A stretch of 64,000 nucleotides of DNA, from positions 1 to 64,000 of the forward strand of contig JAKEEU010000107.1 in assembly GCA_022616415.1 (NCBI GenBank), in the 5' to 3' direction. The first letter of the stretch is position 1. Each line of letters begins with the position of its first letter. This DNA is from Candidatus Zhuqueibacterota bacterium (GTDB lineage Bacteria; Zhuqueibacterota; Zhuqueibacteria; Zhuqueibacterales; Zhuqueibacteraceae). Below, one piece after another: positions 1 through 64,000 of this stretch. The notes beneath the pieces were generated by a model. The model made no database searches, had not been told where the DNA came from, and saw only the letters and a list, made by a program, of their open reading frames with translations. A program made the translations under genes and the position numbers.

Positions 1-1
1 C

Positions 2-52
2 AACTCGACTCCCCCTTCTCTTCCTAAGAGAAGGGGGCAGGGGGGATGAGTT
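2..52. repeat. Perfect hairpin repeat at window start
   Basis: A 12-bp perfect stem (11-22 with 26-37, CCCCCTTCTCTT arm) has a 3-nt loop and is bracketed by outer AACTC (2-6) and GAGTT (48-52). It is followed by a G-rich run. It has the look of a small dispersed palindromic repeat rather than a terminator, since no T-run follows. A different GC-rich hairpin interrupts a permease gene at 39350. Confidence 0.6.
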
Positions 53-133
53 CCAAGACCACCAGCAACAAAAGCCACTTCTTTTTTAACTTAACATTGT
101 CAAGCAAACTCTTGGCATAAATCTCGCTACGAC

Positions 134-1378
134 ATGTTAGATCAACGGATAAAACTGGCCAAACAGGCGCTCGTCGGTCTGATCGAGCAAATCCCCAACA
201 ATCTGACCGGCATCGAGCGCCTGAATTTCATCAGTCAACTGCTTGCCAGGCAGCCGGAAGATGTCCACCACCAGTTGCGCCAGGCGGTGGAATGTTTACT
301 GGTCGCCATGCAAAGTAAGGAGGCTTCGGACCTGGATTTCGGAAGCATTGGCAGCAACGGTATGGTATGGTTTCGCGTTTACGGCAGTAAGTCACCGGTC
401 CCGGAAATCGACACCCTGAGCTTGGATGAGACCGACATCCTGCTGCTCAACCTGCTGGCGCCGAAAGCGCATGAAGAGCTCTGGAATAATCGCCAATTGG
501 AATTCTCTTACGAGCTCATCTCCCCTGGCGGCCGGCAACGTTTTCGCTCCGCGGTGTATCTGGATCTCAATCACCTGGCGATCAATTTCCGCCGCATCAA
601 CCCGGAAGTGCGGCCGTTTCAGGCGCTGGGATTGCACCGCAACGTCTCCCGCTTGTTGAGTCTGGAATTTGAGTCCCGCGGCTTGATTCTGATTACCGGC
701 ATTACCGGCTCGGGCAAGAGCACAACTTTGGACACGATTATCGACGCCAATAACCATCACAGCGACGGGCACATTGTGATTATCAGCGATCCGCTGGAGT
801 ATATTCACGTTTCGCGAAAGTGTCTGGTGCGCCATCGCGAAGTCGGCCGCGACGTCCGGTCTTTCAAAGACGGCACCATACAAGCCTTGCGCCAGGACCC
901 GGACATCATCGTCATCGGTGAGATGCGCGACCCGGACACCATCGCCACAGTGCTCGAGGCCGCCGACAGCGGCCACAAGGTGTTTGCCACCTTGCATACC
1001 TCCTCCTCCGTGGAGAGCGTCGATCGCATTCTCGGCGAATCCCCGCCGCTCGAACAGATGCGGATTCGCGAGCGTCTGGCCAACGTGCTTACCTGCGTCA
1101 TCTCCCAAAAGCTCATTCCCGGCCGGGACCGCAAATTGGTGCTGGCGAAAGAGGTGATGGTGGCCAACGTCTCGGTGCGCGCCGCCATTCGCAACAATCA
1201 CACCGACGAAATCTACCAGATCATTCAGCAGTGCGGCAGCGAGGGCATGATCACCATGGAACAGGACCTGGCGCGGCTGTTTAAAAGCCGGATCATTTCT
1301 TACGACGAGGCGCTCAACAACGCCAACAACAAAAAGCGCTTTGAAGACGTGGTGCGATACGATCGGCAGTCGGCGTAA
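134..1378 (+). CDS. PilT/GspE-family secretion or pilus ATPase
   Basis: Hexameric cytoplasmic ATPase of the type IV pilus / type II secretion family, which powers pilin or pseudopilin assembly or retraction. Visible motifs are the Walker A GITGSGKST (about residues 189-197), an Asp-box region around SDPLEYIH, the Walker B DIIVIGEMRD (about 257-266) and the His box GHKVFATLHT (about 280-289). At 414 residues it is near PilT length, but the divergent N-terminal half and position ahead of PilM/N/O/P and secretin genes leave the direction (extension or retraction) undecided. No strong ribosome binding site precedes the ATG. It heads an operon: the next start lies 60 nt downstream. Family assignment is firm; the subfamily is inference. 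Confidence 0.9.
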   Translation: MLDQRIKLAKQALVGLIEQIPNNLTGIERLNFISQLLARQPEDVHHQLRQAVECLLVAMQSKEASDLDFGSIGSNGMVWFRVYGSKSPVPEIDTLSLDETDILLLNLLAPKAHEELWNNRQLEFSYELISPGGRQRFRSAVYLDLNHLAINFRRINPEVRPFQALGLHRNVSRLLSLEFESRGLILITGITGSGKSTTLDTIIDANNHHSDGHIVIISDPLEYIHVSRKCLVRHREVGRDVRSFKDGTIQALRQDPDIIVIGEMRDPDTIATVLEAADSGHKVFATLHTSSSVESVDRILGESPPLEQMRIRERLANVLTCVISQKLIPGRDRKLVLAKEVMVANVSVRAAIRNNHTDEIYQIIQQCGSEGMITMEQDLARLFKSRIISYDEALNNANNKKRFEDVVRYDRQSA

Positions 1379-1437
1379 AAATGAATGAATAATTGGCTGT
1401 GAGGTTTCTCGAAACCCAATCCTTGATGAGAGGAAAT

Positions 1438-3843
1438 ATGAAGCAAGCACTTGGGCTCGCCGTCAGCGGCACGGAGGTGCGGCTGGCACATTTGGTCAAC
1501 GACAAGGGCCAAATGCGCATCGAGAGCCTGGAAAGAGCCAAGCTGAAGACCACGTTGGAATATCAATTACAAGCAAGTGACAACGCCAATGAGCCGCTGA
1601 CTGATGCCAAGGATGCTTTTGGCGTCAAGGATTCTCAGAAGGATTCCCAGAAGGAAAGGGAAACCGGAGAAATCGGTTATAAGCAGGACAGCGCCAACGT
1701 GGAAGTCCTGTACAAGCTGCTGGAGAAGCACGCCCGGAAAAAGGTCAAGATCGCCTTCAACATACCGCTTTCCCTGACGAGCTACGAGCGGCTGGATGGC
1801 CCTTTTGCCGACACGGCGCCGGGCATGGCCGAGCGTTTCGCTGGAATGGACCGCGAGACCGGGCCAAGCTATGGACACCAGGTCTTGCAGTCCGGGGACG
1901 GCTCGGGCCTTTCGCTGTCCTTCGAGCGCAATCCGCCCACGCTGTCGCTGTTGCGCGAGATCAACAACTTTTTGCACGGCAAGCTGTATCTCGGGCTCAT
2001 GGATACTTCCGAGATCGCCCTGGCCAATCTGGCCCGCAGCAGCATGAATCTCGAGCCCGGCAAAATCACCGCCATCATTTATCTCGAGGACGAATTCACC
2101 CGGCTCATTTTCCTGCACGGCCAGGACCTGTTTCACGTCAGCTCCATTATTCACGAAGAGGCCTCGGCAGCGAATATTCTGGAGGTGATCTATCGCAAGT
2201 TCCTGTACGAACAGGACGAGGCGCACATTCCGGAGACTTCGACCATTCTCCTGGCGGGAAAAAGCAATCGCCTCAATGCCAGGGACTTTTTTGCCGAACG
2301 TTTCCGCAAGGTCACGGTCAGTTATCTTGCCGCGGAATTGCTGGATAGTTTCCCGGCCAAAGGCACGCAGCACGCCACCTTTGCTGAATTCGCCGTACCG
2401 ATCGCCCTGGCGTGGAAGCTTCTGGAGCCCCAGAAACCCTCCTTCATCCCGTTGAACCTGCTGCCGCAGGAGCTGCTGGACCAGCAAAAGGTGCTCAAAT
2501 TGAGCTACCACGGCTATGCCTTGCTGGCGCTTACCGGGTTGGCGGCTTTTTTCTTCACCTGGCAAATTTTGAGAACCCGCAGCCATATCAACACCGCCCG
2601 CTCCCAAAATGCCCAGGTGGAGCTGAAGATTAAAACCAATCAGGTTACGGTGGATCGCGTGCTCGCCCTCGAGGAGGAGCTCAAGCGCCTGCGCAAGAAT
2701 ACGGCGCTGTCCGACAGCTTGAGCCAAAAGCACGACGAGTTCCTCGTTTTCCTGCAAAAGCTCAACGCCAGCGTCGAAAGAACCGGCAGCCTTTGGGTGG
2801 ACGAAATTCTGAAGAGCACGGATGGCTTTGCCATCAAGGGAACCTCGTTGAATCGGGAAAAAATTCCGGTGGTGGCCGAGAAATTGGAACAAGCCGGCTT
2901 GCGCAAAGTCACCCGCTCCGAAGCGGGGAGCCAAAAGTTGTTTCAGTTTGAATTGGAACGGTACAACAATCCGAGCAGCTTTGTATTTTCAGAAACCGGC
3001 ATTCGTATTATCGACGTCAACAAATACTCCTCAGGCGGCAGTTTGATTTTGAAGAAGGACGGCTCGCAAGAGCTTCCGGCGCCGCCGGTGACGGGTTCTA
3101 CAACCGCGCCAGCAGCCGCCGCGCCGGCTGCACCGTTGCGGCAGCCGCCACCCGCGTTGGCGCGCGCGACCAACGATGAAAAAACCGGGACGCGCCAAAG
3201 CGCCGGCTCCCTGGGCGCCGCCAGGCAGGCCGCCTTTACACCACCCGCGAAAGAAAGACCCCAGGCCGCCGGCAGCAGCGAGCCTGCACCGGTCAAACGC
3301 GGTCGCCAGGAACGATCTCAACCTGATCGCCCCAAGGTGCAGCCGAGCTTTGCCGTCGCCACCGCCGAGGGCATCGCTGAGAGAAATGGCGGCCAGTTTA
3401 CACCGGCCCAGGCTGCAACGACTGACCAGGTGCAGAAGACCGCGGTTTCGACGCCTACCGCGGTTCAACCCAAGTCGCAGAGCCTGAATGGCGCCTCCGA
3501 AACGGCGCCTCCGAATTCGGCTGCCCGGGGCGCCGCCGGGCAGCGCGAGACGGAGACGCGAGCGCTAACCGCTTCGCCGAACGTTGCCCAACCGGAAATC
3601 TTTCGCGGCTATGCCATTGAAGCCGCCAGCACCTCCACCAGGGAGCTCGCGGAGCAATATCTTGCCGCCTATCGTAAGCAAGGACATGACGCGCTCGTCG
3701 AAAAGTATTATGACGCCAGCAAAGGCATGGAAAGATATCGCGTGCTGGTCGGCAATTTCCCTTCGCGATCTGCGGCAGAAAACAAAGCGGAACAAATCGG
3801 CGGTCCGCTCATGCAGGACTACCGTATTGTGGGACTGAAGTAA
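1438..3843 (+). CDS. PilM-PilN-like fusion with C-terminal SPOR domain
   Basis: Start chosen at 1438 because GAGAGG lies just upstream; an earlier in-frame ATG at 1393 lacks one. Residues about 1-350 resemble the actin-like PilM platform protein (FNIPLSLTSYE region). A single membrane segment follows (about 358-378, ALLALTGLAAFFFTWQIL), then a coiled coil and a PilN-like periplasmic region. A long Pro/Ala-rich linker (about 540-715) leads to a C-terminal SPOR-type peptidoglycan-binding domain (about 719-800). In most type IV pilus systems PilM and PilN are separate proteins, so one 801-residue polypeptide would join the cytoplasmic ring, the membrane anchor and a cell-wall tether. It lies between the ATPase and PilO/PilP-like genes, supporting an alignment-complex role. 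Domain limits are my estimates. Confidence 0.7.
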   Translation: MKQALGLAVSGTEVRLAHLVNDKGQMRIESLERAKLKTTLEYQLQASDNANEPLTDAKDAFGVKDSQKDSQKERETGEIGYKQDSANVEVLYKLLEKHARKKVKIAFNIPLSLTSYERLDGPFADTAPGMAERFAGMDRETGPSYGHQVLQSGDGSGLSLSFERNPPTLSLLREINNFLHGKLYLGLMDTSEIALANLARSSMNLEPGKITAIIYLEDEFTRLIFLHGQDLFHVSSIIHEEASAANILEVIYRKFLYEQDEAHIPETSTILLAGKSNRLNARDFFAERFRKVTVSYLAAELLDSFPAKGTQHATFAEFAVPIALAWKLLEPQKPSFIPLNLLPQELLDQQKVLKLSYHGYALLALTGLAAFFFTWQILRTRSHINTARSQNAQVELKIKTNQVTVDRVLALEEELKRLRKNTALSDSLSQKHDEFLVFLQKLNASVERTGSLWVDEILKSTDGFAIKGTSLNREKIPVVAEKLEQAGLRKVTRSEAGSQKLFQFELERYNNPSSFVFSETGIRIIDVNKYSSGGSLILKKDGSQELPAPPVTGSTTAPAAAAPAAPLRQPPPALARATNDEKTGTRQSAGSLGAARQAAFTPPAKERPQAAGSSEPAPVKRGRQERSQPDRPKVQPSFAVATAEGIAERNGGQFTPAQAATTDQVQKTAVSTPTAVQPKSQSLNGASETAPPNSAARGAAGQRETETRALTASPNVAQPEIFRGYAIEAASTSTRELAEQYLAAYRKQGHDALVEKYYDASKGMERYRVLVGNFPSRSAAENKAEQIGGPLMQDYRIVGLK

Positions 3844-3866
3844 GGCTGGTTGCTCGATGCTGGATT

Positions 3867-4006
3867 CTGATCACTGGTTACTGATCACTGATCACTGGTT
3901 ACTGATTACTGATTACTGATTACTGATCACTGATCACTGATTACTGATTACTGATTACTGATTACTGATTACGAATTACGAATTACGTTTTATGCATTAC
4001 GGATTA
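3867..4006. repeat. Array of 20 tandem heptamers
   Basis: Twenty consecutive 7-nt units in perfect register, consensus CTGATTA (variants CTGATCA, CTGGTTA, then CGAATTA, CGTTTTA, TGCATTA, CGGATTA). It fills nearly all of the gap between the PilM/N-like and PilO/P-like genes and ends 5 nt before the next ATG, so it lies in the mRNA leader. The last units turn into the CGTAA-type heptamer seen at other intergenic sites here. Confidence 0.9.
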
Positions 4007-4011
4007 CACCC

Positions 4012-4917
4012 ATGTACTCCAAACGCAATAGTCTGACCATTCTTCTGCTGCTGTTGCTTTTGTCCGGCGCCGGATTTTTCTGGTATCGGAGCGAAGCGCG
4101 GGAGCTCAGCCGGGTGATGGCAAAAAACGTACAACTGAACACGCAGTTGCGTGGCGCGCTCGAAGTGGCGCAAACGTTGGCCGCCGTGGAAGCCGACTAC
4201 GATTCCACGTTTTTAAAGTGGAAACAGGCCCCCAAAAAGCTGCTCAGCACCCAGGAGCCGGCTTTCTCGCTGTCTTACATCAACTGGCTCATCAACGTTC
4301 ACAATCTGGATCTCGACTTTGATTTTTTTCTGAATGACAGGAAAGTGCAAAATGAATTTACCGTCTTTACCTACACCCTGAATGGCGAAGGCGACTATCA
4401 CAATATTTGCTCGCTGATCTGGTATATCACGCGTAACCCCATTCTCTATCAGATCAGGAGTGTCAATTTCAAACGCAGCGGGGATGACTCCCAAATGTTG
4501 AATTTCGTCATCACCTTCGAGGGTTATTCGATGACCGAATCGTGGGAAGTCGGCAGCGAAGTGTCTCTGGCCTCTCTTCAGTTCGATTGGGAGACCGAAT
4601 TTGCCTTCGATGCCTTCAAAGGCTTGCTTGCGCCGGTGAAGCCTGTCAGTGCCCCGGCCCCGGCGGCGCCGCCCCGGCGCAGACGCGAAGAGGCCCCCGG
4701 CCTTCTCGACGTCGAAAAGGCCAGTCTCGTGGCCATCACCAACGACAAGGCATATCTGCGTGGCCGGGATGGCAAGATTTTCGTGCTCGCCGCCGGTGAC
4801 CGGGTGCGAGGAGGGGCTTTGGCGCGGGTCGAGCAACGCCTCAATCAGGTGGAATTTCGGCTTGAAGCTGAAAGCGGCGACAGCAGAATAGTTCAGCTTA
4901 AGATCGAATACAATTAA
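4012..4917 (+). CDS. PilO-like protein with PilP-like C-terminus
   Basis: A short cytoplasmic N-terminus precedes one membrane helix (about residues 8-25, TILLLLLLLSGAGFFWY), a coiled-coil stretch, and an alpha/beta region resembling the PilO periplasmic domain (about 85-180). After a Pro/Ala linker (about 208-225) the last 70 residues (VAITNDKAYLRG...FVLAAGDRVRGG) resemble the small beta domain of PilP/GspC that contacts the secretin. The gene lies between the PilM/N fusion and the secretin, so it probably links inner-membrane platform to outer-membrane pore. Sequence similarity is weak and the call leans on context. There is no clear Shine-Dalgarno; the leader is the heptamer array. Confidence 0.65.
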   Translation: MYSKRNSLTILLLLLLLSGAGFFWYRSEARELSRVMAKNVQLNTQLRGALEVAQTLAAVEADYDSTFLKWKQAPKKLLSTQEPAFSLSYINWLINVHNLDLDFDFFLNDRKVQNEFTVFTYTLNGEGDYHNICSLIWYITRNPILYQIRSVNFKRSGDDSQMLNFVITFEGYSMTESWEVGSEVSLASLQFDWETEFAFDAFKGLLAPVKPVSAPAPAAPPRRRREEAPGLLDVEKASLVAITNDKAYLRGRDGKIFVLAAGDRVRGGALARVEQRLNQVEFRLEAESGDSRIVQLKIEYN

Positions 4918-5022
4918 GGAGATTTGCCGTCCGGATGTTTCTTATGTGAGAATGGCAAGCGTTTCAACTGTTGATCTCGTTCAGCAAACGAGCGCCCGGA
5001 CGGTCATTCATAGGGTAAATTA

Positions 5023-6234
5023 ATGATGATGAAGATTACCTCGGCGATTATTCTGGTTCTTTTGTGTACGGGCGTCGCCACGGCCCAGCAAACGTTTCCG
5101 CCGCAGCCGTATCGGCCGGACGAGATGGTCTCGTTCAATCGCAACGTCCCATTCAATACCGCCATGGAGATTTTAAACGGCTACTGCCAGCGCTTTGAAA
5201 ACCGTCTGCTGATCGACTCCAAGGTTCGCACCAACCCCATCGGCGTGTCGGTGGAAAACATGCAGTGGAAGCGCGCGCTCGAATATATTTTGCGCGCCAA
5301 CCTGCTGAAGTACGAGGTGCACGACCGCCATTACGAGGTCAAGCCGATGGTCGACAGCAAGGAGCCGGAGCCGGAAAAAGACCCGGTCGACATCTGGACG
5401 CGCGAGATCGAGATCAACGCCGTCTTTTTTCAGGCGGATTACGAGGCGCTCCACGAAATGGGCATCGACTGGTCGACGTTCAAAAACGGCACCGTGCGCG
5501 TGCAAACGCTGGGCGCCTCCAACGTCACCAAGGAATTTCTCCGCGCCTCGTACAACGGCACGCTGCAAGGCTCGACGATCAACGTCTCGGCGCTGTTGCG
5601 CCTGTTCGAGAGCAAGAGCAAGGGCGAAATTCTGGCGCGGCCGCAAATCCGCGTGCTGGACGGGGAAAAGGGCAAAATCAAGGTCGGAAAGAATTTCTAT
5701 CTGGCTTTGCAGGATTTCGCCGGCAACACGCGCTTCACCGAATACGAAGCCGGCGTGATTCTGTCCGTGACGCCAACCCTGTACGGCAGCAGAGATTCGA
5801 CTTTTATTTATCTCGACATTCTCGCCGAGCGCAGCGACGTGGTGCCGGACGCCTTCGGCCCGACCAAGAGCATTACCGAAGGCGCCACCCGCGTCCTGCT
5901 GCTCAACGGCGAGGAAACGGTGCTGGCCGGATTGGTGAGCCACGAGAAGACGGATTTGCGCCGCGGCCTGCCGATTCTAAAAGATTTGCCGCTCTTTCGC
6001 CACCTTTTCGGCTACAACGCCACCACGGTGCGGAAGAAAGAGTTGGTCATTCTCATCGAGGCCAAAGTCGTTCCCAGCTTGCTGGCCAGAAAAAACGCGC
6101 CGCCGATGGGCTTGAACCGGGAGCTTGAAAAGCAACGCCAGGAATTTAAAAAGCTGCAACAGGAGATCGAAAACAACGGCAACAGGAAAAGCACGGTGCG
6201 AGGAGCGAGCCGAACTTCACGATCTAGACCCTGA
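5023..6234 (+). CDS. Secretin (PilQ/GspD family) outer-membrane pore
   Basis: Signal peptide (MMMKITSAIILVLLCTGVATA) followed by an STN/N0-like domain (about residues 30-110) and the C-terminal secretin core (about 125-360). Supporting segments are GEILARPQIRVLDGEKGKIKVG, the beta-lip stretch, VLLLNGEETVLAGLVSHEKTD, and the signature GLPILKDLPLFRHLFGY. The final 40 residues are charged and helical. At 403 residues it is short for the family because it has few N domains. Three ATG codons are tandem at 5023-5031; the first was taken. It closes the pilus/secretion operon. PilQ versus GspD cannot be settled from this window. Confidence 0.88.
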   Translation: MMMKITSAIILVLLCTGVATAQQTFPPQPYRPDEMVSFNRNVPFNTAMEILNGYCQRFENRLLIDSKVRTNPIGVSVENMQWKRALEYILRANLLKYEVHDRHYEVKPMVDSKEPEPEKDPVDIWTREIEINAVFFQADYEALHEMGIDWSTFKNGTVRVQTLGASNVTKEFLRASYNGTLQGSTINVSALLRLFESKSKGEILARPQIRVLDGEKGKIKVGKNFYLALQDFAGNTRFTEYEAGVILSVTPTLYGSRDSTFIYLDILAERSDVVPDAFGPTKSITEGATRVLLLNGEETVLAGLVSHEKTDLRRGLPILKDLPLFRHLFGYNATTVRKKELVILIEAKVVPSLLARKNAPPMGLNRELEKQRQEFKKLQQEIENNGNRKSTVRGASRTSRSRP

Positions 6235-6251
6235 GGGCATTCGCTTAAAGG

Positions 6252-6346
6252 GTTGCCAGACGGATTTTTATAGACTCGCCCCCCCATTTTAGCGCTGTTC
6301 TCAGCGCTAAATTCGAAAGTTGCCGGACAGAGTTTTATAGAGTCGC
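6252..6346. repeat. Direct repeat pair around a palindrome
   Basis: Two 28-nt copies (6252-6279 and 6319-6346), 24 of 28 identical and both beginning GTTGCC, flank a perfect hairpin (6288-6297 with 6302-6311, arm TTTAGCGCTG, 4-nt loop). It follows the secretin stop. It could end the operon but no T-run follows. The rest of the gap (6347-6515) shows no gene. Confidence 0.6.
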
Positions 6347-6529
6347 TCCTCCCCCTCACACAGCCAGGCCGGAGTCTTCACCCGAAGGCTCCGGCCACCC
6401 TTTTGTCGATGGTGAGGCGGAAGAGCTTGAATCAACTTGAGGACCTAATTGACAGCCATGGTTGTTCAACTTCAACATGGTGACGAGCGGAGAGAACGGG
6501 CGAACGACTCCACGCCAGGAGGATAAACT

Positions 6530-9214
6530 ATGTTTCATTTTTATATCGGTTCACAAACGCGCTGGGACAAATATCTCAAGAATACTGCGGTCTTCAAGGG
6601 GATCAAAGGCGAGATTCGCCGCACCAGCAAAAAGGAGCAGGTGGCGATCTCCGAGCAAAGCCAGGAGATCGTCGCCAGCCGCGAAGTGCTGGCGAAGAAG
6701 TTTGCCGTCGGCTTCGATTCGATCAACGTCACCATCGAAAGCGGCTTCGGCCGGCTGGAAAACATCATCAACGGCGTCGGCGCTTCCATCGATGCGCTGC
6801 GGGCCAGCTTCGATTACAACGTGGCGCTGCTGATCGAGCAGGTCCAAATTCAAAGCCAGACCATGTTTCACCTGCTGCAGCGGATGGACGCCATCCATGC
6901 CACCCTCGAAAACCCGACGCTCACCCAGGCGCGCGAGCATTACCGCATCGGCTGCGACCGGCTGGCCAAAGGCCTGCTCGACAAGGCGGTGGAGGCTTTT
7001 CAGGAATCCGCCAAAAAAGACGACGCCAATTTCATGACCCAGCTCATGCTCGGCAAGCTCTATCTCTACGGCGTGAACGAAGAGTGTAACGTTCTCGACC
7101 TCGAGAAAGCCGAGGAGCATCTGCGCGCCGCCGCGCGTTACGCCAAAGCCGAGTCACGCCTGTTGCCGGAAGCGAGCAATTATGCCGGCGAAGCGCTTTT
7201 GCACGCCTCCATTTCCTGTTATGCCCAGGCCAACGAAAAAGTGATCGAAGGCAAGACCGCCGAGGCCCAGCAGCTTCTGCAAGCGTCGTTCGAGCTCGCC
7301 ACCGAGGCCACTGAAAATTGCCCGCAGCTTTCCGAAGGCTTTTATCATCAAGCCAAATTTGCCGCGCTGCTCGGCGACGGCGGAACCGCCTCCGCCAGCT
7401 TGAAGCGCGCCATCGAGCTGGACGAAGCCTATTGCCTGAAAGCCGACACCGATTTTGATTTCCGCTTCGTCCTCAGCGACGTCAATCAACTGTTTCGCGG
7501 CTTGCGCAACAAAAGCGCCGAAGACGTCCGCCTCAAGCTGCAAAAAACCGAAGCGTTTTTCAACGAATGGATTTATGCCTCGGAGGAGGCGCGCAGCGCC
7601 GAAGCGGAAATTCGCCAGTTGTTGAGCGAGGCGGAAACGTATTTGACGCGCAACACCTATTTTGACAACCAGGAAGCGATCAACATGATCCAGCAAGCCG
7701 ACCAAAACTTCAAGTCTTTGCTCATACACAAGTCGGTGCATCACACCATCGCGGCGCACACCAGCCGCGTCAACAGCCTGACCTTTAGCTCGGATCAAGC
7801 CGTTTTGGCGAGCGGCGGCGCCGACGGCAAGATTCATCTGTGGCGCTTGCCGGAAAATCAGCTCGCCTTCTCGCTGCATGGCCACCAGGAGGCGATTACC
7901 CAGTTGGCGTTCAGCAACAACGGCCGTATGCTGGCCAGCGTCGACTGCCGGGGCAACGTCAAGCTTTGGCACGTCGGCACGGGCACATTGATTTACTCGC
8001 TTATGGACGGTACCACGCTGGTGCATTGTATCGCTTTCAGCCCGAACGATACCAAGCTCGCTGTGGGGGGATACGATCGCCAAGCCACAGTTTGGGAAGT
8101 CGTCGACGGCGCGCTCATTTATACGCTCAGCGGGCACAAGAGCAGTGTCGATACCGTGATTTTCAGCCGCGACGGCAAATTGCTGGCAACCGGCAGCCCG
8201 GACGACACCGCGATGCTGTGGGACGTGGACACCGGCAAGCTGTTGCAAACATTCTTCGGCTGTTCCGGTTTGAACAACTGCCTGGCGTTCTGCGCCAATG
8301 ACACGCAGTTGATTTGCGGCTCCAGCGACGGCAGCGTACGTTTTTACAGCGCGAGCGACGGCAAATTGCTCCACACGCTCCCGGAACGTTCCGGCACCGT
8401 CAGTTGGATGGCGCTAAGCCCGAACTCAGACCTTCTTGCCACCGTGCACTACGGCAAGGCCATTCAGCTTTGGGACGTGCCCAACGGCAAGCTGTTGCAC
8501 AATCTCAAACCGTTTTCGCCCGGCATCACTTCCGTTCGCTTCAGTCCGGATGGCGTCCTTCTCGCGGCGAGCGATTTTCAGGATCGCAGCGTCAAGTTGT
8601 GGAACGTGCAAGACGGCAAGCTCGTGCACGTCATCGCCGGCAGCCTCACTTGCGCCGAGTTCAGTCCCGACGGCGCCACGTTGGTCACCGGTGACGAGAA
8701 CGGCAGCCTGAAGTTTTGGGGACGCATGGTGGTCACGCGTGAGGCTTTCGAGGTGAACCAAAAACGCAAATCCATGCCCGGCGGCGCACCACCGGCCGGA
8801 AGAACTGCAAACCCGCGTCTGGTGTCTGCCGGCGCAACTTCTTCCTCGCCGCATCGGGCGGCTTCACCGACCATGCCCGGCGGAGTGAGACCAAACCCTC
8901 AAGTGCGCCCTAATGTCGACGTTCATCCGAAAGCAGAGGGGCCGCGCCAAAGAATCGAGCCGTTGCAACAGCCGGAGGCGCCACGCGCGAGCGCTCAGCC
9001 CCAAGCCGCCACGAAGACCGTACAGGAAAAGATCGGCGCCAGCACCAACGTCGACGGCAATCCTTACGAGCTCGAGCTGGAACGCTTGCTGGAGAAACAA
9101 AAGCGCCAGGCTGAAAAATTGGAGAAGATGGGACGTTGTCTCGAATGCGGCAAAAAATTAGGAATATTTGCCAAGCTTTGGGGCCTCAAATTTTGCAAGG
9201 AGCACGGGTTCTAA
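6530..9214 (+). CDS. TPR / WD40-repeat protein with C-terminal zinc knuckle
   Basis: Strong AGGAGG lies 6 nt before the ATG. The N-terminal 130 residues are helical with no recognised family. TPR-like helices follow (about 137-360), then a WD40 propeller of about seven blades (about residues 404-731; recurrent pattern 'L.FS.DG..LAS...D..I.LW'). A Pro-rich linker leads to a C-terminal Cys motif, CLEC...FCKEH (C-x2-C-x15-C-x2-H), which could bind zinc. There is no signal peptide, so it should be cytoplasmic, probably a scaffold. It follows the pilus/secretion operon in the same direction after about 300 nt, so a link to that apparatus is possible but unproven. Confidence 0.8.
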   Translation: MFHFYIGSQTRWDKYLKNTAVFKGIKGEIRRTSKKEQVAISEQSQEIVASREVLAKKFAVGFDSINVTIESGFGRLENIINGVGASIDALRASFDYNVALLIEQVQIQSQTMFHLLQRMDAIHATLENPTLTQAREHYRIGCDRLAKGLLDKAVEAFQESAKKDDANFMTQLMLGKLYLYGVNEECNVLDLEKAEEHLRAAARYAKAESRLLPEASNYAGEALLHASISCYAQANEKVIEGKTAEAQQLLQASFELATEATENCPQLSEGFYHQAKFAALLGDGGTASASLKRAIELDEAYCLKADTDFDFRFVLSDVNQLFRGLRNKSAEDVRLKLQKTEAFFNEWIYASEEARSAEAEIRQLLSEAETYLTRNTYFDNQEAINMIQQADQNFKSLLIHKSVHHTIAAHTSRVNSLTFSSDQAVLASGGADGKIHLWRLPENQLAFSLHGHQEAITQLAFSNNGRMLASVDCRGNVKLWHVGTGTLIYSLMDGTTLVHCIAFSPNDTKLAVGGYDRQATVWEVVDGALIYTLSGHKSSVDTVIFSRDGKLLATGSPDDTAMLWDVDTGKLLQTFFGCSGLNNCLAFCANDTQLICGSSDGSVRFYSASDGKLLHTLPERSGTVSWMALSPNSDLLATVHYGKAIQLWDVPNGKLLHNLKPFSPGITSVRFSPDGVLLAASDFQDRSVKLWNVQDGKLVHVIAGSLTCAEFSPDGATLVTGDENGSLKFWGRMVVTREAFEVNQKRKSMPGGAPPAGRTANPRLVSAGATSSSPHRAASPTMPGGVRPNPQVRPNVDVHPKAEGPRQRIEPLQQPEAPRASAQPQAATKTVQEKIGASTNVDGNPYELELERLLEKQKRQAEKLEKMGRCLECGKKLGIFAKLWGLKFCKEHGF

Positions 9215-9216
9215 AA

Positions 9217-9428
9217 TGAGGCGGCCGAAGAAGCCATAACTCATCACGATCGGCCAATTGCCGGCCACGGAGCCGGCTGGCGGATTGTGATAATTATTGT
9301 TTTTGATATAAGTCATCTGCGCCGTGTGGCTCCGTCCAACGGCGAATGTCAGGCCGGGTAACCCAGTCTCGACGGCGCCTCCGAGTGGAGAATTTTCATA
9401 CCGCTCCCGCGTGTAGGGGAAATTTTCA
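9217..9428 (-). pseudogene. RHS/YD-type protein remnant after ychF
   Basis: Immediately after the ychF stop the minus strand reads about 70 codons (PYTRERYENSPLGGAVETG..., NYHNPPAGSVAGNWP) that resemble the segment near the start of RHS-like proteins where 'YE.SPL.R..E.G.PG' occurs. It has no start codon of its own outside ychF and ends near the 3' end of the WD40 gene. I read it as a fragment; the family is a memory-based guess. Confidence 0.3.
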
Positions 9429-10511
9429 TCAAACATTGAACCGAATATTCAAAATATCCCCATCCTTGACGATGTACTCCTTCCCTTCCAAACGCAGCAG
9501 CCCTTTCTCCCTGCACGCCTGCAAACTGCCGTGCTTGATCAAATCGTCGTAGTGCACGGTTTCGGCGCGGATGAAGCCCTTTTCGAGGTCGGTGTGAATC
9601 ACCCCGGCAGCTTGTTGGGCGTTGGTGCCGGCGCGAATCGGCCACGAGCGGCATTCATCTTCGCCGGCGGTAAAAAAGGAAATCAAGCCCAAAAGCTCAT
9701 AAGAAGTGCGAATCAGCTTGTGCAAAGCCGGCTCTTTAATGCCGAGATCGGCCATGAAAACCGCGGCGTCTTCGGCGTTTAATTCCGAAATCTCCCTTTC
9801 AATTTCGGCGCTCAACGAAGTCAGCGTGCAACGCGGCGTGAGCAATTGCGCCAGACTCTTTTCGATCTCGGCCGCGCTTGAGATTTTGTCTTCGGAAATG
9901 TTGATCACGTAGAGCAGCGGCTTGAGCGTGAGAAACTGATAGCCTTTGAGCAGACGCTCGTCTTCCGGCGTCAGCTCGAGCTCGCGCAGCGGTTTTTCCT
10001 GATCCAATTGCTCTTTGCAGCGTTTCATCAACGCGAGGTCCTTCTGATTTTTCTCGCCTTTAGCTTTGGCGACGTTTTTCTCCAGCCGCTCCAACCGCGC
10101 TTCCACAATCGCCAAATCGCTCAGCCAAAATTCGCTGTTGATGAAGGCAATATCTTTCGCCGGATCGACGCGGCCAAAGGCGTGAGGATACATTTCATTG
10201 GCAAAATCGCGCACCACCAACAAAATGGCATCGACGTTCTTCAAATTGGCAATGAATTGCGCCGGCAGACCCTTCGGCTCCTTCCCATCGCCCTCGAAAC
10301 CAGGCACCTTTACGTACTCGATGGTGGCATTAACCTGGCGTTTGGGATTGAAGATGGCGGTCAAACGATCCAGCCTGTCGTCCGGAACTTTGACAATGCC
10401 GCGCGCGGCTTCGTGTTTGTGATATCCCTCCTCCGCGCTTTTGTGCTTGAGCAAAGTCGAAAAGATCGTCGTTTTTCCGGCAAACGGCAGGCCGACAATT
10501 CCAATTTGCAT
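9429..10511 (-). CDS. ychF: Ribosome-binding ATPase/GTPase YchF
   Basis: Obg-family P-loop NTPase, conserved across bacteria, binding ribosomes and preferring ATP in characterised members (OLA1/YchF). The P-loop is GLPFAGKTT at residues 6-14. The NxxE-type base-recognition motif appears as NISE (about residue 205). The C-terminal TGS domain carries the diagnostic LISFFTAGEDECRSWPI stretch (about 280-296) and the protein ends ILNIRFNV. Its 360 residues match the family length. It reads away from leuS; a good minus-strand promoter lies at 10660-10688. Confidence 0.96.
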   Translation of the reverse strand: MQIGIVGLPFAGKTTIFSTLLKHKSAEEGYHKHEAARGIVKVPDDRLDRLTAIFNPKRQVNATIEYVKVPGFEGDGKEPKGLPAQFIANLKNVDAILLVVRDFANEMYPHAFGRVDPAKDIAFINSEFWLSDLAIVEARLERLEKNVAKAKGEKNQKDLALMKRCKEQLDQEKPLRELELTPEDERLLKGYQFLTLKPLLYVINISEDKISSAAEIEKSLAQLLTPRCTLTSLSAEIEREISELNAEDAAVFMADLGIKEPALHKLIRTSYELLGLISFFTAGEDECRSWPIRAGTNAQQAAGVIHTDLEKGFIRAETVHYDDLIKHGSLQACREKGLLRLEGKEYIVKDGDILNIRFNV

Positions 10512-10639
10512 TTGAGGCCCTTCTCGCGAGTTGTCTCGAGATTTTCGCGCATCAAAGTGCGATCCACCTCGCGCTTATAAAGCTCGATGATGGCGCTCAT
10601 GCCGCCGGTTTGCACTTTGGGCGAATTGATTTCTTTCAT
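10512..10639 (-). pseudogene. Remnant of a small conserved gene fused ahead of ychF
   Basis: In another frame directly upstream of ychF, an ATG at 10639 opens about 43 codons (SAIIELYKREVDRTLMRENL core) before running antisensically meaningless into ychF. The segment reads like a real N-terminus with helical charged pattern that is abruptly cut by the ychF start. It resembles small proteins I associate with toxin or nucleotidyltransferase modules, unverified. It probably now serves only as ychF leader. Confidence 0.35.
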
Positions 10640-10659
10640 GACGCATTTTTTGTTAATGA

Positions 10660-10688
10660 AATATAACGCATTATTTCATTAATTGCAA
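10660..10688 (-). promoter_or_regulatory. Sigma-70-like promoter for ychF
   Basis: On the minus strand TTGCAA (10683-10688) and TATATT (10660-10665) are separated by exactly 17 nt, in an AT-rich stretch between divergent genes. Transcription would start about 140 nt upstream of the ychF ATG. Confidence 0.55.
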
Positions 10689-10821
10689 GCATGACGATAA
10701 GCAAATCGTCGCCCGGCGCTGCCAAAGCATGCCGCTCGTTTCCCAGCGAACAAGAAAATTCTGCTTTTTTTCTTTGAAAAAAGTGCGTAGATTATGAGTT
10801 AAACAAAGACCGGCAGACAAA

Positions 10822-10920
10822 ATGTTAGACGTAAAACCACGTTACAGCAAAGAAGAGTTCGCCCGGCGCGGCGGCGAGATTTACGAGCGCGGTATTCGTC
10901 CAAAGCTCAAACCGGCAGCA
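10822..10920 (+). pseudogene. N-terminal fragment of a small conserved protein
   Basis: An ATG at 10822 opens KPRYSKEEFARRGGEIYERG, a well-formed helical N-terminus. About 33 codons in, the reading becomes the leuS leader and then the leuS gene out of frame. I seem to recognise this N-terminus from short proteins paired with toxins in related genomes, but cannot verify it. It mirrors the divergent fragment upstream of ychF. Confidence 0.35.
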
Positions 10921-10952
10921 ACCCCAAAAGAAGATTTCACGAAGGATTCACC

Positions 10953-13478
10953 ATGTCTGAAAAACGTTACGACTTCAAAGCACTTGAAGCAAAATGGCGG
11001 CCTTATTGGCAGCAAAGTGATTTGTACAAAACTGGCACTGACCCCAATAAACCCAAATACTATGTGCTGGATTTCTTTCCCTACCCTTCCGGCGACGGGC
11101 TTTCGGTCGGGCATTGCCGCAACTACGTTCCCACCTGCGTGATCGCGCGCTACATGCGCATGAAAGGCTACAACGTTCTGCACCCGATGGGTTGGGACGC
11201 GTTCGGCCTGCCGGCAGAGAATTATGCCATCAAAATGAAAGTGCATCCGGCAGTTATCACCAAGCGCAACATCGACAATTACCGCCGGCAAATGCAGCTC
11301 GTCGAGGCTTCGTATGATTGGGAGCGCGAAGTCAACTCTTCGGCGCCGGATTTTTATCATTGGACGCAGTGGTTTTTCCAACTGCTCTTCAAGCGCGGCC
11401 TGGCGTATCAGGCCATCGGCAGCCAGTGGTGGTGCCCGCAGTGCAAAACCATTCTCGCCAACGAGCAGGTCGAAGCCGGACGTTGCTGGCGCTGCGATTC
11501 CGAAGTCACCAAAAAGGATTTGAAACAGTGGTATTTTAAAATCACCGAATACGCCGATCGCCTGCTCAACGATCTCGACACCATCAACTGGCCGGAGCCG
11601 ATCAAACTCATGCAGCGCAACTGGATCGGCCGCAGCGAAGGCGCGGAAGTTATTTTTACGGTGAAACACACTAAACATGATCATCAAATTCCAGTGTTCA
11701 CGACGCGCGTCGACACACTCTTCGGCGTGACTTTTCTCGTGTTGGCGCCGGAACATCCATTGACCATGCACCTGACGACGCCGGAGCGTAAAGCCGAAGT
11801 CGAAGCGTATGTTGAGAAATCCAAACGCATGAGCGAAATCGAACGGATGTCGACGGAGAAAGAAAAAAACGGCGTGTTCACCGGTACCTATGCCACACAT
11901 CCAGTGAGCGGCGAGCAAGTGCCGATTTGGGTTGCCGACTACGTGCTGATGGGTTATGGAACCGGCGCGGTGATGGGCGTGCCTGGCCACGATACGCGCG
12001 ATTTTGCATTTGCAAAAAAATACAAACTGCCGATCATCGAAGTCATCAGCCCCGATGGCAAAGAATCCCGCTCGACTAAAGTTATAGAGCGGGACGTCGA
12101 CGATTGCTTCGCCGATTACGGCATCATGATCAATTCCGGTGCATACTCCGGCCTCGCCTCCGAAGAAGGCATTCGCCGTTTGTGTGCTGACCTCGAAGCC
12201 AAAGGTTTGGGCAAACAGCAAGTCACCTACAAAATTCGCGACTGGCTCATTTCCCGGCAGCGTTACTGGGGCGCGCCGATTCCGATTGTGCATTGTGAAA
12301 AAGACGGGGCTATAGCCGTGCCGGAAGAACAATTGCCGGTGCTGCTGCCTGATCTGCAAGACTTCGAGCCGACCGGTGACGGGCGCTCGCCATTGGCCAA
12401 AGTGGAGTCGTGGGTCAACACCACGTGCCCAAAATGCGGCGGCCCGGCGAAACGAGAGACCGACACGATGGACGGCTTTGCCTGCTCGTCATGGTATTTC
12501 CTGCGCTTCACCGATCCGCGCAATGAAAAAGCGCCGTTCGATGCGGAAAAGATGAATTATTGGATGCCGGTGGATTTGTATGTCGGCGGCGCCGAACATG
12601 CAGTCTTGCATTTGCTTTACTTGCGCTTCTGGGCGAAAGTGATGCACGACGCCGGCTTGGTGCCGTTCGTCGAGCCGATCCCGAAATTGCGCAATCAAGG
12701 CATGTTGCTCTCTTACGACGGCCAAAAAATGTCCAAATCGCTTGGCAACGTCATCACCCCGGATGAGGTTGTGGAAGAGCACGGCGTCGATGCGGCGCGC
12801 GCCTACATTCTTTTTCTCGGCCCATTCGAAGGTGAATCCCAATGGAAAGAGAAGGACGTTAAAAATGATACGGGCATCAAAGGCGCGTCCCGCTTCCTCA
12901 CGCGTTTCTGGAATTTGGCAACGGAGACAGTTTCGGCCAATCAAGCGCAGGTTCGTGAGAAAAAAGGTATCGACGAAAGAACTTTCCGGCGCTGGATGCA
13001 CAAGACGATCAAGCGCGTTTCGTATGATATTGAGAACTTCAAATTCAATACCGCCGTCGCCGCGTTAATGGAATATCTCAACTTTCTCTACGAATGCCGC
13101 AGTGAAAATGGCGCTATTGCCGTGTCGATGGATTTATGGAGAAAGGGGATTGAGACGTTCACGCGTCTCGTCTCTCCCATCGCGCCGTTCATTGCCGAAG
13201 AAATTTGGCAGGAGGTTTTGAGGAACAAAGGCAAATCCGTGCAACAACAGCCTTGGCTGACTTATGACGAGAATGAAATCGCCGAAGATCAAATCACCGT
13301 CGTTGTGCAAGTCAACGGCAAACTGCGCGATCAAGTCGTCGTGCCGGTTGACATCGACGAAGAATTGCTGAAACAATTGGCCGTCTCCAGCGAGCGCGTG
13401 AAGAAGTTCATGGACGGCAAAGCCATCCACCGCGTCATCGTCGTGCCGCAGAAGCTGGTGAACATTGTGGTGAGGTGA
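10953..13478 (+). CDS. leuS: Leucyl-tRNA synthetase
   Basis: Class I synthetase charging tRNA-Leu in the cytoplasm. The catalytic HIGH motif appears as SVGH in PYPSGDGLSVGHCRNY (about residues 46-61), with HPMGWDAFGLPAENYAIK just after. A four-Cys zinc-type insert reads WWCPQCKT...CWRCDSE (about 162-189). The CP1 editing domain carries TTRVDTLFGVTF (about 249). KMSKSLGN is present (about 592-599), followed by the anticodon-binding domain and the leucine-specific C-terminal domain ending VPQKLVNIVVR. At 841 residues it is full length, with AAGG before the ATG. Its last about 180-230 nt recur twice downstream (13795-14030 and 15430-15609). Confidence 0.98.
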   Translation: MSEKRYDFKALEAKWRPYWQQSDLYKTGTDPNKPKYYVLDFFPYPSGDGLSVGHCRNYVPTCVIARYMRMKGYNVLHPMGWDAFGLPAENYAIKMKVHPAVITKRNIDNYRRQMQLVEASYDWEREVNSSAPDFYHWTQWFFQLLFKRGLAYQAIGSQWWCPQCKTILANEQVEAGRCWRCDSEVTKKDLKQWYFKITEYADRLLNDLDTINWPEPIKLMQRNWIGRSEGAEVIFTVKHTKHDHQIPVFTTRVDTLFGVTFLVLAPEHPLTMHLTTPERKAEVEAYVEKSKRMSEIERMSTEKEKNGVFTGTYATHPVSGEQVPIWVADYVLMGYGTGAVMGVPGHDTRDFAFAKKYKLPIIEVISPDGKESRSTKVIERDVDDCFADYGIMINSGAYSGLASEEGIRRLCADLEAKGLGKQQVTYKIRDWLISRQRYWGAPIPIVHCEKDGAIAVPEEQLPVLLPDLQDFEPTGDGRSPLAKVESWVNTTCPKCGGPAKRETDTMDGFACSSWYFLRFTDPRNEKAPFDAEKMNYWMPVDLYVGGAEHAVLHLLYLRFWAKVMHDAGLVPFVEPIPKLRNQGMLLSYDGQKMSKSLGNVITPDEVVEEHGVDAARAYILFLGPFEGESQWKEKDVKNDTGIKGASRFLTRFWNLATETVSANQAQVREKKGIDERTFRRWMHKTIKRVSYDIENFKFNTAVAALMEYLNFLYECRSENGAIAVSMDLWRKGIETFTRLVSPIAPFIAEEIWQEVLRNKGKSVQQQPWLTYDENEIAEDQITVVVQVNGKLRDQVVVPVDIDEELLKQLAVSSERVKKFMDGKAIHRVIVVPQKLVNIVVR

Positions 13479-13488
13479 TAGTAACACA

Positions 13489-13707
13489 GCGCATGACCTC
13501 GGTTTCGGCGAATTGGTGGCAGCAAGCGGGACTCAACTGCCCAGTGTCATCATTTTTCGTCTCAATAACATGAAGCCAGAACGAGTAAATCTCTATTTGC
13601 GTGAAATCATCTCTAAACATCAAGGCGAACTTACGCAAGGCGTCATCATCAGCGTGGCTGAAGGGAAGATTCGTGTACGTCATCTTCCGTTAAGGAAGAG
13701 TGAATAA
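13489..13707 (+). pseudogene. C-terminal fragment of DUF5615 PIN-like toxin
   Basis: Beginning 10 nt after the leuS stop, the + strand reads AHDLGFGELVAASGTQLPSV and continues 73 codons to a proper stop at 13705-13707. This is the C-terminal two thirds of a DUF5615 (Mut7-C-like, PIN-related) protein. The 5' third and the antitoxin gene are missing. Its 5' breakpoint (GCGCATGACCTCGG) aligns with the matching site in the second DUF5615 gene at about 16086. It therefore looks like a deletion product of a leuS-linked DUF433/DUF5615 module. Confidence 0.75.
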
Positions 13708-13716
13708 AGTACGGAA

Positions 13717-13788
13717 AGCTTGATAAATTTGCTGCTTGAACAACGCCTGCACGAGCTTGAGGCTCAAACATTACCAGTGCAGGCATAA
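13717..13788 (+). pseudogene. Possible antitoxin C-terminal remnant
   Basis: Twenty-three codons reading SLINLLLEQRLHELEAQTL and ending at TAA 13786-13788. It has the helical pattern of the end of a small antitoxin, and no start. It sits between toxin debris and the second leuS tail. Weak call based on pattern only. Confidence 0.25.
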
Positions 13789-13794
13789 GCTGAT

Positions 13795-14030
13795 GTCAGC
13801 AATAGTGGCTCACGTACAACGAGAGCAAAATTGCCGAAGATCAAATCACTGTCGCCGTGCAAGTCAACGGCAAGCTGCGCGATCAAGTCATCGTCCCGAT
13901 TGACATTGACGAAGAAGTGCTGAAACAATTGGCCGTCTCCAGCGAGCGCGTGAAGAAGTTCATGGACGGCAAAGCCATCCACCGCGTCATCGTCGTGCCG
14001 CAGAAGCTGGTGAATATTGTGGTGAGGTGA
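13795..14030 (+). pseudogene. Second copy of leuS 3' end
   Basis: Open for about 75 codons and ending at TGA 14028-14030, it repeats the leuS C-terminus from the WLTY residues to the end: IAEDQITVAVQVNGKLRDQV, then VLKQLAVSSERVKKFMDGKA, then VPQKLVNIVVR. Differences from leuS (V/A, V/I, L/V changes, mostly synonymous or conservative) show it is a diverged homologue rather than a fresh duplication. No leuS sequence precedes it. Confidence 0.9.
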
Positions 14031-14049
14031 GGCGAATTGACGAAAAGTG

Positions 14050-14095
14050 GCAGATGGCAGTGGCAGTGGCAGAAGCACACAAGTACTGCCTCTGC
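14050..14095 (+). other. Stem-loop after leuS tail 2
   Basis: GCAGATGGCAGT (14050-14061) pairs with ACTGCCTCTGC (14085-14095), bulging one T. Both arms extend into hexamer-like repeats (GTGGCA; ACTGCC, GCTGCT). It starts 20 nt after the tail stop, the same distance as the related hairpin after tail 3, and shows a compensatory change relative to it. Confidence 0.6.
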
Positions 14096-14129
14096 AACTG
14101 CCGCTGCTACTGACCAACGCGAGGTTTCT

Positions 14130-15413
14130 ATGCAACCCAATCCCTTTGAGTACGGAAATCCAATTACGGATCCCGCTAAATTTTTTGGCCGCCAAAGCGA
14201 GCTCAATCAAATTAGAGATCGCCTTTATCAGATGGCCAGTACCTCGGTGGTCGGGGAGAGGCGCATCGGCAAAACTTCCTTGCTGAGGATATTTACCGTT
14301 CCGGAAGTGGCGACGAAGCTGGGGCTCGGCGAGGATTATGTTTTTTGCTATGTCGATTGGCAGGGCTTCGACCAGATTCAACCGGTGCAATTCTGGGAAT
14401 TGGTGCTCACAGAATTAGCGAACAAATTCAAAGATCCAACAGGATTGGCAGAAATCAAAGGCCTGCTTGAAAACCAGGGCATCGATGAGTTTTCCCTGCG
14501 CCGCCTTTTTGCCAAGCTCAAACCGACACGGATGGTCCTGCTCTTTGATGAATTCGATACGGTTGTTCGCAATCCGAATTTAACGGCGTCTTTCTATGGC
14601 ACGCTTCGTCACTTGGCGCAGCACTACTCGCTGGCATTGGTGACGGCGAGCATACGTGAGTTGTACTATTACTGCATCAATGAGCAAATTGGGAGTTCAC
14701 CATTTTTTAACATTTTTGCCAATCTCGTGGTCGAACCATTTCATGAGCATGAATGTCAGGAATTGGTCACGGCCTATTTGAAGGAGACGGGTGTAGACTT
14801 TTCTGAAACCGAGCTTAAATATCTCTTCGAGATGTCGGGCGGATTCCCTTCTCTACTTCAAATTGCATGCCATTCGCTGTTTTATGCGTATCTGGATAAA
14901 AGCTTGCAAAAAGATCCCGATGCAAGACAATTCCAGGTGGCCGAATATTTTCGTCGAGAGGGCAATCCGCATTTCGCCTATTATTGGAAAAACTCCGAGG
15001 AAGGGGAAAAGATTCTCCTGGCCTTGTTTGCCTTACTGCACCTAAAAGGAGAAAAACAACTTTCGGAAGCAGGCATCAAAGAGCTCTATCCACGTTATCA
15101 ACAAAGTCTTCTGGCTTTGCGCAGCCGCAGCATGATTCTGCAAACGAACGGCAACTACCGCATTTTTTCCCCCGTGTTTGCACAATGGATTTTTGGCGAA
15201 TTGACGGATATTTCGCAGAAGGGGGAGGCGACTCTTGACGAATGGCTGAAAGAGTATGAAAAGGGCCTCGCCACGAAAGGCTACGAGCGCGTGCGAGAAC
15301 TAATCCTGAAAGTAAACCCGAAATATTGGAAAATGCTCGGCAAGATTCTCCTGGATGCGAAGAACCAGCAAATTATTAAGGATTTGTTGGAGAAGCTGAA
15401 GCAAGTGTTTTGA
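14130..15413 (+). CDS. AAA-type ATPase with C-terminal helical/winged region
   Basis: Start set at 14130 (ATGCAACCC) with GAGG at 14121; upstream codons belong to the hairpin. Opens with NPFEYGNPITDPAKFFGR, the usual entry to Orc1/Cdc6-like or STAND-like AAA modules. Walker A is GERRIGKTSLL (about residues 42-52), Walker B VLLFDEFD (about 134-141) and a sensor-1-like ALVTAS (about 169). The C-terminal third has the helical lid (GGFPSLLQIACHSLF) and a probable winged helix. 427 residues. Such stand-alone ATPases are common cargo of defence and regulatory islands, but the function is unknown. It lies between leuS tails 2 and 3. Confidence 0.8.
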   Translation: MQPNPFEYGNPITDPAKFFGRQSELNQIRDRLYQMASTSVVGERRIGKTSLLRIFTVPEVATKLGLGEDYVFCYVDWQGFDQIQPVQFWELVLTELANKFKDPTGLAEIKGLLENQGIDEFSLRRLFAKLKPTRMVLLFDEFDTVVRNPNLTASFYGTLRHLAQHYSLALVTASIRELYYYCINEQIGSSPFFNIFANLVVEPFHEHECQELVTAYLKETGVDFSETELKYLFEMSGGFPSLLQIACHSLFYAYLDKSLQKDPDARQFQVAEYFRREGNPHFAYYWKNSEEGEKILLALFALLHLKGEKQLSEAGIKELYPRYQQSLLALRSRSMILQTNGNYRIFSPVFAQWIFGELTDISQKGEATLDEWLKEYEKGLATKGYERVRELILKVNPKYWKMLGKILLDAKNQQIIKDLLEKLKQVF

Positions 15414-15429
15414 GCCGAATCAAAAGACT

Positions 15430-15609
15430 CTGGTGGTGTGACTGAACGGCAAGTTGCGCGATCGGGTCGTGGCGCCGGTTGACATCGCCGAAGAGCAGTT
15501 GAAACAGATGGCGCTCGCCGGCGAGCGAGTGAAAAAATTCATGGACGGCAATGACGTGCAGCGCATCATCGTCGTGCCGCAAAAGCTGGTGAAGATCGTG
15601 GTGAGGTGA
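15430..15609 (+). pseudogene. Third copy of leuS 3' end
   Basis: Reads LNGKLRDRVVAPVDIAEE, then RVKKFMDGNDVQRIIVVPQK, ending IVVR and TGA at 15607-15609. An in-frame TGA occurs near its start, where leuS has Gln. It is more diverged from leuS than copy 2 (for example AGERVKKF versus SSERVKKF), suggesting a separate origin. It begins 17 nt after the ATPase stop. Confidence 0.9.
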
Positions 15610-15627
15610 CGCAGATTTAAGAAAAGC

Positions 15628-15664
15628 AGCAGATGGCAGCAGCACTTAATGAGCTGCCTCTGCT
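15628..15664 (+). other. Stem-loop after leuS tail 3
   Basis: AGCAGATGGCAGC (15628-15640) pairs with GCTGCCTCTGCT (15653-15664), one bulged T, 12-nt loop, starting 19 nt after the tail stop. Compared with the hairpin at 14050, the loop-closing pair is C-G here and T-A there, a compensatory change that supports a real structure. Confidence 0.6.
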
Positions 15665-15687
15665 ACTTATCAAATGGAGATATTTCC

Positions 15688-15930
15688 ATGCAAGAATTCG
15701 ACCGTATTACTTTTGATCCGAATGTGATGGGGGGACGTGCTTGTATTCGAGGAATGCGCGTTGCTGTTTCTCTAATTGTCAATTTAGTTGCAAATGGCAT
15801 GAGTACTGAGGAAATCATTGAAGCTTATCCCTATTTGGAACCGGAAGACATACATCAGGCTCTTCAGTATGCAGCATGGCTCGCGGAAGAGAGCGTTCAT
15901 CCCATGGATATGGAGGCGATTCCAGCGTGA
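15688..15930 (+). CDS. DUF433 antitoxin
   Basis: Start at 15688, with GGAG upstream; an earlier ATG lies inside the hairpin. Eighty residues with the DUF433 signature: DPNVMGGRACIRGMRVAVSL, then GMSTEEIIEAYPYLEPEDIH, then LQYAAWLAEE. DUF433 proteins are winged-helix-like DNA binders that usually sit directly upstream of DUF5615 toxins, as here, where the genes overlap by GTGA. It probably neutralises the toxin and represses the pair. The downstream toxin is broken, so the antitoxin is now an orphan unless the frameshift is an assembly error. Confidence 0.85.
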   Translation: MQEFDRITFDPNVMGGRACIRGMRVAVSLIVNLVANGMSTEEIIEAYPYLEPEDIHQALQYAAWLAEESVHPMDMEAIPA

Positions 15931-16224
15931 AATTTTTGGCAGACATGGGTATTTCTCCAAAGTCGGCAAACTTCTTGAGAAGCCTTGGTTACGATGCAGT
16001 TCATTTGCTTGACCAAGGCCTCGGACAACTGCCAGACCCGGAAATTTTGGAAAAGGCCGCGCCTTGAAGGGCGTATTCTCCTGGCGCATGACCTCGGTTT
16101 TGGCTAATTAGTGGTAGCAAGCGGAACTCAACTGCCCAGCGTCATCATTTTCATCCGGCAAAATCAAGAGCGGCAGCGCTTAAACATTTTCCGGCAAGCA
16201 CTGTCTTTTGAAGCGATATTGTAA
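15927..16224 (+). pseudogene. DUF5615 PIN-like toxin, frameshifted
   Basis: A GTG at 15927 overlaps the antitoxin stop and opens KFLADMGISPKSANFLRSLG, then DAVHLLDQGLGQLPD, with the conserved early Asp of the PIN-like fold. The frame ends at TGA 16065-16067, but the +1 frame continues as LEGRILLAHDLGFG, stop, LVVASGTQLPSVIIF and runs to TAA 16222-16224. So there is one frameshift, one nonsense codon and a non-homologous end. DUF5615 proteins are predicted RNases. The region from GCGCATGACC matches the fragment at 13489 closely. Confidence 0.8.
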
Positions 16225-16271
16225 ACCCTCTGCTTTTCTTCACGGCCTCGTTAAACGCCCGAACATGCCCA

Positions 16272-17153
16272 ATGCCAAGCGACAGACGCTATCCCCACCA
16301 GCCCTTTGATCCATCTCTAATCGGCGGGTTCCTGCGTGGTAGGGAGATTTTGTCAGCGGCGCTGCTGCCCACCGGAAAATCCAATACCAACTACAAGCTT
16401 ATCCTGAGTGACGGCGAGACGTGCGTCTTGCGTCTCTACAGTCGCGGCAACGCCGAGCGGGAAACTTATGTGATGCATCTCGTCAAAGAATTGGTGCCGG
16501 TTCCGGTTGAGCTGGCGCGCGGCGAGAGTTGGGCGGTGTTTTCTTTTCTGGATGGAGAGCTGCTTGAAAACGTTCCGGAGCATTCCGGGGCTGCCGCCGA
16601 GGCACTCGCCAAACTCGCGTCGGTGGTTTTCAAGTCACGAGGATGGATTAATGCCGACGGCTCCACTTCACCGTTCTCATTTGGAGGCACCAAAGGCTTC
16701 ATTGCCGAAAAACTTGAAGATGCCAAAGTTCGCGCCTGGCTTGAACAAGAAACTGTCGATGCGATTTTCACGATTTTAGAGAACGAATGCGCGCGCTTGG
16801 ACGAGTTGGATGCCGAGAGCCGTCTCGTTCATGGCGACTTCAATCCCACCAATATTCTTATTCATCGCGGAAAAGTCAGCGGGATACTCGATTGGGAGTT
16901 TTGCCATTCGGGCACGCCGTACATGGATATCGGAAACCTCCTCAGACATACAGCTTCAAAATACCATCGCGAGATCAAACTGGGTCTCGAAGCCGGCGGA
17001 ATGAATCTTCCTGGTGATTGGAGAGAGCGGGCCGAACTGGTGGATTTAACGAGCCACCTTGAGTTTCTCACTTCCGATAGATCGGAGGAGTTTAAACGCT
17101 TGTGTGTCGGCAGGATCGAGAGATTCATAGTAAAATTCAAATGCGGCGCCTGA
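16272..17153 (+). CDS. Aminoglycoside/choline-kinase-like phosphotransferase
   Basis: Member of the APH/ChoK protein-kinase-like superfamily. The N-lobe has a glycine-type loop (LLPTGKSNTNYKL, about residues 32-44) and CVLRLYSRG supplying the ATP-binding region. The catalytic Brenner motif is HGDFNPTNILI (about 186-196) and the metal-binding motif GILDWEFCHSG (about 202-212), followed by DIGNLLR. 293 residues, complete. The substrate cannot be told: family members phosphorylate antibiotics, sugars, homoserine or small alcohols. It lies alone downstream of the leuS-tail locus with no clear Shine-Dalgarno. A weak hairpin follows at about 17159. Confidence 0.85.
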   Translation: MPSDRRYPHQPFDPSLIGGFLRGREILSAALLPTGKSNTNYKLILSDGETCVLRLYSRGNAERETYVMHLVKELVPVPVELARGESWAVFSFLDGELLENVPEHSGAAAEALAKLASVVFKSRGWINADGSTSPFSFGGTKGFIAEKLEDAKVRAWLEQETVDAIFTILENECARLDELDAESRLVHGDFNPTNILIHRGKVSGILDWEFCHSGTPYMDIGNLLRHTASKYHREIKLGLEAGGMNLPGDWRERAELVDLTSHLEFLTSDRSEEFKRLCVGRIERFIVKFKCGA

Positions 17154-17300
17154 AAGAGCCGGGCTAAGAAAAGCCTGGTTCCTCTCTTTTTCGCTCTTCC
17201 AGTGCTTCATCAAAATGGGTAACTGTTCACTGTTGCATTTGTCCCCTTTGGGGCATAGGTGTCAAGCTAACGCTGATGAGGTTGTAAAGCTTAAGCTTGT

Positions 17301-17775
17301 CTAAACGCTGAGTTCTTCTCCGGTCGCCGATTCGCCGAGATATTGCAGTCCCAAGGCGATGCGTTTTTGAAACCAGTTGTCCGGCCTGGTGCCGGAAAAA
17401 AATGATCGACGATTTTGTTGACGTTGGAGGTGATGTTTTGCAACCCGAAACCGATGCCAACGGAAAGCAAGCCGAAAATCACCGCGAGGCCGCTCAGATC
17501 GATGCGATGAGCTGAAAGGCCACGATGGCGCCGATCACCATGACCGTATACTGCGTAATCCGGATTAAATTGTAGCGCGTTCCATCATCGATGGCCAGGC
17601 GTGAGAGAATGCGCGCGAGCATGACTCTGCTGATAAATCGCGCCACCAAGCCAAAACCGCCAATCATGATCACGAACATGACGATGGACGTAAAGGTGAT
17701 GGGCGTCTTGTTGATCTCGAACAGCTTCATTTGAAAGACCTGCTCGACGAGCGCAAGAAATTCTGACGGCGACAT
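17301..17775 (-). pseudogene. Decayed MscS-type mechanosensitive channel
   Basis: From ATG 17775 the frame encodes two membrane segments (TSIVMFVIMIGGFGLVARF; TQYTVMVIGAIVAFQLI) and stops. The adjoining frame resumes at once with SGLAVIFGLLSVGIGFGLQN, the MscS pore helix, consistent with loss of one G in a GGC codon near 17505. After QNITSN the homology ends and about 60 unrelated codons run to TAG 17301-17303, so the cytoplasmic beta and vestibule domains are missing. It lies 21 nt downstream of the corA remnant in the same orientation, a plausible former ion-homeostasis operon. Confidence 0.75.
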
Positions 17776-17796
17776 GTTCCACGTCGGTTGCTGTCA

Positions 17797-18765
17797 TTAA
17801 AGCCATTTTTTTCTTTTGAAATAGGCGATCATCACCACGCCGACGATGACCATCAACAATATAGCGGTCGGATAACCGAAGTACCAATGCAGCTCCGGCA
17901 TGTTCAACGGGCTGGCTTGGGGATCGAAATTCATCCCATAAATTCCGGCAATGAACGTGAGCGGAATGAATATCGTGGCGATGATCGTCATTACCTTCAT
18001 CACCCCATTCATTTTATTGCTCTGGTTCGACAAATAGATATCCAACATGCCGGCGACCGTATCTTTGAAGCCTTCCACCGTATCGATCACCTGAATGGTG
18101 TGATCGTAGACGTCGCGGAGAAAGAGCTCGGTCGAATCTTTGATGAGCGTGGATTCCGCTCTTCTCAGCCCGCTAATGACCTCGCGGAGCGGCCAAATCG
18201 CTTTGCGCAGGAGGATCAATTCACGCTTGAGCCGATGGACCTCTGCCAAAGTCGCTTTTTTCGGCTCTTCCATCAATTCTTCTTCCAAATCTTCGATGCG
18301 TTCGCCAAACTTCTCGAGAATCGCAAAATAATGATCCACGATCGTGTCCAGCAATCTGTACATCAGATAATCGGCGCCGCTTTTTCTGGTGCGGCTTTCG
18401 TTGTTTCTTATTCTTTCCCGGATGGGATTGAAAATATCCCCGGCTTTTTCCTGAAATGAAATGACGAAATGAGAGCCGAGGATGATGCTGATTTGCTCGC
18501 CCTCGAGCGTTCCGCGCTTCTCGTCATAAAAGAGCATTTTGAGGACGAGAAATATATAATCGGCGTAGTCTTCGACTTTGGGCCGCTGCCTGGTATTGAG
18601 AATGTCTTCCAATACAAGCGGATGGATGTTGAAGAGCACCCCAATTTTTTCAAGAATGTCAACGCGGTGAATGCCGTCGATGTTGATCCAGCTCACCGCC
18701 GGCGCGTCTTTATAAGCAAAGGCCTCCTCGATGGCTTGCAATTCTTTTTCTTCGTAGCGGTCGCG
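17797..18765 (-). pseudogene. corA: CorA-type Mg2+ transporter, 5'-truncated
   Basis: About 322 codons of a CorA/ZntB-family channel: N-terminal domain from ELQAIEEAFAYKDAPAVSWI, the stalk helix with LEEELMEEPKKATLAEVHRL, and two C-terminal membrane helices flanking the signature YGMNF (about 60 residues from the end), finishing FKRKKWL. The 5' end is cut near 18765, where homology switches to antisense nitrilase sequence. The frame stays open to 19161, but that extension is not CorA. About 30-40 N-terminal residues and the start codon are missing, so the copy is probably non-functional or an assembly join. Confidence 0.8.
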
Positions 18766-18768
18766 GTG

Positions 18769-19422
18769 ATGAGCGACTTGGCGCGGAACAATAGCCTTTA
18801 TATTGCAGCCGGGACGATTCCCGTGATGGAAAATGGAAATAACCGTGTTTATAATGAATGCTTTTTTTTCAGCCCCTCGGGCAAGTTCGGCGTTCAGGGT
18901 AAGCTGCACATGACGCGCTTCGAGACCGAGGACTGGAAAATATCGGCGCGTTCCAAGCTGCGGATATTCGAGACGGACTTTGACAAGCTGGCCATCGCCA
19001 TTTGCTACGACGTCGAATTTCCGGAGATCGCACGCGCCGCGGCGTGGGAAGAGGCGAACATTTTGATCGTGCCGAGCTGCACGGACGAGCGCCAGGGTTT
19101 CCTGCGCGTGCGTTACTGCGCCCAAGCGCGAGCGATTGAAAACCAGATCTACGTGATTCATTCATCGACGGTCGGCTCATTGCCGATGGTGCCCGCCGTT
19201 TCGCTCAACTACGGCCAGGCCTCGATTCTCACGCCGAGCGATTTTCCCTTCTCGCGCGACGGCATTCTCGCCGAAGGCAATCCCAATCAGGAGATGATGG
19301 TCATCGGCGAGCTTAATTTGAAAACCATTTCGGAAAGCCGCGCTTCCGGAACCGTCTTGCCGCTGCTCGACAGCCGCCGCACCGCCGAGCTTGTTGCCAA
19401 ACCGGAGGTGAGCACGCTATGA
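18769..19422 (+). pseudogene. Carbon-nitrogen hydrolase (nitrilase family), 5'-truncated
   Basis: From about 18769 the + strand encodes SDLARNNSLYIAAGTIPV, then a GKLHMTRFE segment holding the catalytic Lys, then AIAICYDVEFPE with the catalytic Cys, and runs to the normal C-terminus. The first third of the family, including the catalytic Glu of the Glu-Lys-Cys triad, is absent; upstream codons are antisense corA. The sequence resembles the subgroup that occurs with or fused to GNAT acetyltransferases, and a GNAT remnant follows with an ATGA overlap. Probably an inactive fragment. Confidence 0.8.
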
Positions 19423-19681
19423 GCATGAACAGAACAGAAATCACCGTTATGCCGGCCAGATGAACGAGGAAGAATATGCCATCAAAGTCATCAAGGGAGA
19501 TTTGGGTGATCCCACACTGTTTTTCCAGCTCAAACGCGGATTTCACGTGATCGCGGTGGTGTCGAATTACTTACGCCACGATCCGGAAAGTCTGGGGCAT
19601 GCTGCTGTGATTGAGTGGATCAACGACGCGGTGGCGAAGCCGGAGGATTATGCCGGGCGGGATCCGAAATTTAACCCTTAA
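19419..19681 (+). pseudogene. GNAT acetyltransferase with internal deletion
   Basis: ATG 19419 overlaps the nitrilase stop (ATGA) and opens MSMNRTEITVMPAR before a stop. Another frame then reads HRYAGQMNEEEYAIKVIKGD, then LGDPTLFFQLKRGF, the C-terminal part of a GNAT domain, ending at 19681. The middle of the acetyltransferase (acetyl-CoA loop) is missing. An N-terminus joined to a C-terminus within a few codons indicates an internal deletion rather than simple truncation. Confidence 0.6.
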
Positions 19682-19685
19682 TTGA

Positions 19686-20399
19686 TCATTCCTTGAAATC
19701 AAAGGTCAAGAACAAATGGTGCAGTCGAATAGGTTTTTGATTGTCTAAGCGAATGTGGTGAGATTGATACACGTCGTTAAAGGCCCCAATTGCAGCAGCG
19801 GACACGAGACAATCAGAATCCGATAACTGCCTTTTACGATGCGGGTCTTGCATGCTGCGATTAATGTCGCGAACAATTTGTGCTGCCTCTCCCAACAAAA
19901 CGTACCCCAACAGGCCCGCATCATCTAAAGAAGCGGCATATTCTCCATCGATAAAACGATCTATTCCCTCGGTAACATATTCGGCTATGAGGGAATCGTT
20001 TTCTTTATCCAAATTTCTGCCGCTGATTCTTTTGCACTCCCAAACAAAATGAATCTGATGATAGTTCTCTTCCCAGGAGCCAAATAATCGAATGTCTATC
20101 TCGTTCGCACGTTTAGTCGAAGTCTCGCCCGTCTTCATTTCTGGCGTATAAATTTTAACGTGAGGCACGACATAAACAAAAGGGAATGCCAAAGGTCGAA
20201 TATAATTCTCAGCCAAACAGGCTGTAAATGTATTCTCTTCCCAGTCTCTACGTGCCACGCCGTCTTGGCGCATTCGTTGATAAGCTTCGACTGTGATTTT
20301 CAAAGCAAACTGCACAAAAGCTTCCCAAGGAACTTGAAATGGCTCAGGTGAACCGCTGCTGATTGGATACGCCGTCCTAGCAGAATTTTCCGAATTCAT
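19686..20399 (-). CDS. Putative PD-(D/E)XK nuclease-like partner of the methylase
   Basis: Starts 4 nt after the upstream methylase stop, so the two are co-transcribed. 237 residues with no family I can name, but EIDIR (D102) followed 19 residues later by WECKR (E121-x-K123) fits the PD-(D/E)XK active site, within a predicted beta-hairpin (IDIRLFG...IHFVWECKRI). The N-terminal half is helical. It may be the cleaving subunit of the restriction unit or an accessory nuclease; alternatively it is a structural homologue without activity. Base composition is AT-richer than flanking genes, like its partner. Confidence 0.55.
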   Translation of the reverse strand: MNSENSARTAYPISSGSPEPFQVPWEAFVQFALKITVEAYQRMRQDGVARRDWEENTFTACLAENYIRPLAFPFVYVVPHVKIYTPEMKTGETSTKRANEIDIRLFGSWEENYHQIHFVWECKRISGRNLDKENDSLIAEYVTEGIDRFIDGEYAASLDDAGLLGYVLLGEAAQIVRDINRSMQDPHRKRQLSDSDCLVSAAAIGAFNDVYQSHHIRLDNQKPIRLHHLFLTFDFKE

Positions 20400-20403
20400 T
20401 GAG

Positions 20404-23400
20404 TTACTCCTGGGTGTTAGGGATCGAATGTGATAGCCATTCCATCAAAGCACCATCGGCATCAGCACGGGCTTGCGAGCGAGTCCAGAAACGGCGCTCG
20501 CTTGGACGCACCAGATAAAGCCAGGAGCCGTCGTAGATACGCACATGCCGCCGCATGTAGAGCCGTGGCGTTTGACGATCCAGCAACAGTCGATCCAAGC
20601 GTTTGAGAGTTTCCTGTAGCTTATCAACATCTTTGACGATCTGTACCTCATGAGCATCCGTACAGTTTACCAGCTTGAAACCCACCACGCTCAAAGGAGC
20701 GCCGTCTTGATACACGTTGGCTATCAGCTTTTTGCCTTGATATTGCAAAAGCGTTTTTACGGTTTCGATGAAGGCCTCCGCATATTCTTCGAGGAGCTTG
20801 GCATCCGGATGGCGGACAGATTCGGAACCGCTTGGTTTGCGCCGAGGTTTCTTGGCCCAGTAAAAGAAATCAATTCCGTAATTGATCGTATCTTGAATCA
20901 GTTCTCTTTCTTCCCTTCTGAGGCCATAGATGTCATAGACAAGCTCTGCGATGGTGGCTTCATGCTGTTGGATGACCGCTTGATGTTCTATTCTGATCAG
21001 TTCATCACGTTCTTTGAGAAGATCGGCAATTTGGTCAAATTGATACAAAACATTCTTTAGCCGTGGATCATCATCGGGTGGTACAAGAAAAGGCATACGC
21101 AAATATTCTTCATGAATGATCGTTCCGCGTTCTACAGCCCATGAAGTGGATGTTAAAAAATGATAGTATTGAGCGAGTGGAGAATTTATATAGCCCACCA
21201 ACCATTTTAAAATAGGTTCGTGCGCAGGTTGTCCAACAATTCCAGTGATTTTGTTATTATATGTTATATCGCGGTCACTGAATGCAGCTACACATTTGCT
21301 TCGGCGAATTAAAGCTAAGGGGCCAAGATAAATTTCTGGCGTACGAGGTCTGTGAAAGATGAGCTTTTCTATGGGCTCACAAGCCTCTAAATCCACAACA
21401 TATGGTTGGAAATTCTGCGTGAGCACAAAAGGCATTCCTTTAAGCCAAGGAGCTTTGTTCTTGTCACTCCCCGCATATTCCGCAATAAGCCCTTCCTGAA
21501 TTTTTAATCCCAATAGTTCAGTTTGTTCTCGCAGCGTCGGTAATGAACTTAATCGTTCAATTAGAGCTGCATCGCGCGGCGTTCCCCACGATGCCACCTT
21601 CCAGAGAACAGGATGGGCTAATAACTCATCGCGATCTAAAAATTTAATTTCAGTCGCATCCAATACAATGGCACCCAGTTGTTGCGATAACACCGAAGGT
21701 TTGGGAACGCCATACACGATTTTATTGCCTTGCGATGATGAGCGAGGATGGTAGAATATAGCAACAGCAGGACTAAGCGATTCCGAAAAGAGTTCGTAGC
21801 ACAAAGCAGAAAAATTTATCACCGCGCGAACGTCAAATTTGTTAAAAAACTGCTGGCGAAATTCCTCGTGCGGATCGCTCGTAACCAGAATTGTGCTTTT
21901 GGCCGGAGCTAAGAGGGCGACTTCGCCATTTTCTGTGCAGAATTCAGGGGCGCGTAGCAAAAATGCCTGGCCGATTTGTCTTCCGCCTATCGTATGCCCT
22001 TCTTGTTTTGCCCATTGTGAAGCTTCCCCCTTAAGTGTGCTCCTTCCCCACGGCGGGTTGCCAATCACGCGGTTGAATTTTTGGCCGGAAAGCAGTTTGG
22101 GTAACTCGGTCGAGAAAAAATCGGCTGCAAACAAATTTCGGCCTTCCAAGCGAGGAAAGCGGAAATCATCGTTGATAATGTCCTCCTTTTTCAAATAGTC
22201 CAGCATTGCCAAATACAAGCTGAAAGCGGCGATGCGAACCGCCTCCGGCGCTTTGTCTACACCGTAAATGCCGTGTTGCAGAATCTTGCCGAACTGCGAA
22301 GTGGAAGGAAACCTGTTGAACTGCTTTTGCCAAGCAGCAACCAATCGTTGATATGCGCGGACGAGAAAAATTCCGGAGCCACACGCCGGATCAAGTATCT
22401 TCATATCCGGATGAGCAATTTCAGTGGAAAGTGTTTCTTCAATTATATAATCCACCAACGACAATGGTGTATAGTAAGCGCCTTCTTCGCGTCGCTTTTT
22501 CTCGCTCTCACTGTATAAAAAGGTGTCATAAATGCCGCTAATCAGCTCGATGGGAATATACATGAAATCATACGGCCAAAAGCTCATCTGGCCGCTATCA
22601 AGATCTTTGCCGTCCAAGAAAGAACCAAGCAGATTGAGATGCTTTTGGCGAACGTGCTTGCGCTCTCGATCATCGACCGGAAAAAGATCGCCATTAAAAC
22701 GGCGATTCAAGTTTTCGAAAAGCTGATAAGTCGTGGTCAAGTCATGAAGCGCCGCACGATAGTTATCAGCATCTCCGGCGGTCAGACGGGAAATCCACTT
22801 CGAGGTCAAAATATCACGATCTTCGAGATAACGAATAAAGATTGAACGTCCAAGCAGAGCATACCCCAAGTCATTTGGAAGGTTCTGCTCGAGCAAATGC
22901 CGGCGCACCTGATCCATGCCTTTGAGAAGGCGTTGGTCAGCACGGCTTTCTCGGCTGATGCGCTGTCCGTCAGCAGTTGTCCAGAATGCCCCCGTATCAA
23001 TGTGCAAACGATCATAATTTCCTAATTGCCGGTGAATGGCTTGGCGGGCGCTCTCCAGATCCGTCAACTGCTGCAAATGTTGCAACAATCTATCCCCACT
23101 AACAAATTCTGTAGCCGTCTTCGCAGGCTCTGCATAGCCGTTATAAACACGAATTTCCTGTGGCAGCACGACGTAAAGCAGCGGCACTTTACTCTGATTC
23201 CAAACACGCCGATGAAGGTTCCAGAGCCGCTCCGGATCAGCATCGCCCAAGCGGCTGAAATAAGCGACGGGAATTTTTTGAACGAAATATGCGCTGTCTA
23301 CATCCGGGATGGGACGCCTATTCTGCCACGGAATTCGCTGCAAAAACCCTGGGCTTTCCGCATAACCCAACTCTTCAACCAGAATTTGTGTCAACTCCAA

Positions 23401-23409
23401 CCTGGACAT
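20404..23409 (-). CDS. Eco57I-like N6-adenine methylase / type II restriction-modification protein
   Basis: Start set at 23409 because AGAGG lies 5 nt upstream; an ATG 54 nt earlier lacks a site. 1001 residues. The N-terminal about 150 residues (VAYFSRLGDADPERLWNLHR, VPLLYVVLPQEIRVYNGY) resemble the nuclease-like start of type IIG enzymes. Then EGAYYTPLSLVDYI, SAM-binding motif I ILDPACGSGIFLV (about 337-349) and catalytic NPPW (about 450). A long C-terminal region should contain the target recognition domain (for example INSPLAQYYHFLTSTSW). It probably methylates adenine in a specific site; whether it also cleaves is unclear. AT-rich, flanked by decayed genes, suggesting transfer. Confidence 0.85.
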   Translation of the reverse strand: MSRLELTQILVEELGYAESPGFLQRIPWQNRRPIPDVDSAYFVQKIPVAYFSRLGDADPERLWNLHRRVWNQSKVPLLYVVLPQEIRVYNGYAEPAKTATEFVSGDRLLQHLQQLTDLESARQAIHRQLGNYDRLHIDTGAFWTTADGQRISRESRADQRLLKGMDQVRRHLLEQNLPNDLGYALLGRSIFIRYLEDRDILTSKWISRLTAGDADNYRAALHDLTTTYQLFENLNRRFNGDLFPVDDRERKHVRQKHLNLLGSFLDGKDLDSGQMSFWPYDFMYIPIELISGIYDTFLYSESEKKRREEGAYYTPLSLVDYIIEETLSTEIAHPDMKILDPACGSGIFLVRAYQRLVAAWQKQFNRFPSTSQFGKILQHGIYGVDKAPEAVRIAAFSLYLAMLDYLKKEDIINDDFRFPRLEGRNLFAADFFSTELPKLLSGQKFNRVIGNPPWGRSTLKGEASQWAKQEGHTIGGRQIGQAFLLRAPEFCTENGEVALLAPAKSTILVTSDPHEEFRQQFFNKFDVRAVINFSALCYELFSESLSPAVAIFYHPRSSSQGNKIVYGVPKPSVLSQQLGAIVLDATEIKFLDRDELLAHPVLWKVASWGTPRDAALIERLSSLPTLREQTELLGLKIQEGLIAEYAGSDKNKAPWLKGMPFVLTQNFQPYVVDLEACEPIEKLIFHRPRTPEIYLGPLALIRRSKCVAAFSDRDITYNNKITGIVGQPAHEPILKWLVGYINSPLAQYYHFLTSTSWAVERGTIIHEEYLRMPFLVPPDDDPRLKNVLYQFDQIADLLKERDELIRIEHQAVIQQHEATIAELVYDIYGLRREERELIQDTINYGIDFFYWAKKPRRKPSGSESVRHPDAKLLEEYAEAFIETVKTLLQYQGKKLIANVYQDGAPLSVVGFKLVNCTDAHEVQIVKDVDKLQETLKRLDRLLLDRQTPRLYMRRHVRIYDGSWLYLVRPSERRFWTRSQARADADGALMEWLSHSIPNTQE

Positions 23410-23472
23410 TAAAACCTCTTTGTACTTTCGACTGAAAATCTTTATGCAGAGCCACCAACTCAAAAGCGAGCC

Positions 23473-23501
23473 AGTATAAAACCAAACCTCTTATTTCACA
23501 A
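23473..23501 (-). promoter_or_regulatory. Promoter for the restriction operon
   Basis: Minus strand TTGTGA (23496-23501), 17-nt spacer, TATACT (23473-23478). Transcription would begin near 23466, about 57 nt before the methylase ATG. Confidence 0.5.
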
Positions 23502-23660
23502 TGACAATGCTGTGATTTCGCACGTGAATCTGCTTTTGCTAAAATTTGTTACTTCTTTGATACAAAAGCAAGCAAAAAAATAGTTCTACGAAATAGTTTA
23601 TGACGTGGCAAATTCCCCCTTGCTTTGACAGCGAAATTTTAACAAATTATCAACGTGCGT

Positions 23661-23689
23661 TCCGGCTCTGTGGCTTCGCTAGAGCCGGA
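23661..23689. repeat. Hairpin ahead of symporter gene
   Basis: TCCGGCTCT (23661-23669) pairs perfectly with AGAGCCGGA (23681-23689) around an 11-nt loop, and part of the arm (AGGCTCTGTG) recurs at about 23694. Lies in the leader of the symporter gene; could be a dispersed repeat or a leader structure. The remainder of 23502-23744 is AT-rich with no gene seen. Confidence 0.45.
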
Positions 23690-23744
23690 TTCCAGGCTCT
23701 GTGAATCAAAAATAAATGGCTAAACTCTCACTTCAATTTCCAAA

Positions 23745-25016
23745 ATGCGCCTCCCCAAACTCGCCCTCTACAACAAAATCCTGCTCGGCTTCTTGATCGG
23801 CATCGTTGCGGGCGTCGCCGCCAATCAATTCGGCCAAGCCGCCTTCTTCAGCAGCTACGTCAAACCCTTCGGCACGGCGTTCATCCGGCTCATCAGCATG
23901 GTCGTCGTGCCGCTGGTGTTTGCCTCGCTATTGGTGGGAACCGGCACGCTCTCTGACGTTCGACGGCTCGGCAGAATGGGCCTCAAGACTTTTGTCTATT
24001 ATATCTTCACCACGGCGGTGGCGATCACCATCGGTTTGGTTTTGGCAAATCTGTTTCAGCCCGGCCGCGGCCTGCCAAACGATACCAAAGAGCAACTGCT
24101 CACTGATTATCGCGCCGAGGCCACTGTAAAAATCGATCAGGCTTTGCAAAAGCCGCGCGTGACCGACGTGCTGCTCGAAATCATTCCGACCAATCCAATC
24201 CGCGCTTTTGCCGAGGCGGAAATGCTGCAAGTCATCTTCTTTGCGCTCGCCTTCGGCGTCGTGCTCACTCTGCTGCCGCAAGAGAAATCCCAGCCGGTTT
24301 TAAAATTTTTCGACGGCGTCAACGAAGCCATGCTGAAGCTGGTGATGATCATCATGGAAATCGCGCCGTACGGCGTGTTCGCGCTGATTGCTGCCTTGAT
24401 TGCCGAATTTGGCCTCGGTATTCTCAGCGCGCTGGCCAAGTATTCGCTGGTGGTGTTTTTAGGATTGATCATTCACGCGGGCGTTACTTATCCAACCCTG
24501 CTCAAGATATTCACCCGGCTGCCGCTGCGAAAATTTTTCGGCGGCATTCGGCCGGCCCAGCTCATCGCCTTCAGCACGAGCTCCAGCTCGGCCACGCTGC
24601 CGCTGACCATGGAATGTGTGGAGGAGAATTTGGGCGTATCGAAACCCGTGGCGAGTTTTGTTTTGCCGCTGGGCGCGACAATCAACATGGACGGCACGGC
24701 GCTCTATCAAGGCGTCGCCGCGGTGTTCATCGCCCAAGTTTATGGCTTGGAGCTTTCATTAACACAGCAAGCTTTGGTGGTATTGACGGCAACACTGGCT
24801 TCGATCGGCGCCGCGGGCGTTCCCGGCGTTGGCATGATCACGCTCGCGCTGGTTTTGAAAACCATCGGCGTGCCGCTCGAAGGCATTGCGCTGATTCTCG
24901 GCGTCGACCGCTTGCTCGACATGTGCCGTACGGTGGTGAATGTGACTGGCGATGCTTCGTGCGCGTCGGTGGTGGCGGCGACGGAAGGCGAAAAACTATC
25001 AACCAACACGAGGTGA
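23745..25016 (+). CDS. Dicarboxylate/amino acid:cation symporter (DAACS, GltP/DctA-like)
   Basis: Inner-membrane secondary transporter of the GltPh fold moving glutamate, aspartate or C4-dicarboxylates with Na+ or H+. Eight membrane helices plus the two re-entrant hairpins are visible. Signature elements are the serine-rich hairpin STSSSSATLP (about residues 276-285), the TM7 motif NMDGT (about 315), GAAGVPGVGMI in hairpin 2, and DRLLDMCRTVVNVTGD (about 386-401) in TM8, where the Asp and Asn contact substrate. 423 residues, full length. A two-gene operon is likely: the next gene starts 5 nt after the stop and a strong terminator follows that. Confidence 0.93.
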   Translation: MRLPKLALYNKILLGFLIGIVAGVAANQFGQAAFFSSYVKPFGTAFIRLISMVVVPLVFASLLVGTGTLSDVRRLGRMGLKTFVYYIFTTAVAITIGLVLANLFQPGRGLPNDTKEQLLTDYRAEATVKIDQALQKPRVTDVLLEIIPTNPIRAFAEAEMLQVIFFALAFGVVLTLLPQEKSQPVLKFFDGVNEAMLKLVMIIMEIAPYGVFALIAALIAEFGLGILSALAKYSLVVFLGLIIHAGVTYPTLLKIFTRLPLRKFFGGIRPAQLIAFSTSSSSATLPLTMECVEENLGVSKPVASFVLPLGATINMDGTALYQGVAAVFIAQVYGLELSLTQQALVVLTATLASIGAAGVPGVGMITLALVLKTIGVPLEGIALILGVDRLLDMCRTVVNVTGDASCASVVAATEGEKLSTNTR

Positions 25017-25020
25017 CAAT

Positions 25021-25425
25021 ATGCACAGCGAGCTTGGCGGATGGGAACATGGCTTGTCGCCGGACACCATCTATTCTTTTCGGCAGAACAGTCCGGAATT
25101 GATCATCCGCGATGCGAAACGCATGCTGCACCTGGATGATGATCAGCTTGAAATCTTGCGCCGGATTCTTTTGGCCAGGGGCGTGAATAAATGGTTCAAG
25201 GCCAGAAGAGATATTATTAAATTGAAGCACGAGATAAAAAAACGGATTAGCGAATTGTTGGGCCGCTATAAAAAATGGGAGCGCGTGCACAAAACGGAGC
25301 TCAAGCTTTTAAATTCTTTCTACGAGCGCTTGGAGGTCATTTGCCACCAGCCGCGCTGGGTGGAGTGGCCGCGCATCGCCGATCCGCGCGAAGCGGAAAA
25401 AAAGCTGGTTGTCAAAGCTCGGTAA
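25021..25425 (+). CDS. Conserved-looking hypothetical protein in symporter operon
   Basis: 134 residues, cytoplasmic, highly charged and helical, with many Lys/Arg (ARRDIIKLKHEIKKRISELL; RYKKWERVHKTELKLL). GAGG lies 8 nt before the ATG at 25021, and the gene is coupled to the symporter (4-nt gap). No family recognised. Its coupling suggests a role with the transporter or simply shared transcription. It is bounded downstream by the terminator at 25468. Confidence 0.65.
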   Translation: MHSELGGWEHGLSPDTIYSFRQNSPELIIRDAKRMLHLDDDQLEILRRILLARGVNKWFKARRDIIKLKHEIKKRISELLGRYKKWERVHKTELKLLNSFYERLEVICHQPRWVEWPRIADPREAEKKLVVKAR

Positions 25426-25467
25426 GATTTTGAGCGCCAAAAACCTTGACAAACAGAGCAGGTTTTT

Positions 25468-25511
25468 CCAACGGATTGAAGAACCCAACTGATCTAATCC
25501 GTTGGGTTTTT
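25468..25511 (+). terminator. Rho-independent terminator after symporter operon
   Basis: CCAACGGATT (25468-25477) pairs perfectly with AATCCGTTGG (25496-25505), followed by GTTTTTC. An alternative inner pairing CCCAAC (25484-25489) with GTTGGG (25501-25506) shares the same right arm. Confidence 0.8.
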
Positions 25512-25554
25512 CTATCCGTTGGAGATTATTTTTTTGCGAGCTCGTCGGTTTGAG

Positions 25555-25580
25555 GCGAAGCCTACGGCCGCAGGCTTCGC
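25555..25580. repeat. Hairpin upstream of membrane-protein gene
   Basis: GCGAAGCCT (25555-25563) pairs perfectly with AGGCTTCGC (25572-25580), loop containing CGGCCG. The core CTACGGCCGCAGG resembles TTACGGCCGTAGG near 53480, so it may be a dispersed repeat. Confidence 0.45.
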
Positions 25581-25602
25581 TGGAATATTAGGAGACTAAA
25601 CC

Positions 25603-26250
25603 ATGTTCGTCGGGCACTACAGCGCGAGTTTTCTCGCCAAGACGCTTGACAAAAGAATACCGCTTGGGGTTCTCTTCATCGCCGTCCAGCTTGTGGACGT
25701 GTTCTGGGCCATCTTCGTGCTCCTCGGCATCGAGAAGGTCAGAATCGTGCCCGGAATCACCGCAACCAATCCGCTGGATTTGTATTACATGCCTTACACC
25801 CACAGCCTGCTGGCCTCATTCGTGTGGCTTGGCCTCGGCGCGGTGGGATACAAATCACTACGCTCCACCAATTGGCGAGCCGGGCTTATTGTTGGCGCGG
25901 CGGTATTCTCCCACTGGATACTCGACCTGCTTGTCCATTGCCCGGACTTGCCATTGTATGACGACGTTTTGAAAGTCGGCTTCGGCCTCTGGAATTATCC
26001 CGTTGCCGCTTTCTTGCTGGAAGCGGGGTTGATGTTTGGCGGTATTTTTCTATACCTCCGTGCTACCGAGCCGGTTACACCCGGCGGCAAGTACGCCATG
26101 CCGATCTTTGGCGTGATCATGCTGTTGATCCAAGCCAACGTGTTCTTTGGTTCTCCTCCACCCTCGCCGACAGCGGCAGCAGTGACGGCGCTTATGGCGT
26201 ATTTCGTTCTTGCGGGGGTGGCGTATTGGCTGGAGAAGAAAAGGCGATGA
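25603..26250 (+). CDS. Multi-pass membrane protein of unknown function
   Basis: Preceded by AGGAG 8 nt before the ATG. 215 residues with about six hydrophobic helices, starting MFVGHYSASFLAKTLDKRIP and with conserved-looking polar spots: H5 near the start, MPYTHSLLASF (about residue 66) and SHWILDLLVHCPDLPLYDD (about 105-123). The His/Asp pattern HYSAS, YTHS, SHWILDLLVH resembles membrane-embedded metal-dependent hydrolases of the YdjM/LexA-regulated type. The match is loose, so function is left open. Single gene, following the terminator. Confidence 0.7.
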   Translation: MFVGHYSASFLAKTLDKRIPLGVLFIAVQLVDVFWAIFVLLGIEKVRIVPGITATNPLDLYYMPYTHSLLASFVWLGLGAVGYKSLRSTNWRAGLIVGAAVFSHWILDLLVHCPDLPLYDDVLKVGFGLWNYPVAAFLLEAGLMFGGIFLYLRATEPVTPGGKYAMPIFGVIMLLIQANVFFGSPPPSPTAAAVTALMAYFVLAGVAYWLEKKRR

Positions 26251-26429
26251 GAAGAAAGAGATTAAAAGATTTTTTCATGACACGTGGAATCGCTATTTAT
26301 ACAAGCGGCGTTTGAAATGCTGCTGTTGTTTTTCCCCAAATTGTTTTTTTATTTTGCTTGACTTTATTCATCTAATTTCACTTATTCGTCACTACAGATC
26401 TCGTGATCCGGTTTTGTGATACCGATGAT

Positions 26430-29048
26430 ATGAAATGCCGGTTTATAAATTTTCTGTTCATAGCGACAGGGCTTCTGTCCTTCGAAACGGCTGCGCAGGG
26501 TGTATCAGAAGCGACTTCTTCTGCGAACGAACCCGTCATCATCATCCCGGGCGCACACTATCGCGCCGGCGGCTTGCACAAATTCTTTTTCGGCTCCGGT
26601 TACCGCAAAGTCTGGACAACGCCAGTCAGAGTCCCCGTGCTTGACCTGAAAAATTTTGCCGGTGGACTCACGCCAACGCGCCGAGGCGGCGGCTTGCAAA
26701 CGCTCAACCTGCGATTCCAAGGCGGCGATGGCCGCGAATATGCCTTTCGCTCGGTGGACAAAGACCCAAGCCGGGCGTTGCCGGAGGAATTGCAAGGCAC
26801 GATTGTCGAAAGCCTCGGCAAGGATCAAATTAGTATTCTCCTGCCTTTTGGCGCTTTGGTGGCAAGCAGGCTCGCAGACCGACTCGGGGTGTTGCATGCG
26901 AAACCGCAGTATTTTGTCATGCCCCGAAATGAAAAGCTGGGAGAACATCTCGAAACTTTTGGCGGCGTCTTAGGGTCGATCGAAGAGCGGCCGGGCAGCG
27001 GATTTGCCGGCTCAAAAAAGATTGAAGGCTCGGAAAAATTTTATAAAGCGCTCGACAGCAGTCCGCAAGAGCGCCTCGATGCACAAGCTTATCTTACCGC
27101 GCGCCTGTTGGATATTCTCATCGGTGACTGGGATCGCCATGCCGATCAATGGAATTGGGCGCGCTTTGCGGAGGGTGATCTCGGCATTTGGAAGCCGATC
27201 CCCAAAGATCGCGACCTGGCGTTTGTCATTTACAACGGCGTGTTCCCGGCGCTGATGGACAAACGCTGGATGATGCGCCACCTCGATGGCTACAATAAAG
27301 ACAAGCCGGACATCATCAGCCTCACTCACAAATCACGTTATCTTGACAATCGACTCCTGAGCAGTCTGGTGTGGAAGGATTGGGAGCCGGTGATTCAATC
27401 GTTTGTTTCGCGGCTGAACGACGCGGCTTTGCAGGAAGCGGTTCACGAGCTTCCACCAGAGGTTTACGATTTAGTTGGCGCGGATTTGATTCGCAAGCTG
27501 CAACAGCGCCGCGGCAGCATAAATGATCTGGCCAGGGCTTTCTACTTGCACTTGGCGCAGGCTGTCGACATTCAAACGACCGACCAACTGGAGCGCGCCG
27601 TGGTAACGCGGCTGCCAAACGGGGATGTTGCCGTCATGATTTATGATGCGAAAGCCGCCAGCAACGGTAGCCAGCAGCCGTTTTACTCGCGCACATTCGC
27701 GCGTAAAGAGACGGATGAGGTACGCCTCTATTTTCTTGGCGGCGATGACGTGGCGGAGATAAGTGGTGAAGGAAGTGGAGGCGTGCGGGTTCGCCTCATT
27801 GGCGGCGAAGGCAATGACCGTCTCGTGGCATCGGCGCCGGTGCAGAATATTTATTTCTACGATTCACCGGATGGCGTACAATATCAAGCTGGCTCTAACA
27901 CCAAAGTCATTCTCGCCGCAAGCTCCCGTGCCCACCAACGGCCGCCGATTGGTTTCTCTGCGCCGACGTTCACTCCGCCTGCCGGCAGAGATAAAAACAC
28001 TTTTCCGGAATTTGATCACAGCTATGTGTGGAAGCCCCTGCCCTACTTTGGTTTTGATCCTGACAACAGCTTCTTCGTCGGTGGCGGGGGTGAGATTACG
28101 CATTATGGCTTTCGCCAATCACCCTATGCCGGCAAGATGAGCTTTGTGGGAAATTTTGCTTTCAAAACCAGTGCGTTTCATATCAATTATACCGGCGATT
28201 TTTACAACCTCATTCCCGGCGCGAGAGTGAAGATCAAAGCCAGCACCGCGGTGCCGGAAGATCGTCCCAACTTCTACGGTTTCGGCAACGACAGCTTTCG
28301 CGATACGGACCTCGAAAGCGCGGATTTCTATCGGGCGCGCAATAATAATGTTCGCCTTCAACCTCACGTTTATGTTTCTTTAGCTTCGGGATTTCAACTG
28401 CTGGGTGGATTTACGTATAACTTTCTCAGCACGGATTTGGATGCAACCTCACTGGTTCGGGAACTTCGACCTTATGGTGTGGACATCGAGCATGAAATCG
28501 GCTTTTCTGCAGGTTTTGAATTTGACACTCGCGACCTCGAGGCCGCGCCCTACAACGGAATTTATTTGACCGGCTTGGCGACGCATTATCCGGAAGTTCT
28601 CGACAATCGAAATGCCTTCACCAAATTTTCATTGCATGGCGCCGTCTACTACTCACCGGTTCGTCCACTGACATTGGCCTTGCGGGGAACCGGCGAAACC
28701 ATCGAGGGCACGTTTCCATATTATGACGCGGCCTATCTCGGCGGCGAAGAAACCTTGCGAGGATTTCGCTTGCGCCGTTTCGCCGGCAACAGCGTACTTT
28801 CCGGCAGCGCCGAGGCGCGGGTGCTAATTAAAAGAATTTTTCTCATCTTCCCGGGCGACTTCGGCATCATTGCGTTTACAGACTTTGGCCGAGCCTGGTT
28901 TAATGACGAGAGTCCCGGCGGTTGGCATAACAGCGCAGGCGGCGGCATTTTTCTCGCGCCACTCTATCGCCAGTTTACGCTTTCATTTACCGCCGCTTCC
29001 TCGGTGGATGGCCTATTGTTAAGCGGCGGCGTGGGTTTTGCGTTTTAA
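26430..29048 (+). CDS. Outer-membrane protein: kinase-like domain plus Omp85 barrel
   Basis: Start placed at 26430 so that a signal peptide (MKCRFINFLFIATGLLSFETAAQG) leads. The N-terminal half includes GGLTPTRRGGGLQT and KDPSRALPEEL, then ILIGDWDRHADQWNW (about residues 230-244) followed by WKPIPKDRDLAF (about 255-266). This D-R-H and D-R-D pairing resembles the catalytic loop and metal site of HipA/Fam20-like atypical kinases. The C-terminal about 350 residues form an Omp85/BamA-like barrel (YLGGEETLRGFRLRRFAG, ending GGVGFAF with terminal Phe). I recall similar regions in Bacteroidota metallophosphoesterase-barrel proteins. The domain would face the periplasm. A paralogue follows 21 nt downstream. 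Confidence 0.75.
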   Translation: MKCRFINFLFIATGLLSFETAAQGVSEATSSANEPVIIIPGAHYRAGGLHKFFFGSGYRKVWTTPVRVPVLDLKNFAGGLTPTRRGGGLQTLNLRFQGGDGREYAFRSVDKDPSRALPEELQGTIVESLGKDQISILLPFGALVASRLADRLGVLHAKPQYFVMPRNEKLGEHLETFGGVLGSIEERPGSGFAGSKKIEGSEKFYKALDSSPQERLDAQAYLTARLLDILIGDWDRHADQWNWARFAEGDLGIWKPIPKDRDLAFVIYNGVFPALMDKRWMMRHLDGYNKDKPDIISLTHKSRYLDNRLLSSLVWKDWEPVIQSFVSRLNDAALQEAVHELPPEVYDLVGADLIRKLQQRRGSINDLARAFYLHLAQAVDIQTTDQLERAVVTRLPNGDVAVMIYDAKAASNGSQQPFYSRTFARKETDEVRLYFLGGDDVAEISGEGSGGVRVRLIGGEGNDRLVASAPVQNIYFYDSPDGVQYQAGSNTKVILAASSRAHQRPPIGFSAPTFTPPAGRDKNTFPEFDHSYVWKPLPYFGFDPDNSFFVGGGGEITHYGFRQSPYAGKMSFVGNFAFKTSAFHINYTGDFYNLIPGARVKIKASTAVPEDRPNFYGFGNDSFRDTDLESADFYRARNNNVRLQPHVYVSLASGFQLLGGFTYNFLSTDLDATSLVRELRPYGVDIEHEIGFSAGFEFDTRDLEAAPYNGIYLTGLATHYPEVLDNRNAFTKFSLHGAVYYSPVRPLTLALRGTGETIEGTFPYYDAAYLGGEETLRGFRLRRFAGNSVLSGSAEARVLIKRIFLIFPGDFGIIAFTDFGRAWFNDESPGGWHNSAGGGIFLAPLYRQFTLSFTAASSVDGLLLSGGVGFAF

Positions 29049-29069
29049 TAAAATGGTCTGAGAGAGGAG

Positions 29070-31123
29070 ATGAACTTGTCATTAAATATTTTTCTGATTT
29101 CATTTATCACCAACTTTGCCTTCATTCTCCTTTGCAGTGCCGGCTTGGCGCAACAAGCTTCCAACGCTTCATCGGAGAAAATAAATCCAAAAACGGAAAT
29201 CCGCATTCCCGGGCCGCGATACAAAGCCGGCGGATTAAAAAAAATTTTCGCCGGCGCGCACTACCGCGATCTTTGGATAACCCCGCTTGAAGTTCCCCTC
29301 CTCGATCTTGGCGCCTATGCCGGCGGCCTCACGCCGGTCAAAGAAGGTGGCGGCGTGCAGACGACGACTTTGCGGTTACAAGCTGCCAACGGCGCCCAGT
29401 ATACTTTCCGCTCGCTGGACAAAGACCCCAGCCGCATCCTGCCGCCGGACTTGCGGGATACGTTCGCCTCCAATGTTCTGCAAGATCAAACCAGCACGGC
29501 CCACCCTTACGCCGCGTTGGCGGTGGCGCCGCTCGCCGAGGCAGTGGGCGTACTGCACGCGACTCCGGAGTTGGTCATCATGCCGGATGACGAAAGGCTG
29601 GGCGAATTTCGCGCCAGTTTTGCCGGCATGCTCGGCTTCATCGAAGAACGTCCGGACGAGGGGCCGGAGGGCCAACCCGGTTTTGCCGAATCGGAAAAGG
29701 TCGTCGGTACCGAAAAGCTTTTTGAGAGGATCGAGGAAGAATGCAACAACTACGTTGATCCCAAAACTTTCTTGAAAGCTCGCCTGCTCGATATTTTCGT
29801 TTGTATCTCTTGGGCGGCAATGACAAAGTCGTGGTCAGCGGCAAGGTTGACAAGAGCATCTTGGTGCGCCTCATTGGCGGCAGCGGCAAGGATGAGATTA
29901 TCGACGACTCAAAAGTAAATGGCGCTTTTCTTGACTTCATTCCCATCTTTCCGAATGCGGCGAAAAAAACCTTAATTTACGATACGGCAGCCGGCGCCAA
30001 AGTTATTGCCGGCCCGAGCAGCGTGCTCAAGACCGGCAAAGTCGATTCCGTAGTGAATTTCCATGAGAATCAACCGGTGCTGCGAGATTACGGCTATCTG
30101 ACCGTGCCATTGCCTTATCTGTCCATCGATGCGGACAACGGTTTGTTTTTGGGGATCGGCGTGACGCGCTACTACTACGGTTTTCGCAAGCAACCCTTTG
30201 CGTTTAAACATTCGCTGCGCGGCAATTATGCTTTCAAAACCGGCCAATATAAGATTCACTACCTGGGCGAATATATTCTGGCAACCAATCGCTTTCGTTT
30301 CAGCCTCGAGGGAGACGCTTGGGTGCCTCGCGAAGTGCGCAACTTTTATGGCTTCGGCAATCGTTCAACGCGCCACGCCGAGCGCGAACGGGCCGATTTT
30401 TACCGCGTCCGCTCCGTGGAATATATGGCCAAGCCGGCGTTTCACTACAATGCCGCCGCCAAATTTCAGCTTTCGCTCGGCGGCGCCGTCAAACATTTCG
30501 ACACCGAGTTTGACGCTGACACAACTTTTACTCGCATCACCCGGCCTTATGGCGTGGAAGTGCCGACTTCGCTCGAGCTCGATGCAGGGTTGAAGCTCGA
30601 TCAGCGCGACCATCCCGTTTCTGCCCAAAAGGGTTTTTACCTCACGGCTAATCTTTCACACTTTCCTCGGGTATTCAACAACCAAAGCGCATTTACCAAG
30701 GGCTGCATCGATGGGCGGATTTATTTTACGCCGATTCGCGGCGTGACTTTGGCGTTGCAGAGCATGGCGCAAAAAGTTTGGGGGCCGTTTCCCTACTATG
30801 AAGCCGCATTTCTTGGCGGGCGTGAATCACTGCGTGGATTCCGCCGCTTCCGTTTTGCCGGCGATGCGGCGTTAAGCGGCCGCGCCGAGATGCGGGTGAA
30901 ATTTTTCCGCGCCAAAGTGATCGTGCCAACCAGCTTTGGGATTTTATTGTTTGGCGATACCGGGCGCGTATGGCTCAAAAACGAAAGCCCCGGCAATTGG
31001 CACACGGCTTTCGGCGGCGGTTTGTGGATTGCGCCATTTCGCCGCCGCGCCACGTTTTCCATCAGCGCCGCAAATTCGCCGGAGGGCCTCCGCCTCAATG
31101 CCGGCGGCGGGTTTGCGTTTTAA
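29070..31123 (+). pseudogene. Paralogous kinase-like/Omp85 gene with core deletion
   Basis: The first frame (29070 on) gives a signal peptide, GGLKKIFAGAHYRDLWITP, SLDKDPSRILPPDLRDTF and stays homologous up to KARLLDIF near 29797. It then shifts: the next frame, open to 31123, resumes at RLYLLGGNDKVV and continues through an intact Omp85 barrel (FLGGRESLRGFRRFRFAG, ending GGGFAF). Aligned to the upstream gene, about 200 codons are missing, precisely those holding the GDWDRH and KDRD motifs. A barrel-only protein could still start at ATG 29801 but would lack a signal peptide. Treated as a pseudogene pending read-level confirmation. Confidence 0.8.
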
Positions 31124-31145
31124 AAGATGAATGCTTGCAGCCAGC

Positions 31146-31286
31146 TCATGGCCGGCTTCGCTCCTGGGCGCCATACGCCGCATCGAGGTAAATCTGAACG
31201 CCGAAGAAGGAGCCAATCAGCGTCCAGATTCCCAACAGCATAAGCCAGGTGATGAAGCGCTCGCGGCCTGAGCCGGATTCATTCAT
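31146..31286 (-). pseudogene. Short ORF resembling a histidine-kinase N-terminus
   Basis: ATG 31286 with GAGAGG about 10 nt upstream gives 46 residues: RERFITWLMLLGIWTLIGSF and VQIYLDAAYGAQ, then a stop. The membrane helix and the following Tyr-rich stretch resemble the first segment of LytS-type sensor kinases. Only that segment is present, so it is a truncated gene or a small membrane protein. Confidence 0.35.
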
Positions 31287-31349
31287 ACGCCGCGCGCCTC
31301 TCGTCAAAGTCGATTCTAAACGTTTTTGTTGGCATAGTCAGGAATTATA

Positions 31350-31466
31350 TTAGCGCCTTTCTTCTTTAAAAATTGGGCGCGATGTACGTAAGTCTCGAAG
31401 AAAAAAAATGCAAAGCAGGACGAAGCCAATCCAGGTGGCGATTTTCTTGAGCATTGTTTTGTTCAT
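31350..31466 (-). CDS. Possible 38-residue membrane peptide
   Basis: ATG 31466 is preceded by AGGGAG at 8 nt. The peptide has a hydrophobic helix (ATWIGFVLLCIFFL) between basic ends (MNKTMLKK; RDLRTSRPIFKEERR). It could be a genuine small membrane protein or a gene fragment. It lies upstream of the truncated kinase-like ORF in the same orientation. Confidence 0.35.
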   Translation of the reverse strand: MNKTMLKKIATWIGFVLLCIFFLRDLRTSRPIFKEERR

Positions 31467-31991
31467 CTGACATTCTCCCTGGTTTGAGGTGATATTCCAT
31501 TTCATGAATTCGAAGCTCGAAGCCTCGGTATTGTCCACTCAGCCAAGCGCGTCAATTCATTAGTACACGGTTGCTTTTTGACGGCTCGACCATTCAAATA
31601 TATAACCCGAATGGCGGATATTCAATAGTCGTGGGATAACCTTATCGAATCTGGTGATAAACGCATAAACTGGTGGGATAAAATTGAGCTAGGGTCGATA
31701 TCGCCCGCATTATTCAAGCCGAACCTCCTTGATCTCGATCCAGACAAGCGTCGGCTTTGAGCGAGTGCGAACGTTCAAGCGCCATGGCAATGAACTTATA
31801 TTTAGACGATTGCGGACGGAAAAACGGGTGAAAGCGTGATTCATTTATTGGACGAGCCGGCCACTTGGGATAATGCCCGATAAAACGGCTGAGAACTATG
31901 GCAACCTTTTGCCCTGGCCGTTTGTCTCATTTGTTAATAGTGCCGTGTTCAAATTGCCAATGATTCGCTAATCACCTCGGAGGAAAACAAC
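31467..31991. other. Gene-free stretch before first permease
   Basis: About 520 nt without a supported gene on either strand. I see no clear promoter, repeat or RNA. The end carries CGGAGG, the ribosome binding site of the permease gene at 31992. It may contain decayed coding sequence that I cannot place. Confidence 0.4.
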
Positions 31992-34373
31992 GTGCTCAAG
32001 AACTACCTCAAGATCGCGATCAGAAATCTGACCAAAAACAAAGTCTATTCCTTTCTAAATATTTCCGGACTGGCAGTCGGCATGGCCGGGGTGATCATCA
32101 TCACCTTGTACGTGCGGGACGAGCTGAGTTATGACCGCTACCACAAAAATGCGGGCAGAATTTATCGAGTTGCCATCTCGACCGAGGCGGCTGAAATGCC
32201 GAGCTGGATTGGCACGCCGGCGCCACTGGGCCCGGCTTTCAAACAGAAATTTCCGGAAATCGAGGCGTGCATCCGCATCGATCCCGTCGCTTTCAAACGC
32301 AAGAGTCTATTCACGCTTCAGGACCAAAGCTTTTATGAAGACGGGTTCGTCCTCGCCGATCCGAATTTGTTTGAAGTGTTCGACTTCAAGCTATTGCGCG
32401 GTGATCCCTCAACCGCGCTTCGTAATCCAACCAACCTGGTAATCTCGCAATCAAAGGCTGAAAAATATTTCGGCGCCGAAGATCCTATCGGCAAAACGCT
32501 CACCTATGATGGAAGAACCGATTTCACTGTCAGCGGCGTGATGGAAGATGTTCCCGCCAATTCACATTTCATTTTTGACATGGTGGGGTCGTATGAATAT
32601 CTCAATGAGTTCTATGAGTTTGACGTCATGAGCCAATGGGGCATGCACAATTTTTACACCTACGTTTTGCTGCGCGAGCACACCGAGGTCGCGGCGCTTG
32701 AAGCCAAGAGCGCGCCTTTTCTGGCTGAATTGAAAAACGAGCCGGCGACCAGCGTTTATTTGCAGCCGATAACGGATATTCATCTCCGCTCGAAAATTAC
32801 CCGCGACCCGACGCATCTCGGCGACCTCACAAGCCTCTATCTCTACGCCGTCATTGCCGTGGTGATCATGCTGATCGCCTGCATCAACTTCATGAACCTG
32901 TACACCGCCAATTCCGAGATGCGTGCGAAAGAGATCGGCATGCGCAAGGTGCTCGGCGCGTATCGCCGGCAACTGGTGCTGCAGTTTCTCAGCGAGTCAT
33001 TCGTATTCGCCATTCTGGCCTTGCCGTTTGCCATTCTTTTGGCCGAGCTGGCCCTGCCGCAATTCAATCTCATTGCGGGAAAAGCTTTGGACATTTCGTA
33101 TGGCCAAAATCTTTGGTTGTTCGCCGGATTGTTTTTTCTGACGGCGCTGGTGGGATTGGCGGCGGGCAGCTATCCCGCCGCGTTCATGTCCGCGCTCCAG
33201 CCGGTGAAGATGCTGCGCCGGAAATTGGCCGCCGGCAGCAGCGGCAAAAAAGGGTTTGCCTTCAGAAATGTTCTGGTGATTTTCCAGTTTGTCGCTTCCA
33301 TCGTGCTCATCGCCGGCGCGCTGATCATCAATGGCCAGATGCAATTTATTCGCAGCAAGAAATTGGGATACGAGCGCGAGAATATCGTCAACGTGCCGAT
33401 TTATAGCACGGAAACGCGCGAGCGCTACGAGACGTTTCGCAATGAAATCCTGCGCAATCCGAAGATCGTCGATGCCACCGCCACTTCTTTCACGCCGAGC
33501 GTCGAGCGCTGGCGGGAGGGATTGTATTTCGAGGGGCGCAAAGATACCGACGAGCACAGTTTCTTTCGCATCTCCGGCGATTTCAATTTCGTCGAGCTGT
33601 TCGGTCTGGAGCTGGTCGCCGGCCGTGCTTTCGACCGAACCATTCCGACCGATCTCAACGACGCTTATCTGTTGAATGAGACCGCGGCGCGTGCCATCGG
33701 CTGGGCGCCGGAGGAAGCCCTTGGCAAAGCGTTTGGCAATCGCGGCGGCAAAGTGATCGGCGTCGTCAAAGATTTCAACTTTCGGTCGCTGCGCCGCGAC
33801 ATGCACCCACTGGCGATCAATGTCATGCCGCGAATGTTTCAATACATCTCGATAAAAATCCGGCCCGGTGAAATTCCGAGCACGATCAGCTTTCTCGAAA
33901 GCGCGTGGAGCAAGGTCAATCCCGGTTTCCCGTTTGAATACTATTTCTACGATACCGAGTTCGACAAGCTCTACAAATCCGATGAAAGATTGCAAACCGT
34001 GTTCGGCTATTTTTCTTTTCTGGCGATTTTTATCGCCTGTTTGGGACTGTTCGGGCTTTCGCTGTTCACCGCGCAGCGGCGAACCATAGAGATCGGCATC
34101 CGGAAAGTGCTCGGCGCTTCCGTCGCCGGTATCATCGGTTTGTTGTTGCAAGGCCTGCTGAAACTGGTGCTCCTCGCCTCGCTGTTCGCCTGGCCGGTGG
34201 CGTATTTTTCCATGCAATCCTGGCTGCGCGATTTCGCCTATCGCATCGACATCGGCTGGTGGACTTTTCTTTTGGCGACCGTGATGACGCTGGTGATCGC
34301 CATTCTGACTGTCGGCTATCAAGCCGTTCGCGCCGCGCTGGCAAATCCGATTGAAGCGCTGCGCTATGAGTAG
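31992..34373 (+). CDS. MacB/FtsX-type ABC permease, paralogue 1
   Basis: GTG start with CGGAGG 8 nt upstream. 793 residues: N-terminal NYLKIAIRNLTKNKVYSFLN and first helix (about 22-44), a MacB-PCD periplasmic region, an FtsX core with three helices (about 285-400; ARAKEIGMRKVLGA-type coupling segment), a second periplasmic region (VVAGRAF..., VIGVVKDFNF) and a terminal FtsX core (QRRTIEIGIRKVLGASVAGI), ending NPIEALRYE. These 'double FtsX' proteins are the membrane half of mechanotransmission ABC machines that move lipoproteins, peptides or toxins across the envelope. No ATPase or HlyD-type adaptor gene is in the window, so the partner must be elsewhere. Confidence 0.88.
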   Translation: MLKNYLKIAIRNLTKNKVYSFLNISGLAVGMAGVIIITLYVRDELSYDRYHKNAGRIYRVAISTEAAEMPSWIGTPAPLGPAFKQKFPEIEACIRIDPVAFKRKSLFTLQDQSFYEDGFVLADPNLFEVFDFKLLRGDPSTALRNPTNLVISQSKAEKYFGAEDPIGKTLTYDGRTDFTVSGVMEDVPANSHFIFDMVGSYEYLNEFYEFDVMSQWGMHNFYTYVLLREHTEVAALEAKSAPFLAELKNEPATSVYLQPITDIHLRSKITRDPTHLGDLTSLYLYAVIAVVIMLIACINFMNLYTANSEMRAKEIGMRKVLGAYRRQLVLQFLSESFVFAILALPFAILLAELALPQFNLIAGKALDISYGQNLWLFAGLFFLTALVGLAAGSYPAAFMSALQPVKMLRRKLAAGSSGKKGFAFRNVLVIFQFVASIVLIAGALIINGQMQFIRSKKLGYERENIVNVPIYSTETRERYETFRNEILRNPKIVDATATSFTPSVERWREGLYFEGRKDTDEHSFFRISGDFNFVELFGLELVAGRAFDRTIPTDLNDAYLLNETAARAIGWAPEEALGKAFGNRGGKVIGVVKDFNFRSLRRDMHPLAINVMPRMFQYISIKIRPGEIPSTISFLESAWSKVNPGFPFEYYFYDTEFDKLYKSDERLQTVFGYFSFLAIFIACLGLFGLSLFTAQRRTIEIGIRKVLGASVAGIIGLLLQGLLKLVLLASLFAWPVAYFSMQSWLRDFAYRIDIGWWTFLLATVMTLVIAILTVGYQAVRAALANPIEALRYE

Positions 34374-34377
34374 TAAG

Positions 34378-34426
34378 ACGTAAAGCGTAATCCGTAAATC
34401 ACGTATTAAGTTTTACGCCTTACGCC
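34378..34426. repeat. Seven in-register heptamers
   Basis: Units ACGTAAA, GCGTAAT, CCGTAAA, then TCACGTA, TTAAGTT, then TTACGCC twice. The forward NCGTAAN units and reverse TTACGNN units make the array palindromic. It begins 4 nt after the permease stop and ends just before the next gene's GAGGAG. Confidence 0.8.
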
Positions 34427-34440
34427 TTGAGGAGAATGTC

Positions 34441-36840
34441 ATGCTCAAAAACTACCTCACCATCGCATTTCGAAATTTTCGCAGGCACAAATCGTTCTCG
34501 CTGATCAATCTCGCCGGCTTGGCGGTTGGGATGGCGTGCTTCATTTTGATGATGCTCTACGTGCAATACGAATTGAGCTTCGACCGCTATCACGAAAACG
34601 CCGAACGGATTTATCGCGTGGTTGTGCATCAGCCAGGAAGTGGTTATCAAGGCTGCGACCACTATGCGGTGACGCAGGCGCTGCTCGGGTCGACATTGAA
34701 AGCGGAATATCCGGAAGTGCGAGCCGCGGTTACGCTCGATGACTGGAACGATGTGCTCATTAGCGTTGGCGAGAAAAACTTTTTTGAAGACGGGCTGATT
34801 TGGGCGAACGCCGATCTCTTCAAGATGTTCACGTTTCCATTAGTGCGCGGCGATCCGGCCGCCGCATTGGCCGAGCCGTTTTCGCTCGTGCTCTCGGAAG
34901 AATTTGCTCGCAAATTTTTCGGCGAGGACGATCCCATCGGCAAGACCGTCACCTTGGGGGAAAAGCACGATCTGAAAGTCACCGGCGTGATGCTGAACGT
35001 GCCGGAAAATTCTCATTTTACTTTCAACATGGCTGCTTCTCTCGCCACGCTGCAGCAGACCGATCTTTACAGCAAGGAACATTTTCAAGGCTGGGGCAAC
35101 AACTCGTTTTACACCTACATTCTCGTCCATCCCGAATTTAATCCCAAGGCGTTCGAGGCCAAGCTGGCCGAAGTCGTCAAAAAATATCACACCGAATCAT
35201 GGCGGAATAACGAAAAGCCGAATCGTTACTACTTGCAGGCGCTCACCGATATTCATCTCCGTTCACAAATCAATTTCGACATCGGACAAAACGGCGATAT
35301 TCGCCATATCTATCTGCTCTCCGGCCTGGCTTTTCTCATCCTCATCATTGCGTGCATCAACTACGTCAATCTCACCACAGCGCGCGCCGCGATGCGGGCG
35401 AAGGAAGTCGGCATGCGCAAGGTGGTCGGCGCCATTCGCGGCCGGCTTATCCGCCAGTTCGTCGGCGAATCTCTGTTGCTCACCGCATTGGCTGTGGCTA
35501 TGGCGCTGCTCATCGTCGCCGGTTTGCTGCCGGCATTTTCGCAAATCGTCGAACGGGAAATCAGTTTTAATTTTCTCGGTCAGACAAAAATTTTTGGCGG
35601 ATTGCTGGCCGTCATTGCGGTGGTCGGTATGATCGCCGGAGGTTATCCGGCATTTTACTTGGCGCGCTTTGAACCCGCGCGGGTGCTCAAAGGCGAGCAA
35701 AGCGAGCGCAACCGCTCGAACATGCGCAGCGCTCTCGTCGTTTTTCAGTTCGCCGCCTCGGTCGGGCTGATTTTGTGCGCCGCTACCATTCAACAGCAAA
35801 TGCGTTACATCAAAAACAAGAAACTCGGCTATAACCGCGAGCAAGTGCTGGTGATGCGCTTGCGCGATGCCGAGGCACGAAAGCAGCTCGCTCTCATCAA
35901 ACGCGAGCTGCTGCAAAATCCGCAATTTGTCAAGATAGCGGCTTCCGGCAGTCTGCCCACCAACATCAATTCCCGAAGCGGCCTCGGCTGGACGCAGCAG
36001 GAGGGAGGCGACATGCTGAAGGCTTACAACACTTTTGTCGATCACGATTTTCTCGACGTTTTCGAGATCGCATTGGCGGAGGGCCGAAATTTTTCCCGCG
36101 AGCTGGCGACGGATTCAACGCAGGCGTTCATCATCAACGAGAAGCTGCGCCACGCCTTCGGCTGGGAATCGGGAGTCGGGCAGCCGTTCGGCCGCGGCGA
36201 TAAACCCAACGGCAGCGTGATCGGCGTGATGAAAGATTTTCATATCCACTCGTTACGGCAGGAAATCCATCCGCTCTTTCTGCAAATTGGCGAGAGCAGA
36301 TTTCTGTCAAACCTGTCGGCGCGCATCCGAACCAGCGACATTTCCGCGGCCATCGAGCATGCGCGCAAAATATGGCAGAAGCATTCGCTTAAATATCCTT
36401 TCGAATATTTTTTCCTCGATGATGAATTTGACCGAATGTACAAAGCCGAGCAGAGTTTGGGCGAAATTTTTGGCTACTTCATGTTACTGGCTATCTTCAT
36501 TGCCAGTCTCGGGCTGTTCGGCCTAGCCTCTTATGCCGCCGCACGGCGCACTAAAGAAATCGGCGTCCGCAAAGTGCTCGGCGCCACCATGTCGCAACTG
36601 CTCGTACTGCTCTCGACGGATTTCACCAAGCTGGTGCTCTTGGCCAATCTCTTCGCTTGGCCGGTCGCGTGGTACGCAATGAATCAATGGCTCCAAGGTT
36701 TTGCCTATCGCGTTTCCATGGGATTGCCGGTGTTTTTGCTTTCTGCAATTGCCGCGCTACTGATTACATTGATCACCGTGAGTTTCCAAACGGTGAAGGC
36801 CGCGCTGGCGAATCCGGTGGAAGCGTTGAGGTATGAATAG
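34441..36840 (+). CDS. MacB/FtsX-type ABC permease, paralogue 2
   Basis: GAGGAGA precedes the ATG. 799 residues with the same plan as the gene upstream: NYLTIAFRNFRRHKSFSLIN and helix 1, periplasmic MacB-PCD part, central FtsX core (RAKEVGMRKVVGAIRG, helices about 295-405), second periplasmic part (ALAEGRNF, VIGVMKDFHI) and the last core (ARRTKEIGVRKVLGATMSQL), ending NPVEALRYE. Sixty-seven nt separate it from paralogue 1, with only a heptamer array between, so co-transcription is likely. The periplasmic domains differ clearly from paralogue 1, suggesting different cargo or partners rather than recent duplication. Confidence 0.9.
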   Translation: MLKNYLTIAFRNFRRHKSFSLINLAGLAVGMACFILMMLYVQYELSFDRYHENAERIYRVVVHQPGSGYQGCDHYAVTQALLGSTLKAEYPEVRAAVTLDDWNDVLISVGEKNFFEDGLIWANADLFKMFTFPLVRGDPAAALAEPFSLVLSEEFARKFFGEDDPIGKTVTLGEKHDLKVTGVMLNVPENSHFTFNMAASLATLQQTDLYSKEHFQGWGNNSFYTYILVHPEFNPKAFEAKLAEVVKKYHTESWRNNEKPNRYYLQALTDIHLRSQINFDIGQNGDIRHIYLLSGLAFLILIIACINYVNLTTARAAMRAKEVGMRKVVGAIRGRLIRQFVGESLLLTALAVAMALLIVAGLLPAFSQIVEREISFNFLGQTKIFGGLLAVIAVVGMIAGGYPAFYLARFEPARVLKGEQSERNRSNMRSALVVFQFAASVGLILCAATIQQQMRYIKNKKLGYNREQVLVMRLRDAEARKQLALIKRELLQNPQFVKIAASGSLPTNINSRSGLGWTQQEGGDMLKAYNTFVDHDFLDVFEIALAEGRNFSRELATDSTQAFIINEKLRHAFGWESGVGQPFGRGDKPNGSVIGVMKDFHIHSLRQEIHPLFLQIGESRFLSNLSARIRTSDISAAIEHARKIWQKHSLKYPFEYFFLDDEFDRMYKAEQSLGEIFGYFMLLAIFIASLGLFGLASYAAARRTKEIGVRKVLGATMSQLLVLLSTDFTKLVLLANLFAWPVAWYAMNQWLQGFAYRVSMGLPVFLLSAIAALLITLITVSFQTVKAALANPVEALRYE

Positions 36841-36935
36841 GAAAATCAGATCCCGAACAGTTGGATGAAGGCTGTGAAGTAAGAATGTAACAAGTAGAAG
36901 GCGTTGCTCTTCGTGTTCTATTTGCCTAAGTTACG

Positions 36936-37149
36936 TTAGGGGAGATCAATCAATACGAGATTGGGAATGCGTTCAAAGTGCTTTTTGAGATTCAGTTTGG
37001 ATTCCGATCTTTATCTCGAAAGCCGTAATGACCGAAATGCTGAAACGGTATTTATCGGTCAATTGCAACAAAACGGATTTTGTCTTGTCTTGTTTCCGGA
37101 AAAAATCAATCAAAATCGACGTATCTAAGACAATTGTAGAGGTGTCCAT
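36936..37149 (-). pseudogene. PIN-domain toxin with internal deletion
   Basis: ATG 37149 lies inside the end of the antitoxin gene. It gives MDTSTIVLDTSILIDFFRKQ (first PIN Asp) and FSISVITAFEIKIGIQ (second acidic residue), then stops. A second frame overlapping the stop reads LNLKKHFERIPNLVLIDLP, the normal C-terminal end of VapC-type toxins. The central half, with the remaining acidic residues, is missing. The toxin should be inactive. Confidence 0.8.
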
Positions 37150-37364
37150 TGGTTGATGAATCTCCTGGCTTCGTGAATTTCATTGATCTCGGCGTCTGTC
37201 CAAACCGAGGTTGTTAAAAGTTCCTTCTTCCATCTCTCGTGAAAAGACTCAATCTGTTTTGTGTCAGTTTTAAATTCAATCTTTAGCAATTCCAATATCG
37301 CCTTTTTCTTCGTGATTGGAAGATTATCCACAGTTTGAACGATTTGGCTGGTTAGAGAATCCAT
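37125..37364 (-). CDS. Antitoxin-like partner of PIN toxin
   Basis: Start set at 37364 (ATGGATTCTCTA) because AAGGAG lies upstream. 79 residues, helical and charged: SQIVQTVDNLPITKKKAILE, then WKKELLTTSVWTDAEINEIH, then an extended tail (ARRFINQWTP) typical of antitoxins that wrap the toxin. The toxin ATG overlaps its last 25 nt, the usual VapBC arrangement. No clear DNA-binding family recognised. The toxin is broken, so this may be a leftover. Confidence 0.65.
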   Translation of the reverse strand: MDSLTSQIVQTVDNLPITKKKAILELLKIEFKTDTKQIESFHERWKKELLTTSVWTDAEINEIHEARRFINQWTPLQLS

Positions 37365-37415
37365 TACGAAAATCTCCTTATAAAAATTGATCAACAGTCT
37401 GATGGTTTAATAAAA

Positions 37416-37442
37416 ATTATATAAAGCAAAGCATATTTGCAA
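37416..37442 (-). promoter_or_regulatory. Promoter for antitoxin-toxin pair
   Basis: Minus strand TTGCAA (37437-37442), 15-nt spacer, TATAAT (37416-37421), in an AT-rich stretch 52 nt before the antitoxin ATG. The spacer is shorter than ideal. Confidence 0.4.
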
Positions 37443-37489
37443 GAGAAAAGTTTCCCCCAATTTTCATTTTTACCAATGGAGATTCCTAA

Positions 37490-39658
37490 ATGTTCCAAAA
37501 CTACCTCAAAGTCGCGCTACGAAATTTGCGCAAATATAAGGGCTACTCTTTCATCAACATACTGGGTTTAGCAGTAGGCATGGCGTGCTGTTTTTTGATC
37601 ATGCTCTACGTGCGCTTCGAGCTGAGCTACGAGGATTTTCATGCCAACAAAAATCAAATTTACCGCGTCATTCCTCGCTGGATGAACAACGGCGTGGAAA
37701 TGGCGCAAGTGTGGACGCCGACGGCCTTGGCCCCGCATCTGGCAGCGCAGTTTTCCGAAATCAAAGCCGCGGCGCGTTACGTGCCGTGGGATGGCGAGGC
37801 GCTGATGCATTTCGGAGAGCGCGTCTTGCCACGCGAGCGCCTCGCTCTTGCCGATCAGGCCTTTCTCGAAATGTTTTCTTTCGAGCTCATCGAAGGCAAT
37901 CCGCAATCCGCGCTGCAAGCGCCGTTCGCCATGGTGATCAGTGAAAGCATTGCCAAAAGTGCTTTCCCCGATGAGGAGCCGCTGGGCAAGATCATTCGCT
38001 TCGACGACAAGCACGATTTTATCGTCACCGGCGTGTTCAAAGATATTCCGGCCAATTCGCACTTGCAGTTTTCCTATCTCGCCGCGTTTGTCACTTTGAA
38101 AAATTTCATGGCGGAGTACGGCGCTGCCGAGCACGTGCTGGAAAATTATTCGTCGTGGAATTATTCCACCTATCTGTGGATTCCGCGCCAAATTGACCGC
38201 AAAGATTTCGAGCGCCGGATGACGGCTTTCGTCGAAGAGAAATCGGGCAACAAATCAAGAACCACAAAGTATACGCTGCAGCCGTTGGCAGATATTCATT
38301 TCACCCAAGGCTTGCGCGGCGACAGCGCCAATGGCGATCTCACTTACGTCTACGCGTTTTCGGGCGTGGCCGCGTTCATCCTGCTCATTGCCTGCTTCAA
38401 TTTTATGAACCTGGCCACGGCTCGCGCGCTCAACCGCACCAAAGAAGTCGGAGTCAGAAAAGTCGTCGGCGCCTTCCGCTGGCAATTGATGACGCAGTTT
38501 CTTTTTGAGAAAATTGTTGACCGTGCCGCAATTCGGCATTGCTTCGTTTTTGATCATCGGCACCATCGTCGTGGTCGGCCAAATGAATTTCATGAAAAGC
38601 AGCAAACTGGGCTTCAAGAAAGAGCAGGTGGTTTGCCTCGAGCCGCCTCAGGAGCTTTTGAAAAACTACGACACGTTCAAGCAAAATCTTCTGCGGCACA
38701 GCAGCGTCGCGAGCATGACCATCGCGAACGGCGTTCCTGGCCGGATGTACAGCCATTATCCTTACAGGTTTCGCAATCGCGACGACGAGGAGACGACGGT
38801 ATCGATCAACACGCTGATTTTGGACTATGATTATCTCGACGTGCTGGGCCTGAAAATTGCCGAAGGCAGAAATTTGTCGCGCGAGATCGCGAGCGATGCC
38901 ACCGGCAATTATTTGATCAATGAAGCCGCAGCGCGAGAGCTGGGCATGGTGAATCCGGTCGGCATGGATTTGCAAGTGATCAACCGGCAGCGCCAAAAAG
39001 GAAAAATCGTCGGCGTGGTCAAAGATTTTCACTACGCCTCGCTGCACCGCCGGATCGAGCCGCTGGCAATGTGGATCGGCTCCGGAGAATACTGGCTCGT
39101 CGCCCTCCGTATTTCCAGCGGACATATTTCTCAAACCTTAAAGGTGATCGAGCAAGAATGGTCGCGCCTGGCGCCGGCTTTTCCGTTCGCCTATAAATTT
39201 TTGGATGAAGATTTCGACCGCTTGTACAAATCCGAGCAGAAATTGAGCGCCGTGTTGGTCGCGTTTTCAAGCCTGGCGGTTTTCATCGCTTGTCTGGGCT
39301 TGCTGGGATTAAGCGCTTTCATCGCCGAGCAGCGCACAAAAGAAGTCGGCCCCGCCTTTCCTTTCATAATTCTAAGGAAGGGCGGGGCAAAGTCCTCGGC
39401 GCTTCGGTTAGCGACATCGTCGTCTTGTTTTCGCAAGATTTTCTCAAGCTCGTTGCCCTCGCCTTCATCATCGCCTGTCCGATTGCCTATTGGGCGATGA
39501 GCCGCTGGCTGCAGGATTTCGCCTATCGAATGGAACTGGGACTTGGCATCTTTGCGCTGGCAGGCAGCCTCGCGTTCTTTTCCGCGCTGATTACTTTAAG
39601 CTATCAGGCGATCAAAGCCGCGCTGGCAAATCCGGTCGAAGCACTGAGATACGAATAA
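37490..39658 (+). pseudogene. MacB/FtsX-type ABC permease, paralogue 3 (broken)
   Basis: Intact at the start (NYLKVALRNLRKYKGYSFIN, periplasmic part, first half of the central FtsX core to MTQFLF near 38505). There the frame shifts directly into LRKLLTVPQFGIASFLIIGT, so about 100 codons, including two of the core helices, are missing. A second break at 39350 is an inserted 38-nt palindrome in the coupling motif TKEVG|...|KVLGAS. The third frame then completes the last core, ending NPVEALRYE at 39658. Two independent lesions make function unlikely. Position and 3' heptamer array match the other paralogues. Confidence 0.85.
39350..39387. repeat. Palindrome inserted in permease coupling motif
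   Basis: CCCCGCCTTTCCTT (39350-39363) pairs with AAGGAAGGGCGGGG (39374-39387), 13 of 14 matched, 10-nt loop. It replaces about five bases between the codons for KEVG and KVLG, where all paralogues are continuous, and so is a small insertion, possibly a miniature repeat. Confidence 0.7.
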
Positions 39659-39688
39659 CATCTCAGTGCGGAGATCCCGCTTCTCGGG

Positions 39689-39712
39689 ATGGAGGCGTTG
39701 AGGTATGAGTAG
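39689..39712 (+). pseudogene. Duplicated permease 3' tail
   Basis: Thirty nt after the paralogue 3 stop the sequence reads codons M-E-A-L-R-Y-E and TAG, in the GCGTTGAGGTATGAGTAG form closest to paralogue 2, followed by a heptamer array as after other permeases. It looks like the end of another permease joined here. Confidence 0.6.
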
Positions 39713-39716
39713 TAAA

Positions 39717-39751
39717 ACGTGAAGCGTGAAACGTCATCCGTAAAACGTCTT
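39717..39751. repeat. Five in-register heptamers
   Basis: ACGTGAA, GCGTGAA, ACGTCAT, CCGTAAA, ACGTCTT, directly after the duplicated permease tail and before the convergent aspartic-protease-like gene. Confidence 0.75.
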
Positions 39752-39753
39752 AA

Positions 39754-40137
39754 CTATTTTGAGGCCAGATAACCGCCAATAACTCCCAATATAGGTTTCA
39801 GCTTCCTGGCCGCCGTGTCGACTTCAACCCCAAAGTTTTCCAATGCAGTTGCACCGAGGAGATATAAGGAGTCTTTAGGAGCAAAAATGACCGGACAGGT
39901 GAGCGTTTCGTTCAGCTCAGAAACCGTGAATGAAGCTTCACCCAGAAGGCGGCGATCGCGCCGGCCATCGGCTAAAATCAGCTCTCTGCTGTGCAGCGGC
40001 TCAACCTCGATGGCTTGCAAACGGTCTTCAGGTATGAAGCTGTACAATGCACCGGTGTCAACCCAAAAGTTCTCTTCAAAAAAGAGTTCCGGCTTGACGG
40101 AATTGGCGATTTTAACTTTGACTTGAAACATGCCCAT
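39754..40137 (-). CDS. Retropepsin-like aspartic protease (clan AA)
   Basis: Start set at 40137 (MGMFQVKVKIAN); an upstream in-frame ATG would overlap the PIN remnant. 127 residues. The active-site motif appears as WVDTGALYSFIP (D-T-G, about residues 26-37). The matching second half of the fold is LYLLGATALENFGVEVD. Bacterial single-domain members act as dimers and are poorly characterised; they often lie near toxin-antitoxin genes. Here it follows a truncated PIN gene by 5 nt and may be co-transcribed with it. A fragment of a second clan-AA protein lies about 500 nt away at 40651. Confidence 0.7.
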   Translation of the reverse strand: MGMFQVKVKIANSVKPELFFEENFWVDTGALYSFIPEDRLQAIEVEPLHSRELILADGRRDRRLLGEASFTVSELNETLTCPVIFAPKDSLYLLGATALENFGVEVDTAARKLKPILGVIGGYLASK

Positions 40138-40141
40138 AGGC

Positions 40142-40267
40142 TTACCCGTTCTTATGAAGTTCCACGATGGAAATATAAGCCAAATCAAACTGAAAATCAA
40201 GTAAAGACGCGCCTTTGCGATTGGCTAATCCGGCAAGAACGACGTTGGTGTCAACGACTGCTTTCAC
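40142..40267 (-). pseudogene. Truncated PIN-domain toxin
   Basis: GTG 40267 overlaps the antitoxin end. It opens MKAVVDTNVVLAGLANRKGA, the canonical PIN start, but ends after 41 codons (FDLAYISIVELHKNG). PIN toxins are normally about 130-150 residues, so the centre and end are lost. Confidence 0.65.
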
Positions 40268-40526
40268 GTGCTTTTTCCTCCGCGCGTTTCTGCCGCCGGT
40301 ACGCAGTGATGTATGCGTCAATCTCTTCGTCTGTCATGCCACCGGCCGCCTCGATTTCGTCCTGGATTTGCTCAATAATCTGTTCAAGATCCCGCTCTTC
40401 TTCGGAAAGAATGGATTTGAGCGCGTGTTCAAAAGCCAAAACGTCATTTCCTTGAAATTTCCGTGAGGAGATTTGTTTAAACCGCGCTGCGATACTGTCG
40501 TCAACTTTAAGAACGAGCTCAGTCAT
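40251..40526 (-). CDS. Antitoxin-like protein upstream of PIN remnant
   Basis: 91 residues: beta-strand start (MTELVLKVDDSIAARFKQIS) of a ribbon-helix-helix or AbrB-like type, then acidic helices (SEEERDLEQIIEQIQDEIEA; GMTDEEIDAYITAYRRQKRA). Preceded by AAGGAG about 7 nt before the ATG. The toxin start overlaps its end. Intact in length but paired with a truncated toxin. Confidence 0.6.
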   Translation of the reverse strand: MTELVLKVDDSIAARFKQISSRKFQGNDVLAFEHALKSILSEEERDLEQIIEQIQDEIEAAGGMTDEEIDAYITAYRRQKRAEEKARESSR

Positions 40527-40650
40527 TGCCTTATCTCCTTTTTTTGATGTCTACCGCTTGGGTCAAATTACAAAAACAATTGCTGATTTTCAAGACTAAA
40601 TTTCAAAATCCGACAATCGGCCCAGCGTTCATCTCAGCTTATGGTAGCGC

Positions 40651-40815
40651 CAACTTTTGTACGGCAAGTGGAAAGACATCGAAGTGATTTTATCAAATGA
40701 CGAAGAACCCGCCATCGGCGCCGGCCTTTTGCAAGGCTCGGTGGTGACGATGGATTTTGTCAAGAATAATCTTGGGGTTGAAGAGCCGATACGAGCTAAG
40801 CGCAGAAAACGCTAA
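40651..40815 (+). pseudogene. C-terminal remnant of clan-AA aspartic protease
   Basis: Fifty-four codons without a start: EEPAIGAGLLQGSVVTMDFV, ending EEPIRAKRRKR and TAA 40813-40815. The AIG.GLL.G segment is typical of the second half of retropepsin-like proteins. No DTG motif upstream; a stop precedes the frame. Confidence 0.4.
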
Positions 40816-40834
40816 ACGATTTTCACCACAATGG

Positions 40835-40866
40835 AAATGAAGAACTCTGGTCTTTCATTTTTTTTG
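40835..40866 (+). terminator. Likely terminator after aspartic-protease remnant
   Basis: AAATGAAGA pairs with TCTTTCATTT (one bulged T), followed by a run of T from about 40858 to 40865. It lies 20 nt after the remnant's stop. The rest of 40867-40978 shows no gene. Confidence 0.5.
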
Positions 40867-40978
40867 TAGAGTTACCTTCAACCCACCCTCATATTACCAG
40901 TGCAAAGCCACCATCTCGTTTTTTAAAAAATTTTCGAGGCCGCTCGCTAGCGCTCGCTCTGTAAAATAATCAAATTAC

Positions 40979-42154
40979 CTATTGTCCAGAACGCACCACA
41001 CGCACATGGCCGTTGTTGATGATGTCAACAACAAAACGGTAGCAAAGACCATTGTAGAAATAGACCACCCACGCCGCGGAGGCGCTGTACATATCGGCTG
41101 TCCAAATCCAACTTTGTGTTTTGTCAAACTTCGAATTGATGTACGAACCATCGCTGTTTTTTTGCGGTTCCATCAGCGATAGCGCTTCTTCCAGCGTCGG
41201 CAAGCGCCAATCGCCAAAACCGGCGAAACAATCTTTGTTCAATTGCGCCACATAAGCTTTCGCGTTCTCATAGGTCATTGTTTCCGGCGAACCGGACTGT
41301 TGCCACATCAGGCCAGTAGTGTGATCGATCACAACTTTGCCTTGTAGCTGCACCTCGTACTCGTGGTTTATTCCTTTGCCCTGAGGATGGCTCCAATCTT
41401 CGCTCCATTTATGTTCAGCACAATAGAAATCGTACTTCTCAATCATGGCCTTTACGGTTTCGTCTGAGAGCGTATCGTTGGGCTTGGAGCGAAGTTGAAG
41501 CGTAGGCAAAGACTTGGCCGATGGAGATGGTCTAGGCGCAGCCGATTGCAAGCGCATACGGTCAAGCTCCCGCACCAAAGCGGCGTTTTCAGAGACCTTC
41601 TGCGCGAGCTGCTTTTGTAATGCTTCAAAGTCGGATTTGGGAACGCTCTCGCTCAAAAGCTTCTCCTTGGCGTGCAGCTCGCGTTGCAGTTTTTCCCACT
41701 CGCCCTTGCTGACCGATGCTTTCAAGAGTTCGTCTTTCTTGTGCAATTCCTGGCGTATTTCGGTTAGCGCATTTATCGGAATAAAGGCATCATGCGGTTT
41801 GAATTGTTGCACAGGGTTGGTCGGATGTCGGCGCCATGCTTCAAGGCTCGCAAGCGAGGTCACCAAGCTGCTTGAGAGTTTGGCCAAACCGGTGGCGGTT
41901 TGTTCGTACTCGATGCCAAGCTCGTAAAAAACGTTGGGCCGCCAGTTGGTAAGATCGGCGATGATCGCGTCGCTGTCAAAAATGTGCTCGATAATCTTTT
42001 GGTTGATGTTGTACACGCCCTCAAGCTCGTCCACGCGCAGCGCCTCGAAACCGGCTTTATTGCAAGCGGGTTTGATGGCTTCCCAGTAAACATTCTGGAA
42101 GTCTTCGCTGAAAGGCATGATCACAAAACAGAGTTTGCCGTTGATTTTTGGCAT
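40979..42154 (-). CDS. TIR/deoxyribosyltransferase-like protein with coiled coil and DUF1566 domain
   Basis: Start set at 42154 (MPKINGKLCFVIMPF) with GAGG upstream. 391 residues in three parts. Residues about 7-85 (CFVIMPFSEDFQNVYWEAIK; ADLTNWRPNVFYELGI) match the Rossmann-like nucleoside-2-deoxyribosyltransferase/TIR-type fold. A coiled coil follows (about 130-205, heptads of Lys/Glu/Leu). The C-terminal DUF1566 domain (DHTTGLMWQQSGSPETMTYE; FGDWRLPTLEEALSL; final VRVVRSGQ) spans about 270-391. The first domain looks short: after YELGI, where its last strand is expected, the text jumps to EYEQTATGLAKL. It may be a sensor or NAD-consuming effector; function is unproven. Confidence 0.7.
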   Translation of the reverse strand: MPKINGKLCFVIMPFSEDFQNVYWEAIKPACNKAGFEALRVDELEGVYNINQKIIEHIFDSDAIIADLTNWRPNVFYELGIEYEQTATGLAKLSSSLVTSLASLEAWRRHPTNPVQQFKPHDAFIPINALTEIRQELHKKDELLKASVSKGEWEKLQRELHAKEKLLSESVPKSDFEALQKQLAQKVSENAALVRELDRMRLQSAAPRPSPSAKSLPTLQLRSKPNDTLSDETVKAMIEKYDFYCAEHKWSEDWSHPQGKGINHEYEVQLQGKVVIDHTTGLMWQQSGSPETMTYENAKAYVAQLNKDCFAGFGDWRLPTLEEALSLMEPQKNSDGSYINSKFDKTQSWIWTADMYSASAAWVVYFYNGLCYRFVVDIINNGHVRVVRSGQ

Positions 42155-42420
42155 TTCAAGTTGCCTCGCGTCTGTCGCCCTTGTTGGATATTTCACAATC
42201 AAAGATGATTGGGTTAAGCTGAAATATAAATCTAAAAGAGATGAAAATCAAGGCTTGTTGTAAAGCAAAAGCCTTGAACACGGATGACGCGGATCACACA
42301 AAATAAATTCATTTTTAGCACCAACCTTTTTGCCCGAGGGCTGTCTTAATATCAAGGCGCAAAGCGAAACGAACTTATACACTGTGCCCAATTCGCTCGA
42401 CGAGATGAACAAAAAGGAGC

Positions 42421-42465
42421 GCGGACTTTCTTGTCCGCAATGCGCGTGTGGACTAGAAAGTCCAC
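42421..42465. repeat. Paired hairpins upstream of S41-like gene
   Basis: GCGGACTTTCTTGTCCGC (42421-42438) and GTGGACTAGAAAGTCCAC (42448-42465) each fold on themselves (6-bp arms) and are also imperfect inverted copies of each other, so two alternative structures are possible in the leader. The flank 42203-42420 shows no gene. Confidence 0.55.
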
Positions 42466-42492
42466 CTTCTCTTCAAACCAAAGGAGCACCTG

Positions 42493-44190
42493 ATGAAGCT
42501 CAAAGCTTTCCATCGCAACCTTTTTCTTGTCGCCCTGTCATTAATATTTAGCGTTCAGGCTCATGCCCAAGCCAACATGACGGCGGCAAAGTGGCAGGCG
42601 GATTTGCGTTACCTGCAAGAAGTTGTGAACACCGAACGCTCGAATCTGTTTCATAAGGTCACCAGCGCCGAATTCAATCGGGCGGTGAGCGAGCTGCATG
42701 TAAAAATTCCGCAGATGCAGCGTCACGAAATCATTGTGGGTTTGGCGCGTTTGGTCGCCATGTTTCGCATCGGGCATACGGTTCTGCCTCTACAAGTGTG
42801 GGAGCACGATCCGGATCCAAAAATCGCGTTTCACCGCTTTCCGGTGCTGGTCTATCTTTTTTCTGACGGCGTCTATGTGCGTTCAGCCAAGGAACAGTAT
42901 CGTGAAGCGGTTGGTGGCCGTGTCGTGCGCTTGGGAAAACTTCCCATCGATCAGGCGCTCGAAGCGGTGCGGCCGGTTGTCCATTACGAAAATGAGCAGG
43001 GTTTCAAATCCGAGGTGCCGTATTTCCTCGGTTGTCCGGAAGTGCTGCACGCCACCGGCGTCATCGATGATTTAAAGCGCGCGCCTTTGGTGATTGAAAA
43101 GGACGGCAAGGAACAGACGGTGTGGCTGCAAGCGGAAGAAGGCGGCCTTTTTCCAGGCATGTATGGAATCGTAAATCTTGGCGAGGGCTGGGTGGATGCG
43201 CGGCAATTCGCCAACGCACCCACGCCGCTCTGGTTGAAGGATTTGCAGCGGAATTATTTCTACGAGTATTTGCCGGATTCCAAAACCATGTACGTACGCC
43301 ACAGCCAGGTTCAAAACGAATCCGATGAAACCATTGCGGCATTTTTTCAGCGCATCTTCAAGTTTGTCGACGAAAACGAAGTCGAAAAATTTGTTCTGGA
43401 TTTGCGTCTGAACAGCGGCGGCAACAACTACCTCAATCGACCGATCATCGTCGGTTTGATTCAAGCGGGAAAAATCAACCAGTCGGGAAGATTGTTCACC
43501 ATCATCGGCAGGCGGACATTCTCGGCGGCGCAGAATTTGACCAATGAAATTGAAAAATACACGGAAACGGTTTTTGTCGGCGAGCCCACTTCGGAGAATG
43601 TGAATTTTTATGGCGACGTGGTTCGCAAGACGTTGCCGAACAGCGGGCTGCGCGTGTTTCTTTCCCATCTTTGGTGGCAGAACCTCGATCCGCGCGACAC
43701 CCGTGAATGGACCTCGCCGCAAATCGCCGTTGACATGACTGTTGACGACTATCGCAACAATCGCGATCCGGTGATGGAGGCGATTTTGCATTATACGCCG
43801 CAGCCGTCGCTGACGGAAAGGTTGAAGGCGCTTTTTATAAAGGGTAACGCGCCGGAAGCGCGAAAACAAGCTTTCAGCTATCGCGCTGATCCGCACAACC
43901 GCTTCGACAATGTGGAGGATAAAATCAACCGCCTCGGCTATGATTTGATGAATGAAAGCAATCTTGACGCCGCTTTGGAAGCATTCCGGTTGAATGTGGA
44001 GCTTTATCCCAATTCGGCCAACTGCTATGACAGCCTCGCCGAATGCTATTGGAAGCGAGGGGATTTGTCCGCCGCGATTCAACATTACGAAAAGGCGATC
44101 ACGTTGGATACCAACGGTTCGGTTGCGGCGAATTCTGAGCAGATGCTGAAACAAATTCGTGCGCAAGCTCAGTCTGCGAATAAAAAGTGA
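42493..44190 (+). CDS. S41-like peptidase domain protein with C-terminal TPR
   Basis: AAGGAG precedes the ATG by 7 nt. Signal peptide (FHRNLFLVALSLIFSVQAHA), then a helical region, a PDZ-less S41-like core (FVLDLRLNSGGNNYLNRPII, about residues 296-315; GRRTFSAAQNLTNEI with the presumed nucleophile Ser, about 337; VFVGEPTSENVNFYGD), and a C-terminal TPR pair (GYDLMNESNLDAALEAFRLN; DSLAECYWKRGDLSAAIQHY). 565 residues, exported to the periplasm or beyond. Related proteins are tail-specific-protease relatives, but catalytic Lys could not be assigned. It lies among ABC permeases and could act on envelope peptides; that is inference. Confidence 0.78.
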   Translation: MKLKAFHRNLFLVALSLIFSVQAHAQANMTAAKWQADLRYLQEVVNTERSNLFHKVTSAEFNRAVSELHVKIPQMQRHEIIVGLARLVAMFRIGHTVLPLQVWEHDPDPKIAFHRFPVLVYLFSDGVYVRSAKEQYREAVGGRVVRLGKLPIDQALEAVRPVVHYENEQGFKSEVPYFLGCPEVLHATGVIDDLKRAPLVIEKDGKEQTVWLQAEEGGLFPGMYGIVNLGEGWVDARQFANAPTPLWLKDLQRNYFYEYLPDSKTMYVRHSQVQNESDETIAAFFQRIFKFVDENEVEKFVLDLRLNSGGNNYLNRPIIVGLIQAGKINQSGRLFTIIGRRTFSAAQNLTNEIEKYTETVFVGEPTSENVNFYGDVVRKTLPNSGLRVFLSHLWWQNLDPRDTREWTSPQIAVDMTVDDYRNNRDPVMEAILHYTPQPSLTERLKALFIKGNAPEARKQAFSYRADPHNRFDNVEDKINRLGYDLMNESNLDAALEAFRLNVELYPNSANCYDSLAECYWKRGDLSAAIQHYEKAITLDTNGSVAANSEQMLKQIRAQAQSANKK

Positions 44191-44221
44191 AATTTGTGCT
44201 TTTCGGCAAACATGATTAAAC

Positions 44222-44283
44222 CGCGAATCAACGCTAATGAACGCTAATAGTTTTTATTCGCGTAAATTCGCGCGCATTCGCGG
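44222..44283. repeat. Palindromic decamer array
   Basis: Three 10-nt units on one arm (CGCGAATCAA, CGCTAATGAA, CGCTAATAGT) face three on the other (TTTATTCGCG, TAAATTCGCG, CGCATTCGCG), so the array folds as one long imperfect stem. It ends 15 nt before the ATG of permease paralogue 4. Confidence 0.75.
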
Positions 44284-44298
44284 TTAAAGAGAGGAACC

Positions 44299-46716
44299 AT
44301 GCTCAAAAATTACCTCAAAATCACCCTGCGCAATTTGCGGCGCAATAAGGCCTATTCCTTCATCAACATCGCCGGCTTGGCCATCGGCATGGCGTGTTGC
44401 ATTCTGATTTTGCTGTTCGTGCAGGACGAGCTCGGCTACGACCGCTTTCATAAGAATAAAGAAAATCTCTATCGCATTCAGATTGCCTGGCGCAATCAGC
44501 AAACCGGCGCCACGAGTGAAATGGCGATCAACCCTTATCGCCTGGCCGACGCGCTGCGCACCGATTTTCCCGAGCTGCCTCAGATCGTTCGTCTCTATCC
44601 GCAAGGCCGAGCTTTGATCCGGCGCGGCGAAAAGCGCTTCAATGAAAACGGCTTCTATTTCGTCGATCCCAATATTTTTGAAGTTTTCAGTCTGCAACTG
44701 CTCGAGGGCGATCCGGCGACGGCTTTGCGTGATCCGTACACGGTTGTCATCACCGAAGAAATGGCGCGCAAATATTTTGGCGACGAAAATCCCATCGGGC
44801 AATCTCTCACTTATGATGACGACGAGCTGAAGATAACCGGCATCATGGCCGAGCTGCCGCGCAACTCGCATTTTCATTGCGATTTCATCGCCTCGATGGC
44901 CGTTGCCAATCAGGAATTCTCGCGGATCGTTCTGGAAAATTGGGGAGAGATGACGGTTTTTACATACGTTCTGCTGCCTGCCAGTATGTCCTCCGCAGAG
45001 TTGGAGAGCCGCTTTGACGTATTCGTCAAAAAACACATGCCGGATTGGGCCGCAGCCGTGCGCTTGAAGTTGATGCCGCTTACCGATATCCATCTGCACT
45101 CGCATACCTCCGGAGAGCTTGAGGCCAACGGCGATATCATCTATGTCTATGCTTTCACCGCCATCGCCTTTTTCATTCTGTTGATCGCCTGCATTAATTT
45201 CATGAATCTGGCAACCGCGCGCTCGGCCAAACGCGCGCGGGAAGTCGGCATGCGAAAAGTTTTGGGCGCGGTGCGGGCGCAATTGCGGCGGCAATTCCTG
45301 GGCGAATCGCTGTTCTTTGCGCTCATCGCGCTGCTGCTGGCGTTGCTCATCGTGCAATTGGTGCTGCCGGCATTCAACGGTTTTGTCGAAAGAGAATTGG
45401 CGCTCGATCTCACCCAAAATTGGGTGATGCTGGCGAGCTTGTTGGCCATCGCCCTCTTCGTCGGCCTCGTCGCCGGCAGTTATCCGGCTTTTGTGTTGTC
45501 AACTTTCGAGCCGGTGCAGGTGATGAAAAGCGCCGCCGGAAAAAACAGCCGCGGCGCCATTCTCAGAAAAACGCTGGTGACGCTGCAATTTGCCATCTCG
45601 ATTTTTCTGATCGTCGTGACCGCCATCGTCTATCGCCAGTTGGAATATGCGCGGGACCTCAAGCTGGGATTCAACAAGGAACACGTCGTTGCCATCTCTG
45701 GTGTGCCCCTCTCGTTGCGGCAGCAATTCGAACAATTCCGTAATGAGCTGGCGCAAAACCCCGGCATCGTCGTGGCCTCGCTTTCTTCAAGAATTCCGCC
45801 CGGCCGTTTGCGCAGCAATCTCGGCACGCGTCCGGAAGGCGTGCCGGAGGATCAACGCCAAGGCATGCAAACCGTGTGGACGGATTTCGATTTTATCGAG
45901 CTGCTCGGCCTCGAGCTTGCGGCCGGACGCAGTTTTTCGAGGGCGTTTGCCACCGATGCGACCTCGGCTTTCATTCTCAACGAAGCGGCAGTGAAAGCGA
46001 TTGGCTGGACACCGGAGAGCGCGATCGGCAAAAGCTTTGGCAGTTCGGAGATTGTTGACTGGGATCAAGGCCAATGGATCGAGCGCAACGGCCAGGTTAT
46101 CGGCGTGTTGAAAGATTTTCATTTCGAATCTTTGCACGATGAGATTGTCCCCACCGTTTACTTCGTCGCGCCGTATATGGCGTGGAATGCCGTCGTTCGC
46201 ATCCGCCCGGAAAATATAGCCAGCACGATGAAATTTCTCGAAGGCAAATGGGAGCAATTCAACCCCGGCGAGCCGTTTGAATACCGGTTTCTCGACGAAG
46301 CTTTCGACGCATTGTATCGGAGGGAAAAGCGGCAGGGTGAGATTTTCGGTACCTTCGCGATGCTCGCGATTCTCGTGGCGTGTTTGGGACTGGTCGGCCT
46401 AGCTTCTTTTGCGGCGGAACAGCGCACCAAAGAAATTGGCATCCGAAAAGTTCTCGGCGCTTCCGTTCCCGGTATCGTGAAGTTGCTGTCGCGGGAATTT
46501 CTCACGCTGGTTTTGCTCGCCAACCTCATCGCGTGGCCGGTCGCCTATTTTATCATGAAAAAATGGCTGGAAGATTTCGCCTATCGCATCAACATCGATG
46601 TGCTGCCATTTCTCGTTAGCGCGGCAGCGGCGTTGCTCATCGCCCTGCTGACGGTGAGCTTTCAAACCATCAAAGCCGCGCTGGCGAACCCGGTAGAAGC
46701 GCTTCGCTATGAGTAA
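44299..46716 (+). CDS. MacB/FtsX-type ABC permease, paralogue 4
   Basis: GAGAGGAACC precedes the ATG. 805 residues, complete: NYLKITLRNLRRNKAYSFIN and helix 1 (GLAIGMACCILILLFVQDEL), MacB-PCD-like periplasmic part, central FtsX core (AKRAREVGMRKVLGAVRAQL, helices about 285-400), second periplasmic part (LAAGRSF; VIGVLKDFHF) and last core (EQRTKEIGIRKVLGASVPGI), ending NPVEALRYE. The coupling segments that would contact an ATPase are intact. A heptamer array follows the stop. It is the best preserved of the later group and a useful reference for the lesions in paralogues 3 and 5. Confidence 0.92.
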   Translation: MLKNYLKITLRNLRRNKAYSFINIAGLAIGMACCILILLFVQDELGYDRFHKNKENLYRIQIAWRNQQTGATSEMAINPYRLADALRTDFPELPQIVRLYPQGRALIRRGEKRFNENGFYFVDPNIFEVFSLQLLEGDPATALRDPYTVVITEEMARKYFGDENPIGQSLTYDDDELKITGIMAELPRNSHFHCDFIASMAVANQEFSRIVLENWGEMTVFTYVLLPASMSSAELESRFDVFVKKHMPDWAAAVRLKLMPLTDIHLHSHTSGELEANGDIIYVYAFTAIAFFILLIACINFMNLATARSAKRAREVGMRKVLGAVRAQLRRQFLGESLFFALIALLLALLIVQLVLPAFNGFVERELALDLTQNWVMLASLLAIALFVGLVAGSYPAFVLSTFEPVQVMKSAAGKNSRGAILRKTLVTLQFAISIFLIVVTAIVYRQLEYARDLKLGFNKEHVVAISGVPLSLRQQFEQFRNELAQNPGIVVASLSSRIPPGRLRSNLGTRPEGVPEDQRQGMQTVWTDFDFIELLGLELAAGRSFSRAFATDATSAFILNEAAVKAIGWTPESAIGKSFGSSEIVDWDQGQWIERNGQVIGVLKDFHFESLHDEIVPTVYFVAPYMAWNAVVRIRPENIASTMKFLEGKWEQFNPGEPFEYRFLDEAFDALYRREKRQGEIFGTFAMLAILVACLGLVGLASFAAEQRTKEIGIRKVLGASVPGIVKLLSREFLTLVLLANLIAWPVAYFIMKKWLEDFAYRINIDVLPFLVSAAAALLIALLTVSFQTIKAALANPVEALRYE

Positions 46717-46728
46717 TAAAACGGTGAG

Positions 46729-46790
46729 GCGTAATTCGTAAAACGTAATTTACGCATTACGCATTTACGCATTACGTATTTACGAATTAC
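46729..46790. repeat. Palindromic heptamer array
   Basis: GCGTAAT, TCGTAAA, ACGTAAT on one side, then TTACGCA three times, TTACGTA and TTACGAA on the other, with two one-base slips. It separates permease 4 (+) from the convergent ATPase gene (-). Confidence 0.8.
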
Positions 46791-46791
46791 A

Positions 46792-48135
46792 TTACTTGAT
46801 CAGCAAACTCAGGTAGTCATGAATTCTTCCGGCGAGAAAATACGGCAGGTTGAGCAGCTTATAAACCTTGCCTTCGGGCGTTTTCGATTCGGTGATCTCG
46901 AAGCCGCCCTCGTAAAGGCGAACGGCATACGGATGCTTTGAATCATTGACAAATTGATGCAAGGATCGCATCGCGCCGGTTTTGCCGGATTTGACCTCAA
47001 CGGGAATAACGTAGTTTTTATAAGGCAGCAAAATATCGATCTCGGCGTTGGATTGGCCTTTTTCGCGCACCCAAAACAGAGGTTTTTTGTTGTCTTCGGC
47101 GTTCTGTGCAATCAGTTCCTGCCGGACGACGTGCTCGGCGATCAGTCCCTTATAAAACGAATGGAGATCAGCATACTGAAAAAATACCGGCTGCAAACCG
47201 GCAAAATAATTCAGCAGGCCGGTATCGACGAATTGCAGTTTGGGACATTTCTTTTGATCGGCTACAATGGGAAGCTGGAGTGAGGTGGAAGGATGGATCA
47301 AGTAAACGAGCATGGCTCTTTCTATCGTGCGCAGCGCCTCTCCCACCTCACGCGAACGATAATTCGAGTTGCCGAAGCCTTGAAATTTGATGCGCTTCCC
47401 GGCCTCGAACGGAACGGACTCGAGACAATGCCGCAAAACCTGCCGCATCGTCGGATTGCGCGCGTATTTGTCCGCATCATCGAGGTAGGAAGTCAGTAAA
47501 GATTCATATAACGTTTTCAGCGCGGGAATGTCTTTGTTATCTGCATACTGTTTGACGATCTCGGGCATTCCCCCGATCATCGTGTAACGATGAAACCATT
47601 CGAGGAGCTTGGCAGTGGCGAACGCTTTCACCGGCGTTGCGCGGTAAGTTTCCAAAAGCTGTTCTTCGCGATTCGCCTCGAGAAACTCCTCGAAAGTCAG
47701 AGGATACATGTAGGCGAATTGAACCCGGCCAACCGGGAAGCTGATCTGGCTTTTTTCCAGCATCAATTCAAATAACGATCCGGCAGCGACGACGTAAAGC
47801 TCTTTCAGCTTTTCGTAGAAATACCTGAGCATTTTCACGGCAACCGGTGAATTCTGAATTTCGTCGATGAATAGCAGCGTTTTGCCGTTCTTCAACTTGA
47901 TGTTCTTGATCACCAAAATCGCCTGGAAAAGCTCCTTGATCGACAAGGATTCATCGAAGATGTCGCGATCTCCCTTTAGCTCGAGGTTTAGATGGATGTA
48001 ATTCTCGAACTCTTTGGAAAAAATTTCGCCGGCCGTCGTTTTCCCGACTTGCCTTGCGCCGCGAAGAACCAGAGGTTTACGGTCACGGTTGTTTTTCCAC
48101 TGATGTAGAGTTAAAAGTATGTTTCGGGTAAGCAT
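46792..48135 (-). CDS. AAA_14 / DUF4143 ATPase
   Basis: 447 residues. Walker A is RGARQVGKTTAG (about residues 25-36) and Walker B LLFIDEIQNSP (about 87-97), followed by VVAAGSLFEL. The C-terminal DUF4143 part contains AEIDILLPYKN and VIPVEVKSGKTG, a PD-(D/E)XK-like signature (D...ExK). This widespread family is often in mobile or variable regions and its role is not established; toxin-antitoxin-like or defence functions have been suggested. The gene is complete, divergent from permease 5, and its upstream region holds a near-perfect inverted repeat that could be an operator. Confidence 0.88.
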   Translation of the reverse strand: MLTRNILLTLHQWKNNRDRKPLVLRGARQVGKTTAGEIFSKEFENYIHLNLELKGDRDIFDESLSIKELFQAILVIKNIKLKNGKTLLFIDEIQNSPVAVKMLRYFYEKLKELYVVAAGSLFELMLEKSQISFPVGRVQFAYMYPLTFEEFLEANREEQLLETYRATPVKAFATAKLLEWFHRYTMIGGMPEIVKQYADNKDIPALKTLYESLLTSYLDDADKYARNPTMRQVLRHCLESVPFEAGKRIKFQGFGNSNYRSREVGEALRTIERAMLVYLIHPSTSLQLPIVADQKKCPKLQFVDTGLLNYFAGLQPVFFQYADLHSFYKGLIAEHVVRQELIAQNAEDNKKPLFWVREKGQSNAEIDILLPYKNYVIPVEVKSGKTGAMRSLHQFVNDSKHPYAVRLYEGGFEITESKTPEGKVYKLLNLPYFLAGRIHDYLSLLIK

Positions 48136-48161
48136 AGTGTTTTTGTCGTTTTAGAAATATA

Positions 48162-48224
48162 ATACAAAATTTGTCAAAAAATCAACCCAATTTGTGACAA
48201 ACTTTGTATCAAAATCAACCCAAT
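48162..48224. promoter_or_regulatory. Inverted plus direct repeats in divergent promoter region
   Basis: ATACAAAATTTGTCA (48162-48176) and TGACAAACTTTGTAT (48195-48209) are inverted copies with one mismatch. AAAATCAACCCAAT occurs twice as a direct repeat (48178-48191, 48211-48224), 33 nt apart. On the minus strand a TTGATT - 18 nt - TATATT promoter for the ATPase gene overlaps them. The layout fits an operator. Confidence 0.5.
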
Positions 48225-48254
48225 GTGATTGACACTTAGACTTGAGGAGACATT

Positions 48255-50303
48255 GTGTTCACCAACTACCTCAAAATCACCCTGCGCAATTTGCGCCATA
48301 ACAAAATTTATTCCTTCATCAACATCGCGGGTTTGGCGATTGGCTTGGCTTGTTTTATTTTGATCTCCAACTTTGTCAAAAATGAGCTGAGTTACGATAA
48401 TTTTCACGAGAAGGCCGGCCGCATTTACCGCGCCATTGGCATTCACAACCGGCCCGGATTGGGTACCGTGCATAATGCGGTGACGCCCGGCCCGCTGGCG
48501 CCGGCGCTGAAGAGTGATTTCCCTCAAATCGCCAGCGCGGTGAGAATTCGTCCTCTGTTCACGGTATTTTGCCAGTTCGGTGAAAAAGGTTTTTACGAAA
48601 GCGATGGCGCCATCACCGATCCCGCCATCTTTGATATTTTTACGATTCCGCTGAAGAACGGCGATCCCCAAACGGCGCTCAACAACCCGTATTCGCTCGT
48701 TTTAAATGAAGACTTGGCTCATAAATATTTCGGCGACGAGAATCCTCTTGGTAAAACGATGTCGGTACACAACAATGCCGGCGTTGACAATTACACCATC
48801 ACCGGCGTGATGAAAAATTATCCCGAGAACTCGCACCTAAAATTCTCCATGCTGACTTCGTTTGTGACTTTTGCCGAGCGTGATCCCTGGCTGCGGAGTT
48901 GGAACAACAATAGCCTCGCAACTTATGTGCTTTTGCAAGAAGGCGTTGCCAAAGCGGAATTGGAAAAACATTTTTCCGCGTTTCTCACCAAGCACATACC
49001 GGAAGGCTCGGAAAACAAGATGGAGCTGTATTTGCAGCCACTGCAGGACATTCATCTGCGCTCGGGGCATCTGCTTTACCAAACGTACAGCCACAATCAG
49101 GGAAACCTCAACACCATCTACATGTTTTCCGCCATTGCCTTGCTGGTGATTTTGATCGCGTGCATCAACTTTATGAACCTAGCGACGGCGCGTTCGATGA
49201 AGCGGGCCAGGGAGGTCGGCATTCGCAAAGTCGTCGGCTCAAACCGTCGGCAGCTCGTCTACCAGTTCATCGGCGAATCCGTCATCATTTCTTTTCTCGC
49301 GCTGGCGCTGGCGGTCGTGTTGGTGCAATTGGCCTATCCCTTTTTCAAGACGACTTTTGAAAACAGAATTATTTTTAAAAATGCCAATGTTCTCAACGCG
49401 GCGGCTTCGGCAGGGCAGCGAGGCGCGAGCGGCTCCAACGGCATCATGTTCGTTGCCGGCACTAACCGCGAAGTTCGCCTGATGATGCGCCACAGCTACG
49501 TCGATTTCGACTTCATCGATACCATGCAAATGCAAATCGTGCAGGGCCGGAATTTTCCCCACGATTTTGCCGCCGATACATTGACCTCAGTCATCATTAA
49601 TGAAACCGCAGCGAGGGAATTGAGTTGGGATGATGCACTCGGCAAGCAGTTTGAATCCGGTGGCGACAGTCCGAACTACACCGTCATCGGCGTCGTCAAA
49701 GATTACCACTTCTTTTCGCTGCACGACAAGATCGAGCCGCTCATCATGCGCGTCATCCCGAGCCAGTACAGCCACCTTTTGCTGAAAATCCGTCCGCAAG
49801 AAATTGCCTCGACTCTTGCATTTATCGAAGAGACTTGGAACAAGCTCATCCCCGGCCGTCCTTTTGAATACGGCTTTCTGGATGATTATTTCGCGAGGCT
49901 CTACCGGACGGATGAGATTACCGGCAAGCTGTTTTCGGCATTTGCCGGCCTCGCCATTTTGATCGCCTGTTTGGGGTTATTCGGCCTGGCTTCTTTTACC
50001 GCCGAGCAGAAAACCAAAGAAATCGGCATTCGTAAAGTGCTGGGCGCTTCGGTTGCCGGCATCGTGCTTTTGCTCTCGAAAGAGTTCACCAAATGGGTGG
50101 TATTTGCCAGTCTGATCGCTTTTCCGGTGGCGTATTTGATGATGCAGGAGTGGCTGGCCGATTTTGTTTATCGCACGGCGATTCAATTCGGCACGTTCAT
50201 TTTAGCCGCCATTCTCGTCGTTGTCATTGCATTATTCACGGTGAGTTTTCAAGCCATCAAAGCAGCGCTGGCGAATCCGGTGAAGGCGCTGCGGTATGAG
50301 TAA
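48255..50303 (+). CDS. MacB/FtsX-type ABC permease, paralogue 5 (internally shortened)
   Basis: GTG start preceded by GAGGAGA. 682 residues against about 800 for its paralogues. The N-terminal part (NYLKITLRNLRHNKIYSFIN) and the first half of the central core (RAREVGIRKVVGSNRRQLVY) are normal. At about residue 377 (NRIIFKNANVLNAAAS) the text jumps in frame from the core's second helix to the second periplasmic part; about 110-120 codons are missing. The rest, including EQKTKEIGIRKVLGASVAGI, is intact, ending NPVKALRYE. The reading frame survives, so a protein may be made, but with an altered number of membrane helices. Confidence 0.8.
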   Translation: MFTNYLKITLRNLRHNKIYSFINIAGLAIGLACFILISNFVKNELSYDNFHEKAGRIYRAIGIHNRPGLGTVHNAVTPGPLAPALKSDFPQIASAVRIRPLFTVFCQFGEKGFYESDGAITDPAIFDIFTIPLKNGDPQTALNNPYSLVLNEDLAHKYFGDENPLGKTMSVHNNAGVDNYTITGVMKNYPENSHLKFSMLTSFVTFAERDPWLRSWNNNSLATYVLLQEGVAKAELEKHFSAFLTKHIPEGSENKMELYLQPLQDIHLRSGHLLYQTYSHNQGNLNTIYMFSAIALLVILIACINFMNLATARSMKRAREVGIRKVVGSNRRQLVYQFIGESVIISFLALALAVVLVQLAYPFFKTTFENRIIFKNANVLNAAASAGQRGASGSNGIMFVAGTNREVRLMMRHSYVDFDFIDTMQMQIVQGRNFPHDFAADTLTSVIINETAARELSWDDALGKQFESGGDSPNYTVIGVVKDYHFFSLHDKIEPLIMRVIPSQYSHLLLKIRPQEIASTLAFIEETWNKLIPGRPFEYGFLDDYFARLYRTDEITGKLFSAFAGLAILIACLGLFGLASFTAEQKTKEIGIRKVLGASVAGIVLLLSKEFTKWVVFASLIAFPVAYLMMQEWLADFVYRTAIQFGTFILAAILVVVIALFTVSFQAIKAALANPVKALRYE

Positions 50304-50307
50304 TAAA

Positions 50308-50342
50308 ACGCGAGGCGTAATTCGTAAGGCGTAATCCGTAAA
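50308..50342. repeat. Five in-register heptamers
   Basis: ACGCGAG, GCGTAAT, TCGTAAG, GCGTAAT, CCGTAAA, starting 5 nt after the permease 5 stop and leading into the terminator at 50349. Confidence 0.75.
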
Positions 50343-50348
50343 AAAATA

Positions 50349-50387
50349 AAACGCCATTTGTTGCAATAAGAGCAATAAATGGCGTTT
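50349..50387. terminator. Bidirectional terminator-like hairpin
   Basis: AAACGCCATTT (50349-50359) pairs perfectly with AAATGGCGTTT (50377-50387); the loop holds a smaller TTGC/GCAA pair. It lies between convergent genes (permease 5 and Uma2), with A-rich and T-rich flanks. Confidence 0.7.
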
Positions 50388-50418
50388 CGCATTTTTAAGA
50401 GGCATTGGATTACGACGG

Positions 50419-51126
50419 TTACCCTCGCAATTTTGCCAACTCCGCGCGCAAGCGGGTTATTTCTGCTTCCGCAGTCGCAGCTTTTGCTTCCGCCAGTGCA
50501 GCTTCTGCTTCTGCTTTCCGGCGCGCGGCTTCGGATTCTTCATAGGTGAGCAAACGCTGGCCGGTATTGCGGTCATAAAGACGCAACCGGCCTTGCTCGA
50601 CCACTAAATCGACATCGAGCACCTGGCTTTGCAGGCGTGAGCCGATAATCGGAATATACTCGCCGTCGTTTAACCGGAACCCGCGCAACTGCCCTTTGAT
50701 CACTTCGCCGGTTGGATCGAACACATAGTATTCCCGCACGCCGAGGCTGGCATAGAGCACGCGCTTGTTGCCGAGATCTTCCAGCTTCGTTCCGGTGGAA
50801 ATCAACTCGATGATCAAATCCGGCGCCTTGCCTTCTTCTTCGATGTTGTAGTAGCGCCGCTCTTTGTTTTCCACTTCCAGCACCACAAATATATCGGGCG
50901 CCACCGACTGGCGTTCGTCGGCGTCATCACGAAAATAAACAAAAGTATTGCCGCTGGCATAACGCCGCGGGTGGGGGCGAAGGTGCTCGCGAAGCTCGTC
51001 GAGCAAATCGACCATTTGGTTGCGATGGGTATCGGTTTCGGCCATAGGCTTTCCATCCGATTCTGGCAGCCGTTCCGGCGGATAAGCGTCCAGCCTCCGG
51101 AGTGTTTGTGCATTTGAGGTTGCCAT
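50419..51126 (-). CDS. Uma2-family (DUF820) PD-(D/E)XK nuclease-like protein
   Basis: Start set at 51126 (MATSNAQTL) because AGGTGAAA lies just upstream. 235 residues. The Uma2 core runs about 25-180: ETDTHRNQMVDLLDELREHL, QSVAPDIFVVLEVEN (active-site Asp), APDLIIELISTGTKLEDLGN (Glu), KRVLYASLGVREYYVFDPTG. The last 45 residues are an Ala/Glu-rich coiled coil (EAEAALAEAKAATAEAEITR), common in the expanded Uma2 families of cyanobacteria and related uncultured phyla. Their biological role is unknown. Monocistronic; a terminator-like hairpin follows. Confidence 0.9.
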   Translation of the reverse strand: MATSNAQTLRRLDAYPPERLPESDGKPMAETDTHRNQMVDLLDELREHLRPHPRRYASGNTFVYFRDDADERQSVAPDIFVVLEVENKERRYYNIEEEGKAPDLIIELISTGTKLEDLGNKRVLYASLGVREYYVFDPTGEVIKGQLRGFRLNDGEYIPIIGSRLQSQVLDVDLVVEQGRLRLYDRNTGQRLLTYEESEAARRKAEAEAALAEAKAATAEAEITRLRAELAKLRG

Positions 51127-51306
51127 GATTTTCACCTGAGAATAAATACGATGCTGCATGTCAAGGGAAAATAGCTAAACTTTTCGCCAAAGTCAAGCAC
51201 GAGAACTAAATAACCTCGTTCCACATACGTCATGCCCTTTGCTTCTGCGCTTTGCTCTTCGCGTCTTGATCTTGGCAACGAGCCGCTTGGCGCCAACACC
51301 CACGGC

Positions 51307-51660
51307 CTAATAGTCCTGATACACCGCGTGGCCGTTCTTCACCATCTCGTCGTTCACGTTCACCCAGGCCTCGCCCTGCTGCACGAAAATCTCCCCGAGA
51401 TAGCGGCCGTATTTTTCCTGTTTGTCTTTGATGGTTTGCAGGTGGACTTCTTTCCCGTCGATAAGCCCCCTGAGGAAATCCCGCGCCGCGAGGCCGGCCG
51501 GCTTTTGCTCGCCCGTCAGCTCCGGCGCGTTGATGCGAAACAAGCGAATTTTTTCATTGTGCACCCACGTGCGCAAGCCGAGGTCGATATCGACCGTGCA
51601 GGTATCGCCGTCGTAAACCGAGACGACTTTGGCTTTGTAATTGTAGAGATGTTCGTGCAT
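51307..51660 (-). CDS. Staphylococcal-nuclease-like (SNase/TNase) protein
   Basis: 117 residues covering one SNase OB-fold: VVSVYDGDTCTVDIDLG (Asp ligands at DGDT), IRLFRINAPEL (catalytic Arg and Asp-equivalent), then KEVHLQTIKDKQEKYGRYLG with the second conserved Arg (YGR), and WVNVNDEMVKNGHAVYQDY. All the usual catalytic positions appear present. There is no signal peptide, so it is probably cytoplasmic, unlike secreted TNases. GAAAGG precedes the ATG. Complete for the compact form of the family. Confidence 0.9.
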   Translation of the reverse strand: MHEHLYNYKAKVVSVYDGDTCTVDIDLGLRTWVHNEKIRLFRINAPELTGEQKPAGLAARDFLRGLIDGKEVHLQTIKDKQEKYGRYLGEIFVQQGEAWVNVNDEMVKNGHAVYQDY

Positions 51661-51701
51661 GGAAAAAACCTTTCGATGAAATTCCGAAATTGGGAAGGTT
51701 T

Positions 51702-51755
51702 CGTGTTACGTGTAACGGTCTTTTAAATTGAGAGCGTTACACGTTTCACGTTACA
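51702..51755. repeat. Interrupted heptamer array
   Basis: CGTGTTA and CGTGTAA (51702-51715), then after about 19 nt CGTTACA, CGTTTCA, CGTTACA (51735-51755). The two parts are partly inverted. It lies between the UshA-like gene's stop and the SNase gene. Confidence 0.65.
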
Positions 51756-51760
51756 CGGTT

Positions 51761-53149
51761 TTAATGAACGCGCGTGACGTATTCGGCGTACACGAATTTG
51801 GGCGAGTTTTCCTGGTTGTGGCAGCGCACGCAGGTCGCTTCGGTGGTTTTGGCGAAATTGTTGGTTTGATCGTCGGCGCGAACGTGATAGCCGGCGCGAC
51901 CATGGCACATCTCGCACCCGACCCCGGCCAGATATGGCTGATTGGTCTTGTAGTCATATCCAGTTTGCTCGCCGAAGCCGACGGTGTGGCAGCGCAGGCA
52001 TTCCGGATTTTGGGACTGGCCCTTCGTCATTAGCGTTTCGAGAGCGTGGGCGTGTTTGCTGTCGTGCCACTTTTTATAAATGTCTTCGTGGCAAAGCCGG
52101 CAAACCTCGCTGCCGACGAACATATTGTCGGTGGCTGCCAGCACGCTTTGCAGCTCGGGCTGTGGCGGCGCCGGCTCAACCGGCTTTACCGGCGGCCGAG
52201 GCGGCATTACCGAAGACTGGCTGCGCTTCAGAAAACTTTCTTTAATCGGCGCCGCTTTGGGCGAATCCGGTATGCGATCATCCAAAATATTTTGCTTGAA
52301 CGTCGCGGTGCGCGCGCCGGACTTCTTGGTTTTCTCCAAAGTGATCAAGCCCACTTCGCGGCCGCGATCGCCGGGTCCGACGACGATGGCGCCGGTATCC
52401 GAAGTCTGAACCTGGTTCAGCGGCTGCGCGGTCCAGTGCGAAAGCAGCCAGAGATCGACCTCCGGAAAGCTCTGCCGTAATTCCAACGCTTCTTTCGCCG
52501 GGCCGTGATAAATAACGACAAGCACGTCGGCTTTTTTCCGGCGCAAAGCCTCCAACTGCATTTGGAGAAAAGCTTTTGGCTCCTTCGGTTCGAGTGCTTT
52601 GCCCTGTTGCAAAAACGGCGAAACCGTCTCGACGATCCCAACGCGGCCCGCTTTCCGCTGAATCACCAGGCTGGGCGCCGCGCCGAGGTCGGCTGCCGGC
52701 TTGAGATTGCCGCTGAGCAACACGGCCTTGGCGCCGTTCGCCGCGACTTCCGTAAAAAAAGCCGGCGACAGATCGCGCTCGCCGACGCCGATGGCGTCGT
52801 AACCGAGCGCGTGCATGGTTTTGAAGATTTCGGCGGTTTTCCACACCGAGGGGCCGACGGTGGTTTCGCCGAAATCGCCGCCGTCCACCATGATCAAATC
52901 GGGATAAACCCGCCGCAAGCTATCGATGACTGAAATGCGCTTGGCCAGACCGCCACGCCTGCTGCCGCTTCAGCCGCACGGTTCGTAATAACCCACCGCG
53001 TCACTGGTGTATAAAATATGAATCTTGACCGGCTTGTCCGCCGCCCGCAAGGGCTTCTGAGCCGGCGATTTTGGCTGGGGCCAGCTCCAACCCAACAGCG
53101 CGAGAACCGCCGCGCCTCCGAGGAGGCAAAGCCTTATGTCGTTTCGCAT
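51761..53149 (-). CDS. UshA-like tetraheme cytochrome, putative selenoprotein (in-frame UGA)
   Basis: Start taken at 53149 (MRNDIRLCLLGG), giving a signal peptide or anchor. After VKIHILYTSDAVGYYEPCG the frame meets TGA (52970-52972) and continues in the same frame, SGSRRGGLAKRISVIDSL, without further stops to 51761: 462 residues counting the UGA. The first 240 residues follow the UshA/5'-nucleotidase metallophosphatase plan (YTSD, MVDGGDFG, GYDAIGVGERD), though the GNH[DE] motif is GERD, so phosphatase activity is doubtful. The last 110 residues hold four CxxCH heme sites (CRLCH, CLRCH, CEMCH, CVRCH). I expect Cys at the UGA position in relatives (PCGC...GGLA). I recall a 'UshA-like (seleno)protein' family name, not verified. 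Alternative: nonsense mutation. Confidence 0.7.
52937..52969 (-). promoter_or_regulatory. Candidate SECIS hairpin after the UGA
   Basis: Reading the minus strand after UGA, an 11-nt spacer leads to GCGUGGC (52952-52958), loop GGUCUG (52946-52951) and GCCAAGCGC (52937-52945): seven pairs with an AA bulge. GGUCU begins 18 nt after the UGA, the same distance and loop text I recall for the E. coli fdhF SECIS. These bases also encode the Gly-Leu of GGLA, so part of the likeness could be chance. Confidence 0.5.
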
Positions 53150-53483
53150 ACGCAATCTCTTTGAATGTTGATCGGTGCGCAAATTTTTAGCGGCGTGAGC
53201 CGAATTTTTCATGCCGCGTCGAGAGGCGAAAAAAACTTAAAACGTTAAGAAAATTTATTTTAATTCGCCTGGCCGCTTGGGCCTAAAATCCCGTTTTTAC
53301 ATTCACTAAAATAAAAAAAAGCGCGGACTTAATCAAGAGAAGATTTATCAAAATTCAGCCAATTTTTTGCTCTTCTTCGTTCGAATTATTGTGACAAAAA
53401 TTTATTTCAACCCGGCGGTATTCATTGGATAGAACTTGCCGGTATAGAAATACACGAGGTTAATCATTACGGACAATCTTACG

Positions 53484-53575
53484 GCCGTAGGCTGCAACCC
53501 CCAAAAAATAATCGCTCACGGAAGAGAAACGCTCACGGAAATTTTCAGCATTATTTCCGTGAGCGTTCCCTACGG
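53484..53575. repeat. Nested inverted repeat ahead of HEAT lipoprotein
   Basis: A 15-bp perfect stem (53528-53542 with 53553-53567, arm containing CGCTCACGGAAAT) sits inside an outer CCGTAGG...CCTACGG pairing. CGCTCACGGAA is also directly repeated 16 nt earlier (53514). It could pass for a small mobile palindrome. The stretch 53213-53483 shows no gene. Confidence 0.65.
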
Positions 53576-53681
53576 GCGTAGCCATTTCCGCGAGCCAAAT
53601 ATTTTTGATTTTTCTGCGCCGCGTGACGTGGCGCCTGCGGCGCCATCTGCGACAAAGATTTCACTCATAAGAGAACCGGAT

Positions 53682-54776
53682 ATGCGATTCACCAAGAAGA
53701 CGATCAAGCTTGCTTTTTTGCTGGCGGCCTTGCCATTATTGTACGCCTGCGACCGAGATTTGCGGAAGGCGGAGGAACTCTATCAGCGCGCGCAAAACAT
53801 TCATCACGAAGAGGCGGCGACGATCACGGATCCTCTGGGCGAAGCCATTCAGCTTCTCGAAGGGTATCTCTCGCGCCATCACGACGATCCGGCGGGAACG
53901 CTTTTACTGTGGCGTTGTTATTTGCAGGCGGGCCACCCCCGGGCGCAGGCCATGGCGGAAAATATGCGCCGCATGCCCGAGCGCGTGCGCAGCATTTTTT
54001 ACCGCGAAGTCCGCCGCGAGCGGGAGGACGAGATGCGCGCGCGCATGGTTTATCTGTTTGGCGAGATCGATTCCACGCTGGACGTGAAGCCGCTCATCAA
54101 AATTCTCGAGCGGGATCAATCCATCAAGGTGCAACGGGCGGCGGCCGAGGTGCTCGCCCAGCGCGGCGCCAGCGCGGCGATACCGCTTTTGCTGCAAAAA
54201 CTTGGCGCCGAGCAGTCGGCGGCACGCTACTACGCTTGCGGCGCGCTGGCGTGCTTTCCCCAGCCTCAAATCGTCACCGCGTTGCTGGCGCGGTTGGAAG
54301 ATTCCAATGAAGCACAAGACGTGCGCCACCAGGCCGCCCATGCCCTGGCGCTAATGGGACAACATCAATTCGATGGGAGGGGCAAACTCTTGCAACAACT
54401 CGAGCGCCTTTTGGAGAATCAGGCGGAACCGGCCGACACCCGGCTATTGGCCGCTTATTCACTCGCGGCGCTCGGTCAAACTCGCGGCCACGATTTGGCC
54501 ATGGCCAACGCCAAGTCGGACGATGCTTATTTGCGCGGGCTGGCCATCATCACGCTCGGCTACATCGGCGATAACCAGGCGCTGCCCTATCTGGCCGATG
54601 CGCTTTTATACGGCAACAAAGCGCTGCGCCTGCAAGCGGCCGAGGCGCTCGGCCGGCTGGGAGATGCGAAGGCGCTCCCCACCCTTTACAAAGCGCTGGA
54701 CGATCCGAGCGACGCCGTGCGTGACGCCGCCAATCAATCCATCAACCGCATCAAGGCGCTGAGCAAGAGCGGGTGA
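53682..54776 (+). CDS. HEAT-repeat lipoprotein
   Basis: Start set at 53682 (MRFTKKTIKLAF) because it gives a lipoprotein signal peptide ending LLYAC, the lipobox Cys at residue 22; the longer frame would run into the upstream palindrome. 364 residues. A TPR-like helical hairpin (about 25-110) is followed by five or six HEAT/PBS-lyase-type repeats (about 125-360: VKPLIKILERDQSIKVQRAA; AIPLLLQKLGAEQSAARYYA; ALPYLADALLYGNKALRLQA; ALPTLYKALDDPSDAVRDAA). Probably anchored in the outer membrane and used as a scaffold. It converges on the secreted-protein operon, separated by a heptamer palindrome. Confidence 0.85.
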   Translation: MRFTKKTIKLAFLLAALPLLYACDRDLRKAEELYQRAQNIHHEEAATITDPLGEAIQLLEGYLSRHHDDPAGTLLLWRCYLQAGHPRAQAMAENMRRMPERVRSIFYREVRREREDEMRARMVYLFGEIDSTLDVKPLIKILERDQSIKVQRAAAEVLAQRGASAAIPLLLQKLGAEQSAARYYACGALACFPQPQIVTALLARLEDSNEAQDVRHQAAHALALMGQHQFDGRGKLLQQLERLLENQAEPADTRLLAAYSLAALGQTRGHDLAMANAKSDDAYLRGLAIITLGYIGDNQALPYLADALLYGNKALRLQAAEALGRLGDAKALPTLYKALDDPSDAVRDAANQSINRIKALSKSG

Positions 54777-54784
54777 GCAGTTGC

Positions 54785-54840
54785 CAGTGACCAGTAATCA
54801 GTGACCAGTTAACACTGATTACTGGTCACTGATTACTGTC
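54785..54840. repeat. Palindromic array of eight heptamers
   Basis: CAGTGAC, CAGTAAT, CAGTGAC, CAGTTAA, then CACTGAT, TACTGGT, CACTGAT, TACTGTC, all in register. The first and second halves form a perfect 19-bp stem (54785-54803 with 54813-54831). It lies between two convergent stop codons and could act as a two-way terminator. Confidence 0.85.
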
Positions 54841-56528
54841 TATTTTGCCAACGTCATGCGGCGCGAGGCTCTGAAAGTACCCGATTCGATCGTCACGATA
54901 TAAACACCGCTCACGACGCTTCGTCCTGAATGATCTTTTCCATCCCATTGCACCGTGTGCTCTCCTGTGGCTTGATATTCGTCCAGCAGGAGTCGCACTT
55001 CCTTTCCCAACACGTCATAAATCTTCAACACCGTGACACCCGGTTTGGCGAGCGCATAACTGATGGTCGTGCTCGGATTAAAGGGGTTGGGATAATTCTG
55101 TTCCAACCGGTAAGAAACCGGAACGGCTGTGCCAGCGCGATCTTCGACCCTGACGCTGGGAGACACAGTTAACGTTTCGGCGCTGGTGGAGGTGAAACTG
55201 TTGGTCGGACCCTGGCCGGGCGGCGAAAGGAAGAAGATGTGCTCGTTGGCGTTTTCCATGAAAACGATGTTGCCGGCCGCATCAAAATCAATGGTCGCTC
55301 TCGCCTGCACGTTGATGTCGTCGCGATAAAATGTATTTTCCGTCATGATCCGAACGGTGTCGGCAAAGAAAGAGTTGATGTCGTCGATGCGCCAGATGCC
55401 GTCTTGATCGAAATTTTCGCCGGCACGGGTGACATAGTACAAGATGTCATCGACGGCCGAATTTTTGTCGGCGCCGCGGTCGAGGAGCAGATCGTTGGCA
55501 ATAAAAGTTTTCTCCGCGCCCAAGAACCATTGCGCATCGTCATCGGTTACCGGCAGGGTGCCGGAGATGTCATATTTTCGAATTCCCATGCCATCCGATC
55601 CCAGCGCGTTGTCCTGTCGCAAAGTCGTATACAAAAATCCCTCGTCGTCTAAAATAATTTGATGCGGAAAAAATCCACTGAACACCGCCAGCGTGTCCAT
55701 GGCGCTGGGACTGAGGGAATTGGCGGTTCCGATCTTGCCGCGCAAAATGGTTCTATTCGAGGCCACGTAGATAGTGAAATCCTCTCCTTCACCTTTCACG
55801 TAAATTCCCTTGGGAAACGAAAGCCCATCAATAATGACATCGGTTGAGAAGTCGCGATTGATACGCATCACCTGTCCTTTGTCCTTGAGCGTAACGTAGA
55901 GTCGGCCTTGTTGATCCAAGATTGTGAATAAAGGCGCATCGGTGCCGTAGTCGATAGTACCGCTGCTCGTGATATCGGCCGCGACCAGAAACGGATTGTG
56001 AAAGCCGCCGTCGGGATTGTAAATGGCGATGCCGGTACCCAACGGCCCACCGTCGTTGGCTGTAAAGATCAAACCGAAGTTGGGATCGGTTTGGTCGGTG
56101 ACCACCGCCACGCCGCGCGTAAAAATATTGATGTCTCCGGAGTCATAAAATAGCGTCCAATCGGTATTCGATTTATTCGGCTGTTCGGCGGTGATTTCGA
56201 TGACGTATCTCTTACCCGCCTCCGCGCCGGTGCCATCCCACGTCACCGAGTGCAGCCCTCGGCTCATGGCGCCGGCGACAATTTCCGCCGCGATGCTTCC
56301 GTTTTCCGTATCTTTTATTCTCACATTGACGGCGCTGGCGTCGTCATTAAGAAAAAAGGAGATTCGCGCGCCGGTGCCGTCGGAAAATTTTCCGTCAAAC
56401 GCCGAGCCGTCCGGGTTGCTCACTTTGATTTGCGAAGCGTAAACGTTGGCGAGGGCATTGCTGCTTTCAAAAACTAAAATGAAACCGAGTAAAACAAGGC
56501 TGCAAACTTGAAAAAAGTTTTTCATCAT
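54840..56528 (-). CDS. Secreted beta-propeller-like protein with C-terminal sorting domain
   Basis: AGGAGG lies about 9 nt before the ATG. Signal peptide (about residues 1-28, FFQVCSLVLLGFILVFESSN core), an N-terminal FlgD-like Ig domain (SRGLHSVTWDGTGAEAGKRY), a central beta-propeller region with calcium-type acidic turns, and a C-terminal type IX/FlgD-like domain starting YRLEQNYPNPFNPSTTISYA and ending SRRMTLAK. 562 residues. The C-terminal domain directs secretion and attachment in Bacteroidota; here no PorU/V-like machinery is in view. Last gene of a four-gene minus-strand run. Confidence 0.85.
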   Translation of the reverse strand: MMKNFFQVCSLVLLGFILVFESSNALANVYASQIKVSNPDGSAFDGKFSDGTGARISFFLNDDASAVNVRIKDTENGSIAAEIVAGAMSRGLHSVTWDGTGAEAGKRYVIEITAEQPNKSNTDWTLFYDSGDINIFTRGVAVVTDQTDPNFGLIFTANDGGPLGTGIAIYNPDGGFHNPFLVAADITSSGTIDYGTDAPLFTILDQQGRLYVTLKDKGQVMRINRDFSTDVIIDGLSFPKGIYVKGEGEDFTIYVASNRTILRGKIGTANSLSPSAMDTLAVFSGFFPHQIILDDEGFLYTTLRQDNALGSDGMGIRKYDISGTLPVTDDDAQWFLGAEKTFIANDLLLDRGADKNSAVDDILYYVTRAGENFDQDGIWRIDDINSFFADTVRIMTENTFYRDDINVQARATIDFDAAGNIVFMENANEHIFFLSPPGQGPTNSFTSTSAETLTVSPSVRVEDRAGTAVPVSYRLEQNYPNPFNPSTTISYALAKPGVTVLKIYDVLGKEVRLLLDEYQATGEHTVQWDGKDHSGRSVVSGVYIVTIESGTFRASRRMTLAK

Positions 56529-56564
56529 TCCTGTCCTCCTGCGTGAAGGTAAAGCGAGAATAAA

Positions 56565-56627
56565 ACGTAAATCGTAAGACGTAATGCGTAAAAATTGGTT
56601 ACGTTTTACCCATTACGTTTTATGTCC
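56565..56627. repeat. Palindromic array of nine heptamers
   Basis: ACGTAAA, TCGTAAG, ACGTAAT, GCGTAAA, one spacer unit AATTGGT, then TACGTTT, TACCCAT, TACGTTT, TATGTCC, in strict 7-nt register. It lies between two genes of the secreted-protein run. Confidence 0.85.
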
Positions 56628-58298
56628 CTACTTTGCCAATACCATCTTCTTGGTGGTTTTAAACCCGCCGGCCTCGATGGAATAATAATAAATTCCCGAA
56701 GGGAACTTGGCGGCGTCGAAGGTGACTTCGTAGGCGCCCGGCGCCATTCTTTGATCCACCAAAGTTTCCACTTTGCGGCCGAGCAAATTGTAAACCGCCA
56801 AGGTTACATGCTCGCTCTTCGGCAGATCGAATGCAATTTTCGTGGTCGGGTTGAAAGGATTGGGATAATTTTGGTGCAAAGCATAGTTGGTAACAACGAT
56901 TGATTTATCCTTGACGGCCACGGCGCTCTCGCTCTCAATAATAATGAGTATGGCGTCGTTCGTGCTTTCAACATCGAGGTTCGTGATCAATACGTCCATT
57001 TTGTTGTCACCGTCCAGATCATCGATGGCGATATTGCGAAGATCGGAAAGACCCTGGGTATCTTCATAGAAAAGCGACCAATCATAGCTGGTGGAGTCGG
57101 CCAGATTGCCGGCGCCTTTGTATTCCATGCGATAGACTCTCGATCGATTTCCGGTGTCGGGATTGATTCCGGCGTAGAGAAAGTCCATCAAGCCATCCCC
57201 ATCGATGTCTCCGACGGCCGAGCCGCCATGGCCCGGATCGACATTGTAACCACCCAGGCGGACGATATTATTGTTCGATAAGCTTGCCACGTCGTCAGTG
57301 CTGCCAATGTAATAAATGCTGGATCCAGGCGCTCCGTCTCCGCTTAAAGCGACCGTGTACATTTCCAATTCGCCGTTGCCATCCACGTCGTAAAAGCGCA
57401 TGCCGCGGCGATGGCCTTCATCCAAAGGCTCGGTGGCGCGGTTGATGTCCGTTTGCAGGGCGTACGTATTGGCAGCGGTCGGTTCGTAAATCGCCAGGCT
57501 GAACATGTCCCACGTGAAAACCCAAATCTCCGGTTTGCCATCTCGGTCGAAATCAATGATGCGAGGGTCGTAAACTGCCCCGCCTTTCAGAACGTCGGTC
57601 ATTTCGCGGTACTCGACTTGAAAAGCGCCGAGACCGAGACCGATGTCGATGCCGCCGGAATTGGCCACGATCATGGTCCGGCCCAGCCCGGCACCTGTAT
57701 AGTCATCAAAGCGTGACTGCAAAACGATTTCCACTTCATCGTCGTTGTCCACGTCACCGATGGCAATACCAGAATTAATAAAAAGAAAATTATCTGGCAC
57801 ATTCATATTCCAGGTTTCTGAAGGCGTGGTGGGGAAATTGGTTCCATCGAACTCAAAAACAAACAGTCCTCTTGGATTCGGCGGACTATCCGTTAGGTCT
57901 ATGGGGGTGTCAAAGTAAAGCTCGGGTAAGCCATCCTTATCAACGTCCGCCACAGCGATGGAAGGATAAGATCTGACCGCGCGATTTGCAATTGGCACGC
58001 GAAAAGACCAGCGTTGTTCATAAGTATCGTCACCGGTGTTTTCATAGTAGTAAACCGCCCAGGGCACGGAATCGTTCGTAGTGCCGCCGGAAACCGAGGG
58101 ATCGTCGGTAAAAAAGAATTCGCGCTTGCCGTCGTTGTCGAGATCGTAACCGGCAATCACCTCCCAGGCGCCGAATAAATCGTCGCCGGTCTTAATTTCA
58201 CTCGCAATGCGCCAACCGGTTTGCACGAATTGGGCTTGGGTGGCCGAAAAGAAAAAAACGATAAGTGCGGCTAAAAGCGATGATAACAAGCTTCTCAT
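56628..58298 (-). CDS. Secreted FG-GAP/VCBS-repeat protein with sorting domain
   Basis: Start set at 58298 (MRSLLSSLLAALIVFFFSATQA) with AAGGAGAG upstream, giving a signal peptide. 556 residues. Several FG-GAP-type calcium loops are visible (GYDLDNDGKREFFF; VADVDKDGLPELYF; IGDVDNDDEVEIVL; IDFDRDGKPEIWVF; IDDLDGDNKMDVLI), indicating an integrin-alpha-like propeller. The C-terminal domain begins LHQNYPNPFNPTTKIAFDLP and ends KTTKKMVLAK. It is probably exported to the surface. Gene order and spacing (100 nt) suggest co-transcription with its neighbours. Confidence 0.87.
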   Translation of the reverse strand: MRSLLSSLLAALIVFFFSATQAQFVQTGWRIASEIKTGDDLFGAWEVIAGYDLDNDGKREFFFTDDPSVSGGTTNDSVPWAVYYYENTGDDTYEQRWSFRVPIANRAVRSYPSIAVADVDKDGLPELYFDTPIDLTDSPPNPRGLFVFEFDGTNFPTTPSETWNMNVPDNFLFINSGIAIGDVDNDDEVEIVLQSRFDDYTGAGLGRTMIVANSGGIDIGLGLGAFQVEYREMTDVLKGGAVYDPRIIDFDRDGKPEIWVFTWDMFSLAIYEPTAANTYALQTDINRATEPLDEGHRRGMRFYDVDGNGELEMYTVALSGDGAPGSSIYYIGSTDDVASLSNNNIVRLGGYNVDPGHGGSAVGDIDGDGLMDFLYAGINPDTGNRSRVYRMEYKGAGNLADSTSYDWSLFYEDTQGLSDLRNIAIDDLDGDNKMDVLITNLDVESTNDAILIIIESESAVAVKDKSIVVTNYALHQNYPNPFNPTTKIAFDLPKSEHVTLAVYNLLGRKVETLVDQRMAPGAYEVTFDAAKFPSGIYYYSIEAGGFKTTKKMVLAK

Positions 58299-58321
58299 GA
58301 ACTCTCCTTGAAATATTTTGC

Positions 58322-58386
58322 GAAGTCGGACTTGGGCAGAGAGATTTTGCAAAGTTTGAAACATCGTCATGCCCAAGTCCGACTTC
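58322..58386. repeat. 17-bp inverted repeat between secreted-protein genes
   Basis: GAAGTCGGACTTGGGCA (58322-58338) pairs perfectly with 58370-58386 around a 31-nt loop. It fills most of the gap between two genes of the run, where it could attenuate transcription or protect mRNA ends. Confidence 0.65.
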
Positions 58387-58396
58387 ACTTTGATGA

Positions 58397-60013
58397 TTAT
58401 CGCACCAGTGTCATGGTCTTTGTTTTGGAAAAATTGCCGTAAATCAGCCGGTAAATGTAAACTCCGCTTGCAACCGGGTTGCCCTGATCATCCGTGGCAT
58501 TCCATTGCACGGAATGAGTGCCTTGATTGTAATCTTCATCATCGATCAGCTTTTTGATTTCCTGTCCACTCATATTATAGATGCTCAAGCTGATGCGCTT
58601 GTTCAAGGGCAGGCTGAACGTGATCGTGGTCGAAGGGTTGAAGGGATTGGGATAATTCTGCTCCAGACTAAATCCCGCCGGGATTTGTTCCGTACGCCTG
58701 GTTTCGACGGCTGTGGCGGTCTGCGCTTCGATGACGTACAGTGTGGGCCGGGAACTGTCGTGATTGGCGGCGACAAAAACGATGTCCTGTTTGCCATCGC
58801 CGTCCAAATCTATCGCCCCATCAATCCTAAAAATGGTAATGCCGGCTGCACCAACCACGGTATCCGCAAAGATTTGTGTAAATCGGTAATTTAACGGATC
58901 GGTGATCTCCCCACCAACATAGTCGATTTGAAAAACCTGCGAGGCAACGGAAGTTCCGGCGTAAAATGTTTGGTCGTGAGCAATGATGTTCAACACCTCG
59001 AAACCAACGGTTCCCAGCAAATGGAAATGGTTCGGGCCGATGGTTGTGTATGGGCCATTGGTGGCGAAAGACCGGAAATTTCCATTGGTATCCGTATAAT
59101 AAATTTCGGGAAAACCGTTGCCATCCAAATCAGCCGAAGTCATTGCGTTATAAGGACCCAACCCATCGGGCATTTCACCCAAGCTGCGACGGACTGCCAA
59201 ATTATAGGTATCCGGCCCGGTGGCTTCGATGATGCTGAAACCGCCAAGGCCATAAGCGCCAAAGGTGACGAGCTCGTTTGTGCCATTGTTGTCGAGGTCT
59301 GCAATAGTAGTCGAGAATGTCCAAATCAATTCTGAGAAATTGCGGTATTCATCGATAAAGACCGGAAATGTAAAGTCGGGCGTGGAAAGGGAAGCGATAA
59401 TAACCCCGTCAAAGCTAATGAATATAATTTCCTGCCGGCCATCTTGGTCGATATCGAACACTTTCAGATCCACTTCGCAGCGGAATAGGTCGGCGTCGCT
59501 TCGCGGTGTATTCCAAGTGGCGGTTGGCTGATCGGGAAAATTGCCGAGGGCAGGATCGTACTCGAAAAACATGACATTATCTTCGAGCTGCTCCAGCCGG
59601 TCCACCACCCAGACGATTTCGGGCCGGCCATTTTCATCCAAATCACCCACGGCGACGCTATTGCGCTGATGCTGAACATTCTCAACTTTGTATGACCAGC
59701 GCAGTGAATAATTGTTGTCACCATCGGCCTCGAAGAGGTAGAGATTATTGTCACGCCCCGGGACTTCATTGCTCGATTGCAAGGCGGCCAGAAATTCAAG
59801 GTTGCCGTCTCCATCCGAATCAAAGCCGGCTCTCAAACCCGCCTTATTGTTGATAACCCGATTAATGCCTTCTCCACTGAATCCAAAAGCTGTATCTCCC
59901 GGGGGTGTTGTCCAAACGAGATTGTAAGGAGAAGCACTCTGGCCAAATACAAAGCCTGATAATATCGACATTGAGCACAAACAAATGGCGGAAAATTCAA
60001 CGCGCTTTTTCAT
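58397..60013 (-). CDS. Secreted FG-GAP-repeat protein with sorting domain
   Basis: Start set at 60013 (MKKRVEFSAICLCSMSILSG), GGAGG upstream; an earlier in-frame ATG has none. Signal peptide, then FG-GAP loops (GFDSDGDGNLEFLA; VGDLDENGRPEIVW; VFDIDQDGRQEIIF; SADLDGNGFPEIYY; AIDLDGDGKQDIVF). The last about 90 residues, from LEQNYPNPFNPSTTITFSLP to KTKTMTLVR, are almost identical to the end of the upstream gene although the rest differs. 538 residues. Presumed surface or secreted protein. Confidence 0.87.
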   Translation of the reverse strand: MKKRVEFSAICLCSMSILSGFVFGQSASPYNLVWTTPPGDTAFGFSGEGINRVINNKAGLRAGFDSDGDGNLEFLAALQSSNEVPGRDNNLYLFEADGDNNYSLRWSYKVENVQHQRNSVAVGDLDENGRPEIVWVVDRLEQLEDNVMFFEYDPALGNFPDQPTATWNTPRSDADLFRCEVDLKVFDIDQDGRQEIIFISFDGVIIASLSTPDFTFPVFIDEYRNFSELIWTFSTTIADLDNNGTNELVTFGAYGLGGFSIIEATGPDTYNLAVRRSLGEMPDGLGPYNAMTSADLDGNGFPEIYYTDTNGNFRSFATNGPYTTIGPNHFHLLGTVGFEVLNIIAHDQTFYAGTSVASQVFQIDYVGGEITDPLNYRFTQIFADTVVGAAGITIFRIDGAIDLDGDGKQDIVFVAANHDSSRPTLYVIEAQTATAVETRRTEQIPAGFSLEQNYPNPFNPSTTITFSLPLNKRISLSIYNMSGQEIKKLIDDEDYNQGTHSVQWNATDDQGNPVASGVYIYRLIYGNFSKTKTMTLVR

Positions 60014-60052
60014 GTTCCAAGCCTCCACATCAAATTCATTGAATCAGCGGTT

Positions 60053-61882
60053 TTACCGCACCAGCGTCATGGTTTTCGTTTTGGAAAAATTGCCGTAAAC
60101 CAGCCGGTAGATGTAAACCCCGCTGGCAACCGGATTGCCCTGGTCATCCGTCGCATCCCATTGCACGGAATGGGTGCCTGGGTTATAATCCGCATCATCG
60201 ATCAGCTTTTTGATTTCCTGTCCGTTCATATTATAGATGCTCAAGCTGATGCGTTTGTTCAAAGGCAGGCTGAAAGAGATCGTGGTCGAAGGGTTGAACG
60301 GATTGGGATAATTTTGCTCCAAGTGATAGTCGTCGGGCGTGATGATCGTCCAACCTTGCTGCCGGTCTTCAACCCCGGTGGTCAGCGTGATGGGAATGGA
60401 TTTGGTCGAATCGCCCCATTCGAAGACAAAGATGCCGTAGGTATTTAGGCGGAAATCCTGCCCCTCCAGTCTATCCGGGGTGGTGTTATCGCACCCCCCT
60501 TTATAGCCAACGACGAGATCGCGATTGCCATCGGCGTCTATGTCCATGCCGGGATAAGTAAAAATAGAATTAAAAAGTCCGTCGCTGAAGGTATAGGCCT
60601 GATCAAGATTGAATCTGCCAAGCCGGCCATGGTTTGTGTAGTTTGCCGGATCGGAGAGTGCACCGCTACCCTTGTATTCAATATTGAAAACTTCAGGGAC
60701 CGAGCTGATGTAAATATCGAAGCCGTCGTTGCCCGTGCCGTGATCCTGGTCGCCGATATTCATGATGCCGAAATTTACGATCCCGGAGAAGATAACGTGC
60801 AAATCATTTGGACTGACGAGAGCTTCACTGACGATATTGTCGATGACATAAATATTCTGAATTCTTTGGGTTGAATTGCCGCCGGCAAAGATAACGCCCT
60901 TTTCGCCGTTGACATCGAGAATATCAAGGCCCGCTTTCACATTAAAGATGCTGGTTTCGCTGATGGGAACGACGCTTCCCGGAGTATAAGTGTCTATTCC
61001 CGAAACTTCCAAAAATCCGATGCCGGCGCCGGATTGGATATTGGTCCAACCGAGAATAACGATTTCGTCCAATCCATCATTGTCAATGTCGCCCACCGCG
61101 GTCGCCACCGGCACATAGCCGTCGTTGCCAAGCTCTATTGCTTTTGCCATGTCGGTGTATTTATACTCCACGCGAATACTCGCGTCACCGTTGGCAAAAG
61201 TGCCGCTTTCAACCTCAAGAATATGCATATTGCCGGCATCGAGATTGCCGGAGTGGTAGCTGACAAAGAGCAGCTCGCTTTTGCCATCGCCGTCGATGTC
61301 CTCACAGGTCATTCCATTTTCGTTGCGGCCCAGGTTTATGGTGGCGTAGATTGGATCGATTTCCTCGAAAGGGATATGGCGAACCGGCTCCGTGCCATAA
61401 TCATTATCGTTGCCGGTAAATTCGTAGATATAAATGCCTCGTTGCGCTTTTTCCAAGCTATCGGTGGCGCTGTAGCCAACCTGAAAGTGAATTTCCATGA
61501 TGCCATTGTTGTCAAAATCGCCGACGGAAACGGAGCGCGGCGTGGAGAGGCCGCCAAAGCCGCCGGGGTTGAGCCGCTTCGATCCCCACACGTATTCGAG
61601 CATGTTGTCGCCCATCACTTCAAAAACCAGAATGCGGCCGCCGTCGCGATATTCCGTCACCAGAATTTCCGGCTTGCCGTCATTGTCGAGATCGGGATCG
61701 GCAGCCACGTACACGCCGCGTCCCGAGGTACAAGCAATGGTATCCGGCGCCGGCAGAAAGCGCTTGTTAACGGCGCTAAGATAGTAGCTGTTCTGCCCGT
61801 CAGCCGGCTGTTGCGCCCAAAGCGCCGGAACCAAAATGAAGATCCCCAAAGCGGCACCCAAAACGGTAGCGGTTTTCTTCAT
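60053..61882 (-). CDS. Secreted FG-GAP-repeat protein with sorting domain (first of run)
   Basis: AAGGAG precedes the ATG. Signal peptide (KKTATVLGAALGIFILVPAL, ending AWA), then acidic propeller loops (DPDLDNDGKPEILV; VGDFDNNGIMEIHF; CEDIDGDGKSELLF; VGDIDNDGLDEIVI; GMDIDADGNRDLVV). The C-terminal domain LEQNYPNPFNPSTTISFSLP to KTKTMTLVR matches the next gene. 609 residues. It opens a likely four-gene operon (39-nt gap to the second gene); upstream is a long perfect hairpin at 62026. Confidence 0.87.
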   Translation of the reverse strand: MKKTATVLGAALGIFILVPALWAQQPADGQNSYYLSAVNKRFLPAPDTIACTSGRGVYVAADPDLDNDGKPEILVTEYRDGGRILVFEVMGDNMLEYVWGSKRLNPGGFGGLSTPRSVSVGDFDNNGIMEIHFQVGYSATDSLEKAQRGIYIYEFTGNDNDYGTEPVRHIPFEEIDPIYATINLGRNENGMTCEDIDGDGKSELLFVSYHSGNLDAGNMHILEVESGTFANGDASIRVEYKYTDMAKAIELGNDGYVPVATAVGDIDNDGLDEIVILGWTNIQSGAGIGFLEVSGIDTYTPGSVVPISETSIFNVKAGLDILDVNGEKGVIFAGGNSTQRIQNIYVIDNIVSEALVSPNDLHVIFSGIVNFGIMNIGDQDHGTGNDGFDIYISSVPEVFNIEYKGSGALSDPANYTNHGRLGRFNLDQAYTFSDGLFNSIFTYPGMDIDADGNRDLVVGYKGGCDNTTPDRLEGQDFRLNTYGIFVFEWGDSTKSIPITLTTGVEDRQQGWTIITPDDYHLEQNYPNPFNPSTTISFSLPLNKRISLSIYNMNGQEIKKLIDDADYNPGTHSVQWDATDDQGNPVASGVYIYRLVYGNFSKTKTMTLVR

Positions 61883-62025
61883 CGTGCTTTTCTCCTTAAA
61901 AATTTGCTTGTTGAGTGTGAGAGAACCGGGAGTGCATTTTGCAATGGCAGATGAAACACCTTTCGCGCAGGTTTCCTAGCGTAGGCCATAGGCGGTCCAG
62001 CTCAGAATAAAATTCTAACAGTTTA

Positions 62026-62087
62026 CACACGGATCAAAAACTCACACGGATTAAAAGCCTTTTCCGTGTGAGTTTTTGATCCGTGTG
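62026..62087. repeat. 25-bp perfect hairpin of repeated units
   Basis: 62026-62050 pairs without mismatch with 62063-62087 around a 12-nt loop. Each arm contains the CACACGGAT unit twice at a 17-nt period. It sits between the divergent secreted-protein run (-) and TonB-receptor gene (+). Confidence 0.8.
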
Positions 62088-62201
62088 AAGCTCGAAGGGC
62101 TGCGGTTTGATTTCGATACGAAATATATTAGCAATTTACCTGAGAATGTCAAGCGCTTTTTGCAAAAATGCCACAAAAATGGCAAAAAAGCCAAAATCTA
62201 C

Positions 62202-62230
62202 TTGACAATATAGCTTTAATCTTTTATATT
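62202..62230 (+). promoter_or_regulatory. Sigma-70-type promoter for TonB receptor
   Basis: TTGACA (62202-62207), exact 17-nt spacer, TATATT (62225-62230). The leader would be about 290 nt. It contains an imperfect inverted repeat (GAAAGACAGAAATATGG near 62305; CCATCTTTCTGTCTTC near 62391) and no supported gene. Confidence 0.65.
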
Positions 62231-62528
62231 GTGCAGGAATTTCCGAATCGCACTCATAACTTGGCAATGTTAAGTTGGCTTGAACAAAAGGCCAAGACAG
62301 AAAAATGAAAGACAGAAATATGGCGTTTGGCATCACGCCAGGGAAGTTGACGATGACGGGATCAAGCAGACGGCAAACATTTTTCTGCTCTCCATCTTTC
62401 TGTCTTCTGAATGTTTTTGCGGGATGATTCCGCCATGCCGATCGAAACGAGCGGCAGAAGCAAGGACAGAGAGTTAAAATATTTGATTTTAACATTGACA
62501 AGATAACTTCAGAGAGGGAGGTTGTTTG

Positions 62529-64000
62529 ATGCGCCAGATCGTCTCGTCCGTTTTGACGCTGCTTTTTTCTCTTCTGCTGTTCACTCCTCTGTTCAGCGGC
62601 ACCACCGGCAAGATTGCCGGCCGCGTGACCGACGCTGATACCAAAGACGGCCTGCCCGGAGTCAACGTTGTCATTGAAGGAACAACCTTGGGCGCAGCCA
62701 CCGACATTGACGGCCATTACGTCATTCTCAACATTCCGCCCGGACTTTATACTGTGAGGTTTTCCTTTATCGGCTATCAAACCATAAAGGTTTCCGAAGT
62801 GCGGGTCAACGTCGATTTCACCACGCGCTTGGATCGAACGCTCAAACCCGGCGCCGTCGAATTGGGCGTGATCGAAGTGCAAGGCGAGCGCAATCCTTTG
62901 GTGCGCGAAGATTTGACCAACACGCAAGTGGCGGTGACCGCGGACGTCATCGACCAGCTTCCGGTGGATCAAATCAGCGACGTGGTGCGCCTGCAAGCCG
63001 GCGTGGTGCAGGACAACGACGGCGCGCTGCACATTCGCGGCGGCCGCTCCAACGAGATCGCTTACCAGATCAACGGCATTTCCATCAACAATCCGTTTAG
63101 CAGTCAGCAGGCGGTTGGCATCGCCACCAATGCGGTGCAGGAAGTTTCGATTTCCACGGGGACTTTTAGTGCCGAATATGGTAATGCGTTGAGCGGCGTC
63201 ATCAATTACGTCACCAAAGACGGCGGCTCCAAATACAGCGGCAGTTTAAGATTTTGGACGGGCGACAATTTCAGCAACCGCAAAGACGTTTTTTTTAATA
63301 TTGATGAAATCGATCTGCTCAACAACAACCGCGCGGAATGGACCTTTGGCGGGCCGGTGCCGCTGCTCGGCAAGAAGCTCACGTTTTTCAGTTCCGGCGT
63401 GCGGCAGAATAACAAAGGCCACCTCTACGGCATTCGCGTTTATAAACCTGAAGACATTTTGTTTATTAATGAAGATTTTTTCATTATCGACCCTCTCGGC
63501 GATGGCCGGGCGAGCGGCGATCGCAAAATCGTTCCGATGGTCACCAGCGAGAGCTTGAATTTGACCGGCAAGCTGACCTGGAATCCGAGCGCGAGAATGA
63601 AGATCACCTACGATTTGGTTTTAGATGATGGTGAGCGTTTTCCACGCACCATCGGAATCGTAAATATGTTTCGCCGCTTCCGTTTCAATCCCGACGGCCG
63701 CCCCAAAACTTTTTCCAATGGCGCCAACCATTCCCTTGGCATAACCCACACGTTGAGCAACAAAACGTTCTACACGCTGAAATTCGGTATCGGTTTTACT
63801 CACGACCGCACTTTTGTTTTTGAAGATCCCGCTGATCCCCGCTACATCCCCAGTTTTGGCAGCCTCTTGACGAACAATCTCATTCAACCGACGGATTATC
63901 TGGCGGGGGGCACGAATTTGGGGCGCTCCTGGGAGAGAACGCGATCGCACTTGGCCAAGCTCGACGTGGTCAGCCAAGTGTTGCCGGCGCACGAATTGAA
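62529..64000 (+). CDS. TonB-dependent receptor with carboxypeptidase-regulatory-like domain (runs off the window)
   Basis: GAGAGGGAGG lies upstream of ATG 62529, and the frame is open to the window end (490 codons seen). Signal peptide (VSSVLTLLFSLLLFTPLFSG), then a CarboxypepD_reg-like beta domain (GKIAGRVTDADTKDGLPGVN; DGHYVILNIPPGLYTVRFSF; residues about 24-115), then the plug domain (VDQISDVVRLQAGVVQ; HIRGGRSNEIAYQINGISIN; VSISTGTFSAEYGNALSGVI; about 140-235) and the start of the barrel. This SusC/CirA-like layout imports large substrates through the outer membrane with TonB energy. Substrate unknown. It is divergent from the secreted-protein run. Confidence 0.9.
   Translation, partial: MRQIVSSVLTLLFSLLLFTPLFSGTTGKIAGRVTDADTKDGLPGVNVVIEGTTLGAATDIDGHYVILNIPPGLYTVRFSFIGYQTIKVSEVRVNVDFTTRLDRTLKPGAVELGVIEVQGERNPLVREDLTNTQVAVTADVIDQLPVDQISDVVRLQAGVVQDNDGALHIRGGRSNEIAYQINGISINNPFSSQQAVGIATNAVQEVSISTGTFSAEYGNALSGVINYVTKDGGSKYSGSLRFWTGDNFSNRKDVFFNIDEIDLLNNNRAEWTFGGPVPLLGKKLTFFSSGVRQNNKGHLYGIRVYKPEDILFINEDFFIIDPLGDGRASGDRKIVPMVTSESLNLTGKLTWNPSARMKITYDLVLDDGERFPRTIGIVNMFRRFRFNPDGRPKTFSNGANHSLGITHTLSNKTFYTLKFGIGFTHDRTFVFEDPADPRYIPSFGSLLTNNLIQPTDYLAGGTNLGRSWERTRSHLAKLDVVSQVLPAHEL

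Follow-up and report, generated by a model that had tools for sequence, protein, structure and literature searches.

Does the single in-frame TGA in a gene for an UshA-like tetraheme protein mark a broken gene or a selenocysteine codon, and, if the latter, what might the selenocysteine (Sec) do on a phosphatase-like fold? On the minus strand of the window (the whole 64,000-nucleotide stretch of DNA that was analysed), the gene occupies 51761–53149 as a complete coding sequence of 463 codons with the stop, starting with ATG at 53149, as defined by translation with TGA read as U and by full-length homologues. Minus-strand translation bore out the initial annotation, in that the TGA of codon 60 (52970–52972), between EPCG and SGSRRGGLAKR, is the only one in an otherwise continuous frame, and in that the signal-like N-terminus and the four CxxCH sites share that frame across it. 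Read through, the frame gives a 462-residue protein.

Domains of the protein and the TGA column in its homologues

Residues 1–31 (53057–53149, minus strand) resemble a signal peptide both in sequence, with a charged start and then a hydrophobic stretch LCLLGGAAVLALLGW, and in the structural model, where they form a hydrophobic N-terminal helix. They are followed by an UshA/5'-nucleotidase-like domain of metallophosphatase fold with a degraded metal site (residues ~40–315; 52205–53032, minus strand), assigned from AlphaFold2, Foldseek, profile search and ligand counts, and by a tetraheme cytochrome c554-type domain (residues ~338–457; 51779–52138, minus strand) with the heme motifs CRLCH, CLRCH, CEMCH and CVRCH. 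The latter matches PF13435 (cytochrome c554) at 61.5 bits against a cut-off of 20.8, and residues 338–455 match positions 399–519, the C-terminal heme region, of the NCBIfam model NF041198. The c554 domain, together with the UshA-like fold found by Foldseek and profiles, upholds the UshA-like tetraheme identity proposed from the sequence at the outset. Pfam found nothing in the protein beyond cytochrome families, with no match at E 0.001 to phosphoesterase families, PF00149 or the C-terminal nucleotide-binding domain.

When 82 genomes of the host phylum were searched with stops read through, most UshA-domain homologues were found to contain one TGA; at the codon level the motif reads CG-TGA, or CG-TGC/TGT in the Cys forms. 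Two congeneric full-length homologues, 73% and 70% identical to the window protein, have one TGA at the same place. A pattern scan of named GTDB genomes gave at least ~62 more true TGA genes (a few being records already among the phylum genomes), found, among the matches listed, in Myxococcus, Corallococcus, Archangium, Anaeromyxobacter, Krumholzibacteriota, Neomarinimicrobiota, Gemmatimonadota, Calditrichota and deltaproteobacterial MAGs; the gene of L072 (G040:C281) is identical to that of L109. In the joint alignment and tree (n = 104) residue 60, the second half of C58-G59-U60, is U in 96 sequences and C in 8, always within a CGU or CGC motif and never anything else, so that TGA or Cys fills this column in 104 of 104 homologues, as had been predicted (PCGC becoming PCGU). 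Cys58 is invariant in the same 104 sequences, and C58 and residue 60 are likewise invariant in alignment A1. From the sequence evidence we are nearly certain that the TGA at 52972–52970 is a Sec codon served by SelB and a downstream hairpin, and that the product is an exported protein of 462 residues; the explanation as a whole, Sec decoding together with the redox working proposed below, appears highly probable to us.

A few homologues depart from the simple pattern. One Cys homologue, L036 (G026:C8), groups with the Sec forms on the tree and comes from a genome without SelA above cut-off; here Cys has apparently replaced Sec once the trait was lost. Four genomes of the sister family (G074, G073, G072 and G071; loci L065–L067 and L069) have a TGA copy plus a separate Cys paralogue with DCGC, and two TGA codons were counted inside the homologue at L049 (G053:C158:8152-9039).

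A degraded metal site beside an invariant Cys-Gly-Sec motif

AlphaFold2, run with 55 homologues, modelled the UshA-like domain (residues 40–315) mostly with confidence (pLDDT mostly 83–98) and the heme domain poorly; how the two domains sit relative to each other is also poorly modelled, with pLDDT below 50 at residues 332–350 and 389–435. Foldseek linked the fold to CD73 (9.3e-19) and the profile search to 5'-nucleotidases (9e-43), with UshA also among the relatives, and the alignment to 530-residue 5'-nucleotidases ends near residue 311, short of their nucleotide-binding domain. We mapped the metal site onto the CD73 ligands, which we take to be D36, H38, D85, N117, H220 and H243. The window protein keeps four of the six as D50, D92, H215 and H238 (equivalent to D36, D85, H220 and H243), while V52 stands in place of H38 and E124 in place of N117. 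Across the family none of the 104 sequences retains the Asn equivalent to N117, 42 of them have Gly or Asn in place of the bridging Asp, and none has more than five of the six ligands. The window protein thus shares the fold of its N-terminal domain with the UshA/CD73 5'-nucleotidases and SoxB, but differs from them in its degraded metal ligands, its Cys/Sec pair and its lack of a C-terminal substrate-binding domain; neither the full D, H, D, N, H, H ligand set nor the nucleotide-binding domain of an active UshA-type 5'-nucleotidase is found in it. As far as alignment and model can tell, the metallophosphatase fold has been kept, and the dinuclear metal site and the nucleotide-binding domain are absent.

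What is the role of the CGU motif then? In the alignment it forms a loop that comes after the first strand and directly follows the first metal-ligand position. Since metal ligands have been lost while the Cys58-Gly-Sec/Cys60 motif never varies, we infer a redox centre built on a dead phosphatase scaffold. Proteins employ selenocysteine almost exclusively in redox chemistry. In the mechanism that we propose, SelB would bind the hairpin that follows the UGA and bring Sec-tRNA(Sec) to this codon. The exported product would carry its Cys-Gly-Sec centre in the UshA-like domain, in the loop behind the first strand, and the tetraheme c554 domain would come next. With the old dinuclear phosphatase site lost, the neighbouring loop may have become a redox-active selenenylsulfide/selenol pair, which in the clade of the window protein would exchange electrons with the four hemes carried by the same polypeptide. 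The protein would then probably be a periplasmic or extracellular-facing reductase of a small substrate (or work in reverse), fed by a network of multiheme cytochromes. We regard the arguments for and against this redox working of the Cys/Sec pair with the hemes as evenly balanced; the lost metal site, the invariant Cys-Gly-Sec motif and the fused hemes make it a testable hypothesis.

Hemes were also considered as the common function of the family, and this was dropped: the heme domain is fused in 39 of the 104 rows, including the genus and family of the window protein, and absent from the chain in 65, some of which are fragments. Because many Sec homologues are without the heme domain, heme coupling cannot be the family-wide activity, and heme-less members must use another electron partner. 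In the heme-fused members, the arrangement of the chain points to the hemes as the obvious electron partner of the CGU centre.

Alternatively, the Sec might ligate one metal ion remaining at the former phosphatase site, the protein being a hydrolase or metal-thiolate enzyme and the hemes only docking a partner. The four ligands kept in the window protein (D50, D92, H215 and H238) make a single metal near the Sec possible, and the CGU loop directly after the first ligand position would suit it. However, the bridging Asp is replaced in the 42 sequences noted above and the Asn ligand is gone from all, whereas C58 and residue 60 never vary, and the almost exclusive use of Sec for redox chemistry also speaks against such a role, which we therefore consider unlikely. 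Much less probable still is that two products are made, the UGA ending a short exported peptide and a downstream restart giving an unexported UshA-heme protein. An ORF-caller does give a 385-residue ORF from a TTG at 52918, but it has no signal peptide, and yet the attachment of c-type heme requires export; moreover, the first strand, which precedes the UGA, belongs to one domain with the conserved GGLAKR that follows it, and the Cys homologues are uninterrupted. We keep to one exported chain with a Sec at residue 60. Ordinary annotation would treat the gene as broken or place its start at an incorrect TTG, so that signal peptide and active centre would be lost; genomes of Calditrichota, Myxococcota, Krumholzibacteriota and deltaproteobacteria are likely to contain the same error.

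Selenocysteine machinery and the SECIS hairpin

The Sec reading had been made to depend on selA, selB, selC and selD, and all of these are found in the genome of the window (10.27 Mb in 466 contigs, 8% contamination), with SelA (565 bits against a cut-off of 268), SelB (345 against 242), tRNA-Sec (68.9 bits, UCA anticodon) and SelD (367 bits) above their curated cut-offs. The selD gene (L074, G000:C194:82998-83921) adjoins that of SelB and has its own in-frame TGA, at CAGUASKMSP, which makes it a second selenoprotein gene of this genome and an internal positive control for Sec decoding in it. Because of the 8% contamination we place weight on a cleaner congeneric genome (G081; 100% complete, 2% contaminated), which has SelA and a TGA-bearing gene of 70% identity. 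Among the 82 genomes of the host phylum SelA exceeds its cut-off in 43 of the 47 with the TGA gene and in 20 of the 35 without it (Fisher p 4e-4, uncorrected for kinship or genome completeness).

The putative SECIS element, GCG-UGGC-[GGUCUG]-GCCA-AG-CGC, spans +12 to +33 after the UGA (52937–52958, minus strand; apical loop 52951–52946) and is assigned from the published model, folding, the spacing seen in fdhF and covariation in relatives. Folding of the 42 nt that follow the TGA confirmed the 7-pair hairpin with loop GGUCUG foreseen in the initial annotation: the minimum-energy structure is a 22-nt hairpin with seven pairs and a 2-nt bulge, at −11.7 kcal/mol (−9.7 in the exact hand-written pairing). 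Its GGUCU starts 18 nt after the UGA, and the equality with E. coli K-12 fdhF given in the initial annotation proved correct when read from NC_000913; the two elements share the GGUCU apical loop and this spacing but differ in stem sequence and bulge. The bacterial SECIS model (PMC13188914) has an apical loop of 3–9 nt that has G within its first two positions, an upper stem of 4–16 bp, an MFE of −7.5 kcal/mol or lower and 16–37 nt from UGA to apical loop. The window hairpin falls within all of these limits, with loop GGUCUG, four contiguous pairs plus three past the 2-nt bulge, and 18 nt. The 69-nt context is not more stable than its shuffles (z +2.1), so the folding energy alone is no evidence, and the support is comparative, coming from recurrence of the TGA and covariation of the hairpin. 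Rfam RF00031 (SECIS_1) had no match in the genome of the window; this silence is uninformative, because control genomes including E. coli gave none either.

Two hairpin positions within one family

The homologues fall into two types according to where the predicted hairpin lies, and in both it is built from codons shortly after the UGA. In the +19 type Gly67-Leu68 (GGU CUN) forms the loop; this type is found in the clade of the window protein and in many members from Myxococcota and deltaproteobacteria. In the +29 type, held by the rest of the host phylum and Krumholzibacteriota (loci L028–L064, L071, L083, L099, L125 and others, with loop GGM), the codons from Leu68 to Thr/Ser73 are palindromic, e.g. 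CUGGCUC-GGM-GAGCCAG with a 3-nt loop. Covariation is found at each position. In the +19 type the third base of codon 65 and the first base of codon 70 are T-A in 29 sequences and G-C in 11, with no T-C or G-A, and four further rows have an unpaired C at codon 65 (C-C or C-A); Gly67 is GGT in 42 of 44 sequences of this type, as against 305 of 1355 Gly codons in the Sec homologue genes of the phylum. In the +29 type the third bases of Ala69 and Arg71 are T-A in 28, C-G in 21, G-C in 1 and T-G in 1. Seven independent tree contrasts for the +29 pair go nearly always all one way and none the opposite way (sign test p ~0.016); the +19 pair offers two such contrasts, too few for a sign test.

Since the types were assigned by pairing, the lack of mismatches is partly built in. 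However, fewer than four pairs at both places are found in just 5 of 105 Sec sequences, and in a 36-row clade (SH-aLRT 94) all Sec members are of the +29 type, so little has been selected away. In the Cys homologues no more than two pairs form at either position, and Ala69 is not conserved. The downstream codons and their pairing are constrained in the Sec homologues and not in the Cys homologues. The three states (+19, +29 and Cys) require at least six changes on the tree. What is new here, as judged from the alignments, is a SECIS hairpin at two alternative positions in one family, with covariation at each; the literature searched yielded no earlier report of a hairpin moving in this way inside a single family, and the two positions offer a way to study the rules that govern Sec insertion.

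At the outset a Cys-to-stop mutation (TGC to TGA) was named as the main alternative. Such a nonsense mutation, or a sequencing error with the same effect, would mean a pseudogene or a misassembled gene and needs a single base change from the TGC/TGT of the Cys homologues, but its probability is negligible given that two further species of the genus, and ~96 homologues from several phyla with otherwise open frames, have this TGA as well, that the hairpin codons are constrained and that the Sec machinery of the genome is complete. The TGA was seen independently in the congeneric genomes of L016 and L017 and in dozens of others, and this recurrence excludes a misread TGC or a point mutation. Taking the Sec reading further, we can tentatively picture a widespread family of Sec enzymes in the periplasm that use a dead phosphatase scaffold and, in some lineages, connect through a tetraheme chain to the multiheme respiratory network, serving as terminal reductase or oxidase. 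In this family the SECIS would have shifted by 10 nt (+19/+29) on at least a few occasions without any change in the protein motif; we consider this wider picture somewhat less likely than not. If true, the shift would be a natural experiment on the tolerance of SelB for SECIS position.

Relation to known selenoproteins and gene neighbourhood

UshA-like CxU selenoproteins are an already recognised kind, counted (as COG0737 UshA-like) in the GOS ocean survey of 2008 (PMC2398784) and listed again later (PMC9312934; PMC13188914), and the window protein is a divergent new member. Its best NCBIfam match is NF041198 (UshA_like_PCGU), a 519-position model with which it shares the PCGU motif and the UshA-like domain followed by a C-terminal tetraheme domain. 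The score of 211.5 bits (2e-62) is below the curated cut-off of 275, so the protein is a divergent member not filed as an NF041198 equivalog, and it differs also in that its clade of 12, from two families of the host phylum, is a separate, strongly supported branch beside Cys homologues (SH-aLRT 96–100). With NF049981 (UshA_like_Sel_2) it shares an UshA-like domain with Sec, but the motif there is CxxU (PMC13188914) rather than CxU, and the window protein scores 44.5 bits against a cut-off of 140. In the literature searched, no activity is assigned to the UshA-like CxU family, and no study of Calditrichota selenoproteomes was found.

Among the matches listed, 54 named loci span 6 kb or more, and 10 of these have another multiheme ORF nearby; of the chance-match loci 1 of 16 has one, and this locus, L106, is probably itself a true homologue. 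The multiheme neighbours are concentrated in the heme-fused members and, as a sign of a heme-linked function, are suggestive only. At four loci of deltaproteobacterial MAGs (L111, L133, L087 and L080) 9-heme and 16-heme cytochromes adjoin heme-fused UshA-like Sec genes, the multiheme cytochrome of L080 having a NapC/NirT-type N-terminus (anchor); these neighbours fit an electron link to multiheme cytochromes, without proving it. In the window, a gene for a HEAT-repeat lipoprotein-like product (53559–54776, plus strand) is divergent from the selenoprotein gene and is kept at the same place in L016, L017, L018 and L020 (44–62% identity); a functional partnership of the two products is possible. 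Just downstream of the selenoprotein gene, on the same strand, lies an SNase-like (PF00565) ORF (51307–51660, minus strand), which was not found adjoining in the other relatives searched except L016, where it also stands beside the gene.
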